Part shown: piece by piece, positions 1 to 64,000 of the stretch | Position numbering within the stretch: position 1 is the stretch's first letter | Layout of the letters: the number at the start of each line of letters is the position of its first letter | DNA from: Cymodocea nodosa | Taxonomy: Eukaryota; Streptophyta; Magnoliopsida; Alismatales; Cymodoceaceae | Assembly (NCBI GenBank): GCA_036874045.1 | Contig: CM072341.1 | Span: 11,854,501 to 11,918,500 of the forward strand | DNA length: 64,000 nucleotides | Reading direction: 5' to 3' | Program-made: the position numbers and the translations under genes | The notes under the pieces: generated by a model | What the model saw: the letters and a program-made list of their open reading frames with translations, nothing else | Database searches by the model: none | Told to the model about the DNA's origin: nothing

Positions 1-540
1 TCATATTAGGCCTATCATCAAATATACCATGAAAAGATGTATTTCTCATTATATGTACTGTGAAAAGTTTATTCTGCTCATGATGTTATCCTCCATCAAC
101 AAAAGCCCGTCAAAGGTCTTCACACCTACCATCCAAATCACTGCTCAGGTATGTCCAAGCAAACTTCCAAAGGCTTGCAATCTCCCCACCACTAATGCTA
201 GAATTTGTTGAAGCTCGGGTATGTCCAAATTTGCTTTCACAATTTCTAACTGAATACTATTTTGTCTTCCTCTACCTGAAGTTTCATTTAGTTTTACTAA
301 TAATCATTTTCTTACATAGACCTTCAATGTACATCTTGATTGTGTAAAACAATTTTCTCTTATGTTATCATTAATTGGTACAATTCTACTATATTTCAGA
401 TGAAATAAATTTTTAACATATCACTTACAATATTATTGTTAGAAGAGAGGAGAAAATGAGATTATCATTAACAAAACACTAGGCATTACATATATGCTTT
501 ACTAAACCCTAGTGTAAATGGATATCCAAACACTATGTGA
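1..540. other. left edge, no gene seen
   Basis: AT-rich sequence with no recognisable coding similarity. The next VPS50 exon was looked for on the minus strand and not found. Confidence 0.3.
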
Positions 541-542
541 GA

Positions 543-559
543 GGGGGGGGGGGGGGGGG
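543..559 (+). repeat. (G)17 homopolymer
   Basis: Seventeen consecutive G after GAGA, at the left side of the first Harbinger-like element. The true length may be affected by sequencing. Confidence 0.9.
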
Positions 560-991
560 TTGTGCCTACTAAGATTTTGAAGAAAGGAAAGAAATGAAAG
601 TGAAGAAAATATTTTACATGATTATACAGATCTAGAAACTAGGAAAAGTTAAAAAACTTTTCCAAGTATAAAAGAAAATATTTTCCTGAATTTCAAAGAC
701 CCTCTCCTCCGAAATTCAAGAATCATCGCTCGAGACCCTCGTGCCCGAAGTCCACCCACTCACTGCTATCACTATTCCTCGCCCACACCTTCATGCCCAA
801 AATCGACATCTCCCATATTACCGCCCACAACACTCAAAGACATCCCCAAGCACATCTCTCGTCTTGTTGTCGTCACTGTTTCTCGCCCTTGCACCTGAAA
901 CTAACATCTCCCATCTTGCTGCCATCGACGCTCAAACACCCTTGACGTCGAAAGACATCTCTTAAGTACATCTCGTTGTTGTCAACACTTG

Positions 992-1470
992 TGTTAGAAC
1001 CCTTGTGTTTTAATAAATGCAAAAATCCTGGTAAAGTAATAATATGTATTTCACAAGTTATACAAATACAGAAACATCAAAAAGAACAATCAAAAGGTTC
1101 CATAGCTGATCGGACAGTTTTAAAGTTAATTAAAAGGTTCTAGGAGAAATGGTCCGAAAGGAAAGGATTTTCGGAAGATTTCAAGTTAAACCATTCGAAA
1201 ATTAAAATAAAAATAGCTACAAGTTAAAGAGGCAGATTTCAAAAAGTTCCAAGTGAAACTATCTGAAAGACAAATATTTTCAAAAAGTTTCGAAAACAAT
1301 ATACTGAAACTAAGAAAGGTCACATAAAGAACTTAAAAGACTCAAATGACAAACAGAAATAACAACTCGTTAAGTTACAGATTCAAAGGTTGAAGAACTC
1401 GTTAAGTTAGAATAACTCAATGTGTAAATACAGAAGGAAGAGAAAAGAGCTTCGACAGGTTTAACAAACA
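992..1470 (+). mobile_element. copia LTR fragment (SIRE-like) inside Harbinger remnant 1
   Basis: It starts TGTTAGAACCC and carries the same repeated words as the larger copia LTRs elsewhere in the window: paired TCCGAAA/TTCGGA boxes around GTTAA, and ACTCGTTAAGTTA twice (about 1364-1410). The 3' LTR end was not found, so it is truncated or decayed. Confidence 0.5.
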
Positions 1471-1475
1471 AGTTT

Positions 1476-1925
1476 TACTTGGTTGATGTTGGTTATCCTA
1501 ATCAACCTAAATTTATTTGTTCATATCAAGGAATGAGATATCATCTATTTAAATATGAAAATAATAGACTTCCAGAAAATGCAGTCGAAAACTTCAATTA
1601 TAGACATTCACAATTAAGATAAGTGATTGAGCAATCATTTGGAATTGTTAAACATCATTTTGCAATCTTACGAAGACATATATTGTATCATTATGATACA
1701 CAAACAAATATTGTAATGGTTTGCTTCTTACTATATAATTTTATACGTGGAGCTAACAGAGCTGATTTATTAAAAGATAAGTTAACTAAATTTGATCTGG
1801 AAAATGAAAAAATTGAAATTACTGAAGATGAATTTTCATAGATGGATAGTATATTAGAAATGATACAAGAACAAAGAAAACAAATAGTAGATGAAATACG
1901 TGACAACATAAAAACTATTACGTGA
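1476..1925 (+). pseudogene. PIF/Harbinger transposase C-terminal fragment
   Basis: The frame reads YLVDVGYPNQPKF, MRYHL, then NFNYRHSQLR, VIEQSFGIVKHHFAIL and NIVMVCFLLYNFIRG. This is the order YLVDAGYP..GVRYH..FN.RHS.LRNVIER.FG.LK.RF.IL..LHNF.R of the DDE domain of plant HARBI1-like transposases. A stop (TAA, 1620-1622) interrupts the frame between LR and VIEQ and another falls near 1840, so it is dead. The N-terminal half of the nuclease and the myb-like partner gene are missing. Confidence 0.75.
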
Positions 1926-2434
1926 GATAGACATGACTTTTAAATCATTTTATATGTAACTTTGTCATATTGTTATATTACAATATTTGAATATTTGTAT
2001 GTTGACAATTTATATTTATGTTGTAAATTTTATTCATATGTTGAATATTAGTTAACAATTTTGAAATGTAATTGTTTGTGATATGTTATATTCAAATAGG
2101 TAATAGACAATACAACTTTTATTCAATTTGTTTATGACATTGGTAATAAATAAAAATAAGAAGAATTTATATTTTTTCTTAAAATGTAAGTATTATGAAG
2201 TAAAGAAATAGAGCAAATTAAAATTAATTATTAGAGTACTTTAATTAAAAAAATATATTTCAATTCTGAACATTCCTTCCGACACAAATCCCCTTGTGGG
2301 AATTCTAACTTTCTTGACTTTCTAAGACATGCACAAACACCTTAAATTTTCTCAAGAATCTAGACTTTCTAATTCACAAAAAACTGAACTTTCCATTTCT
2401 CTCATTTTTAAACTTTCCGACGTACACAAACACC

Positions 2435-3762
2435 TCCTATATGTCTAACAACTTGTCCAGCTTGTTACATGATGATTCAAATACATTGACAATTATTCCG
2501 TTAATGAAAATATCAACAAATCTTGCTATAAGAAGTTGTCAAGGACTTATAAACAATCTCTTTCATACCCAAATCTCTAATGTAGTGTTAGTCAACTTCC
2601 ATTTATTTTGATCTTTCATAGAATATCAGATTGTATCAGTAGAGATGGCAATTTGATTATTACAATGCATAGGTATCAAAAGATGTATATGGAGACCAAG
2701 CTCAATATGAATTTCAATCACATCATCTCACAAGTTATCGGTAGCATGGGTTTGTACTTAATTTTAGCACTAGACTCAAAAAAAACTTTCTTTTTATTCC
2801 TCCAAGTGACTAAATAGCTCCAACATAAATGTAGCAGCTAGCTGTAAACTTTCTACCACTTTTAACCCCTATATATCTGGAATCAATGAACGCTTGAACA
2901 TTTTATTTTGTTCCACTTGTACTTTCATTTTCTTTGATGAATAATAAGTCTTTAACAGCTCCATTCCAGTCAACCACTTTGTTTATTCATGAATTAACAA
3001 AGTAAATGTACTACAAAAGAAATATTTGGTAGAATAACAATCAAATATACAAGTTCTCTTATTAGTTTTCTGTATTGACCTACATCTTCTTGTATCTCAA
3101 AAGTGTAATCCCAAAAATCTGGATTTGCACCAATTCAGGTTGATTCTTGCTTGCAATCCAATAGTTTAGTTTCTTGTAATAAAATCATGTGCATATTTTT
3201 TTGAGACAGCACCAACCTACCAATTCATCTTTGCTATAAGGAAATTCAATACTAAGGAAATATCATTGTTTTTCCCATGTCATTTGTTACAAAATGTTCA
3301 GCCAAGTACATCCTTGTTTTACCTATGCCTACTTTCTCGTTGTCCATAAAGAGAGTGTCATCAACAAAAAATTGCAAATGTCACACAATCACTACTCATC
3401 TTCTTAATAAAGATAGATTGATCAACAATACATACACGAAATTTACTCTTAGAACAATCTAGCTAAATTGTTCAAACCAAACTCAAACTTTGCTTAAGCA
3501 CATATATAACATTTTAAACATACATACCATATTTTCCTCTTAAGCAACATACTTAACAGGTAACTCCATCAAAACCTCTTATGACAAATCAATACACAAG
3601 AAGACATTATTTACATCAAGTTGAGACATTTTCCATCCTTCACTAAGAGAAATAGATAAAAACCACACAAACAGAGTTGAGACCAACAACAAAAAAAACA
3701 TTTTTGCATAGTCAATGTCATAAGTCTGCAAAATCATTTAACTACTAGATGAACTTTTTCTT
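2435..3762 (-). pseudogene. Ty1/copia pol remnant (RT to RNase H)
   Basis: Read on the minus strand with frameshifts and stops, the pieces follow copia order: QLDVNNVFL..EVLMELP (RT, like QLDVKNAFLHGDL.EEVYM), a KKYAHDF.TRN piece (like RKYALDLL.ETG), KTNKRTCIFD (like RLVGKLIYLS), then the RNase H end with ERSK.MEVD.HYIRD and CNKLDKLLDI. Capsid, integrase and protease regions are absent. The adjacent LTR at 3763-3921 makes this an internally deleted element. Confidence 0.75.
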
Positions 3763-3921
3763 TGTTGGAACACAAGAAATGGGTGGAAGTAAAAATATTA
3801 TTTATAAGCAAGCATAAGACTTCTGTTTATTGAGAGTACACAAACAGAATAAATAGCACTTAGGTAATGTAGGACTAAACCCACACACACCTAAAACTCT
3901 AATACATTATTTTCTCTAACA
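3763..3921 (-). mobile_element. short copia LTR (about 159 bp) with polypurine tract
   Basis: Plus strand TGTTGGAACACAAG.. to ..CTCTAACA; on the minus strand a GAGGGAAAG polypurine tract (3922-3930) lies directly before it. The same 155-159 bp LTR recurs three times at 11391, 12599 and 15202. In minus orientation it precedes the copia pol remnant, which identifies the family. Confidence 0.65.
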
Positions 3922-3930
3922 CTTTCCCTC

Positions 3931-6900
3931 AAGTTAGAAAATTTAACCTACAATAGACTCATACATAAGCAAATTAAAACAAAATAAATAAAGAGATGCA
4001 TAACAAATAAATATAACTACACATAATAGCAATGTTGTGTAAGTAAGAAAAATGGTCAAACCTTAGTTAACTAACTAAAGCAAGTGTAAACACTAATATG
4101 TTGTCAACACCATTAGACCCAATCAACATTCATACACCCAAACATACTAATAAGTTAATTCATTGTTGATATTATTAGTCTCAATAAACATACAAATACT
4201 CACACATACTAAAAGACTTGCACATATGCTCTTACAATATTAATACAATATCATCCAATAAAAATGACACAAACTAATATGGATTGTGACTAAAGGTATT
4301 TCAAAAATCTCAAATCTCATATAAAACACACAAATTTTGACAAAGCAACATTACTAAAACATTAACACTTCACAGGAAAAATATAACTGATGTAATTTCC
4401 ATCAGCCTGACCGAATTTCCTTTAGTCAACTTGAAGAGATGCTTCACTCATGGATGTCTATCATCCTTTTTATGCCACATCTGTAGCCACATGACGACTG
4501 CCACTTATTTCAACATCAACATTCCTGGTCAACCCAGTGTTAACATGTGGCAATGGGCCCAACACGTCAGCACCATACAACTGCCACATCAGTGTTGCAT
4601 CATCCCTTATAATTTTCCTCTTCTGATGGACTAGATTCTATTATCCTACCTTTTGATTTGACGATCTACAATGAATCGTCCAAATCTCATCTAATAAATA
4701 GGAATTAATCTATTTTTTATCTAACAATGGAAATATCATCTGAAAATTAGTGACTGGAATCGTATCACCTAGACCTATTAATTGGTCCAGATCACAGGAA
4801 CTTTGTTTTGATTGCCCTAATCCAACAACTGTCATTTTTCCTACTTTTAATCCAATGACTTGGATCCAACGCAAGACCAATGGAAGAGATCACATCATCT
4901 AATTAGATCAAACAATGGAGATCACTTCTCACCATTAGGATCTAACGATCACATTTTAATCTCATCAATTTGATGAAACTAACTATTTGATCCTCCACTG
5001 CACTAATCGTCGGCTCCTTTGTCACTTCAACCACACCACCTACAACTGTTGTATCCAATTTGACCGAACAATCTACTGCAACTACATCAAAGTAGCAAAA
5101 CAAAAAACAAAATTTTTGACTCAATCGAGGGCACCTCTAGATAGGAATCCCCACAACTCCCTCTTGAGCTTGAGTGATCAACATCACAACTCATATTCCC
5201 TCACATTCACCATGCACAACCGCCATGCCACTCATCTTCTTTAACCACAATGAGCTTTGACATTGAGGTAAGTCAACTGTTTCATCATTCCAAAGAAGTC
5301 ACCCACACTCCCTTTGCCTCAAGCAATCTTTCTCGAAGCTTCTAGTCACAATTCACCCACCATAACGACCATCTACCCAATCTCCCCTATTTCAACTATT
5401 ATCTATCACTCACTTGGGCCGCCAATTCAGCAAACAAGAGATAACACCCGCACTTTATTTTCCCTCTACACAACAAAGTAACCCTCAAGCAAGCTCTCCA
5501 CACCAACAACGTCCCCCTTTCATAGGTAACACCACCATCAAAGAAGAATAGGGGATGAACCATAATAATCCATCCATTGTAGCTTTATTTTTATGGTCAA
5601 CCATTTTGATTAAGGAGGGTAATGGATGGCTCATATCGAGCCACATCACCCTCCTCCTTTATGAAATGTATAATGCATTTCCTGTTTAACTTCAATCACT
5701 TATAACTTTAGATTCAACTGTTGGATTATACTAAAATTTTAATATGTTGTAAATCACTACTCAAGCTTTCTAACAAGTCAAAGATCAGGGAAATCCGATC
5801 TCTAGATCAAAAGTTATTAAAATTTAATTATGCTATGACTATCTGAGTTAAATCTGTTTATATGTCATGTATGATTAACTCTTACATTTAGATCCAACCA
5901 TTAGATCTAACCAATATTTTAGTATGTTGAAACTTGCCTAATAAACTTTCCAACACAGATTTTAGACCTAAAATCTATCCAATGGATGGAAAGATCTGAA
6001 TCTAAGAATATTGCCTAATGTTGCTACCTACCTATTATGTGTGCTTGTCAAAAATAAATTTTTGCTTACAATCTACCTGTGACAATTTTTATTCAATATT
6101 TTTCTCTTTAAATACGCTCCCTAAGTTTTCAAATGTCTATTATATCATGCTTTTTCAATTTGTCAACTGAGAGTTATGATTTTCCAAAGTAAATCATTCT
6201 CTATTTACTGTTTTGATACTATTTCACTTCCGATCACGTTTTTCAACATTTATAGGCTTTTAAATGCATAGTCCATATATTTTTCCATGTAGCTAGCTTA
6301 CTAATCTTTTATTTCCAAGTTGAATCACATCATTCTACCAGGTAATTAAGGAATTTCAAATTCGATCTTAATTACAAATAGGTTGTTTGCCCTTACACAC
6401 ACGTACTAAAAGTAAAGTAGCAACTACATCTCAAATCAACCTCAAACATTTTTGTTTACATTTTTCCTTAAAACTAAACTCATTAATGTTTCATACATCT
6501 TTGTAATCATCCTGTTCCAATCAGTATACTTTTCTCTATGATTTTTCAAAGTTTGCACTACTAGCAGACATTATCACAAACCTGCCTCACGCCTCGGATT
6601 TCTTTAATTTGTTTGTACCTTTTAACCATTCAGATGTTTTTATTGCATATTTTTCCTAAATTGTAAACTCGAAGTGCTTCAATTCAAAAGTGATTTCATG
6701 ATTTTCTGATGAATAAACTTTTCATCGCAATTTTCCAAAATCTACATATTTTTGTAGACATTCCAGCAATTAAATGGTAATATTTTTTAGTCATTAAAAG
6801 TGCATGCTTCGTGCGTAATTGATTATTTGATTGAATAACTACAATATCATGCTTACATAATGTGTTTGATTACTGATTCATGTTTGATCACATTTGTTTT

Positions 6901-8236
6901 CTTAATTATGTTACTGCATTATACGTCATGCAATATTATTTTATTCATATTATTACTTGTGAAAACACTTGAGCTTATTTATAAATCAAATAGAATAGCA
7001 TGATTTAGAGTCTGAAGCATACTCTTATTTTACTTTTCTTGTGCATGACTGAACTGAAGCATGAAATCGCATGCATCGCTGTTTTTTTCGATATATGTTT
7101 ATTGTTTTCTGTAACTTTGTCGATTTTTATCACACACAGTTGGACTTGAAAGTGAAGTCACACCTTAGATAATATTTTATATCATTTCGCCAACATAACT
7201 AAAATACATCATGTATAAGTCAAGTCTACCTATAGCATAATTATAAAAAGATAGGTGACACTTCTAAATAATTTCTCACCTCTAGGATTAGTAAAATCTC
7301 ACAAGTCTACAAACATAAGATGCATTAGAATCATCCCTCTTAGTCAAGCTATGCCCATAGATGCATTTGACACTTCATTAAAGACTAAGGTTTCATGCAC
7401 ACACATCTTAGTTTTCCTTCTCATCTCTTTAGGATATTCCACAATTCTCTCTTTCTTTAGGTTATCACTTAACTTCACATTTAAACAAGTGATAATCCAT
7501 TAATCATCTTAAAAATGCACCAAAATAATCTCTTTGGAAGGGCATAAATGAATTCATCTATTTTACATGTCCCAAAGTCATCTTACATTGACATTTTGTT
7601 CACTTTACTTATTTGCTTTAACTATACCATACTTAGGTCATTTAGACTAAAATCATATAAGGTTCATTCTCTATTCACTACATGAATAAAAGGATGTTTA
7701 CACAACTCTTTTCTAAGCTCCCAATTCTATTTGTCTACTTAGATGAAAATATTCATTTTCATCTTTTCTACTATTTGCACAATCAAGCATCATGCATCCT
7801 TTTACATTACACCTAAGAATATCTAAAAAATCAAGAAATTGGATGCATAGGATGTCTAATACATTTCTTATGCATACCCAGAACATTTATCTAGACTTTT
7901 TAAGCATACTTCACAAACTTATTCACTTTGCATACATCCATAAATAGTACTTAGGATTTTTTAGTCTTTCTTTAAATTAGATTAAGTAACGACTCCATCT
8001 TTCTCCCTTTGCTCTGGAGTCCTCGCCAATCTTTTCCTTCTATGACCTATATAGTGTTACAAATATACAACAAAAAATCTGAACTGCTAGCAATAAGTAC
8101 CAAACTCTGTGTTTGAAAGGGTGCATCCTAATTGTGCTTGGTAAGCATTTTAGATTTCCAAAAGAAGAAAAAATAAGCAATTGCAATTTTAACTATAATT
8201 ATTTAAATTAAAATGTTTTAAAGACAAGATACATAC
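3931..8236. other. long repeat-derived stretch in VPS50 intron 4
   Basis: No gene seen. The part 4650-7140 has repeated GATCYAAC..TTGGATC words and a layout that recalls chromovirus LTR and leader sequence, but no coding domain supports this. The rest is AT-rich with no recognisable similarity. Confidence 0.25.
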
Positions 8237-8315
8237 CCATTTCTTCATGATGCTCCATGACATGGTGTGACAATGTTTCTGCTATCCCATCCAATTGTGC
8301 TAATCTAAGTGTTGC
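8237..8315 (-). CDS. VPS50: VPS50 exon 4
   Basis: 79 bases: 26 codons plus one base ([18 protein letters not shown] then VMEHHEEM), acceptor TTTTACAG before 8315 and donor ATGG|GTATGT at 8237/8236. It follows exon 3 in phase. GIAETLSHH differs from the usual RVAERLSRH of plant relatives, a mild divergence. The next exon, expected to encode the VRELERDL..ICMNGRRHL region, was not found in the remaining 8.2 kb. Confidence 0.8.
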
Positions 8316-11300
8316 CTGTAAAATTGAAGATCAAGATGATACAAAATCATAAATTAGAAATCCACAAGAAACGTTATATCAACAAAATATACATTACTTA
8401 GGCAGTGAATTATGTCAAGTCAGAGGTGCAAAATGCATGACAGATATGTTTTCAATCCTTCATTCTTTGTGTAACAAAGGAGCAATAGCCCCTGTTTTAT
8501 TAGATATGGAGCAAAAAATTGGAATAAAAAAGCACAAACATTGTTATCAAAGTATTAATAAGGATGGGTTCCCCAAGACCAATTTTCCATAAGCACTAGG
8601 AACAATAATTGAGATAGTTTTGCATTGTCATTAGTCATGTCTAGCTTAGTACATAAAGTCTCAAAAACCTCAACGCTCACACCTGTTGGCAAAAATATCG
8701 ATCACCTACTCCAAAAAGTAAGTCTAAGGCATAGATATAACTTCTTTAATCAATATATCACAAACTTAATAACAATCTACTTTAACATACTTCATACACT
8801 AAAACAATGTAGGATTATTGGCAATAGAAAGTTGGTTTTCACATTGCAGAGCTATAGGGACCTCCATAAGAAAAGCAAGCTCATGGGAAAGGATCTGTGT
8901 CACATCATCTTACACATTATCTATGCCATGGAACAATATTCAGCTTAAATATAAGATCTGGTTGCTACATTTTCTTTCTTCCTTCACCATTTCACAAGAT
9001 TTTCCCCAATCATTGTATTTAGCACCAACGTTGTGTCAAGTATTAATCCTATGGAAAAGGAAGCATATCAAATATTAGTGAAAATTTTAATGGAGACAAT
9101 GCCAAAGCACGGAAAAGTTGAATTTTGAATGAAAAGCCTTGAACTTTGTTTTGAAACATTAGGTTAAAATAAAGTATAACCCTAGCAAGATGGTACAGTG
9201 TTAAGGTGTTGGGGCGAAAGGCTCTTAGACAAGGGATCCTATCTTAAAAATTTATGGGACAAATACAGACGTGGATTTAAGGGAATGTAATGGGGGCCCA
9301 GGGATGCCATGTACAAACCCTCAAGTTGGACTCTATGCTCACCATCCAAAGGATATTGCATTAAGGGATTTTTCAGAAATTAAAAAAGTAAGGTAACACA
9401 CATGCAAAATCAATAAAACTAAATTTGTAGGTTTTTGAGGAGGGCATTTTTCATATAATAGATACGATCTTGACATGCACAAAAAATGTCAGAATAGTCA
9501 CACATCAATTAGTATAGAGACTAGAGGCTAAACCTGAGCTAATATATGATGGATGTCTTCACTCATTATCAATTTGATTTTAAGTTGGATTTTCACATGA
9601 TATTAGAGTAGATTCACAACATCTGCCTTATCTAAAGAAAAAGGATACTTGTAGACATAAGATAAGCCATATGTAAAGAAAAAAATTAAAATCGGTAATG
9701 CACCATCATCGGTTAGTGTAAGAACTAAACCTAGGCTAATATATGATAGATGTTTCCAGTCATTACCAATTGGTTTTAAATTGAATTTTCATAGAAATAC
9801 TAAACATGTATGATGGTGATGATCCATTTAAGAGGCTCCAATGGTTCTTGTTGGGGAACTCAATGAGGAATGTTGTGTTGTTGTTCTAGAGGAGTAGAGT
9901 CACAATGACTTCGTGGTGGACATGGTAATGCAAAACTAAAAATTAAGACAATATCTCATTATCTTGTTCACTTTGTTGACTTTAATGACTTAGACGACTT
10001 GGAGAATGAGTGAAACCAGCATTTCTCCAAACATTCTTGAGTATAACTTGCTTGCCCCATATGAATCAGCTCTGAAAGATGTGTAATCATAAGGATCTAC
10101 AAGATCACATACACTAATTCATCAAAATATTCCATTAAGCTTCCATGATCTGAATCATCATGCCTTCCCCAAAAAGGTTTTCCACTATATAATAATAGGA
10201 ACATGGTTCATTTCAAGATAATACTCTAATTCCATGATCTTCATAATATGTAACATGTGTAAATCCAATCTCTCATGTGAAGTGACTAAATGGTCAATGA
10301 ATTTGCTCTCGTACATCTCCATTTGTAGGATATGCTTCATCTACAACTCCACCGTTACCACCATCATTATCATCACTCAAATGTGTAGAATCATCATCTA
10401 TGTCATTGCCATCACTTAAACCTAGACTTCTACCACAAGAATGCCTTGATGGACTCATGCATACTTTTACACCTACACTAAATTCATCAGCAATTCTTCT
10501 ATTAGGCTTACCATCTAAAATTGATTGTTAATTTTTTCCAACCAATCTATCAACCAAGTCAACACCATCAACACCTAGGAGATTTCATAACAGCCAACTA
10601 ATATAAAAGTTTGTAAATGGGGTAACAAGCTTGACATCAACAACTCTGTTATCAACTTCATCTTGTTAAAATCCTTCAGAATGAGATCAACAATGAGCAA
10701 CCAAAGGATGGTCCAAAAAAAGATATATTTCCACAATTTTTCATCAACCTTTTTGAAATTACTTTCCTTATTTGTCACCATCTGACCCACATCTGAAGGT
10801 CCAACACCCTTAATGATATCAGCTATTAACTTATAAAGATACTTGTGATCTCTAATATGTTTGAATGGAATTTAGACACCAACATGACAATCACCTAGTA
10901 TGAAATTTGCTATTTGTTTTCTAATGCCACTTGTCCATCCATCACGTGTAATGGAAAATTTGCTTCTGATCGCCAGGACTACCAGCTTTATTAAACCAAC
11001 AAAACACATGATCTGTAGACCACAACAAATAACGTTGTTGGAATTTCCTTTGATTGTAGTTGATCTGTGGACTACCACAGACAAATAGGGAAATATTTTG
11101 ATTCATTAGAAGATAAGAACATGAGAAGTTGCTTTGATTGTAGTTGTAGAGTCTGTCATTTTGCTTATAATATCGTTATAACTTTGGACATCCTTTTTTT
11201 ATTTCATTATGTTGTGTTTGAGACAATATGTTGTTAGGTTATTGGCTTTTATTTAAAATTAATTTGCACATTTTGTTCTTTAATATAATAGAAATATTTA

Positions 11301-14300
11301 TTAAAAATACTCTGATTATGTGTTTTTAATTATTAATGTACATAGAAAATTTAATAAAACTACCTGGACACCTAAAACCAAAATTGCTAATGTTGAAACA
11401 TATGAAATAGATGAAAGTTATATATCATTCATAAGCAAGCAAAACCTCTATAAATAGAGAGTACATAAAAGAGATAAACAAAACTCTAAGAATATAAGAC
11501 TAAACTCACTTACAACACAAATAACTCTAATATATTATTTACTTTCACACTGTCCCTCTAGTTAAAGCATTCCACTCGCAACAAACTCAACAACAACTCA
11601 GACTTAACTAGAAATAATAAATACATAAAGAAATATAAAAAACCAATAATTGTAAGTAGAAGTAACAGCAATAGGCAATAGTGGTGAACCTCTATGGAGA
11701 GGCAATAGTAATAGAGAACTTCTGATCATGTGAAAGCAATAACATTACAGAACCTTCAATAATACGAAGGCAATAGTAGGGTAATCTGAGATAAATTTTA
11801 AAAGAACTAATCTTAGGTAGTAGTAGAATAACCATCAGATGATATGATCTGAGGTAGTAAAAGAGATAAATACATGGTCTATCCTCAGAAAATAGGTAAA
11901 TAGATGTGATCTACCCTTTTTTTTCTTCTTCTTTTTTTCTACTTCCATTAATTTTTTAAAACATATTTTTTACTTTACTTTTTCTCTCTCCTCCTCCCCC
12001 CTTTTTTCATCTTTTACTTTTCATTCTCCTTTTTTTTCTTCAAGTGCAACACTATCTTCTTTGTCCATCTATATCACCTCTACAACTTTAATGAGTGTAG
12101 ATAAATCCCTCCAAGCTTCCTTCAATGGTAGTCAAGAGTTTGGGCTAGGGGCGAATTCAATCTAATGGCTACGCACGAGCACAAGAGATGGAATAGCAGA
12201 TGCAGCAAAGGTAGAGATGATAGCATGGCAACGAAGGTTGACATTGATACATAGGTCTCAGCAATGCTAGATCTTAATAAGTACGAACATAAGATCTACA
12301 ACAAAGATAAGTAGAAATAGCATAGGAATGAGAGAGTGGTGCAAAATATTGACAGTGACCACATGTAATAGAAGAGGAGAGGAGTTACAACATTTATTCT
12401 CAAACAAAAAGACAGAACAGACGTAATAAAAAAAAGGAAAGGGATAGTAGATAAGGGAAAATTTAATGATGGCCACAGCAGACGCCAACAAGGTTGGCTA
12501 ATGGTGGTGGTTGGGAGGAAAGTGTAAGTAGTGTTTCCCTTCTCTATACCTAAATCTTCCATCCTAAATAGACTCTCAAAACATACACTTTAATATCATG
12601 TTAGAACATAAGAAATGGAAGGAAGCTGTATATCATTCATAAACAAACAAGACTTCTATATATAAAGACTATATAAAGAAAATAAAGACATTATAAGCAA
12701 TGTGAGAAAAAAACTATTTAAAACCCAAAATCCTAATACATTATTTACTCTCACACTCTCCTTCAAGCTAAAGCATCTAACTCAAAACTAACTAAATAAC
12801 AATGCAAACTTAATTAGAAATAACAAATAAAGGAATAAAAAACTAATTATTATAAGTGGAAATACTAACAATAGGAAATAATAGTAAACCTCTATGGAGA
12901 GGTAATGGTAATAGAGAACCTTCAATTATGTAAAGACAGTAACAGTACAAAACCTCGAACCATGTGATGGCAACAATAGAGATATCTAAGATAAGTTTAA
13001 AAAAAAACTAATTTCAAATGGTAGTAGAATACTATCAGATGATATAATCTAAGGTAGTAGAATAGACAAACACATGGTCTATTCTTAGTAAGATTTCAAA
13101 TCAGTATCATATTGAGAATTAATCCTATGAAAAAAAGAAATGCATTAAGGATCAAGAATCATATCAATTTAAACACAATATTTTTATAGAAATAGCTAAA
13201 AAACTTAAAATTTCAACTTAAAACTTAGAAATAAGATAAAAGAAGTTATAATAAACATTAAACAAAAACTTAAATAAATTTTTTCGGTAATTATCATGTA
13301 TAAAATGTTAATTAGATACAAAAATAGTAGATGTATGTATGACTATCTTAAATTATGCCAATTATGGTAGGCCCTTCCTTTTGTCAAGTCAAAGAAAAAA
13401 AATTGATTTTTTAATAATTTCCTTTTTTAAAACATAATTTTTATGTAATATTTTTTATTTTTCTTCTCTTTTTCCATTTTTTTTTCTAATTATTAGATAT
13501 CTTTTTTTTCTTTATTGTTCAAAAAAATAAAATTTCACATGAAGGAGCAATATATCTTCTTTATATGAATTCCTTTTATTATATTTGTCCTTTTTTTAAA
13601 AAAAACAAGTTTATACTTTTTATTCTTTTCAGCAATCTATCTTGATTTTTGAATCAACACTTATAATGTAATTAATATTGTTAAAAAATCTCATGTGAAT
13701 TAATAAGAAAATTAGAAAATAAAGTTTTTTTAAATAAAAATCATATATTTTTGTTATTTTTTATTGCTTCCACCATTTGTTAAACAAAAATTTTTATTTA
13801 ATAATTTCTTTCTTTTATATTCCTTTTTTCCTTCTTTTCTTTTTTTTCTTTCCTTTCTTTCTTCTTTCTCTCTTTCTTCTTTTTTCCTTTTTTCTTTCTT
13901 TTCCTTTTTTTTTCTTTCTCATTTTCTTCTTTTTTCCTTTTTTCTTTTTCCTTTTTTTTTTCTTTCTCCTCTTTACACATGTGTCACCACCTCCTCCTTT
14001 TCTTCTTCTTTTTCTTTCTTCCCACCAAAAACCCTAATGAGTTATGGTGGTTGCAAAGGCTTCCAATGATGTTTTACAAAAGAATACTTTAAGAGACTAC
14101 ACAACAAATGAAAGAGATGTAATGCTTAGTGCTGAGTCCTTCAACAAAGTTTTTAGCAATCAATGACAACTTTGACAGAGCACCCATCTCTCTAGATCGA
14201 TTGATCTTTGCAATGGATTGATCAATCCATCCTCTAGCAAGTGAAAAGATGATAAGGATCCTACGATTTGTCAATTATACATCGATCCTATAAGAAAAAT

Positions 14301-17300
14301 TGTCTAAAAATATGCATTCTTTGAAATACAACATGTTTTGAGATAAGAGTGTTTTAAAATCCAATATTTGAAACCTTAGTCCTTAGAAAATAAGTACATG
14401 TAATCAACTCCTAATATTTTTTTTATACTTCCACCAATTTTTTTTAAAGATATTTTTTAATTTCTCTCTCCCCTCCCCCTTTTTTCATTTATTTCTCTCC
14501 TTTTTTTCCTTTTTCTTTTCTTCTTTCCTTTCTTTTTTTCCTCTTTCTTTTCTTTTTACTCTCTCCCTTTTTCCACTTTTTCTCTTTCCTTTTCTTGTTC
14601 TCCCCCTTTGTTTGCAATTTGCCTCCCTCTACAACCATGGTGGGTGCAAGTCACAAATGAAGACTATGAAACCAATAGCATCAATAGACAATACAACAAC
14701 AATCAAGCACTTTGACATTGGTGATCAACTCCAATGGTAGATACATTAACAAGAGCACCAAATCCACTAGACAGAAGTGTTGATGATACCTTAGAACAAA
14801 CACAAAACAAATGATCATAGTTCTCCTTTGCAATGGCAAGGAGATAGGGTCAATTGGGAGAGGTCGATAGGAACCAATGGCAAGGAAAGGGATCTAAACA
14901 TGGAGAGAGAAAAATGGGTAACACAATTGGTTGCTATTTGCTAAGAGGTTCATATTAAGAGATCATCAGGCCATGACAGCAAAGAGAGGGTGCTAGGAAA
15001 TTGACCTTGAGATGAAACAGAAAAAAGAGATAGGGGAGGCCTAAAAAGAAGGTTGACCTCAACAAAAGTCGACAAGTTTGACAATAAACAACTTGGATAG
15101 CAGTGGTGGTTGGAGGGGAGGAACATAATGACTAAGATTTATCTCCTCTCTGCCTAAATCTTTCACACTTTTAAACTCTCAAAATCTAAACTGTAATATT
15201 ATATGGAACATAAAAAATGGATGAAAGGTGTGTATCATTCATAAGCTAACAAGGCTTTTATATATAAAAACTACATAAAAGAGAAACAAAAACCTAATAA
15301 TGTAAGATTAAACCCACCTAGAACACATATAACTCTAATACATTATTACTTTCATCATTAATATTCACAATTACTTGGTGTTCAAAATGCCCAAGGCTGA
15401 TATCTAAATGCCTTGGCATCTTAATAACCTTGCCTCCAAATCTATCCAACCTAAATGTTGGAGTGTTTGGTTATTCAGAATGATGTAATTTTGAATGAAC
15501 ATTCCAACTCTAAATGTGTCACATCCTATCACTAATGTTTTTGAAAAATCTAGTAACACCAAAACCAATGCTTTGTTCAATCCTTCAACAATTAGAAGGC
15601 GACCTACATCTTTTCTATCCAAACAAATTCCCCTTCCCATAGTCCTGTATAAACCTCTTATAGTAACTAAATAGACCCAAAAAATTGCATAGGCTCCTCA
15701 CACTTTTAAGCATAGGCCAATTCAAAACAACCCTTGCCTTGTCCCCTTCTATTGCCACCCTTTCAAAACCCACTACATGTCCCAGGTAGGAAATGGAATT
15801 CACCAAAAATTTGCATTTACTCTCTTGGTGTAAAATTCATGAGCATCTACAAAATCTATCTTAGATGCAGTAGATGATTTTCATAAGTGATGTTGTATAA
15901 TAATATATCGTCAAAGAAGACTAATACAAATCATTACAAATAAGGTTTGAATAAATCATCTATCATTGCTTAGAACATTATCGTGATGTTGCATGGTCTG
16001 AATGACATGACTACAAACTCATACAATTCATTATGAATTCTAAAAAATATCTTCTAGATGCAACTTTCCCCAACCTACCCTTCTTGTTTGTTGGCTTCCC
16101 TATCTCAACTATTGGTTGTTCACACTCCCACAACTAGTCCTCTGTCTTGACCCCCTTTTGCCACTCCAAGACGAACCCTAATTGGCCCCCCCAAGATGGA
16201 CTTTGTCTCCAAGTTCAGCACGACTCTTGCAACTGTGCAAGAGATATTATTGTCAACAAGTCGCCTAACAGAAAACATTGCACACCATAATGTATATCCT
16301 CATGTAATCCACTAAGGAAGCAATTGGCCAAAGTCTCCTCCAACAATCCCCTGACCCTAGTGGAAATGTCAATAAACTCCTGTAGATACTCTAAAACAAT
16401 TTCTATTTGGTGAAGCTTGAAAACTTCCCACCTAAAGTTCCTTATTAGGCTCTCCCCAAAACAGTCTATCAAACCCTTAATAAACTCTCTTCATTCCACC
16501 CTCAATTGGTCTCTAACAAAAGACCAAAACCAAAGAGCAACCATAGCTCTAAGGTTAACTGAAGCAATGACTACCCACTCCTCCAAATCTATTAGGTGGT
16601 AGTTCAATAATTTCTCAATAGTACGCCCTCATTCGTTTGGATCCTCACCATTATTGCCCCTAAATGTCAAAAATCCGATCTTTAAGTTTGGGAGAGGTCT
16701 ACCTATCGACAGCCCTTGAACCATCACCTATTCTCTCCTTTGTCTAATGTGATCCAACTCACCTAGCCAAGCATATTCATGGACAGCTCTACAACCTATT
16801 CTTCTATTCACATCATTTGTTCTTCCATCTTCACATCAAGGCATCCAAACATCTCAATCACAGACAACTCCTCCTCTAGATGTTTCTCCTTGTTACTTAT
16901 CATGTTTCCCTAATCGATAACCCACTTTAATACTAAATGCAACAATCACCAATGCTCAAACATTTTGATGTTGATAACACCAAGAAAACCAAAGATCTAT
17001 GGTGGAAGAAAAGAGGTAGAAGAAGATGGAAGTTGTGGTTACAGTTTCCTTCATTTGCTATGTTTGAGAGGCATGATCTCTCCCACTAAGTTCAACACAC
17101 TAAAAATGACATAATGTTTACAAACATAACCTCCCCTAACTTATAAAAATAAGAAAATAAAATCTTAGGAAAGGAAATCTAATATTTAGTGTTGGGTCAG
17201 GTTGGACAATATGTAGCCTGGACTAGGTTCTATCTAGTCTCAAATGTTACTTATGATGCAATGCCAACGGTTAAAAATATCATAAAAATCTTTTATATTA

Positions 17301-20300
17301 AGTGTTGTCTTCCAGCATAGACTCCAAACACAATAATGGGTTAGCTTATGGCCTAATAGAAAAGAATTTATATCAACAGAAACAAAATGATGAGAAAAAT
17401 CTGTAAGGAAATAACTATAAAAGGAACCCTATAAAGTGCAAATTCATGTTTAAGAGGGTTAATTAGTAGCCAATTGCTTCATAACACATTACTATTATAA
17501 TGGATGCAATTATTGCCACTTTGATTGGGGTTGTAGCCTTGCTATGTATGTAATTAAAAACAACCATCAAAAAATAGAATGGTCAAGTACAACTTATATT
17601 CTTAGATAGCATCCTTTAAATCATGAACATTTATGTCAATATCTTACCATAATTATAATAGTAAATATTTAATGAACCAAAACTACCATCTTTATTTATT
17701 TTATTTATTGGGAGAACCCAAGTACTCTCTTGTGGATCCATGAAACAACTCCCAGAAATCTTTTTCCCTTTTGAAAGATACAAGAGTAAAACAATCAACC
17801 TATTGATATTGGAAGACCAAAAAGATTCTTCCAATGTCTCATTTCTAGGTCCAATGGAATTCTTAGGCATAGGAAGAGGCCCCATCAAATAGAGATTTTT
17901 TCCTTGGACCATCTTTAAATTATTAATACAAGATATAAGAGAAATAAGGATCGCTACTACAAGCAGTAGTACACCTTTGATCGTGAAATATTGATTGCTT
18001 GTTGAACCCTATGAATCGAGTGAAAGCAGGATACTCCAAATTTGAGGGTAAAAGAGTTTCATAAAACGTTCTTAGTGGAACAAAAATGTGAGTAAAAGAT
18101 CCCATTGAATCGAATTTTGTCCATGAATCTAAAAAATAGTGAGAATTCTTGATCTCTCTCAATTCAAATATCCAAGATTTGAATATGTCATCAAATATTC
18201 AACATCTTCTATTTTGTATTACTTGTTTGTTACCTTCTCTTTGTTCCATTCATGGAACATCTTTTAAATTCTACCGAGTTTCCCACATTTTATGTAGCTT
18301 TTTGTAACTAAGGGATAAAATACAGATCTCAATATTCAGTCTGAAACTTGATTCAGATTTGGAATTTCCAAACATAGGTATTTATTGTGTATTTGATCAA
18401 ATAAAAAAACTAAATATGAATATTGATTTTTAGAATTTTCTAAACTCAAATATGTAAATGTATTTTCGGATGTGGATATTGATATCAGGATTTCTTAGAT
18501 ATCTATAATTTCTAAAAAATGTACTTAATGAGTTATGGTATTTGAATATCACAATTCAGAACATTTGGTAAAAATTGCAGTTTATTCTAGATTTCTAGTT
18601 GAGTACATTATTGTTCGGCTAGAATACAGAGGTGTAAATATTTTGTAAGACCAAATGGCCAAAGTACCCCTGGAATACCTTGAAAAGGAATTATGCCTTT
18701 AATTCTATAAATAGTTTTTGTAGGATCAAAAATAAGGAATTAATATTTCATTATAGAGATGAAAAAAAAAATCAGATTTTGGTTTTACCCTTTCCTCAAA
18801 ATATGCTAGATCACTTCCTTCAGGTGGAGTATTCTCCAACACATACTTCACTGGATCAAAATCCTGCCAAAGAAAATTTGCATGATACAATCAAAAACTA
18901 TGTAGAAAAGTAAAGCACAAGGAAATGCATCACCGGCTAAGAATTTTCTAAAAGGGGAACTCAACAGAAAGCAAGATCATCTGGAAATGAAATGGAGAAA
19001 AAAATCTCGTTCAAGGAAAAGATTATGAACATATTGAGAAATTTTGACAATGACAGTGGTGGATTTGGATGTGCAAATGATTCAAATGATACATCCAATA
19101 CACTTAATGCAAAAAAGAGTGAGACAATGACCATCAAACTTTTCCATCCTATTAGTCTTGTGAATGATAGCTAGAAGCTGTTGGCTAAAGTGTTAGCAGA
19201 AAGACTCAAGTCTCTGCTCCCACAACCAGTAAGTTAAATTCAATCAGGTTTTGCGCCTAGTAGCAAAGTTTCAAATATCAGTTTCGTATCAAGGATCAAT
19301 CATCTAGAAAAAAAGAAACATATCAAGGATTAAAATTGCAACAGTGAAAACACAATTTTTTCTGGAAACAGCCAAAAAGTCTAAATTTCAACTTAAAACT
19401 AAGTGATAAAATAAAATAAGCTATGATAAGCATATAAAAACACCTAGATAAATTTTATAAGCAATTATCATGCAAAAAATGTCAAATAGATAAAAATATA
19501 GCAATCACATGCATGACAAATGATTTAAAATTCAGGTTATGTTTCAATATATATCACATTACATTTTAATAAAATCTAATTTATAGTTCAAGTTACAATT
19601 TAATATATTTCAAATTATATTTTCATAGAAATCAAGTTACATTTCAATAAAATTCAAATTACAGTTCATTATTTATCTAGTCACATTTCAATAGATTATG
19701 TATTAGGTTACATAGAACACAAACTAATAAGATTATGCACAGTACAAGAGAAAGATTTTCTAGTATATTATAAATTTTTATTCTTATAATGTAATTAATA
19801 CCTTTTCTTAAAAAAATCTCATGTGAATTAATTTAAAAAAATAAAAATAAAGTTTGTGAGAATACAAGAGATAAGTAGAAAAGGAATGTTATTCATAATC
19901 AAACATAATTCTTTTAAAAAAATTAAAAATATCAGAATTTTTGTGATTTTTTAATACTTCCACCATTTTTTAAAACATGATTTTTTATGTAATAATTTTT
20001 TCTTCTCTTTTTTTTCTCTCCCTTTTTTCTCTCTTTTTTTCACATGCATCACCATCTCCTCCCTTCCTCAAACTCACACGTTTCTTCTTTCTCTCTTTTT
20101 CACCTCTTTTTTCCTTTTTTTTCTTTTCTTTTTTCACACACTTCACCCCCTACACTCCTTTATTTATCCTCGCCTCACCCAAAAGCCCTACTGGATTATG
20201 ATGGCGACAGAGAGGAAGAGAAGCTTCAGCAAAAGCCTTGATGGAGAAACCTTCATCAAATCAATCGATCATTGGTACAAATTGACTGATCCAGAATTTT

Positions 20301-23300
20301 GCCATTAAACAAGTTCACCAAATCAAACAATTCAATGATCTAGCCACAATCCCGGAAGGATCAATCAATCCTAAATGACATTGAAAATACAAATGATTTC
20401 ATATCACCCAACTGCAAAACCAACCTAGATCAATGAAATTGCTGATCTAGATAAATTTTTGAAGCATTGCCTGGTAGACACATTATAGATGGTTTTTAAT
20501 CATTCAAGAATGTATTGAAAGTAGATATAGATAAGCATGTCCAAACCTCATGAAAACTAGACATTGAAAAAGCATATGATAATATTTGAACAAGGGGTCC
20601 AATTATCCCCACTGGTCTTTGCTTTGGTCAAAGAAGTTCTATGTAAACTCTAGCATCTCTGTTGTTAATGGTAGATAAGAGGAATTTTATCCGAAAGGAG
20701 GTAAGCCTACTGTTTCTTTACTGCATGCATGAATGATACATTGATATTCTCAGGAGCTTCTCAATTTGTTGACATAACAACAAAACTGATGTCCATAATA
20801 ATTTTGTTAAGACACGACTTTTTCCTTTACCATGATTCCATCAACATGTCACCAATATCAAAGTTTTTGCAATATGTGTCGGTCATTTTTTAACCTCACC
20901 AAAGTCTAACACAAAATCAAAGTTGAATTCCTTGACTAAAATGTAGAAACTGCATTTCCAAAAAACTACAACCAGTAGGTGTATTTGCAAATACATTTTT
21001 GAAAAGAAAATGCTTTTCTGAAAAAGCTGTGGTAGAAACATAGATCTAAATATAGCCAAAGTTGGCATGGTATGTGCAGTGGGCCAGTGGCAGAATGGCA
21101 GAAACTACTAGGAGATTGGGTTGAGAAGGAATTTGTCCAATGTCGAACTCAGGAAATTTTCAGAGTCAATGTCATTATTGGAATCAAAACAATGTTTCAA
21201 TTGTATGGTTAGTGATAATTACCGTATTTGGCTATGGGAAAATAATTGTAATTTCTTGGTGAAGTCTGCTTAAAAAACCTTAACTACTGGTGGCACAACA
21301 GTATCATGGCATAGCCTTATTCCGAACAAATTAACCCTTTCCAAAGATCACTTTTTTGGCTGGTTGGTTAGCAAAAACTGTGTTCTTACTAATTCAGCAC
21401 TTCAAAAGTATGGATGGCATATGGCCAGTAGATGTAATTTCTGTTTTAAGAAATTGAAACAGTTTCGCATCTGTTCTTTACCTGTCGCATAGTCAGAGAG
21501 GTGGTAGAAATCCTACACAGGATCTGATTGGAGTAAAATTGCTCCAAAGGATTCCTTCTGAGAGATTTAGATGAATTGTAGGCTGGTTGAGAAAAAAATT
21601 AAAAGGCCGCAGGTCTAACCTAACTCCTACAGTGTGGTGGCAGAGGTGGAAAGGGAGGAACTATATAGTCTTTGAAAACAAAAATGATGATAGAGCCAGC
21701 GGGAAGATTAATGCTCCTTCAGATGCAGTTGATTGGGCAACAGGGGCATCATCAAGAGCAGAGATGAAATTGTTTTTGCACCTTGGGGCCTGATTCCTTT
21801 GAAGAGATTTGAATGAATTGTAGGCTAGTTGATAAAAAATTCAAATGCTGCAGGTCAATCTTACCTCTTGCAGTTTGATGGAAGATGTGAAAAGAGAGAA
21901 CTGTATAATCTATGATGACAAAAATGATGATGGAGCCAGCTCAAAGATTAATGCTCCTTCAGATGTGGCTGATTGGGCAACAAGGGGATCATTAAGAGCT
22001 GATATAGAATACATGTTCATTTACTGTCTGTGTGCTACCATTAGTGCTTTCTGAATCTGTCCCTATGTTTTACGTCTCTGGTTGTCTTGTTGCTCTACTC
22101 CTGCTTGGGGTATCTTTTTACGTTTTTGTCCTTAGGGTATCTATTGGATAGTCCTACTGGTCAATGGTGTTTGTATTCTTTCTTTTATGAAATATTATCA
22201 CCTTTCTTGTTATGCTTTTCAAAAGAAATTACTTTCAAATTGCACTACTTAATTCAACATATAGAGTATATAGACTACTCTAAATAATAAATATAACAAA
22301 TCTTAAAGTTTGACAATAAATGCTGCAAAGATTTCTAATTTAAGTGTACTGACCCATCACCTAAATATGGCATAGTCAAATATAAGTATAATGGTACTAA
22401 CTACTAAGAAAGGTCATAACACACATTTGTTGTTCATTTTTATGAGGAAATATAGGATCCCCTTGAATATTGCTGATTTATTTGTGCACATCGCACATCA
22501 ACAACCTCAAAATGTTAGGCACATTTCATACAAGAAATTAGAAATACAGTGTTACATGCCAAGTCGATAAGTGAATAATGTTGCTGTAACAATTGAACTG
22601 CCAATATGGTTGTAACTGTCAATATGGTTGTAACTATCAGTATCATTGTAACTGTCATTCTCATTAAATAAATATCTTGGAGGCCTGTCTTCCGAAAGCA
22701 TGTTTACTGCCACTATTTCAAGTATCTCTAGGAGCTCTTCTTGAGACAAGGGGAAGGAAAAACTACCTAATTTCTGGACAGACCACTGCCGGAGCTACCA
22801 ATCACCAACGCAGGTTGTTGACAAAAAGCTTGCCAACCACCTCTGTCTGTATGACGATCCCTGTGCCTGAGGGATCACACCATACAGTACTAAGCTGCCC
22901 ACCTATGTGCCAAGCCATGATAAGAAGGCCACCATTATAATTGTTAGCCATATTTTATTGTTCTGAATTTTTTCATTTATATATTGATATTTCATTATTT
23001 TGTAATCCACTCTATTTTTAAATTCTTATTTTAATGCTGATTTATTTGAATCACCTTTACCATTTTCAAAAAATAATTATATAATGTACCCATAATAATT
23101 ATATATAATCATATAATATGACAACCTTTTCAGTTTACTTGTGGCACCTAAGCAACACCTTGGCGCTTTTAACATCTATCCTTTTTTTTTTCTTTAATAT
23201 ATTTAAAGATCTCACTATTTTTATATGTTACGACTTTTTAACTTTGGTTTTCTGTGAAGAAAATCTACCAATAACTACATATAACCATGTAACATGAAAA

Positions 23301-26300
23301 TAACAAGTGTTGTTTCTTAATTTACTTATGGCATCTATGCATCCAAGGTGCCCTAGGTAGCCCTAGTGCTTTGATGCCTTGATAACTACAAATTATTCAT
23401 AAAATACTAGTAACTTTTCCATAGATCAAAAATAATGAATTGGCATAACAGACCCAAGAATCATTTGTGATACTTCACAAAGGCCGAGTTTATATTGTGC
23501 CAGTTAAATTCCAAACAAGCAACACAGTTTATTTCCCCTAGTGTCGAGATATATGGCACAAATATGCAGATAAAATAGTAGAGGAACAGTGAACCTCTTC
23601 ATAGAAGATCTCCTCCAAATCTTCAATGCTACCTTGGCCATCAGGTCTGCTACCATAGATTGAAGTCAGTTCTTCAGAGCTTGATGGAAGGTTAACTCTT
23701 TGATGTGGGGGGATTCCAGCAAGGGCTCTAGCAACAGCAGCCGCTGCTGCTGCTCGAGCTGGAACCTGAAAACAAACAAGGGTGCAATAGATCATGAATG
23801 GCATGAACACTCCACATGTATGGAAATTGACATTGAAAGGCGAAAAATCAAAACAGAGTAAAAACCCTGTTAGTCCGAGATCATCATCTGTGACAGCTAC
23901 AAAAACAGGGTAAAAAAAAAAGGAAAGTAACACAGCTAACAGTGAAAAACAATTCACCAGCTATTTCACAATAATATTGATTGTATTCATGCATAATCAT
24001 AATAAAGTTGTGACTCTATTGATTTCTTTCCAATATCAAAAATTGAACACCCATATCAAATCAAAGGAACACATATTGATAAATTGATCTATTCAATTAT
24101 TGATGAGAATGTGAGGATGAGGATTTCATACCATTATAGACTTTAAGGGCCTACTTGTATACAAAAACTAACAACAAATAGAACTATGGAATATGCAATC
24201 AAACGAAGATTGTTGACGCACCCACCTAGGGGATGCTTAGGCACCAGACAGTTTTCAAAGACTACCTGGGACCTGGGTCTCTAATTTTGCAGGGGCAGGA
24301 AGATCTTGGCAGATATGGCTAAGGATCCAATAAATATCCATATATGAGAAACCATATATAGGGGTTTGTTAGGGTTTTTAAACCCAAAAACTATCAAATA
24401 AAACCCTTGAGGACGAGGAAGATGTGAAATTTGGGAGAAATTTTTATGGTTCCTTAGAAGAAGAAAGCAAATGAATGGCTGTTGTTGAATCATTGTGTTA
24501 TTATGTTCTTAACTTTGAATCACTTATTTAATTGTTATGTGTTGACTTTTATTACAAGTATATTTATAATTTGTGACTTTTACATAACATTGTTGTGCTT
24601 GTTTAATTAAATGTGTTATTTCTGAAAATCTAATCAAAATATTATATTTTTGGACACATATAATTCCAACTCCACTTGCAGAGGTTTATTCCCTCATAGT
24701 TGGTAAGTCCAAATAAAAGAGAAGGGTTAGCATTAGGTAAACAACTTGTCAACTCCTCACAAACATAAATCCTATAAATAATTTGTTGGGGCATAACCCC
24801 CTAAGCATCACGTTACAATAGAACTTGAGTGCAATGGAAAAAAAAAAAAGGAGGGAAGTGTTGCACACCCTAGGTGTAGCATTCTTAAACAAGGGACTTT
24901 ATATCAGCACTCAGATGCAAATGAAAATAAACAAAGGTTTTCACATCCTAATAAATAGGTGTAAGAAAAGAAGTTAGTCTAAAACACCAAAGTTAGACTA
25001 ATAACTTGAAATATAGGAACTTTGACAAGTAAGGGTATGGAATTAGTAGATATAATAATATAAAAGAAAATTAATATATTATGCTTGCAAAAAATTAAAT
25101 GGGTGAGAGAAATTTCTAGGATAGTTAAGGATAGTGGTTTTAAATTGTGGTATACAAGAAAAGATAAGTGTAGAAATGAAGTTGGACTAATAGTTAATAA
25201 ATTTTAAGAGATGAAATTGTTGAAATAATAAGAACAGAAGATAGAATTATAACGACTAAACTTGTGATAAGAAATGAGGTAATTAATATAATTAGTACAT
25301 ATGCACCACAAATAAATTTAGAAAAAGCTATCAAACAAAAAATTTTAGGAAGATTTGGATAGTTAAGCTCATAGCTTACCTACTAGTGAAAAGAGATTTA
25401 TTAGAGGGAATCTAAATGGTCATGTAAGAGAGAAAAATATAGGACATGAAAGAAATTATAGAGGATTTGATTTTGGTAATAGAAATGAAGAGGGAAATTC
25501 AATTTTAGACATAGTTTGTGACCTTTTAGTAGCTAAGATTTATTTTAGGAAAAGAGAGAGCACTTAATTACATTTAGAAGTGGTTTAAATGCTAATCAAA
25601 TAGATTTTTTACTTACTAGAAAATCAGATCAAAGAATATGCAAAGATTGTAAGGTTATTCTAGCTGAAAACTTAAGTACACAACATAGATTGTTACTGCT
25701 AGATGTTAATAATAAGATTAAGAAAAGAAAGATTAAGTACATAAGAATCCAAGAATTTGGTGATGGAATCTAAAGGGTGAAAAGAAAATGATATTTAGAG
25801 ATAACTTGTTAAAAGAATATGAAGATTACATGGAGAGGTAAATAAACTTTACAATGAAATGACTACATATATAAAAAGATTGCTAAAGAAATTTTAAAAG
25901 AGTCTTAGGGGTAGCTCCACTAGATAAAGAAAGTGGTGGAATGAAGATGTATAAATGATAATAAAAGAAAAAAAAATGAATGTTATAAAACCTATTATAA
26001 CTATATAAATGAATAAAACCTAGAAAAGTATAAACAAAAAGGATGTTAAGAAAATTGTTATTGAAGTTAAAAATAAGCCCTATATAGAATTATATGATAA
26101 TTTGAACACCAAACAAGAAGAAAATAAAATATATAAATTGACTAAGGCTAGAGAAAGAAAATATAAAGATTTATATCAAGTAAAGTGTATTAAAGACAAG
26201 TATGGTAGAGTTTTAGTAAAAGAAAATGAACAAAAAGTTAGATGGTGTAGATATTTTAGATGATGTGCTAATGTATGTTTGGTTCAACTTTTTGAATCAC

Positions 26301-26858
26301 ACTATAGTTTTCTCATATCAAGTAGTCCTTAACAATAGACCATGAATTTAATCCCACTAAATTTGGCTTTGGTTCAAGTTCAAACCAATTCATGACCTAG
26401 TGTTTTCCAAATCCAGGACTAGACAAAAGTTGTTGCATTCAGCGTTTACTCAAGCTCAAACAGAACTCTAGGCCATCAGGAACTCGATTGCATTGAGTGT
26501 AGTTCAATAACATCCATGATCTATCAACTAGCTTTTGTTCCGTTCACTCTAACCTTAGTATATCACAGCCTGCAACAATTTCCAATGTTGTCACCAGCAC
26601 TAAGAAACTTGCTAACTCGAAAATTGAGCTTGCCAAGTTCAAATCAACTAAGTCCCATAGCTCCCTTCTCTAGCAAAATAAAAGTCCATCCTGCAACTAA
26701 ACACTCTGGGCCAAAAAGATTGACTTCACACGAAAGCACAGACATGGATGAAAGAACGAGCATACCTCAGGCCGATCTGGCTGTGAAGAGAGTAATCCAA
26801 AAGATCTGGCAGATCGAACAGAGCCGAGCAGCTTCTCACCAACCCTAGAGAAATCCAT
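8237..26858 (-). CDS. VPS50: VPS50 / syndetin orthologue, 5' portion (four coding exons, gene continues beyond window)
   Basis: Subunit specific to the EARP (GARP-II) tethering complex, which with VPS51, VPS52 and VPS53 acts in recycling from endosomes. Seen: joined exons 26858-26766, 23765-23595, 18863-18789 and 8315-8237 give a continuous frame of 139 codons plus one base. It opens [11 protein letters not shown], passes an alanine-rich stretch and [13 protein letters not shown], reaches an acidic [11 protein letters not shown] that runs straight into [15 protein letters not shown], then LRLAQLD and [10 protein letters not shown]. This order matches plant syndetin N-termini; FDPVKYVLE corresponds to the conserved FDIVKYELE-like segment of animal syndetin at the start of the Vps54_N-type region. 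All splice sites are GT..AG and phases agree. The remaining roughly 80% of the protein (usual length about 1,000 residues) should lie left of base 1. No frameshift or stop was found, so the gene is probably functional. The introns are unusually long and transposon-filled. Confidence 0.82.
8316..10559. other. VPS50 intron 3, proximal part
   Basis: No gene. A pair of diverged repeats (about 9500-9600 and 9715-9800, sharing GAYGTTTCCAGTCATTA-like words) is visible. A weak tRNA-like head near 9180 was considered and not accepted. Confidence 0.3.
10560..11085 (-). pseudogene. hAT-type (DUF659) transposase remnant
   Basis: The minus-strand pieces read [17 protein letters not shown], then [40 protein letters not shown]. 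They follow the plant DUF659/hAT order TDGWTD.R...LINF, VGP.NVVQ.VTDN..N, and HC.NL.LKDIGK. One stop separates the two frames, and the aspartates around GWT and VTDN are partly altered. It is a fossil in VPS50 intron 3. Acidic, serine/glycine-rich sequence to about 10300 may be its C-terminal tail. Confidence 0.65.
11391..15354 (-). mobile_element. tandem array of short-LTR copia derivatives (TRIM-like): LTR-int-LTR-int-LTR
   Basis: Three LTRs of 153-159 bp in the same orientation lie at 11391-11549, 12599-12755 and 15202-15354. Two homologous noncoding internal regions separate them: 11550-12598 (1.05 kb) and 12756-15201 (2.45 kb, of which about 1.3 kb is a later insertion). On the minus strand the middle LTR is preceded by a GAAGGAGAG polypurine tract and followed by TGATATTAAAGTG, a degraded match to the TGGTATCAGAGC-type initiator-tRNA primer site. 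Both internal regions share CCTCTATGGAGAGG and a CT-rich tract. No coding domain is left. The LTRs match the one beside the copia pol remnant at 3763-3921, the likely autonomous relative. Confidence 0.65.
13090..14388. mobile_element. non-autonomous Mutator-like insertion, copy 1
   Basis: It splits the second internal region of the short-LTR array. Ends are TAAGATTTCAAAT on the left and a TATTTGAAACCTT end on the right (inverted: AAGGTTTCAAAT), flanked by TATTCTTAG and AGTCCTTAG, an imperfect 9-bp duplication. The interior has a 170-bp CT-rich tract (about 13800-13975) and an ACCCTAATGAGTTATGGTGG word shared in diverged form with the second copy at 19264-20468. No transposase. Confidence 0.5.
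15395..16760 (-). pseudogene. Ty3/gypsy remnant: gag piece joined to RT piece
   Basis: On the minus strand a gag fragment (about 16620-16215; [32 protein letters not shown]) is followed by RT sequence (about 16080-15400; [57 protein letters not shown]). These match the gag and the C-terminal half of RT of plant gypsy elements, including the VFFDDIL catalytic motif. Protease and the first half of RT are deleted, and several stops and frame changes are present. It lies in VPS50 intron 3. Confidence 0.75.
16761..17699. other. VPS50 intron 3, no feature seen
   Basis: No recognisable gene or repeat boundary. It separates the gypsy remnant from the plastid-derived insert. Confidence 0.3.
17700..18195 (-). 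pseudogene. ycf2: nuclear plastid DNA insert carrying the 5' end of ycf2
   Basis: Read on the minus strand with frameshifts it gives [44 protein letters not shown], then [46 protein letters not shown] and ESTWVLPIN. This is the N-terminal part of plastid Ycf2 in order. A short in-frame deletion after FELRE, and indels between the first and second halves, show it is non-functional. Similarity stops abruptly near 17700, just after VLPIN. It is about 0.5 kb, inside VPS50 intron 3. Confidence 0.85.
18196..18788. other. intron between ycf2 insert and VPS50 exon 3
   Basis: AT-rich, with several TGGATATTGATATC-like and TTTCTAGATTT words; nothing recognisable. Confidence 0.3.
18789..18863 (-). CDS. 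VPS50: VPS50 exon 3
   Basis: 25 codons ([18 protein letters not shown] then LAYFEER), bounded by TTTGGCAG before 18863 and AGG|GTAAAA after 18789. It continues the acidic FYEE end of exon 2 in frame. It was found by looking for the FDPV motif on the minus strand 4.7 kb downstream of exon 2. Confidence 0.85.
19264..20468. mobile_element. non-autonomous Mutator-like insertion, copy 2
   Basis: It interrupts LINE RT between QSGFAPSS and RHIIDGF. Flanks GCCTAGTAG (19255-19263) and GCCTGGTAG (20469-20477) are a 9-bp target duplication with one change. It starts CAAAGTTTCAAAT and ends TTTTTGAAGCATT, short degraded inverted ends. The interior resembles copy 1 at 13090-14388: a leader with AAAACTTAAAATTTCAACTT-like words, a CT-rich tract (about 19990-20150), and a CCCTACTGGATTATGATGG word. 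No transposase. Confidence 0.55.
21550..22015 (+). repeat. tandem duplication of LINE 3' coding end (two units of about 242 bp)
   Basis: Unit 1 (21550-21791) and unit 2 (21792-about 22015) both contain GATTCCTT, GATGAATTGTAGGCT-like, AAAAATGATGAT and TTAATGCTCCTTCAGATG. Both translate to KINAPSD..DWAT. Units differ by scattered substitutions, so the duplication is old. Confidence 0.7.
22016..23594. other. VPS50 intron 2, proximal part
   Basis: Mostly featureless. An imperfect direct repeat (about 23080-23170 and 23265-23345) shares TTTACTTGTGGCACCTA-like and ATATAATCATATAA-like words. No gene accepted. Confidence 0.3.
23595..23765 (-). CDS. VPS50: VPS50 exon 2
   Basis: Exactly 57 codons, phase 0 at both ends, beginning [17 protein letters not shown] and ending FYEE. 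The acceptor is a TTTTCAG at 23772-23766 and the donor is GAAGAG|GTTCAC at 23595/23594. The alanine run is encoded by GCx repeats, a locally GC-rich island in AT-rich surroundings. This is the most strongly conserved coding segment in the window. Confidence 0.85.
23766..25084. other. VPS50 intron 1, no feature seen
   Basis: No recognisable gene. Contains an (A)n run near 24840 and AT-rich sequence. Confidence 0.3.
25085..26262 (+). pseudogene. LINE endonuclease remnant, truncated before RT
   Basis: Plus-strand pieces read [104 protein letters not shown], then WWRLKGEKK, LYNEM and NLEKYKQK. This matches the APE-type endonuclease and the linker of plant LINE proteins (GYKLWYSG, YAPQ, GDLNGHVG, GFGFGDRNEEG, IDFLLTR, QHRLLV). 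GDLNGHVG reads GNLNGHVR, so a catalytic Asp is lost. Similarity ends at VRWCRYF, just before RT would begin. Confidence 0.75.
26263..26765. other. VPS50 intron 1, start
   Basis: No feature seen beyond the exon 1 splice donor at its right end. Confidence 0.3.
26766..26858 (-). CDS. VPS50: VPS50 exon 1 (coding part)
   Basis: 31 codons from the ATG at 26858 to the donor CTGAG|GTATG at 26766/26765. An acceptor-like CCTTCCTTCAG ends at 26868, so the start codon lies about 10 bases into this exon and the 5' UTR is probably split by an intron. An in-frame upstream Met exists at 26912, but it lies inside that predicted intron and lacks family similarity, so the 26858 start is preferred. Confidence 0.8.
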
Positions 26859-27600
26859 CCCACCACCCTGAAGGAAGGTGTATCCCGAAATCAACTTATG
26901 CAATGCCAGCACCTATGCAAGGCAAAGATGGTAAAAAGGAAGAACGTGCAAGATCCTATCAAACGGATAAAACAAAATCATACACTGAGCCAATTCAACA
27001 AATAAAAACAATGATAATCGAAAACTCTCCCCCAGTGAGGTGTCGAAGTACATCTCATATGGAAAGCACTCAACACCAGTCCACCTTTCCATTACAACAA
27101 CCAAGCAAGAAAAATACTAAACCTTCCGGATTTAATCACGAGCCATCAGCAGGACCAAAGTGTCCAGATCCCCAAACCGAAAGCTCCTCTCCCCACAGAA
27201 AAAGGCCAAGCACACAGAAATCTCGATTGACAAGAAAGAGCTTGCTTTTCTACCATTGGACGATTATCTGAGCCCCAAATCCTCCTCGCAACCAACACGA
27301 AATAAGGGGTCCGGTCTGGACAGAAGAATTGATAATGATGGAAGACCAAAGTGATGACCACAGCAGTGAGCAGGGCAACGAGATCCACAGGAGGGCAGAC
27401 ACCACAATGTAGTAAAGGGGCGAGTCGGTCATTGTCACTTTCGCAAAAAGTCCTCTTCATCGATATCATAGCGGTTTTTCTTCCCATGGATGGAGAGGAA
27501 AATAAAGAATTCCCGTCGATACACTAATTAGAGACCGAGAAACGAACAAAAAACTGACCGGTTGGGGGAGAGAGAGAGAGAGAGAGGAAGGAGCGAACCT
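26859..27600 (-). other. VPS50 5' UTR and probable 5' UTR intron
   Basis: On the minus strand a (CT)n tract (plus-strand GA repeat, about 27568-27587) is followed by ATG-containing leader sequence. The acceptor at 26868 suggests a leader intron. An upstream ORF begins at 27487 (MGRKTAMISMKRTF) and another at 27438; neither resembles a known protein. They are best read as leader uORFs. Exact transcript ends cannot be seen from sequence. Confidence 0.4.
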
Positions 27601-27850
27601 TCGCGTCGACGAAACTCTGAGGTTACTTCTCTCTCGGCGTCGGCGACGGGAAGATGCGACGACTGCGGTGGGTGCACACAGTAGAGAGGCGCGTGAGACG
27701 TATTTTTTGGACTCCGGTGCCATCCATCGGCTGTCTTTCAAAGGATGGCAAGCATCCAACCGGCCGCCGGTAACAAAACAATTGGTAATTTGCAGGCCAC
27801 GCCACGTGTGTGTCACGTGCAAGCTATGCCAAGTCGAGAGACATTTATAA
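27601..27850 (-). promoter_or_regulatory. CpG-rich upstream region with paired G-boxes
   Basis: This stretch is markedly richer in GC and CpG than the rest of the window and lies upstream of the VPS50 leader. Two perfect CACGTG palindromes (27803-27808 and 27814-27819) are spaced 11 bp start to start, about one helical turn; CACGTG is the core bound by plant bZIP and bHLH factors. Promoter assignment is inference from position and composition. Confidence 0.45.
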
Positions 27851-28440
27851 TGGAAGCACCTTAGAGGAGTAGTCTCAACTCATGGATTGCAACTCCTCCA
27901 TGTGAAGAAGATGGAAACGTCCATCTGCACATCATCGAGTGAGGTGATCATAATCACATTCGGTTTCATTTCCAAAAGGGTATTTTCGAAGTAACGATAA
28001 AAGTCACAGAAACCCAATGCTATATGCGATTCCCCTCCAAACATAGAACTGCAGCTCCTGCGGAGAGTAGCTCCGCATCACAAAGGAAAGCTGTACCCTG
28101 CAAACAAACGCATCCTTATTAAGATTCATTCATGCACTTGAAAACGTAAGAAAAAAAAAAAGTTTAAGGATGTATTCATTTTCTACTTCAGACACTGCGC
28201 AGAGAGGTTAGAGGGTGAAGTAAAAAAACAAACACGAGTGTACCGCGCAGTTGGAGGAGCGACAGCCTACTGCAGGGGAGGAGTGGATGTTCGTTCACCC
28301 ACAACGTGCACGAGTGGGATTTTTTTAGGTAAAATGATAAAGATAATCCCATTATCATTTTCTTGTTGTCGTCTTCACCCAAACGATTTAAACGCACCGG
28401 AGGCGTTTGTGTGTCGAGAAATAATAATAAAATAAAATGG
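27851..28440. other. intergenic stretch between VPS50 promoter and Harbinger-like element
   Basis: No convincing gene. It holds a short hairpin (GCGGAG..CTCCGC, about 28058-28076) and several small frames without recognisable similarity. Confidence 0.3.
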
Positions 28441-28510
28441 TAGAAAAGGTTTTTTCATCGTTTCTTCTACTTTGTTAATAATGAAGATTAGTATAAATAA
28501 GAAAGTAAGA

Positions 28511-28541
28511 GAAAAAAGAAAAAAAAAAAAAAAAAAAAAAA
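28511..28541 (+). repeat. poly(A) tract
   Basis: About 30 A residues with one G. No retroposon head could be attached to it. Confidence 0.85.
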
Positions 28542-28929
28542 GGTAAAGAATTTTTTTTTCTTTTCTTATATTAATGACATATAGGAAACTTAGAGAATTA
28601 CATTCCTTATGTTTTTAACTCTTCTCTGAAGGAGAAAAAAATTTTCTCACCTTCGAAGTAAGAAAGCTCTGGAATTCACTCGCTCACACCACTATCCGCA
28701 CTTGCCTGCCCGTGCTCCACCTACTCTCACTCTCACCATCACCCTTTGTCGTCCTCACCCTACCCTTTCTCGCTCTCGCCCTGCCCTCGACCGCCCTCAC
28801 CCTTACCTTTGCTCGCACTCCACCATTTCCACTCTAGGATTCATTTCTGCTCTTACCTACACGTTGAGATTTTCACCTACACTCTCTCGCCTATTTCTAG
28901 TTTGACTCTCACCCTCACCCTTGACCGCT

Positions 28930-29667
28930 TGTTTAGAATGAAAAAGTGTATAATATTAACGGTTAAATAATAGTTAATTACATTATATTTAGTTTATTAT
29001 ATGAGAATTAAATCATTATGTTATAATTACACTATTATATACTTTAACGAAAGAATCTACATAATTTCAAGGAATTAGTGTTAATTAAGTATATTTTTGC
29101 ACTATTAGTGAGTTACAAACTTTGTAATTCTTAAATATCTGAAATATTTATTATTTCAAAGAGATACATTTTATGCACCAAATAGGTGTGTTTTAAACAC
29201 TTAAAGAATACTTTATTATTTCACGTAGGACACATGTTGCAACCTTAATATATGACTTAAGTAGATTTTCAATAAGTTAATTGCTAATTATCTGAAAGGC
29301 ATATAAGTTTCAAATACTTATAGTTGTAAATATCTGAAATATCCTTTTTATTCGTAAAATAGAATTACGCACGTGTGAATTTAAATGTTTTATTATGTCA
29401 CGTGAGCTGCACATGTTTAACTCATTAAGTTAGCATAACTATACGTGTTAAGTTACTTGAATATACACTAACGTAACGTGTTGTGTTAGTATTATAAACT
29501 TATAAGTTATTTCTTTACTGCACGAGTTTTATAGTTAAGTCAATGAAGTAAGTCCATCGAGTTACACTAACTCCATGGACCAGTTATTTTCTAATATGTT
29601 ACTATAGTAATTGTAGAAACAAGAAATATGAAAGAAAACCACGATTTCACGTATCACGCAGGAATTA
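28930..29667 (+). repeat. element A 5' LTR, truncated
   Basis: Aligns with the first 740 bases of the 3' LTR at 40037 (shared start TGTTTAGAATGAAAAAGTG, shared CACGTA..GGAATTA at the break). After 29667 it jumps into pre-protease sequence, so the rest of the LTR, the primer site and the leader are deleted. Confidence 0.75.
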
Positions 29668-32600
29668 TATCCAATATAATAGAATTAAGTATGAGAATCT
29701 TATAGTTTACCCAACTAATGGTCAGTTTAGAACAAGTAATATGTTGAGAGACAAGGAAGTTTGAGATAGGTATAACAGACTTGAGCGTAATTTAGAACAA
29801 AATATGGACAAACTAGAACAATACATGCATCAACAATAAGAAATTAACCAATTAGATTATAGGGAAGAATATTCAGAACCTAAAATCGATATTATCTATG
29901 AAACAAAAAAACCATAATGAAAATTGATTAAAAATTAAATGCAATGAGACTAGATGATCTAGAAAGAAAGTTAAAAGCATTGAATGATTTTACAATGAAA
30001 TTACAAATTATGCAAAAGGAAAATACAAATGAAAACTTTAATGTTGAAGATCTGCATAATTTGCAAAACATACAGACAAAAGATAATGCTAATGAAAAAG
30101 AATTTAAAGAATGTAATTTAAAATTGAAAATAATAGAAGATCAAAATCAAGAAAATGAGATACAAAAACATCATGAAAGTAATGAAAATCTACAAGATGT
30201 GTGTATAATATTAAGATTTGGTACTGATATACCACCAAGAATTTAAAAAGAAAGCAAAGTAGAGCTAAGTAAGAACAAAATTTGAAATGACAATGAACAG
30301 GTAATATCTGAAAACTTAGAAATCAATGAAGAAAAATCGGAATCAAAAAATCAGACTAAAAATGATCAAAAAAATGAAATAAAAGAAAAAGAATATTGTA
30401 AGTCACAATCATTAAAACCCTATCTTGAAAGATTACAACAAACATTTTCTGAAAAAATGAGAGAAATTTTTGAAAAAGTACAAGTTAACATTCATTTATT
30501 AGACTTATTGTAAAAAATGTCACATTGTACTAAATTTCTTAAGGATTTGTGTACTAAGATAAGAGAGCGAAAAGTTTTAAGGAAAGTCTTTTTAGCTAAG
30601 CAAAGTAGTTTTCTATTTCTACAACAAATTCCTAAAAAGTTATCTAATCTAGGGATCTTTGTTATATCATACACCATAGGAAATATCATTTTGGAAAGAA
30701 CCTTAATAGACTTAGGTACGAGTATAAATGTTATGTCTAGTGATATATTTACATCATTAGGATTAGAAGGCTTAATCATTACTAGGACTGTCATTCAATT
30801 AATAGATAGAAGTATAAGATACCCTAAAGGAAAAATAGAAGATGTCCTAATTAAAGTTAAAAACTTCATATATCCTATTGAAATTATGATTTTAGATTCT
30901 TAACAAATTAAGCATCAAAATCATGATACATCTTTAATTTTGGGAATGCCATTTTTAGCAATATCAAGGGCTATTATAAATTGTAAAACTGAAGTGATGA
31001 AATTAGCATATGGTAATGAGGATACTCAATTAAATATTTTCAAACCAAGAAAGTTTGAGGAGTTAGAAATGTCTTTACATACTATAGACTTTCTAGAGGA
31101 TGAAGGAGATATGCTAGATGAAGTTATTCAAGAAGAATTAAATAGGCAATTATATTCCGAAACTTTAGAAGTAAGTGAAGACATAGATGTAGAAGGAGAT
31201 CAAGAAGAGTTTAATATAGAAGATGAAAATGTTAGATTAAGAGTTCTAGCTTCTGATGGTCAACATTTAGATTTAAAACCTTAACCTCTGGAATTAACCT
31301 ATATTTTCTGGAAGAAAAACGAACATGTCCAATCATTATTGCATCAAATTTAAAAAGGATCAAATATCTAAATTAAAAGATATAGTAAAAATTTATAAAA
31401 CAACAATAGGATGGATTATGGTTGATATAAAATGGTTAAGTGCAACTTTATGCTGTCACCATATATATTTAGAAGAGAATGTTAAACTAGTTAGAATTCC
31501 TAAGAGGAGATTAAATTCAAACCTTAAAGAAGTTGTCATGAAGGAAATAGTGAAATGATTAGATAATAATATAATTTATCCAATTTCCAATAGCTCATGG
31601 GTTAGTCCAATCCATGTAGTTTCCAAAAAATCAATATTAACAATTATTAAGAATGAAAGTCAGGACTTGATACCTACTAGAATTCAATCAGGCTGGAGAG
31701 AGTGTATAGACTATAGAAAGCTAAATGTTATGACTAGAAAAGATCATTTTTCCTTACCTTTTATAGATCAAATGTTAAAGAAATTAGCAGGGCAAAAATA
31801 TTTTTGTTTCCTAGATGAGTATTTAGGATATAACTAAGTTCTAATAGCATTAGAGGATTAAGAGAAAACAACTTTCACATGTCCTAATGGAACTTATGCT
31901 TTTAAGAGAATGTCATTCAGATTATGCAATACATTAGATACCTTTCAAAGGTGTATGTAGGGTATATTCACTAGAATAACTGAATATCTTTTAGAAATAT
32001 TTATGGATGATTTTACTATATATGAAACTTCATATGAAGTGTGTTTAAACAATTTAGACCAAGTATTAAAATGTTGTGTAGAAAAGAATCTAGTTCTAAA
32101 TTGGGAAAAATGTCACTTCATGGTTAAACAAGAAATAGTCTTGAGACATGTTGTTTCAAAGAAAAGGCTAGAAGTAGATAAAGCTCAAATAGAAGTAATT
32201 TCTAATCTACTAGAACCTAAATCAGTAAAAGACATTAGATTATTTCTAGGACATGCAGGATTTTATAGGAGATTTATTAGAGATTTTAGTAAAATAGCTA
32301 AACCTTTAACTAATCTATTAAAAGATGTTCCATTTAACTTTGATAAGAATTGCAAAAAAATATTTTTCAAGCTTAAAGCTACCTTAATTTCAACTCCTAT
32401 AATACAAGTACCTAATTGAAACCATCTATTTAAATTAATGTGCGATGCATCTAATCTTGCTTTAGAAGTAATGTTGGGACAGAAGATAAAAAAATCTTCT
32501 AGAGTGATTCATTATGCAAGTAAAATATTAAATGAGGCTCAAGTTAATTATATAACTACTAAAAAAGAATTATTAGCTGTTGTGTTTGCCTTAAAAAAGT

Positions 32601-34546
32601 TCAGATCATATCTAATTGGAGCTAAAGTGATAGTATATACGGATCATTTAGCTTTAAAACACTTAATAGCAAAGAAAGAGAATAAACCTAGGTTGATCCA
32701 GTGGATATTGTTATTGCAAGAATTTGATCTAGAAATTAAAGATAAAAAAGGATATGAGAATATAGCAGCAGACCATAATTTTGTTGATGAACAATTAATG
32801 ACGATAAACACAATGCCTTGGTATGTAGACATAGTTTTTTTATTATTTTTATCCTCCAAGAGTATCCATGGACGTGATAACATGTGAGTCTCAATGGACA
32901 CTCAAACAGCTTGGTATACACCAAGAGTATTCAAAGAGGCGAAAACTTGTAGGAGGCCTTGCTAAGCCCCAACATGGTAGATTTTTCCAAGTATCACGTA
33001 CTTTGTCTTACAGAGATTCTCAACTAATTGGGGGTACCCTAAGTGGCCCCATCCACCAACTCGGTTGAGATTACTAATTGAGGCAAAGCTCGCAATGTTA
33101 GCACGTGAATTGGGTAAGTAGTGCACACACCTACAGCTTGCCAATGCTTGAGCAGAGTCAGCACTACTACCCATAGGCACTACACGAGAACTTCCTAGGT
33201 GGTCATTCATCCTAGTTCTACTCCCGCCCAAACATAGTTAACTCCAAAGTTTTTACAAGAGTAGGTGCTTGATAGTAGGTGTAAATGCACCTATATGTAG
33301 ATATAGTTAATTACTTAGTTACATGTTTAACACCTAAAGATTAGAATAGACAAGATAAGAAATTGTTCTTTTCAAGAGTGAAATATTACTATTGGGAAGA
33401 CTCATACTTATTTAAGAAATGCCCTAATCTAGTTTTAAAGATGTGTGTTCCAAAAACTAAATATTAGAACATATTGTCTTTCTATCATGACCAAGCATGT
33501 AGATGACATTTTGGTTTAGGGAAAATTACTACCAAAATTCTACAATGTGGATTTTATTGGCCAACACTATTTAAAGATGCTCATAAATACTACTTAAGTT
33601 GTTTAAGATGTCAACAAATAGGAATGATATCAAAGAGTAATCTGATGCCTCTAAATCCTATTGTTGAGATTGAAATCTTTGATGTATAGGGAATAGATTT
33701 TATGAGTCTATTTGTTATGTCTAATTAACCTAACTATATATTGTTAGGTGTGGATTATGTATCTAAATGGATAAAAGTTATTTCTACAAAAACTAATGAC
33801 AACAAAGTGGTATTACATTTTATTAGAACTAATATAATTTCTAGCTTTGGAATACCTAAAACTATTATTAGTGATAGAGAAACTCATTTCTATAATAGAA
33901 GTTTTGAAGCCTTAATGAAGAAATATGGAGTAAATCACTAAATAGCAACATCATATCATCTATAACAAGTGGACAAGTAGAAAGTGCAAACAAACAAATT
34001 AAGTTAATCTTAGAAAAAGTAGTAAATCTTATTAGAAAAGATTGGACTAATAGATTAATAGATGCACTTTGGGCTTATAGAACTGCTTATAAAACAAGCT
34101 TAAGTATGTCATCTTTTAGAATAGTATATGGAAAAAGTTGCTATTTACCAACTGAAATTGAATATAAAGCTTATTGGGCATTAAAAACTCTAAACACTAA
34201 TTTAAATCAAGCTGCTGAAAATAGAAAAATACAATTGATTGAGTTAGAAGAATTTAGGAATGAAGCTTATTCAAAAACTGTAAAAGAAAAAGAGAAAATG
34301 AAGTTTTAGCATGACAATAAAATTATTTCAAAAACTTTTGAAATAGGACAATTAAGATCTAGATAGGCAGGACCTTACATAGTTCGAAATATTTATTCCT
34401 ATGGAGCTATGGAAAGTGAAATTCCTAAAAATCAGAATATATTTAAAGTAAATGGAGAAAAGACTTAGACCTATTCTGAAATTTCCAAAAAATTCCTTTG
34501 GAATTATAGAAGAAGTAAGAGTAGAGGACTACTCGAGTTTTATTAA
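29668..34546 (+). pseudogene. element A pol: protease, RT, RNase H, integrase (decayed)
   Basis: Pre-protease linker (to about 30500), aspartyl protease with DLGTSIN (about 30709-30730), RT with FCFLDEY, TFTCPNGTYAF and FMDDF catalytic motif (about 31600-32420), RNase H with [16 protein letters not shown] and [10 protein letters not shown] (32435-32790). Then integrase with the HHCC region around DQACR.HF and CLRCQQ, the DDE residues in GIDFM, SDRETHF and GQVESAN, and the tail ending [11 protein letters not shown]. The frame is broken by many stops, mostly at positions where the B copy or the family has Gln or Trp. The SINE at 32837-33293 interrupts it between MPWYVDIV and NYLVT. Confidence 0.85.
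32837..33293 (-). mobile_element. 5S-rRNA-derived SINE (SINE3-like), full length
   Basis: On the minus strand the insert starts directly with a 5S-like sequence (33293 to about 33175, 119 nt). It has AGCACC, AACTTTGGAGTTAACTATG, TTGGGCGGGAGTAGAACTAG, GATGAATGACCACCTAGGAAG and TCTCGTGTAGTGCC, colinear with plant 5S rRNA and its A-box/IE/C-box internal promoter. A 338-bp unrelated body follows and ends in an A-rich tail (GGATAAAAATAATAAAAAAA at 32856-32837). It is flanked by 15-bp target duplications, TATGTAGACATAGTT (32822-32836) and TATGTAGATATAGTT (33294-33308), one mismatch. Tail plus a long duplication means LINE-type retroposition. A Cassandra-type LTR would give 5 bp and TG..CA ends. Confidence 0.75.
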
Positions 34547-35191
34547 GTAAGAATATATGTTGATATATATTATATATATATATAATTTTAAAATATAGTA
34601 ACAGTCTAATTGAAAGAAGATTTTAGTTTTATCGAAACATACATTAAAAGAAAATTATTGTAACGATCACACCAAAAGGATCCATCGAATTGATTGAAAC
34701 ATAATATATATATATATATGAAGTGAAAGTGTTAGTTTTACCTAAACATGGTATCAGTTCAACTAGAAGAAAAAGAAAGAAATGTGTAATTTAAGTTCGA
34801 CCGAGGAAATGTAACGGTTTAATCGAAGTTAAAGAAATAGTAAAATTAATAGTTAGTTATAATTATTTTTTATTAGTTATAACTTTATGAGAAGTCTATT
34901 AGGTTAAGCTTAACTCAATAAATTTATTCCATTGAGTTAACTGCAACTCAGTGGTGTACTTAAGGTAAGTCCATAGACTTAGTCTATGGAGTTAATCGTA
35001 ACTCCATGGAATAGTACGTATTAGTAGTGATAGATTGCATGGGAAATGGCCCAATTACCCACAAAAAACATAGGGTTTATTTATACTAAAACTTAAGATT
35101 TGGAGGCATTATCTGTAGAAATCATTTAGAACTTAGAATACTAAAGATCAAAGTCATTCCATTACATTCTGTAATGCAACGAAGACCGAGA
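34547..35191 (+). promoter_or_regulatory. element A spacer between integrase and accessory ORF, possible internal promoter
   Basis: Noncoding, about 640 bp, conserved in layout with the B copy (61880-62459). It holds TATA-type dinucleotide runs, AACTCAA/TTGAGTT inverted motifs, and near its end TGGCCCAAT, TAGGGTTT (telo-box type) and TTTATTTATA (35076-35085), about 110 bases before the ORF start. Those words occur in plant promoters. Promoter activity is inference. Confidence 0.35.
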
Positions 35192-36640
35192 ATGGAGTAA
35201 AACTTCTGGGATCAGATTGACACTACAGAATTCCTCAAATAATCGGAGGAATGACATTTAAGGTAAAAGATTAGAAATACTACTAGAGAGAAGCAACTAC
35301 AAAAGGTAGAGGATGATCTCTTTTTTTTACAAGAAGACTCATAGATTTAAATATTAGAATACTTGCATTAATGGAGACAAGAATAAGGGTGGCAACTGAA
35401 ACTACTGTCAATAGAGAAAGAAAAATCAGGTTTAGCAATGAAGTTGCCTTAGAACTTATACAAAGGAAATCTAGACTGTGGTTTATAAGGGAGATAGTTG
35501 CATATGCAAGAATGCAATGCAAAGAGCAACAAAGAAGGGAACAAGCTAAAATACAGGAAGCACAAGAGTAGTAGTTGGAACCTTCACATCAATAACAACT
35601 AAGAGAGTAAGCTAAAGTGTCTACAACAACAGAGCAATAATCAGGACCTTCATACTAACCACAACAAGGAGAAAAAGTTGTAATGGTAAGTCTAGGATCT
35701 AAGGAGGAAGAAAAAGAATTAGAAGAGTTAATTAAACTCTCCAAAGACCAAGGTGCTGATGAAGCCTTGGCTAGAGTTAAAGCACTTATTCTATTTGATG
35801 GAATCCAAAGGAGAAGGATCCAAGAAAAAGTACAAGCAAAAATAAAATTTAGATTGCAACAGTATTAGGAAGCAACTACAACATCAGTTGCAAAAGAGGA
35901 AGCTGAGGTTGGTCCTTCAAAACTAGTAAATATAGAGCAAGCAGTAAAATAGGAAGAGTTAGTACCTATGGCTTGAGTGCCTAAAGAGCCTCTTTTTGTT
36001 GATTTGTTATCTGAAAAAGAAGAAGAAGAAGAGTAGGCACAACTATTAAGAAGAAGAAAAGGAAAAGAATAGTGTTTAAGGCTCAAGAAGAAATTAAATC
36101 TGAGCCTATAGTATTTACAGTAGGGTATAAAGAGCCTATTTTTGTAGATTTGCTATTAGAAGAATAAGAAGAACAAGAGCAGGAGCAAAGAGGAGAAGAA
36201 AAACATACTGAAATTAATCTATAACCTAAAGAATTGAAAAAAGAAGTTAAGATAGAATATACTATGCTCGAGACTCCTTCCCAATCTACCACAAAATCAA
36301 AAAGAACAGTAACGAAGCAAATTGGTAGTGAGGAGAAAGAAGAAAGAGAAGAAGTTAAGTAGAAGCTAAACAGAAAGAAGTTGACAAATTCCTCTAAAGA
36401 GAATGAAATTCTTCAGTAACTTATGGAGAAAATGCAAGATAAAAGTGTGGAAAGTTCTACAAGCTTTCCATCACATTTCAGAATTGAAAGGCAAGAATCT
36501 CTAGATTATTTTCAACAACAATTACAACAACAAGCTCAGCAAATAGAAGAAGAAATTCAAGAACAAACCCTTTTGGAGCAACAAATTCAAATGTCTGATC
36601 CAATAGAAGCAACAATTCTGAATGAAAAAGGCATAAATCT
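35192..36640 (+). pseudogene. element A accessory ORF (coiled-coil, Gln/Glu-rich), decayed
   Basis: Fragmented frame homologous to the ORF of element B (61879-60238). Shared segments include METRIRVATE.T..ERKI, LELIQRK.RLWF, EPLFVDLL or EPTFVDLI, EEEEE.AQL and RRKGKE. A long Gln/Glu-rich segment (about 36423-36640, LDYFQQQLQQQAQQIEEEIQ) precedes a junction to gag. Nearly every stop lies where Gln is expected. The PF20167-like second half present in B is missing here, and the ORF runs into gag through a deletion. Confidence 0.6.
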
Positions 36641-36649
36641 TTATTAGAA

Positions 36650-37165
36650 TCTACTTGTTAGAATGGATTTTTAAAACTGTATAGTGAAGAAGCATGGACA
36701 TACTTAGAGAATTTTGCAAAAAGAACAACTTAGTGGGAAAACTCGATTGAAGTTATTACAAATAAAAGAATATTGCTAAGGAGAATGCATGAAATAAATT
36801 CAAGCACTATGCTTAAAGTTAAATTAATTAAGTTAACAAAGAAAATAAAGTAGTTATTATTAAATCAAAAACTAGTAAATAAGAATGTAAATATTAATGA
36901 CTTAGATATTATTTATGCTAGAAATCAGAAAGATAACTTTGGAAATTCTTATAACCCTAATTGGAGAAATCACATGAATCCATCTTGGAGAAATAACAAT
37001 TTCTAGGGAGGAGAAAATATAAATCATAAAAATATAAGTTATAAAGTATTAATTGAATAAGGATTTAGAATAGAGAAATTAGAAAAGATAATTCAACAAT
37101 TAAACAATCGTCTAGATCATGTATTTAGAAATGCTGTCATTTAAAATCAAAATATGAATAGAAAT
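36650..37165 (+). pseudogene. element A gag, C-terminal half
   Basis: Colinear with B gag: STC.NGFLKLYSEEAWTYLENF, AKRTT.WENS, INSSTMLKVKL, NVNINDLDIIYA, then SYNPNWRNHMNPSWRNN and KLEKIIQQLNN. The STC-stop-NG stop occurs in both copies (TAG in A, TAA in B). A copia solo LTR cuts it after base 37165; it resumes at 38898 with YTPRQKESIEVRSSRG and stops near 38985. Confidence 0.75.
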
Positions 37166-38897
37166 TGTTGAGTATTTTGTTTTGATGATGTGTGCTGAAT
37201 GAATATAATCATATTTGCTCAATTACTATTGCTTGTGAAAAAAAATTAAAATCATCAATTAATACAAAAAAAGCTTACTACCATAAATATTTGTCTGTAT
37301 TGGATCTGAAGTTAATAACTAATCGTTTCGTTGCATTAATTTCTCTTTTAACTAAACGTTAAGTTAACGTATGTTTTTATTGGAAAGCATGATAAGTTTG
37401 AAAGTTATATCTTCTGTATCATAAATAGTGCATGCTTAGACAACTCATCAAGTTAGAGTTTTATTTGTATAGAGGTCACGTGAGAACTCGTTAAGTTAGA
37501 TGCTTAAAGGTTAAAATAAGTCACGTGATAACTCGTTAAGTTAGTGAGTAAAAGAAGAGACGAACTCGTTAAGTTAGTGTTATACACGTGGTGAAATTAT
37601 AAGTTACGAATGTTGTATTGTATCACTTGAGGTGCACATGTTTAACTCGTTAAGTTAACATAACTAAACGCGTTAAGTTAACATAACTAAACGCGTTAAG
37701 TTACTATATTGAATACTAAGGCAACGCGTTAGGTTAGCGTTATAAACTTAAGTTGTTATTTTTGCATGTGGTAAAATTCTTATTATAAAAACATTTGTTT
37801 ATTACTGAATCGGTGAGTTAAAGTTTTTTCGGAGACTTACAGTCGTAACTATCCGAAAGGTAACTTAAGTCATGTTTTCAGGTCTTAACACGTGTCTCAC
37901 TAGTTTTATATTATAAAGAGTATTTCGGTGACTTACAACCGTAACTATCCGAAACTTAAACTATTTTTGATGAGTTATCGTTTAACCTTCCGAAAGAAAG
38001 GTTAAGCTGGTTCATTGAGTTAGCATAACACCACAGACTTAGTTCATTGAGTTAGCTACAATACTTGTCACGTGAAATGTCACATGAGGAACTCATTAAG
38101 TTAGAAATGTTAAGTTATATATATATACTTGTGTTACTTATTTAGTTAACATTAAAGTAACAACTTCTTATTACACTGATGAAAATTCTTTAGACGAGAA
38201 AGTTTATTTTGTAGGAAATTTTTTAGAGATTCATGACTGATGATTAAAGAAATTTCGAAATATAAACATGGGTTAGAACGTGTGTGTCTCGATGAAGGAA
38301 AAAGAAAAGACGTGGAGAAGTGGAAAACTGGTAGTGGTTAAACGTGAAGGATATGCATGAAATGAAGATATAATATAAAAGGCATAGAATTCTCGTTGAT
38401 CAAACCATTCCTACACACCAAACGAAAAATCTTTTTCAGGGATCAAAAACACCTTCTCGAGGAAAATCTCTCAAGTGAAAGAAAATTCAATGAAGTAGAA
38501 AAGGTCAGATTTATGTCGCTGAAGATTTGAAGTATCAGAAAAAAGCAAATTCGGTGAAGCAAAGAAAGACAAGATATTCGTCACTAAAGAATTGCTGAAG
38601 AAGAAAAAGAAGAAGAAGAAAGATTTCAAACAGGGAGAAATGTTTTAAATTCCGTAAATTAGTTTTCTCTGTTTGTAGTTATGAAATTGTTTAGATGATA
38701 CATGGTATCGAGATATAATTGCATCTACAATTTTTGAGGAGAATTGAATTGTACATTGTAATTGAAACCTTGAATAAAAATGATTTTACGAAAACAATGT
38801 CTCGACTTGTTTTTGAGTTTTAAAGTTTCAATTATATTTCAAAAAATATTAAAAATACACAATTCACCCCTCTCTTGTGTAGCCATAGGATCCTACA
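37166..38897 (+). mobile_element. solo LTR of a SIRE/Maximus-like copia element (1732 bp)
   Basis: It starts TGTTGAGTATTTTGTTTTG and ends TAGCCATAGGATCCTACA, with a perfect 5-bp target duplication GAAAT (37161-37165 and 38898-38902). The LTR carries about ten ACTCGTTAAGTTA-type motifs (37480-38105), paired TTCGG..CCGAAA boxes, and the CACCCCTCTCTTGTGTAGCC end typical of this copia group. No internal region, so it arose by LTR-LTR recombination. Confidence 0.85.
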
Positions 38898-38902
38898 GAA
38901 AT

Positions 38903-40028
38903 ATACCCCCTAGACAAAAGGAATCAATAGAAGTTAGATCTTCTAGAGGACTACCAATGCAAGCAATGCCTAACCAGAATCTTTAACTGAAACTCAGGAA
39001 ATGATCTGAAATCTTGAAAGAGCTTAAATGTTGATTTTTAGATTAAATGAGATACATATGATCAAGGATACATTTAATTTGATTAATTAAACTTGTAGAA
39101 TGTTTTATGTGTAAATCTTATTAAACTATAGAAAAAGTATAAGCTTATTGATATGGATTCATATTTTCAGTAGATTGTAGAAGTAGGATTATATGAGTGT
39201 TTTATTGCATCTGTATTAATGAAATACATATATATACTATGCAGAAAAGAAAAGAAGAGAAAAACTTTGAGAGTTTATTGATTTGTTTAATCACGAGCCT
39301 TTTGTACTTGAGTAAATAAATATGTAAGAATTGTTGACCTAAAAAAGAACTCTTTAAATCTAGTAACCTAAGATCCTGATTAGATCTGGAATTGTTGACT
39401 GAAAGCTCGATACATGGGTACACTTGAACGCTCTTGTATGATTCAAACTTTTCAAATTAACTTTTAAAGTAAAAATATGCATATACTGTTCTGAAAACAT
39501 AAAAGTATTTTGTGAAGATACAAATATCTTTTTAATCGAGTATATTCTCTGTTATCTATGATTACTGAAGTATGAATCTAGAATTAGACTTTTGAAGTTG
39601 TTTATTTGAGATACAATTCATTATTCTTCAAGTTTTAATCATATTGAGTTGAATTGTGTTTTGATTCGTATGTAGTTGAAATTTATTCTAGAAATCATAT
39701 TGAAAAATTCAAGATAATAGATATTTGAAAAGAAAAAAATTGATAATATAACTGCCACCTATGTGATGCTAGTATATTTTGTATGTAATTTACATATGTT
39801 TTTAATATATTTGCAAGTTGGAAAGGAGAAAACAATGTTAAATTAGATTACTGAATTATACAAAATATCTTTATATTAATCTAATCTTAGTATTCTGAAG
39901 ATATAAAATGAAGAAATATTTTTTATAAGGAATACTGATTTATGAAGGAAGAAATAGTTCTAGCATTGTAGAAAAATCAACTAGTTAGATCTTAATAGTT
40001 TGCTAAGGGACTAGAAAAAGTTAAGTAT
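38903..40028 (+). other. element A 3' noncoding region
   Basis: Gag remnant ends near 38985. The rest is AT-rich noncoding sequence leading to the polypurine tract at 40029-40036. Confidence 0.5.
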
Positions 40029-41083
40029 AGGGGAAGTGTTTAGAATGAAAAAGTGCATAATATTAATGGTTAAATAATGGTTAATTGCATTATATTTAGC
40101 TTATCATATGAGAATTAAGTCATTATGTTATAATTGCACTATTATATGCTTTAATGAAAGAATCTACATAATTTCAAGGAATTAGTGTTAATTAAGTATA
40201 TTTTTACACTATCGATGAGTTACAAGCTTTGTAATTCTTAAATATCTAAAATGTCTATTATTTCGGAGAGTTACATTTTATGCATTGAATAGTTGTTTTT
40301 TAAACGCTTAAAGAATACTTTATTATTTCACGTAGGACACATGTTGTAATCTTAATATATAACTTAAGTGGATTTTTGGTAAGTTAGGTGCTAACTATCT
40401 GAAAGGCATATAAGTTTCAGATACTTATAGTTGTAAGTATCTGAAATATCCTTTTTATTCATAAAGTAGAATTATGCACGTGTGAATTTAAATGTTTTAT
40501 TATGTCACATGAGATGCACATGTTTAACTCGTTAAGTTAACATAACTATATGCATTGAGTTACTTGAATATACACTAACGTAATGCGTTGTTTTAGTATT
40601 ATAAGCTTATAAGTTATTCCTTTACTACATGTGTTTTATAGTTAAGTCAACAAAGTAAGTCTATTGAGTTACACTAACTCTATGGACTAGTTATTTTCTA
40701 ACATGCCACTGTAGAAGTTGTAGAAACAGACAATACGTAAGAAAACCACGATTGCATGTATCACGTAGGAATTAACTCATGGGATGAAGAAGAAATCACC
40801 ATTGTTGATACGAATGAAGGAAATCCAACCGATCATAAAGGTAGAAGTAGTTACTACTGAAAGAAATATAAAAGAAGAGGAGAAAAATGAAGAAAGTGTG
40901 TGTGAAGGTGGAGGACCGCGCTAACTGCAAGAAGCATTAGAAGTTCTTTGAAGCTCCACAACACTACCAAAATCATCAACTATTGGAGGTCTGTGATGAT
41001 ACTTTCCAGATGTTGGGTCAATTCTAAGCTAAACACGGTGATTGACAATCACTATGAGGAGTGATCGCATCACAGGAAGGGAA

Positions 41084-42438
41084 TGAAAGGACCTCTAGAT
41101 TTTGATAATCCAAAAATCAATGTGAGGAATCAAAGTGTATTTCTTAAGTATAATAGTTAAGCAAAAGAGTAGAAGATGATACAGACAGTTTAAAATTTGC
41201 TGCAAGTGATAAAAAGGATTTCGGAAGGTTACTAGGCTTAACTATCTAGAAGAAACAAAATTTCGGTAAGTTATCAAGCCTAAGTATTTGATGAATTAAG
41301 CCTTAAGTAGTAGAATCACCATCGAACAGTTAGAAGAGTAATTATCTGAAATTACAAAATCTTTGGAAGGTTTTAAAGATAGTTGGCTGAATGATCGGAG
41401 AGTTAAGGTGTTAACTATCCGAAAACTTAAGGAAAATAGAAAAGTTAGGAAGGCTAACTATCTGAAACTTAAGTCATTGAATTTCCCATGTGCAGAAATC
41501 CAGACAGAAGCTTAAAAGAAGAATCGGAAAGTTACTGTAGCTAACTATCTAAAAAGTTGAAGAGTTTCGGTGAGTTACAGTTATAACCATCCGAAACTTA
41601 AGTTATTCTATTATACACGTGCTAAAATGAGAAAGTAGTCGAAAACTTAAAAGAAGGAAATCGGAGGGTTACTATAGCCAACTATCCAAACACTTTGGTG
41701 AGTTACAGTTACAAGTATCCAATTTTATGACACCTCAGGTGTACGACTTGAAATACTACGTGGTAAAGAGACTTAAGTGAGTTTTTAGTAAGTTACAAGT
41801 ATTCTTCGGAGAGTTACATTGTTAAACCTCTGAAAAACCTAGAAAATCAGAAGGGTATCTTGAAATACCTCCCTAAATAGTAACTTACCAAATTTGGGTC
41901 TGAAATCTTACCAAGTATAGCAGAATACATTTGTTGGAAGAAAATATAATTGTTACACATAATAGTATATATACAAGCAACAGACAACAAAATCAGATAG
42001 CTTTTTGCTAATACAAATTTATACACCAAGCTCAATAGAAAAAAGTCTTCAAGATCAAATCATCATCAGCATATATAGACTCAAATTTAGAATCTCACAA
42101 CGCACTCAACTCTAATACATTCAAGCAAGTGTTTACTAAAGTACACAAATTAAAAACTTCAGAAAGGTTGGTTGGAGCAACGACCTGAAAGCTCAATCAG
42201 ATTGGTTGGTTCTTGCTTTGACCTTAAAGTAAGTGTTTTGTAAGTCTTTGAAAGTTTAGTGAAGCCCAAGTATCTCTTAGGGGTGGACTAGTCGTTAGTG
42301 GTGAACCAACTAAACATCTTGTGTGCATTCTTTTTATTGTGTGTCTGCTATTTTACATTACCAATTATTCGTCCAATTTCTAAGAAACAAATATTATTAC
42401 CATTCACCCCCCCTTTAGTAAGCCATCAGGTCCTAACA
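41084..42438 (+). mobile_element. solo LTR of a second copia family (1355 bp)
   Basis: Starts TGAAAGGACCTCTAGATTTT and ends TTTAGTAAGCCATCAGGTCCTAACA-like sequence (last bases GGTCCTAACA). Flanks GGGAA and AAGAA are a degraded 5-bp duplication. The related uninterrupted LTR at 50996-53075 reads straight through this point (near 51800), proving insertion. It carries many TCGGAGAGTTAC..GTTAACTATCCGAAA inverted pairs. Confidence 0.65.
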
Positions 42439-42696
42439 AAGAAACCATTTTCACTAAGCACCGACTTATATCTCAAGAGATAGTAAAACTTCTAGCCTTG
42501 GTTTTGGGTTGATGCCAATATACTGAAGAAGAGATCAACTTACAAGTCTTAGTTCATAATTCTATAGGGAGAGGAGGCAAGATTGTGAGTGGTTAAGTTT
42601 TCAATGGTGTAATCTCATTGCATGTAGTGACGAAAGTTCTTATTGTCGATAGAGATTTTTTACATTTCACCTTTCGCTCATCTTCAGGAATATATC

Positions 42697-44277
42697 TGTA
42701 GGGTCGTATGGCTACACAAGAGGGGGGTGAATTGTGTATCTTTAATATTTTCTGAAATATATTTGAAACTTTAAAACTTAAAAACAAGTCGAGACATTGT
42801 TTTCATAAAATCATTTTTATTCAAGGTTTCAATTACAATATACAATTCAATTCTCCTCAGAAATTGTAGATGCAATTATATTTCGATACCATGTATCATC
42901 TAAACAATTTCATAACTACAAATAGAGAAAACTAATTTACGGAATTTAAAACTTTTCTCCCTGTTTGAGATCTTTCTTCTTCTTCTTTTTCTTCTTCAGC
43001 AATTCTTCAGTGACGAATATCTTGTCTTTTCATGCTTCACCGAATTTGCTTTCTTTTGATACTTCAAATCTTCAGTGACAAAAATCTTACCTTTTTATGC
43101 TTCACTGAACTTTCTTCCACTTGAGAGATTTTCCCCGAGAAGATGTTTTTGATCCCTAAAAAAGATTTTTCTTTTGGTGTGCAGGGATGGTTTGATCCTT
43201 GAAAAGATTTTTCGTTTTGTGTGCAAGGATAAATTGATCAACGAGAATTCTACACCTTTTATACTGTATCTTCATTTCATGCATATCCTTCACATTTAAC
43301 CACCACCAGTTTTCTACTTCTCCACGTCTTTTCTTTTTCCTTCATCGAAACACACACGTTCTAACCCACGTTTATATTTTAAATTTTCTTTAATCATCAG
43401 TCCTAGATCTCTGAAAAATTTCCTGCAAAATAAACTTTCTCGTCCAAAAGTTTTTCATCAGTGTAATAAGAAGTCGTTACTTTAATGTTAACTAAACATG
43501 TAACACAAGTATATATATAACTTAACGTTTCTAACTTAACGAGTTCCTCATGTGCCATTTCACGTGACAAGTACTGTAGCTAACTCAACGAACTATGTCC
43601 GTGGTGTTATGCTATCTCAACGAACCATCTCCGTTGTGTTATGATAACTCAACGAACCAGTAATAAACAAATGTTTTTATAATAAGAATTTTACCACATG
43701 CAAAAATAACAACTTAAGTTTATAACGCTAACCTAACGCATTGCCTTAGTGTTCAATATAGCAACTCAACGAGTTTAGTTATGTTAACTTAACGAGTTAA
43801 ACATGTGCACCTCACGTGATACAATACAACATTCATAACTTATAATTTCACCACGTGTATAACACTAACTTAACGAGTTCGTCTCTTCTTTTACTCACTA
43901 ACTTAACGAGTTATCACGTGACCTATTTTAACCTTTAAGTATCTAACTTAACGAGTTCTCACGTGACCTCTATACAAACAAAACTCTAACTTAACGAGTT
44001 GTCTAAACGTGCACTATTCATGATACAAAAGATATAACATTAAAACATATCATGCTTTTCAATAAAAACACACGTTAACTTAACGTTTAGCTAAATGAGA
44101 AATTAATGCAACGAAACGACTAGTTATTAACTTCAAATCCAATACAGACAAGTATTTATATCAGCAAGCTTTTTCTGTATTAATTGATGATTTTAATTTC
44201 TTTTCACAAGCAATAGTAATTGAGCAAATATGATTATTTTCATTCAGCACACATCATCAAAACAAAAATACTCAACA
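42697..44277 (-). mobile_element. solo LTR, SIRE-like copia family, minus orientation (1581 bp)
   Basis: Reverse complement of the LTR type at 37166-38897: plus strand begins TGTAGGGTCGTATGGCTACA and ends AAATACTCAACA. It has a perfect 5-bp duplication ATATC (42692-42696 and 44278-44282) and holds about ten TAACTTAACGAGTT motifs (43500-44010). Confidence 0.85.
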
Positions 44278-45654
44278 ATATCAAAACAAAAATACTAAAA
44301 AAATTTAATTATTTGTGTTTACATTTAGTATTAATATATTGTATTGTTTGTTTTGTATCATGATTAATGTTATTAGTGTCAATATTGTGAATGTTTTATG
44401 TTTATTTGATTTAGAAAATAGAAAGTAGTTTTATTATTCACTAAAATTGATTCATATAGAAAACTAAAGATCTTAATGGTTACTATTCGAAATATCTAAA
44501 TATTAGTGTTGATTAATGACAAATCTCAGATTAACTAGCATTAAAAAGCTTAATTAATGTTATTTACATTTTATGGAACCGCCCAATGGATGGCCAAATT
44601 CCTCTATGAATAGTAGTATTTAACTGGAAAGGTAGGCTCGTAGAGTTAACTTAAGTTCATGAAGTTAGTTTGTTGAGTTAGTTGTAACTCTACGAACTAA
44701 ATCTGTTAAGTTAACAGTAACTCAACGAAGTGTTTAATTGAACACATATAAACTCTGGCAAAAAAAAAATTTAAAATAGTACACAATTCTTACTCAATCT
44801 CTATGGGATCAACTTGTACTTGTACACAAATATAATATACACTATGCACTTGTAATTAAAAACACAAATTGGACTTAATATCTAATTTGTGTGAAAATTA
44901 TTTGTTTACAATTGAATGCAAATTTATGCATAAAAAGTAAACAAAACATACCGAACACCGCCCTCACCCTACCCTCTCTTGCTCTCACCCTACTCGTGCT
45001 TTGCCATTTCCAGCCGCCCTCGCTCGCTGCACATGGCCGCTCTTGGTTGCCCTCGCCTTCGCCTACTACACATGGCCACTCTCGCTTGTGCATGCACACA
45101 CCCTCATCGCCCTCGCCCAACCTTGCCTACCTTTGGTAAGAGCCTTTGTTTTTTCAGAAAGGAAAGGGTATTTTCTTTACTCTTGAATATTGTTTAGGGA
45201 TATGTAGTTTCATAGATTTGCTTTCTTATCATTCGATTGTTTAGGTATAAATCATGTCTTTTTCTGAAATTAAGGGGTTGAGAAAAGCTATTGCAAATGT
45301 AATTTATGCTATTAGGCTATGATTAGTTTCATCAACTTGCGAGAATCACAAGTGTGCATTGGCAACTCCATTGAACAATATATTTTAGTATGATGTTGTT
45401 CTATTGGATTGTTATTATCATTTGATCTCAAATCCTCGTTTGCATTAATGTTTGTTTTGTAATATCGTAATTTTGTGGTATCTTTCCAAAATAATGGCAA
45501 TGTATCATCATGGTTCTCTCAAACTAAAATCTTTAATTGATTACGATTAAAGGAATGCAATACTTTTATTATGTCATTTGACAATGTTCAATGCCTACCT
45601 TTTCCTCTATTTAAGATAATGGCTTGTGGAGAAAGAAGTTATAGGCAATAGAAA

Positions 45655-46033
45655 ACCAACGAATGTTGTTGAGAATTTTAATTATAGGCATTCACAATTG
45701 AGGACAGTGATTAAATGTACATTTGAGGTTATAAAACATTAATTCGCAATTTTACGTGGTTGCATGCCATTTTCATATCCAACACAGGTGAAAATTGTTA
45801 TTGCATGTTTCTTACTTCATAATTTCATTCGTCAAGTAGATTCAATTGATTTTCTTGAAGATTTACAAGATGAATTAATAGAAATTGACATTGTTAATGA
45901 GATATTAAGTACAAATGAAGGAGTAGAAGAAATAAAAAATATTATTGGAATGTCTTAAGAAGAGAAGAAAGAAATAGCTAATACAATGCGAGAAAATATT
46001 ATGAATGCTATGTGGGAAGGACAAAGAAGTTGA
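45655..46033 (+). pseudogene. PIF/Harbinger transposase C-terminal fragment, copy 2
   Basis: Reads NFNYRHSQLRTVIKCTFEVIKH, one stop, FAILRGCMPFSYPTQVKIV, ACFLLHNFIRQVD, then an acidic tail ending at the TGA of 46031-46033. It matches the end of the HARBI1-like DDE domain (FN.RHSSLRNVIER.FG.LK.RF.IL..TQV.IV.ACC.LHNFIR) better than the copy at 1476-1925. Two stops (in KH.FAIL and after GMS) make it a pseudogene. Confidence 0.78.
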
Positions 46034-49000
46034 ATTATTTGTATTTGAACATTATTGTAACATTTTATTTCATTCGATATGTTGTAATATTTAAGATATT
46101 TCAATAAAATATTTTAAATTTTCAAAAATATTGTGTATTTTTTATAAATTAATTAACACATAGATATTGTTAATAATAATATTTATCTTTTATTATTATA
46201 TTAAAAAATCTATTAAAGTATAAAAAATATTTATTTATAATTTGTATTACTTTACTTTCCTTCACTTTGTGAACATACTCTAACACCTTCAAATTTTTGA
46301 AATTTCTTAATCTTTTCTGAACTTTTTGAATGTACATTAATACCTTCAAATTTTCTGAATTTTCCAAACTTTCTCTAGGTTTTTGTTTATCTCATTTTCC
46401 AGATTTTCTTGAACTTTCCAACACTACTAACACCCCTTAGGAATGGAAGGTGATGATTTTTTATTATTTTCTTATGTATTAAAAAAAAAACATTTTCTAT
46501 CATTTATTGCTTGGCTCCTATGGAAATAAGAAATGATACAAACTTAAAATATAATATATAATTATAATATATTAAAATAAATAATAACATTAAAATGATA
46601 TCAAGAAGTATAATTATGATAATAAATAAATAATAACATATTATAATTATAATAGATTAAAATAAAAAATAATGTCGAAGAATGATATTAGATTATAATA
46701 ACATTAATGTTATTAGAATAAATAATACATTAACATATTCAGCAACCTAATAATATGTTAAACAAGTAACATTAATTCCAACACAACTTAATAATATTAA
46801 ATAATACATTAACATATTATTTCTAAAAAAATTTAAATTATAATAAACAATGTTGTTTATGTTAATTACAAATATATTAATTCATATATTACATCTATAT
46901 TTAATGAAATGTTAATATATATTATAATATTTAAAATATTACTTTTCAAATATAAATTTTTTAATTTATTATTTAATTTTTAAAAAATTATTAAAATTTT
47001 AATTTTCTATCATTTTTATCAAGTAGTAATTTTTGTCAATTTATTATTTAATATTTTAAAAAGTATTAAATAATATATTTCCTATAACTATACAAACGTC
47101 TCATTTTTTGTTTTCCAATCATTTCCTTTAATGCACAAATGACATTATATTTCCTATCATATCTTATTATATCTTGTTATTTCTATTTCTCATTATTTTT
47201 ATCATTTTTCGTTGTTTCTTTTTTTGATTGAAAATGTACACAAACTGATCTTTATTCTGTCATCATTTAAAAGATAGTTATCCGAAAAGTGATTCATCAA
47301 GAAATATTGCAATGTTAAAATTCAAAATAACTAATGTAAGAAACATATTTCTAAATATGGTTGAAAAGATACAAAGAATACTTTCACCGTACCAAGTCAT
47401 GGTAGTCTTACCATCCCGATGAAAATTTTATCTTTTTAGGAGTACTATTAAATGAAGTTACATTTCCTACTATTATGATGTTAGACCATGTAAGAACGTT
47501 ATTGTAATAATTATTTAAAGTTACGTTTTGCTCTATTATGATACTAAACTTACTTTGGACTATATGTGTAAATGTTATCATAATATCAAATGAAGTTACC
47601 TTTGTACTATTATTCTGTTAAACTTACTTTATTTGCTTATAATATTTAAAATATACTTAATGTTAAAAATGTAGCGGTGATTATGGATGTGTTTGTCAAA
47701 TGTGACAAAAAGATCGTATTTTTAAAGAACAATATTGTAACTATAAAATAAAAGAATAATATTGTAGTTATGAATTAGATAAAAATAATAAATCAGAAGT
47801 AGTATTTGATAAGAGCTCTATTTTTTTTATATTTTTCAACTTTACCCTTCAAGTAAAGTTCTATATATATTTATATATTTATATATACTACACATATTTA
47901 ACGTATATTATGTTAATTAATATATGACATATATATGTATTACATATTAATATAATAATATATTAATATGTATATTAATATATTACATATACGTATATAA
48001 CATATTACGTATATTAATAATTAATAATATGGTAATTAATATAATATGTATATTACAGTAATTAATCTTAATAATATGGTAATTAACATTATTAGTTAAT
48101 ACATAATGATATTGTCAATCTTAATAATACATATATTTATATTTATATATATGTAATATATTATAATTAAAAAAAATTCAATATTCATTTTCACCGAACC
48201 TTTGTTCAATTTTACCAAACAATTTATATATATTAATATATATTACATATATATACATAACGTATTACGTATATTAATAATTAATATTATTAGTTAATAT
48301 ATAACAATGTTAATAATCTTAATAATATGTATATTTACATATATGAGTATATATTGATATTTAAAAAAAACCAAAATTAATGGAACCTTTTGTTCGATGA
48401 AATCAATCAAATTCGGTGAAACACAAACATTACAACTGAACTTAGTTTTTTTCCTATATTTTCAAGAGAGTGATTGCTAATGGCTCATTTGTGTACATTT
48501 TCCAACAAAAAATGAAATGGTGGGAGATAAAAAAGAGAAGAGATGGTGAGAACTTACAAGAAATAATTTGTTATTTGTGTATACCAAAAAATGATAGAAA
48601 ATGATAAGAAAATTAAGATATTTGTGTAAACCTAGAAATGATAATAAAGATTTTTGTAATAATTAAATTTATTTTTATAAAATAATAAAATACATATATT
48701 AATATTTTTTATAAATTTTTGTCTATAAACTTAAAACAAGTATAATAACAACAAGCATATATGAAATAACTTTTTTATCAGAAGTAAAATTCATTACAAG
48801 TATATTTCAATTATTGTCTTACAAATTCTCTCTCTCATATGAAATACATAATTATTTGAAAATGTTAGTATAACCATGGATGTAATCCTATCTCATCTAT
48901 TTTGTTTGGAAATCTTTATATAATTTTTATACAAATTTCTCTAAGTCTTCATTCTACTTTCAATATGTTTTTTCTTTACATTTATCCTAGTCCTATTGTT

Positions 49001-50249
49001 GTACTCAACAATGACTTTATTCCAAGTATTTGTTCTAATTTTTATATCATGTTATTTAGCATTCTCTTTTATAATTTTTACTACTAAGATACCTAAAAAA
49101 ATTTCGTCCTACCTCATGCTTTAGTTGATGTATTTCCTCTTATCTAAAGTCATTTTCCTAAAAATACAACTTTATAGATAAAAAGAATTCAACCAAACAT
49201 GTAACAACCCAATACATCAAAACTTTTCAAATAAAAAAGAAAACATTCACTAATATTTTCATTATTTTATAAATGTCACAATAGAACCAAATGTTTAATA
49301 AATAACAATTTCAAAGGCTAGTTCAAGCATGTATACAAGTGTTAATTCTAGAAACATGTAATAGATTGACATCAAATGTAACTTCAAACATGATTATATA
49401 TTTGGATAATCAAAATCAAACTCAAATCAGAGTTAATAATAACCACAAGAGCTTGAGTAAAAATAGAACATAGATAATATTTTTGTGATGTGTTCATAAT
49501 ATATGAATTAATGTCCTTTTTATAATAGATTTACACATTTAAGCAAGTATAATTATAAACAATAGTAGAACACATGGTAATGATCAAGTGTTTGACTTAA
49601 ATAAATTGAAACATCCATTCAATTACACATATAACTCCTTAAGTATGGTACAATAGATAGTCATAGTCAAGCATCATGATATAAGAGAAACTCATACAAC
49701 ATGATACAATCATACAAGAAGTCAACAAATCATTTGGACAACCATTCACACATAATGTATAGTTGGGGCATTCAACTCACCAAACATATAGTTAGGCTTT
49801 TTATCAACTATAAAAATATGTAATATATATGTAGCATAAAGTATTAATGGCAATCATGAGTCTTTGATGAAATGCTAGTAGCAATGATATCTAAAGTCTT
49901 CTAGATATAACTAACAAATCCTATTCTTCAAGCAACTATTTAAAAACTCTAGAATCTTTTAACTCAATAGGTTAGTCATAAAGAATCTTCATCTAAATTA
50001 AAAAGCCCCAAAATCATATTTTTGTGATGTGTTCATTGATAAGTATGACCAGATGAGAAAAAAACAAATGCATTACCTAAGAGGAATGAGCAAAAAATGA
50101 AATGTTTACTTATGAATGAACTAGTATATGCAAAAAAAGAAATGTTTACTTGTAAGGAGGTGAGATGTAGAGATCAATGAGTGGAGAACCCAAACAATAG
50201 AGTCCAACACTACGAGCACGTAAAATCGCTGAGAGGGCTTCTATTGAGT
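46034..50249. other. AT-rich stretch without recognisable genes
   Basis: Very AT-rich, with strings of TATATTAATA and ATTAATAATATG words (46540-47080, 47860-48370). A 16-bp inverted pair, GAAAATGTACACAAAC near 47231 and GTTTGTGTACATTTTC-like near 48487, could mark the ends of a 1.27-kb DNA element. No coding similarity. Confidence 0.35.
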
Positions 50250-53200
50250 TGCGAGTCGTGTCTTGTGCTTAAACTAGTTTTTCTTAAGATATAAGTAATT
50301 TCTGAACGAGATTTAAATTGATTAAATTCATTCATTTAGATTACTACAAGTGCACAACATCATTTGTAAAATTGTGCAAGAATAGGTCGAACCATAGAGA
50401 GTGATCAAAATCAGTTTTTAGATTGCTTTTAAAGGGATGTAGTGTTTTACTAATTATGCTTCTTACCTCATTGAGTTAGTACTTAACTCAACAGACAATC
50501 TTCATTATGTTAAAGATAACTCAATGAACAAATCCATGGACTTATGTTTATTATAGTTGTTTGCACCTAAATTTGGCCAACCATTGGGTGATCCAAAGAA
50601 TGCAAACACCTCACTTGACACACTCTAATTACTACTTATCTCATATTTAACAATAAATAGATTTAACATCCAAATGATCTCAAATAACAATCATTCAAGG
50701 CACAATTTCAAAGATTTAAAGTTTACTAGTTTCAAAATAAAGTCATACAGATTCATACTAAAATAGGAAGTAAATACACAACATTTGACAATCACTTACA
50801 AACAATACAAACACTAACAGTACATACACAAAGTATAGTATAAATGTCAATGTAAACGTTAGTGTTAATGTTAATGCTCCTTAAGGTGGATGATAGATAA
50901 ATGACAATGCTCTCTATTGAAAATCAAAAACCTCCAACCCTATATGTGATGTGGTTATATCTCTAAAAATTTAATCACTTACTATCAAACGCTCCTGTAT
51001 TATTGTGAAAAGTTAAATCAGAAACTTATCTATTAGGCGATGCCAAAAAACTTGTTTATTAGATTGGAAAACTTGTTTGATTTGTTTTTATGCTTATATC
51101 AATAAATTCTTTTAGAAGTAAATAAATAACTTTTCACACAAATTAAATATTAATTCTATAGTGCATCTATTGAGTTACAGTTAACTCCACGAGCCTACAT
51201 TTCTAATTAAATATTACTATTCACAAAAGAATTCAGCCATCAATTGGGCGGTTTCACAGAATGTAAATAACATCAATTAAGCTTTTTAATGTTATTTAAT
51301 CTGAGATTTGTCATTAAACAACACTAACATTCAGATATTTCAAACAGTAACCATTAAGATCTTTAAGTATTCTAGGATGAATCAATTTCAGTAAACAATA
51401 AAACTATTTTCTGAATTAAACAAACATAAAACATTCACAATACTAACAATGATAACATTAATTATGATACAAAACAAATAATACAACACTCTAATATTAA
51501 ATGTAAATACTGATAATGATTTGTTTTTGGTATTTTTGTTTTGATATGTTTTTGAAGATGAGCGAAAGGTGAAATGTATATCTTTCAATAGAAAAAACTT
51601 CTGTCACTACATGCAATGCGATTACACCACCAAAAATTTAACCACTTACAATCTTGCCTCCTCTCCCTATAGAATTGCAAACCAAGAATTGTAAGTTGAT
51701 CTCCTCTTCAGCATATTGGCATTAACCTGAAACTAAAGCTAGAAGCTTTATGATCTCTTGAGATATAAGTCGGTGCTTGGTGAAAGTGGCTTCCCTTCCT
51801 AAAATGTGATCACTCTTCATAGTAATTGTCAATCACCGTGTTTGCCTTAAAATCGACTCAACATCTGGAAAGTATCCTCATAGACCTCTGATACTTGGTG
51901 ATTTTGGTGGTGTTGTGGAGCTTTAGAGAACTTTCAATGCTTCCTACAGTTAGCGTAGTCCTCCACCCACTCCCATAGTTTTCTCCTCTTCTTTTATATT
52001 TCTTCTAGTAATAATTGTTTCTACTTAAATGATCGGTTGGATTTCCTTCATTCATATCAACGATGGTGATTTCTTCTTTATTCCACGAGTTAATTCCTGC
52101 GTGATATGTGCAATCGTGGTTTTCCTTTGAATTTCCTATTTCTGCAACTACTACAGTGATATATTAGAAAATAAATGATCCATGGAGTTAGTGTAACTCA
52201 ACAGACTTACTTCATTGACTTAACTCTAAAACACGTGTAATAAAGAAATAACTTATAAGCTTATAACACTAACATAATGTGTTACCTTAGTGTATATTCA
52301 ATGCATATAGTTATGCTAATTTAACGAGTTAAACATGTGTAGCTCACGTGACATAATAAAGCATTTAAATTCAACACGTGCATCAATTTAACTTAACAAG
52401 TTCACATATACAACTTACAATTTTTACTTGCTAACTCAACAAGTTCTCACGTGATCTTTTTGCACCTTTAAACCTATAACTTAATGAGTTGACACGTGAT
52501 CTTTTAACAAAAAGAATACTAACTCAATGAGTTGTTACTATGCACCTGTACATGATATAAATATGTGCAAATAAAATAGATCATGCTTAATACTATAAAA
52601 TCAAACTTAAATTTGGTTTTCAGATCACGACATATGTCTTTAGTAAGTTTTATGATAAAAAGATATTTCAGATACTAGCAAACCTAACTATCTGATGCTC
52701 AGACATATTTCAAATAGTTATTAGATAATTTACCGAAAATCTACTTAAATCATGCATTAAGGTTTCAACACGTGTACTCTAGGAAATAATAAAATATTCT
52801 TTTAGCATTTAAAACATAACTGTTTGGTACATGAAATATAACTCTTTGAAATAATAGACAATTCAGATACTTAGGAATTAAAAAGCCTGTAACTCACTAA
52901 CAGTACAAAAATATACTTAATTAATGTTAATTCTTTAAAATTATGCAGATTCTTTCATTAAGGCATATAACAGTGCAATTATAACATAATGACTTAATTT
53001 TCATACGATAAGCTAAATGTTATGCAAGTAACCATCATTTAACCCTTAATATTATGTATTTTTTCATTCTAAATAGCTCCTCTCCCTATTAGATTATAAA
53101 TTTAGACCTTTGTAAGGTGATATTCTCTTCAACAAATTGACATCAACCTAACACCAAGGCTGAAAGCTTTAATTGTCTTTTGACAAATGAATCGATGCTT

Positions 53201-53983
53201 GGTGAAGAAACATTCCCTTCTTATGACATGATCACTCATCCGCAATAGTTGTTAGTCACCACGATTTGATCGAAATCAACCTAACTTTAGAAATTTTCTC
53301 CATAAACCTTTGATGAATAGTAGGTGGCGGTAGAAGAAGGCTATCTCAAGGAACGTCTAATGCTCTCTCTATAGTGAGCGCTCCCTCTCCCTCTTTTCTC
53401 GATTTCTTTCAGTCTTTCTATATTTCTTTTCAATAATAATTACTAGCACCAAAATGACTAGATGAATTCTTCTTTCCTATGCATCAATGGTTGTAATTGC
53501 TTTTTCCTCCCATGATAAAGATCATGGACATGAATCATGCAATGTGATTTTTTGATGTAATTCCTGTAACCACTTATAATCACACATTAGAAACAATAAC
53601 TGGTTTGTGGAGTTAACATAACTCAATGGACTAATTCCATTAGATTAATTGCTAACTCAATAGACTAGATCCATTGAGTTACGTAATAACTCCATGGATT
53701 CAGTTCATTCTTGTAGTTTAGTACAATAAACATGAAATAGAATGATTTATGTAAATACTATATAGTTGTACACAACATTTACCACTATTTATGAGGGAGA
53801 ATATTGTAATAATTCCAAAATAATACTTTGTTAACATTAATTCCTTTTAATTATGCATATTCTTCAATTAAGCCTTAGGTTTAAGTAAATGTAACATACT
53901 AGTCTATTCCTATCTGATAAGTTAATTAACATGACATAAATTGTTAATTGAACCTTAACATTATGCACTTTTTCACTCTAAAC
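50250..53983 (-). mobile_element. element-A-family gypsy LTR (minus), split by a nested solo LTR
   Basis: Outer LTR parts are 53983-53081 and 50990-about 50250. It starts (minus strand) TGTTTAGAGTGAAAAAGTG, directly preceded by a purine-rich AGTATGGGAAAAG tract, so it is the 3' LTR of a minus-strand element whose interior lay to the right. The right-hand border at 50250 is approximate. Confidence 0.6.
50996..53075 (-). mobile_element. solo gypsy LTR of the same family (2080 bp) nested in the outer LTR
   Basis: Plus strand starts TGTATTATTG and ends TTCATTCTAAATA (CA end mutated to TA). Perfect 5-bp duplication GCTCC (50991-50995 and 53076-53080), lying exactly where the outer LTR is cut (GGGAGAGGAGC). 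It gives the best view of an uninterrupted LTR of this family. Confidence 0.75.
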
Positions 53984-55566
53984 ACTTTTCCCATACTTAA
54001 ATTTTGCTTGTCCCTTAGCAAACATTGCTATGATAGTGATTTAGATTCTTTTCTTTCCCTTTAGGAATGTCAGGACTACATTATCTGCCTTTTTAATTTA
54101 TGCCTTCCTTCAAAGTCTATTCTCAAAAAGTTATTCAATCATAGTAATATGTCTCTACAAATAGAGATTTATACAATGTTTTTTCACTATATTATCTTAA
54201 TCTCAAACCATATGCACCTTATAAAGACGATGCCATTAATCAAGATTTTCATGTACATATTCTCATCCTCTATAAATATTGATCCATCTTTGTAATAAGC
54301 TCAAAAATATCTACTAAGAATAATTGCTTCCTCGTTTATTATAAGGTATTCTTGTCATGGATTTAGGGTGAACAAATGGGGACAGATAATACGTATGAAT
54401 TTGGGAAGAGATTTTTTTTTTTTTTTTTAGAATATAAATAGAGCACTGTAACGATATTTGTTGTTAACACAACAACCATAAATTTTACATTTATAAATTT
54501 TTCACAAGCACATAGTGCCTATTGTATTATGCGATGCAAGTATAGGTCATCTCCACAAGGATTTTAATTTTTTGTATCTAATGATATATTAAATGAATAC
54601 AAGTTTAGGTGTAGAAATTTAGCCACTAAAGGACACTCAAAGCAAGGAATAAACTATTGAATTCTTGGCACAAAAATACTATGAAGAGTGGCAAGGTGAG
54701 AGAAGCATGAGGTAGAGAAATTTGCATTTCTCTACTAGTTTAACCCCCCAACCAAATAGGACTTCTTCTAACATCAATTCACACCAACTTTGAGTAGATC
54801 CTAATCCACTAAAAGGGAGAGTAAACAACTATTATCAGAGGTCCAAAATGGGTGCCAAAATCCAAGAGAATATGCATATAAAACATACAACCTCAAACAA
54901 TACAATCTGAAATTTACATTTCATCACTTCAACGAGTGTGCATGCATTCACACGTAACATCATCCACTAAATTTATATACAACTACCACATGAATATGGT
55001 CATAATTACAGCAAGGACTAGTCATTCACACCTATTTGTGTTTTCCAACACGACACCAGAATATCTGATTAGATCTCCAATAACGTACTAGAGAAACTGG
55101 ATTTGTTATTTCTGTTTTTACTTAGTTAATTTATCTTTATGCTTATTCTTTTTCTTTTAGAAGTAAACAAACAACCTTTAATACAATTTAGATATTAATT
55201 CCAATTTGTACTTTAACTGCAAGTGCACAATGTCTATTGTATCAGTGCGCAAGTGTAGGTCGATCTCATAGGGAATTGCTTAAAAGTTTAGAATTGTCCG
55301 TTTGTTAACAATCAAATTTATATAATCAATAAGCTCTCCATTGAATTACGGTTAACTCAACGGATAAAGTTTGTTGAGTTATAGCTAACTCAACGGATCA
55401 AGTTTGTTGAGTTATAGCTAACTCAACGGACTAATCTCGTGGACTTAAGTTAACTCTACAAGCCTGTCTTTTCTTTTAAATACTGCTATTTACAGAGGAA
55501 TTCGGCCAACCATTGGGCGATTCCACAGATTGTAAATAACATCAATTAAGCTCTTTAATGTTATGG
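53984..55566 (-). other. gypsy 3' noncoding region and further LTR fragments
   Basis: 53984-about 54430 is the interior end of the outer minus-strand element, with the polypurine tract at its left. 54470-54700 and about 55100-55566 each carry an Athila-type U5 signature (GCAAGTGCACAATGTCTATT, GTGTAGGTCGATCTCATAGG). The second is colinear with the element A LTR end and stops abruptly at 55566 where copia sequence begins. No coding sequence. Confidence 0.5.
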
Positions 55567-55599
55567 TGATTATGTCTCAACTACAGCATATGAGTTCAA

Positions 55600-55933
55600 A
55601 GTTATTTTATGGTGATGTTGTATGTAGAATCCTTGCAAGCTAATTGACTTTATCTGACTGGCCCTCTGAAACTAAAGGCATGAGAGCATTTAGTGTCAAA
55701 GATTTGCAAAAATTCCAGGCCATGCATAAACCTCAACGACAACAACAACAACAACAACCTCATATAGACCATATACAACAACAACAACAAAGTTATTCAG
55801 TTCAAGCAGAACAGCAAACACAGCTACCTCCTGACTTAGATACAGTGCTTAACGACATCAGAAATGATATTAGGCATCTAGGAGATAAAATATGTAATGC
55901 TATAAGTGATATACTTAGGAGGGGTCGATAACT
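55600..55933 (+). pseudogene. copia accessory (env-position) ORF, C-terminal fragment, Gln-rich
   Basis: Reads MSSKLFYGDVVCRILAS, one stop, LTLSDWPSETKGM, FSVKDLQKFQAMHK, a run of CAA/CAG Gln codons, then LPPDLDTVLNDIRNDIRHLGDKI and a TAA at 55929-55931. It sits between pol and the 3' LTR, where SIRE-like elements carry an extra ORF. The LFYG..V.RIL part resembles the end of plant retrotransposon accessory proteins (LPYG.L...I). Function unknown. Confidence 0.5.
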
Positions 55934-56064
55934 GTTTTTGTTTGTTTCTGAATACAAAATGTAATGTTTGTATTACTTGTTTGATTTGATTGAACAATAC
56001 ATTTTTCTGTAAATGTCTTCAATTATTATTCTTGTTTATAGAAAGAGTTGTTGTAATTATATCT

Positions 56065-56066
<2 letters not shown>

Positions 56067-56099
<33 letters not shown>
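56067..56099 (+). repeat. (TA)n microsatellite
   Basis: About 16 TA units in the 3' noncoding region of the copia element. Confidence 0.9.
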
Positions 56100-56102
<3 letters not shown>

Positions 56103-58198
56103 CTATAATTATCTTTTTGATTAATGACAAAAAGGGGGAGAAATATTATAAAAAGATGATTATGATCTTAATTGCATATATATATTATAAAAGGAGATGC
56201 TATTTAAATGGTTATTGTAATCTGATAGATGATAATTAGAAAACTGATACTTATATAATTATTGACATCTGAGAGTTTTAGTTCTGAGAAGTAAAATTTA
56301 CACAAACAATAGAAATAAGCTTAAGTGAACTTAAGTCAACAAACAAGTTTGTTGAATTAAAAGTTAACCCAACGAAGGTGCTTTGTTGAGTTAAACATAT
56401 TTCATAATTGATTTAATATGGTTTTGTCATCATCAAAAATGGGGAGATTGTTGAGTATTTTTTGTTTTGATAATGTGTGCTGAATGAAAATAATCATATT
56501 TGCTCAATTACTATTGCTTGTGAAAAGAAATTAAAATCATCAATTAATATAGAAAAAGCTTACTGATATAAATACTTGTCTGTATTGGATCTGAAGTTAA
56601 TAACTAGTCATTTCGTTGCATTAATTTCTCATTTAGCTAAACGTTAAGTTAACATGTGTTTTTATTGAAAAGCATAATGTGTTTTAATGTAATATCTTCT
56701 GTATCATGAATAGTGCATGTTTAGACAACTCGTTAAGTTAGAGTTTTGTTTGTATAGAGGTCACGTGAGAACTCGTTAAGTTAGAGGCTTAAAGGTTAAA
56801 ATAGGTCACATGATAACTCGTTAAGTTAGTGAGTAAAAGAAGAGACGAACTCGTTAAGTTAGTGTTATACACATGGTGAAATTATAAGTTACGAATGTTG
56901 TATTATATCACGTGAGGTGCACATGTTTAACTCGTTAAGTTAACATAACTAAATGCATTGAGTTGCTATATTGAACACTAAGGCAACACGTTAGGTTAGC
57001 GTTATAAACTTAAGTTGTTATTTTTGCATGTGGTAAAATTTTTATTATAAAAACATTTGTTTATTACTGAATCGGTGAGTTAAAATTTTTTCAGAGACTT
57101 ATAATCGTAACTATCTAAAAGGTAACTTAAGTCATGTTTTCTGGTCTTGACACGTGTCTCACTAGTTTTATAATATAAAGAGTTTTTCGGTGACTTACAG
57201 TCGTAACTATCCGAAACTTAAACTGTTTTCGGTGAATTATCGTTTAACCTTCCGAAAAAAAGGTTAAGCTGGTTCGTTGAGTTAGCATAACACCATAGAC
57301 TTAGTTCGTTGAGTTAGCTACAGTACTTATCACGTGAAATAGCACATGGTGAACTCGTTAAGTTAGAAACGTTAAGTTATATATATATACTTGTGTTACT
57401 CATTTAGTTAACATTAAAGTAACGACTTCTTATTACACTGATGAAAAATTTTTGGACGAGAAAGTTTATTTTTAGGAAATTTTTCAGAGATCCAAGACTG
57501 ATGATTAAAGAAAATTCGAAATATAAACGTGGGTTAGAACGTGTGTGTTTTGATGAAGGAAAAAGAAAAGACGTGGAGAAGTGGAAAACTAGTAGTGGTT
57601 AAACGTGAAGGATATGCATGAAATGAAGATACATTATAAAAGGCATAGAATTCTCGTTGATCAATTTATCCTTGCACACAAAACGGAAAATCTTTTCAAG
57701 GATCAAACCGTCCCTACACACCAAAAGAAATTTTTTTTTCAAGGATCAAATACACCTCTTTAGGAAAAATCTCTTAAGTGGAAGAAAGTTTAGTGAAGCA
57801 TAAAAAGGTAAGATTTTCATCACTGAAGATTTAAAGTATTAGAAAGCAAATTCGGTGAAGCATGAAAAGATAAGATATTCATCACTAAAGAATTGCTGAA
57901 GAAGAAAAAGAAGAAGAAGAAAGATCTCAAACAGGGAGAAAAGTTTTAAATTCCGCAAATTAGTTTTCTCTATTTGTAGTTATGAAATTGTTTAGATGAT
58001 ACATGGTATCGAGTTATAATTACATCTACAATTTCTAAGGAGAATTGAATTGTATATTGTAATTGAAACCTTGAATAAAAATGATTTTATGAAAATAATG
58101 TCTCGACTTGTTTTTGAGAATTAAAGTTTCAATTATATTTCATAAAATAGTAAAAATACATAATTCACCCCCCTCTTGTGTAGCCATACGATCCTACA

Positions 58199-59019
58199 GT
58201 AGCATAAATAATATCTAAATCATTAATGTTTGCATTCTTTTCTACTAGTTTTTGATTTAATTATAACTCATCTATTTTCTTTGTTAATTCAGTTAATTTC
58301 ACCTCAAGCATAGTACTTGAATCTATTTTATGCATTCCTCTTGGCAATATTTTTTTATCTGTAATAGCTTTAGTTGAGTTTTCCCAATGTGCAGTTCTTT
58401 TTGCAAAGTTTTCTAAATATGCCCATGCTTCTTCATTACATAACTTTAAAAATCCATTTTAACAAGTAGATTTTGATAAAGATTTCGTTGAAACATCTAT
58501 GCCTTCATAAATTATACCTATTAGTTGTGCTTTACTCATTGCATGATGTGGACATTGAGTTAGTAAATCTTTAAATCTTTCAAAATATTTCCAGAATGAT
58601 TCACCCTGTTTTTGGCTACACATTAATATTTCTTTCTTCTTTTTAATTGTTTGATGTGTTGGATAATATTTTTTCAGAAAAACAGAGCAAAATTCAGGCA
58701 ATGTAGAAATTGAATCAAGCGATAGAGTATATAACCATCTTTGAACTGTGTCTTTTAAAGAAAAAAAGATATATCTAAGTTTAATAGCATCTATACTCAT
58801 GTTCGACATTTTCATCATTTGACAAACTTCATTAAATTCTCTAAGGAAATAATAGGTGTCCTCTCTTTCTAATCCATGAAAATGTGGCAATTGACTAATA
58901 TAATTAGATTTCAATTCAAACCTATCTCCCTCAAAGTTTGGCAATCGAATACATGAAGGTTCATCAACTAATTTCGGATACAGAATGTCTCCTAATGATT
59001 TTTCTACTAGAACAACCAT
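58199..59019 (-). pseudogene. element B gag, cut by a copia element
   Basis: From ATG at 59019: MVVLVEKSLGDILYPK, PNFEGDRFELKSNYI, LPHFHGLEREDTYYFLREF, IKLRYIFFSLKDTVQRWLY, FLKKYYPTHQTI, GESFWKYFERFKDLL, CPHHAMSKAQLI. It is colinear with Athila/Tat-type gag (FELKP..LLP.FHGL..EDP..HL.EF, LKD.A..WL, GES..EYW.RFK.L...CPHH). A stop falls after SKSTC (58459), shared with the A copy; similarity continues to 58199, where the copia LTR begins. Only the N-terminal two-thirds remain. Confidence 0.82.
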
Positions 59020-60237
59020 TTCTACGTTCTCTTTTAAAGAAAGGTTAGCTATACCCCAAAGAATTTCATTAAAGTTCAGTTCAGAAAATTTTTCAGTACT
59101 CTTCTGCGATGAAAATTCCTAGGTAGGTATTCTTACTAATCGTTTAGTGCTTAGAGAACAAGTCCATGTGCTCGTAAATAAATAGTAGAAGATTAATTAC
59201 GTACCAGTCTGAAGTTTTCCATTCAGTAAATATTTGTTGTCGGATGAATTCAAATCAGCTGCTTCACCTTCCAGTTCCTCTAACGCATTCTCCTTTCTTT
59301 TAAAAGTGCTGGTAACTCGTAAATAACATTCTGATTTATATATATAATGTACATCCATAAATTGAATAAATCTCGTTGCAAGAACGTGTCTTGCAATGTG
59401 CATTGTGGTTCCTGTTTTTATGGATAAGTGTACCACTATTAATTTCTAATTTTAGTAACCGCTAAGCCAACGGAGTTTCGTTCATGGTTAAAAGAATAAC
59501 TGTTCTGCTTAATCCATGAACTAACCTCGTTGAGTTATAGATAACTCAACGGAATACAACCGGTTAATGTTGCTAACTCCACAGACTAACTTCGTTGAGT
59601 TACACATAACTCAACGGAGTGACCTTATATTATATTACTGACCTCGTGGAGTTACGGTTAACTCAACGAACTTACTTCGTTGAGTTAACACGTAGCAACT
59701 TCTAAGTTTTACTCTCGTAAATTGCTCTCTATTTTTTCTTTTTCATTCTGCTAACCAAAATAAAGTTAAATCTATGTCATTAATGCCTCATTTTAATCAA
59801 AATTCATTTAAATCTGAACATTATATAAAGATTTAACTTGCAGGTCATTTTATATTATGCAGAATTTACATTTTACCTTGCAACATGTAGAAATTTTTAT
59901 GCATTTATCCTGTCATTCAGCAAATTGTAATTCTGTTACATATTCATTTACAAAGTTCCACAAATTATATAATATTCAATAAATTCCATTCATTTCACAT
60001 GCAAAACACGTATGAAAAGTACATCTGAAAAATTATATTCATTCATATGAATCAATTTACAGTATAAATACATCATACAATTTCATACAATTTTATACAA
60101 GTAGACGAACAATACAATTTAATCTATATTCCTAAGTTCATCTACTTCCTTCTGGAGTTTTTCTAATTGAAGTTCTAATTGATTAATTCTCTCTACAGCT
60201 CCTGTAATTCCTCCAGAAGGTACAGCTATCTCTGCAG
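59020..60237 (-). other. element B spacer between accessory ORF and gag
   Basis: About 1.2 kb, noncoding. 59460-59700 has at least four CCGTTGAGTTA..TAACTCAACGG inverted pairs like those in the gypsy LTRs. A small frame (59436-59197, MVHLSIKTGTTMHIAR) has no recognisable relative. It could be a leader for gag or a remnant LTR/leader of a tandem element. Confidence 0.4.
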
Positions 60238-61879
60238 CTACAAATTTCTGTATTCTTTCACTGAAATGGTTCTTGATCTGATACTTTTTGATGTCCATTT
60301 TGTGAAATCAATACAATCCACCATCAGTAGTGGAATCAAATCTCCATAAAACAATTTTTTCTTTACTGCTTTCAGCTTGGAGATAAAAACTGCAGACCAA
60401 TTTATTTGAATCCTATTTATAACTGCATATGTGGCCCATTTGACAAATTGACTTAATTCTATGTCATGGCCCTGTTGTTGAAAAACATTTTTAATCAGAA
60501 TGTTAGCTACCATGTGTGCTTTATCACTTAAATGCTTCAATCTATTTAATAAAGGCACACCAGGATTGATAGCTAAACAATCTTTGATTTCCTGTTCAGT
60601 CCACTCGACGGTAGTTGTGTCTTCCAAAATTTTTATTCCTTCATTCTTCAATCCAAAAGTGTTGTGGAGAAGCTCTGGTGTTATCTGTACATCAGCTTCC
60701 TCCACGTTTGAAATTAATCCTCATCTTTGTCTTAAATTTGCATAAAAATAGGGCACTAAATTCTCATATACTACATGCCCTCTCTCTTGAGAAATGAATT
60801 GCGGTAGACCTTGGAATTCAAATACATATTTGATTTCTTGCATTCCATCCCAATTTACTGGTCTACTGTAAATAATGTCATAACCCCTAATCTCCCTGAT
60901 TTTCTTATTGTCTTTGCTCCTCTTGCTACAGCTCCTCCTGCTCTTCAGAATCGGATAGCAGGTTTATAAAAATTGGCTCTATAGGTCCTGTTGATATTGG
61001 TATCTCAGATTTAATCTCTTCTTGATAATCAGACACTATCTCTTTTCCTTTCCTTTTTCTGATTAATTGTGCCTGTTCTTCCTCTTCTTCTTCTAAGATT
61101 AAATCTACAAAAGTAGGCTCTATAGGCCTTCGAGCCACAAGTACTGGCTCTTCTTGTTTAACTTTCTTTATAATTACTGGTCTCGAAGGACTAGCTTCAT
61201 CTCCTTTTGCAATAGGTTTGGTAATAGCTTCTTGATGCTATTCCATTTTGATTTTATATTGGGCTTTCAACTTTTCTGCAGCCCTCTTTTTGTAAAGTGC
61301 ATCAAACACTAGGTGTGCTTTAGCCACTACCAAATCTTCTGATTCTCCTTGGTTTTTCCCAACTTGAACCAGTGCTTGAAATTCCTTTAACTCTTCTTCA
61401 ATAGAAGGCCCCATCATTTCTACTCGTGTCAACGGCTTAAATGGTGGAACTGAAGGTCCTAGCTGTTGTTCCTCTAGAACAGGTCTTTCAGCAGTCGGCT
61501 CGTCTTGTTCTTCAGTTGCCTCTTGTTCCTACCGCCATATTTCCCAACTTCCACGACCAACAATGCACCTTTTGAACCATAATCTGGCCTTGCGCTGGAT
61601 TAGCTCTAGGGCTATTTCATTATTCTACCAGATTTTTCTTTCTTTACTAATTGTAATTTCTGTTGCTACTCTTATTCGTGTCTCCATTATCTGAGGTATT
61701 TGTATACCACAATCTACTAATATTCTTCTTAATCTAAAAAGTTCAGATTCTACCTTCTGTAACTCTTTTTCTCTCATCGTATTTCTGATCTTCTACCGCA
61801 TGTGCCATTCTTCTGATTCCCTCAAAAATTCTGACATATCAACAACCTCTTCCCAGAATTCAGGTGTCAACTTCCTCAT
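60238..61879 (-). pseudogene. element B accessory ORF (PF20167-like plant transposon protein), stop-interrupted
   Basis: Starts at ATG 61879 (MRKLTPEFWEEVVDMSEF). N-terminal half: METRIRVATEITI, LELIQRKARLWF, ELKEFQALVQV, then acidic EEEEEEQAQLIRKRKGKE. C-terminal half (about 60890-60238): FEFQGLPQFISQERGHVVYE, NLVPYFYANL, ITPELLHNTFGL, IELSQFVKWATYAVINRI, LKAVKKKLFYGDLIPLL. The latter resembles the putative plant transposon protein domain often found with Athila/Tat elements (YENLV..FYANL, TP..L....G, LPY..LI..L). Stops fall at apparent Gln codons. Function unknown. It lies between integrase and gag. Confidence 0.6.
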
Positions 61880-62459
61880 CGTGGAGTTACTCAACAGCAC
61901 AGAATCACTTTGATTTCTACTGTTCTAGTTTCTAAATGATTTGCTGGATAATGCCCCCAAAACTCTAGGTTTAAGATAAATAAGTCCTAAATTTAGGCGG
62001 ATAATCGGGTCATTTCCCGAACCAACTATTACCATCTCATCTGCGGTCTTAGCTATAGTACTCCGTTGAGTTACAGTTAACTCAACGGAATAAGCTCGTT
62101 GACTAACTCAAGACTCAACGGAGTAAGCTCGTTAAGTTAGGCGTAACTCAATGGACTCCCCGTACAAACAGATATAATAATAAAAATACTACAGATAATA
62201 GTTTTTCTTTTTTTTTTTACCAGTTTAATCGATACTATATTTCGGTCAGACCTAAATTTTTTTTTTCCAGTTGAACCGATACTACGTTTCGGTAAAACCA
62301 ACATTTTTTTTGAAAATTAATATACATATTTTTTATGTTCTAGTCATACCGATGGATCCGGTCAGTTGAACCGTAACGATTTTTATATTTTACATATATA
62401 TATATATTTATATTTTAATGTTTTTTTTTATATATATAAACATAAAAATTGATTTCTTA
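61880..62459 (-). promoter_or_regulatory. element B spacer between integrase and accessory ORF
   Basis: Counterpart of 34547-35191. It contains three ACCGAAA..TCGGTT-type inverted pairs (about 62210-62370), a block of CCGTTGAGTTA..TAACTCAACGG pairs (62055-62160), and a TTATTTATCTT TATA-like word about 100 bases before the ORF. Function unproven; candidates are an internal promoter, or a short LTR if the element is a tandem. Confidence 0.35.
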
Positions 62460-63998
62460 CTAAGTAAAGCTCGAGTAGTCCTCTACTCTGACTTCTTCTA
62501 TAATTCCAAAGGAGTTTTTTGCTGTTTTCAGAATAGGTCTAAGTCCTTGTCCATTTACTTTAAATATATTCTGATTTTTAGGATTTTCAATTTCAATAGC
62601 TCTATAAGGATAAATATTTTGAACTATGTAAGGTCTTGCCCATCTAGATCTTAATTTTCCTAGATGGTTATGGAGTCTAGCCATATAAAGATATACTTCT
62701 TGTCCTATTTCAAAGCTTTTTGGAATAATTTTTCTATCATGCCAAAATTTTATTTTCTCTTTTTCTCTTACAATCTTCGAATAAGCTTCATTTCTAAATT
62801 CTCCTAATTCAATTAGTTGCATTTTTCTATTTTCAGTAGCTTGATTTAAATTAGTGTTCAGAGTTTTTAATGCCCAATAAGCTTTATGTTTTATTTCAAT
62901 TGGTAAATGACAACTTTTTCCATATACTAGCCTAAAAGGTGACATACCTAAGCTTGTCTTATAAGCAGTTCTATAAGCCCAAAGTGCATCTATCAATCTA
63001 TTAGCCCAATCTGTTCTAGTAGGATTTACTACTTTTTCTAAGATTAACTTAATTTGTTTGTTAGCACTTTTTACTTGTCCACTTGTTTGCAGATGATATG
63101 ATGTTGCAATTTTGTGGTTTACTCCATATTTCTTCATTAAGGCTACAAAACTTCTATTACGGAAATGAGTTCCTCTATCACTGATAATAGCTTTAGGTAT
63201 TCCAAATCTAGCAAATATATTTGTTCTTATAAATTGTATTACCACTTTGTTGTCATTAGTTTTTGTAGGAATAACTTCTATTCATTTAGATACATAATCC
63301 ACCCCCAATAATATATAATTAAATTGATTAGACATAGGAAATAGGCCCATAAAATCTATTCCCCACACATCAAAGATTTCAACCTCAACAATAGGATTAA
63401 GAGGCATCATATTCCTCTTTGATATTCTTCCTATTTGTTGACATCTTAAACAACTTAAGCAATATTTATGAGCATCTTTGAATAGTGTTGGCCAATAAAA
63501 CCCACATTGTAGAATTTTTGCAGCAGTTTTCCCTGAACCAAAATGCCCTCCACAAGCTTGATCATGACAGAAAGACAATATGCACGAATATTCAGTTTCT
63601 GGAACACACCTCCTTAAAACCAGATCAGGACATTTCTTAAATAAGTAAGGGTCTTCCCAATAGTAATATTGTACTCTCGAGAAAGACAATTTCTTATCCT
63701 GTCTATTCCAATCCTTAGGTGTTAAACCAGTTACTAAGTAATTAACTATGTTTGCATACCAAGGCATTGTATTGATGGTCATTAATTGTTCATCAGGAAA
63801 ATTATCCTTAATTTTAATATTTGATTTTTCTATTTGTAATCTTGATAAATGATCTGCTACTACATTCTCACAACCTTTTTTATCTTTAATTTCTAGATCA
63901 AATTCTTGTAATAATAATATCCATCGGATCAATTTAGGCTTAGTCTCTTTTTTCTTTATTAGATGTTTTAAAGCTGAATGATCTGTGTATACTATCAC
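62460..63998 (-). pseudogene. element B pol: RNase H C-terminus and integrase, nearly intact
   Basis: Enters the window in RNase H ([37 protein letters not shown]). Integrase follows with the zinc-binding H..H..C..C pattern ([20 protein letters not shown]), catalytic Asp in WGIDFMG and SDRGTHF, then [14 protein letters not shown] where the catalytic Glu (GQVES in copy A) has become Lys. The C-terminal GPY/F-like tail has [19 protein letters not shown] and ends EDYSSFT plus stop. One internal stop (TGA for Trp in YVSK-W-IE, at about 63283). Less decayed than copy A, hence younger. Confidence 0.88.
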
Positions 63999-64000
63999 TT

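Follow-up and report, generated by a model that had tools for sequence, protein, structure and literature searches.

Short interspersed elements of the SINE3 type, such as zebrafish SINE3, AmnSINE1, SINE3-1_TC of Tribolium, the lepidopteran HaSE3 and PxSE4/5, and AfuSINE3 of Aspergillus, are non-autonomous and combine a 5S rRNA-derived head, carrying the A, IE and C boxes at the 5' end, with an unrelated body. In 2020, vertebrates and some insects were named as their hosts and the CR1, I and RTE clades as their LINE partners (PMC7245038). RSg-1 is the reported partner of a salmonid family (PMC3747384), an Aspergillus 5S-headed SINE was reported in 2016 (PMC5063351), and further lepidopteran families followed in 2021 (PMC8010984). 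In plants, a 5S-derived pol III promoter is found in the retroelement Cassandra, which has two LTRs, a Met primer-binding site (Met-PBS) and a PPT; the 2024 study describing these features notes that SINEs of animals are known to have acquired 5S promoters (PMC10853983). Kojima, also in 2024, took up again the speculation that insertion of a SINE3 into an LTR gave rise to Cassandra (PMC10886601). Plant SINEs such as ZmSINE2/3 and the tobacco TS have a pol III-type head derived from tRNA, and an L1 partner is reported for them (PMC3747384). No report of a plant SINE with a 5S head was found among the papers listed by searches of an open-access library, judged by title and start of abstract; Repbase, Dfam and subscription journals lie outside the scope of this search.

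A second group of known systems bears on the copies described below. Non-LTR elements interleaved with telomere repeats comprise SART and TRAS of insects, Zepp of Chlorella, GilM and GilT of Giardia, the fungal MoTeR and FoTeR, and Tx1-1_ACar of a lizard, and telomere-repeat LINEs are listed from insects, Giardia, Chlorella, a fungus and a lizard (PMC10088271). Reviews of plant telomeres treat the retrotransposon telomeres of Drosophila, and one of them cites LINE-like elements at a Chlorella chromosome end; the accessible parts of these reviews name no land plant (PMC7046594, PMC6356271).

Here, we describe a 457-bp insert on the minus strand of a 64,000-nucleotide stretch of the Cymodocea nodosa genome (the window), at positions 32837-33293. 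It is the only copy of the SINE in the window. The element starts at 33292 with AGGTGCATTTACACC, and its first 119 nt are colinear with 5S rRNA, followed by a body and an A-rich tail. A cmscan of 6 kb matched the 5S rRNA model RF00001 at 33292-33174 (-) over model positions 1-120 (34.6 bits, E = 2.1e-4), and a comparison of consensus boxes with the host 5S places A box, IE and C box in this head (33174-33292, minus strand). The gathering score of RF00001 is 38, and at this score the model has no match across the whole window; since it falls below the threshold, the window copy alone is indecisive for 5S identity. The body, unlike 5S, spans 32851-33173 (-) according to the family alignment. Its 3' part contains an internal direct repeat with a start-to-start distance of 65: the terminal 3' unit at 32850-32885 (-) is 75% identical to a second unit at 32915-32950 (-), and some other genomic copies carry an extra unit, seen as second pieces that match query positions 344-438. 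The element ends in the A-rich tail AAAAATAATAAAAA (32837-32850, minus strand). Its flanks carry target-site duplications of 15 bp with one mismatch, TATGTAGACATAGTT at 32822-32836 and TATGTAGATATAGTT at 33294-33308. Read on the minus strand, the 5' duplication (33294-33308) is AACTATATCTACATA and the 3' duplication (32822-32836) is AACTATGTCTACATA; both are visible in the letters and were recovered by the edge-repeat search, in which the window copy (L048) has 15 nt with one mismatch. The preliminary description of this DNA, made from the letters alone, had given the same coordinates, 5S-colinear start, A-rich tail and duplications, and it holds in all these points; the internal direct repeat of the 3' part comes in addition to it.

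The insertion target is a decayed Ty3/gypsy pol region, which extends on both sides of the insert and whose downstream frames are broken by stops. The SINE lies just downstream of the RNase H part (32429-32725, plus strand; Pfam RT_RNaseH, E = 2e-32, and RT_RNaseH_2, E = 7.4e-19), which is outside the element.

Further copies were collected from the window's own plant genome (374.6 Mb, 28 contigs). Its plant nature is indicated by 31 matches to chlorophyll a/b-binding protein, a family that also responds in a cyanobacterial control, by TTTAGGG telomere repeats and by L1 LINEs with DUF4283 and zf-RVT. With up to two mismatches allowed, a 22-nt pattern from the head occurs at 507 sites genome-wide, which were read in part, and the reversed pattern, serving as control, has 0. 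The 3'-end pattern occurs at 302 sites genome-wide and the body pattern at 145. With the 457-bp insert as query, 920 first-look candidates were obtained and 40 were scored, giving 47 rows, i.e., 40 main rows including the window copy and 7 further pieces. The main rows besides the window are 84-89% identical to the query, and in 37 of the 40, the window being one of them, the match starts at query base 5 or before. A second set consists of the first 40 unfetched body-pattern places with 0 or 1 mismatch, among 100 listed of the 145. Due to this picking by a body motif, its members were not chosen via the head. In 29 of the 40, the start is no more than 6 nt away from 5S position 1, and 35 retain the head as a whole or in part. 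The five headless copies (L083, L092, L096, L099 and L117) have their first base at positions 117-217, which would fit 5' truncation; that of L083, at 117, lies roughly at the end of the head. No body with another head was noticed among these 40 copies, including the 20 nt read upstream of the headless ones. RF00001 was matched in 33 of 40 fetched copies (17/20 and 16/20, window copy included) with E values up to 1 and always over model positions 1-120; nine of the 40 reach the gathering score, the best with 48.4 bits. The preliminary description had expected other copies to start at 5S position 1 and had regarded a loss of the 5S part from other copies of the body as evidence against its reading. 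The starts in both sets and the heads kept by the second set are in accordance with that reading.

All 47 scored matches to host 5S (10838 candidates) lie in one array on contig C1, at 9.26-11.27 Mb. Aligned without gaps to the consensus of this array, the head is identical at 83 of 119 positions in the consensus of the telomeric copies and at 80 of 119 in the window-type consensus, where 2000 shuffles each reached at most 48 and 50, respectively. With the usual 5S limits of A box, IE and C box, the telomeric type agrees with the host at 14/15, 6/6 and 16/18 nt (36 of 39 in total) and the window type at 14/15, 4/6 and 14/18 nt (32 of 39). Outside positions 50-97, the identity is 41/71 in both types, and the window-type consensus differs from host 5S at 32 positions outside the boxes. 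On these alignments, the identity with host 5S is concentrated in the promoter. The head consensus has a predicted fold of -40.6 kcal/mol with a z-score of -1.98 (host 5S: -1.89), which we read as a 5S-like fold. The family consensus is free of TTTT, as are copies 1 and 2 of L133, copy 2 of L134, L136 and L132. One or two TTTT each occur in copy 3 of L133, copy 1 of L134, L037 and L097, and the window copy has a single one at element position 348.

The mode of insertion is reflected in the flanks. Direct repeats of at least 8 nt across both copy edges were searched in 40 copies and in 80 mismatched edge pairs as controls. A duplication score of at least 9 was obtained for 27/40 copies versus 1/80 controls, and a score of at least 10 for 24/40 versus 0/80. 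A score of at least 9 was also reached by 21 of the 29 head-bearing members of the second set and by 1 of its 11 others. No clear duplication was seen in 13 of the 40 copies of the first set and in 8 of the 29 head-bearing copies of the second. Among the 42 head-bearing copies, out of 80, with a score of at least 10, the duplications (searched from 8 nt upwards) have a median length of 15 nt and range from 11 to 25 nt, the paired duplications differ at 23 of 622 positions, and the base before the duplication is T or C in 35. The duplications start A-rich, which is partly forced, since the tail itself is rich in A. Individual duplications of 10-20 bp, as anticipated for the copies in the preliminary description, are thus common in the family; duplications of this length are of the LINE-type insertion kind and not of the 5-bp kind made by LTR elements.

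In 57 of the 80 copies, the other 23 being left out due to truncated heads or tails, we counted 2710 differences from the consensus (2482 transitions and 228 transversions), and the median identity to the consensus is 89.1%. A great age as the reason for this divergence was rejected: C>T and G>A account for 1943 of the 2710 differences, and the duplications, in the selected copies, differ at 23 of 622 positions only. Deamination of methylated copies is the better reading, given the excess of these exchanges and the well-kept duplications. Recent activity is indicated by L136, which is 99.0% identical to the first SINE of L133. L136 occupies a non-telomeric site with its own duplication and has a 36-nt A tail. 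Two length classes can be told apart: the window type, with a long body and two 3' units, and a class measuring about 390-400 nt in which the body is shorter and the 3' units are more numerous. The telomeric copies L037 and L097 combine the long body with the long tail.

A special situation was found at the chromosome ends, where many of the best-preserved copies lie within telomere repeats, close to L1-type LINEs. The telomere repeat of the host is TTTAGGG, and 33 exact heads genome-wide have AACCC 0-6 nt upstream. All but one of them (32/33) are found no more than 68 kb from a chromosome end, with 15 ends involved, and these 32 have the same orientation as the LINEs (32/32). The remaining one, at C4:4162669 on a contig of at least 5.06 Mb, is preceded by AACCCCTTTT, which is not telomere-like. 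Among the 100 listed of the 507 exact-head sites, 19 lie within 110 kb of an end, where 1.1 are expected, and 17 of the 19 are in LINE orientation; as the lengths of C4 and C24 were missing from these proximity counts, the right ends of these contigs could not contribute. The SINE is by no means exclusive to telomeres, as the other 81 of these 100 heads, and also the window copy, are not within 110 kb of a known contig end. The right end of C1 (L133) shows the arrangement most clearly. There, a LINE 3' end is followed by A29, telomere repeats, a SINE, its A tail, telomere repeats, a second SINE, A31, telomere repeats, a third SINE, A15 and again telomere repeats. At the right end of C15 (L148), four SINE copies, two of them short deletion forms, stand in a row between telomere repeats. 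Four further ends carry one or two telomeric SINEs (L037, L094, L097, L098 and L132), in each case downstream of an L1 3' end; in L098, telomere repeats are confined to the 5' side. At its extreme right, C1 consists of pure telomere repeats, with 283 CCCTAAA units within the last 2001 bases, and its tip is thus ordinary. CCCTAAA is absent from the last stretches of C16 and C9, where the assembly breaks off within different sequence, and C7 opens with 2500 bases of N.

The LINEs at these ends belong to the L1 clade. zf-RVT domains are located within 110 kb of contig ends in 61 of 150 scored cases (1926 candidates) versus 1.9 expected, on 25 ends, and 58 of the 61 have the 3' end towards the centromere. 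Near contig ends are also 43 of 100 listed L1 3' ends (118 in all), all 43 in the same orientation; in these two counts, too, the right ends of C4 and C24 could not contribute. One copy with open frames (L151/L120) codes for an ORF1 with DUF4283 and for an ORF2 with APE endonuclease, RT and zf-RVT, the best solved relative of the ORF2 being human LINE-1 ORF2p (E = 2.6e-52). The L1 carries a 3' A tail, which at the right end of C16 (L119) passes directly into CCCTAAA repeats; L120-L122 end elsewhere. At eight places on five ends, an L1 3' end is found 67-251 bp upstream of a same-strand SINE head, the SINE coordinate of three of them being taken from fetched loci. The LINE sample comprises 14 fetched loci with a recognised A-tailed 3' end in ten, and two L1 tail classes were sampled. 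A shared tail of LINE and SINE was not found by local comparison with these two classes: the score against the main class is reached by 872/1000 shuffles for the window-type and by 59/1000 for the long-tail SINE, and against the second class by 622/1000 and 406/1000, respectively. The terminal hairpins of LINE and SINE are unlike in sequence, and shuffling gives them little support (z -1.81 and -0.56). The preliminary description had proposed mobilisation by a LINE and a comparison of the 3' end of the body with LINE 3' ends. The case for such a mobilisation stands on the A-rich tail, the duplications, the site preference and the shared telomeric positions, since a significant similarity of the 3' ends, the part that failed, is not seen. 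With a 3' end that is not detectably homologous to the L1 tail classes read, the SINE would be recognised via its A tail. For poly(A)-recognising L1s, among which part of the plant L1s are counted, a shared tail has been argued to be dispensable (PMC3747384).

Several other explanations have to be set against a 5S-headed SINE driven by L1, and the first of them concern the head. A coincidental likeness, or a 5S pseudogene caught by an unrelated repeat, could be supposed in view of the window copy, which by itself stays under the Rfam gathering score. However, the colinearity extends without gaps over 119 positions, RF00001 is aligned over positions 1-120 in 33 of 40 copies, the promoter boxes are kept, and the heads, hundreds in number, sit at the element edge in the copies read. 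We rejected this explanation on the model matches, the 507 head sites and the box conservation, and consider its probability negligible. Cassandra was rejected as the identity of the element as well. The region of the window insert has no terminal repeats, no string match to a Met primer-binding site of the TGGTATCAG type occurs in the consensus or in the telomeric copies checked, the 5S part is at the element edge in 37 of 40 copies, and the duplications are long and not of 5 bp. The preliminary description had already pointed out that the insert has neither the 5-bp duplications nor the TG..CA ends of Cassandra. A further case is a LINE that picked up RNA made by pol III from a Cassandra TRIM, in which event an LTR retrotransposon, instead of a 5S gene, would be the immediate source of the head. 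Against such a descent, too, stand the missing primer-binding site and terminal repeats. Moreover, a 39-nt query, which we take to be the usual plant 5S promoter stretch, has 0 exact matches in the genome, and the 100 listed of its 416 matches with one or two mismatches are all part of the C1 array. This descent would agree with the report that Cassandra transcripts begin within the 5S portion of the 5' LTR (PMC10886601), from which a similar 5' edge would result, and with the differences of the head from host 5S outside the boxes, a region where Cassandra 5S parts vary too (PMC10853983). On balance, we regard it as very unlikely. Because of the 5S head at the edge, the duplications of its own, the kept boxes and the lack of LTR and Met-PBS, we classify the element as a 5S-headed, SINE3-type SINE and not as Cassandra; that it represents a genuine family of such SINEs in a plant genome is practically certain.

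Regarding the driver of this SINE, a LINE besides the telomeric L1, i.e., another L1 lineage or an RTE, would be in line with the 3' ends, which are unrelated to the two sampled L1 tail classes, all the more as the 14 loci, ten with an A-tailed 3' end, are a minority of the LINEs in the genome. But the A-rich tails, the long duplications and the telomeric position and orientation shared by both elements fit a poly(A)-recognising L1, and the eight same-strand adjacencies at five ends point in the same direction. We therefore consider another driver unlikely and hold with good confidence that the L1 of the same genome drives the SINE. A further question is how the telomeric copies came about. 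They could mostly descend from a few subtelomeric SINE/LINE blocks that were copied among chromosome ends with their orientation kept. Clusters recur on one end, and the third SINE of L133 is 98.2% identical to the first SINE of L134. Flanks are also shared among L022, L036 and L041 and between L079 and L080, which are therefore products of block duplication. Together, the shared flanks and this identity mean that block copying inflates the counts, and copying between ends probably added some of the subtelomeric copies. As the main source it is unlikely, since copies from different ends (L037, L094, L097, L132, L133 and L148) are unlike in length class, in the length of the tail and in the extent of the telomere tract, since the A tails pass directly into CCCTAAA tracts, a junction that priming on TTT of the G-strand should produce, and since this pattern recurs for L1 on 25 ends. 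It is thus likely that the elements inserted into telomeric repeats independently and more than once, and the telomeric SINEs are oriented as priming on the G-strand would predict.

Our best overall explanation, held with high confidence, is a 5S-headed SINE family in a plant genome that is most likely mobilised by L1-clade LINEs of the same genome. Its mechanism may be pictured as follows. The 5S head with A box, IE and C box would act as a type 1 RNA polymerase III promoter, and the predicted pol III transcript would run across the body into the A-rich tail, as the family consensus has no TTTT stop. The endonuclease and reverse transcriptase of L1 would take up the A-tailed SINE RNA, and target-primed reverse transcription at T-rich nicks would leave duplications of about 15 nt. 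Within telomere tracts, the TTTAGGG strand could supply the same run of T (GGGTTT), so that both LINE and SINE may insert there or be added. The end ...GGGTTT would pair with the A tail, and the cDNA would become the continuation of the G-strand, in which case the 3' end of each insertion faces the centromere, and successive insertions are separated by telomere repeats. Two routes are conceivable, an L1 endonuclease nick inside the TTTAGGG repeats, or priming at an open end with later addition of repeats by telomerase. The use of the L1 machinery by the SINE and the priming on telomeric DNA are, like the transcription, deduced from sequence features.

Compared with the known systems, the family shares with SINE3 the 5S head with its boxes at the 5' end, the unrelated body and the non-autonomous nature, and the multicopy, dispersed occurrence with individual target-site duplications was found here as well. 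It differs in its plant host, its likely L1 partner and its copies in telomere repeats, and a tail of a partner LINE was not found among the two L1 tail classes. From the plant tRNA-derived SINEs it is distinguished by a head of 5S rRNA instead of tRNA, and again by the lack of a shared LINE tail in our comparison. With Cassandra it has the 5S-derived promoter in common, in contrast to which it ends in an A-rich tail and is flanked by long duplications. In analogy of function, it resembles the telomere-repeat non-LTR elements by its insertion in telomerase-type repeats in a fixed orientation, except that here the autonomous partner is a plant L1, which also has internal copies, and that a non-autonomous SINE joins it.

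From a biological point of view, the plant case means that 5S-headed SINEs exist in plants, too, probably with an L1 partner. It makes the idea that Cassandra originated from a 5S SINE in an LTR testable. The chromosome ends of this genome might even be mixed structures, in which L1 and the 5S-headed SINE were repeatedly added to telomeric DNA, perhaps by direct priming at TTT ends of the G-strand and recapping by telomerase. In that case, the SINE could be regarded as a telomeric retroelement of the non-autonomous kind, and as the present-day equivalent of the 5S-promoter module from which Cassandra has been proposed to descend. We put this forward tentatively, as a possibility that falls somewhat short of being likely. 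With 25 ends that carry L1 within 110 kb and 15 that carry telomere-flanked SINE heads, targeting, orientation and healing by telomerase become testable in a plant.

Apart from the 5S-headed SINE and the Ty3/gypsy RNase H part next to it, the window carries three further pieces of decayed LTR retrotransposons: a reverse transcriptase at 31961-32416 (+) and a gag domain at 58462-59118 (-), both identified with Pfam, and an integrase core at 62463-63281 (-), which scores slightly below the Pfam cut-off. Elsewhere in the C. nodosa genome, nine chlorophyll a/b-binding protein matches with equal scores lie within 71 kb of contig C14 (282417-353723) and represent a recent tandem family.

The host 5S genes form an array on contig C1 at approximately 9.26-11.27 Mb (loci L049-L078), and the consensus is matched identically by 25 of the 30 best-scoring array copies that were read. 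Compared with the usual plant 5S sequence, the array exhibits several C>T/G>A changes, some of them within the promoter boxes.

On contig C16 (14643095-14768336, L144), the search for the 3' end pattern yields nine SINE 3' ends at a spacing of about 15.64 kb; this region is a large-unit tandem array with a SINE remnant within the unit. The SINE copies L087 and L117 both break off sharply at about consensus position 395. Beyond this point, the two share almost the same non-SINE sequence (TGTTTA-A-AATGAAAAAGT...), which gives the impression of a SINE incorporated in another repeat.

Among the 150 zf-RVT matches that were scored, out of 1926 candidates, L1-type LINEs are concentrated near the ends of contigs. 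These matches involve 25 ends, and 58 of the 61 end-located ones share a single orientation. Examples are the right ends of C1 (L133, L134, L147), C16 (L119) and C15 (L148), further ones the left ends of C7, C8 and C10. The telomere row of L148 additionally carries two mini-SINEs on the reverse strand, whose heads begin at + coordinates 720 and 598. In each, the initial ~28 nt of the 5S head are fused directly to the last 3' unit, followed by an A tail and a telomere tract of its own. In the loci read, the CCCTAAA repeats are entered via the A tail of the L1-type LINEs, and these elements probably represent a telomere-invading L1 in a plant.
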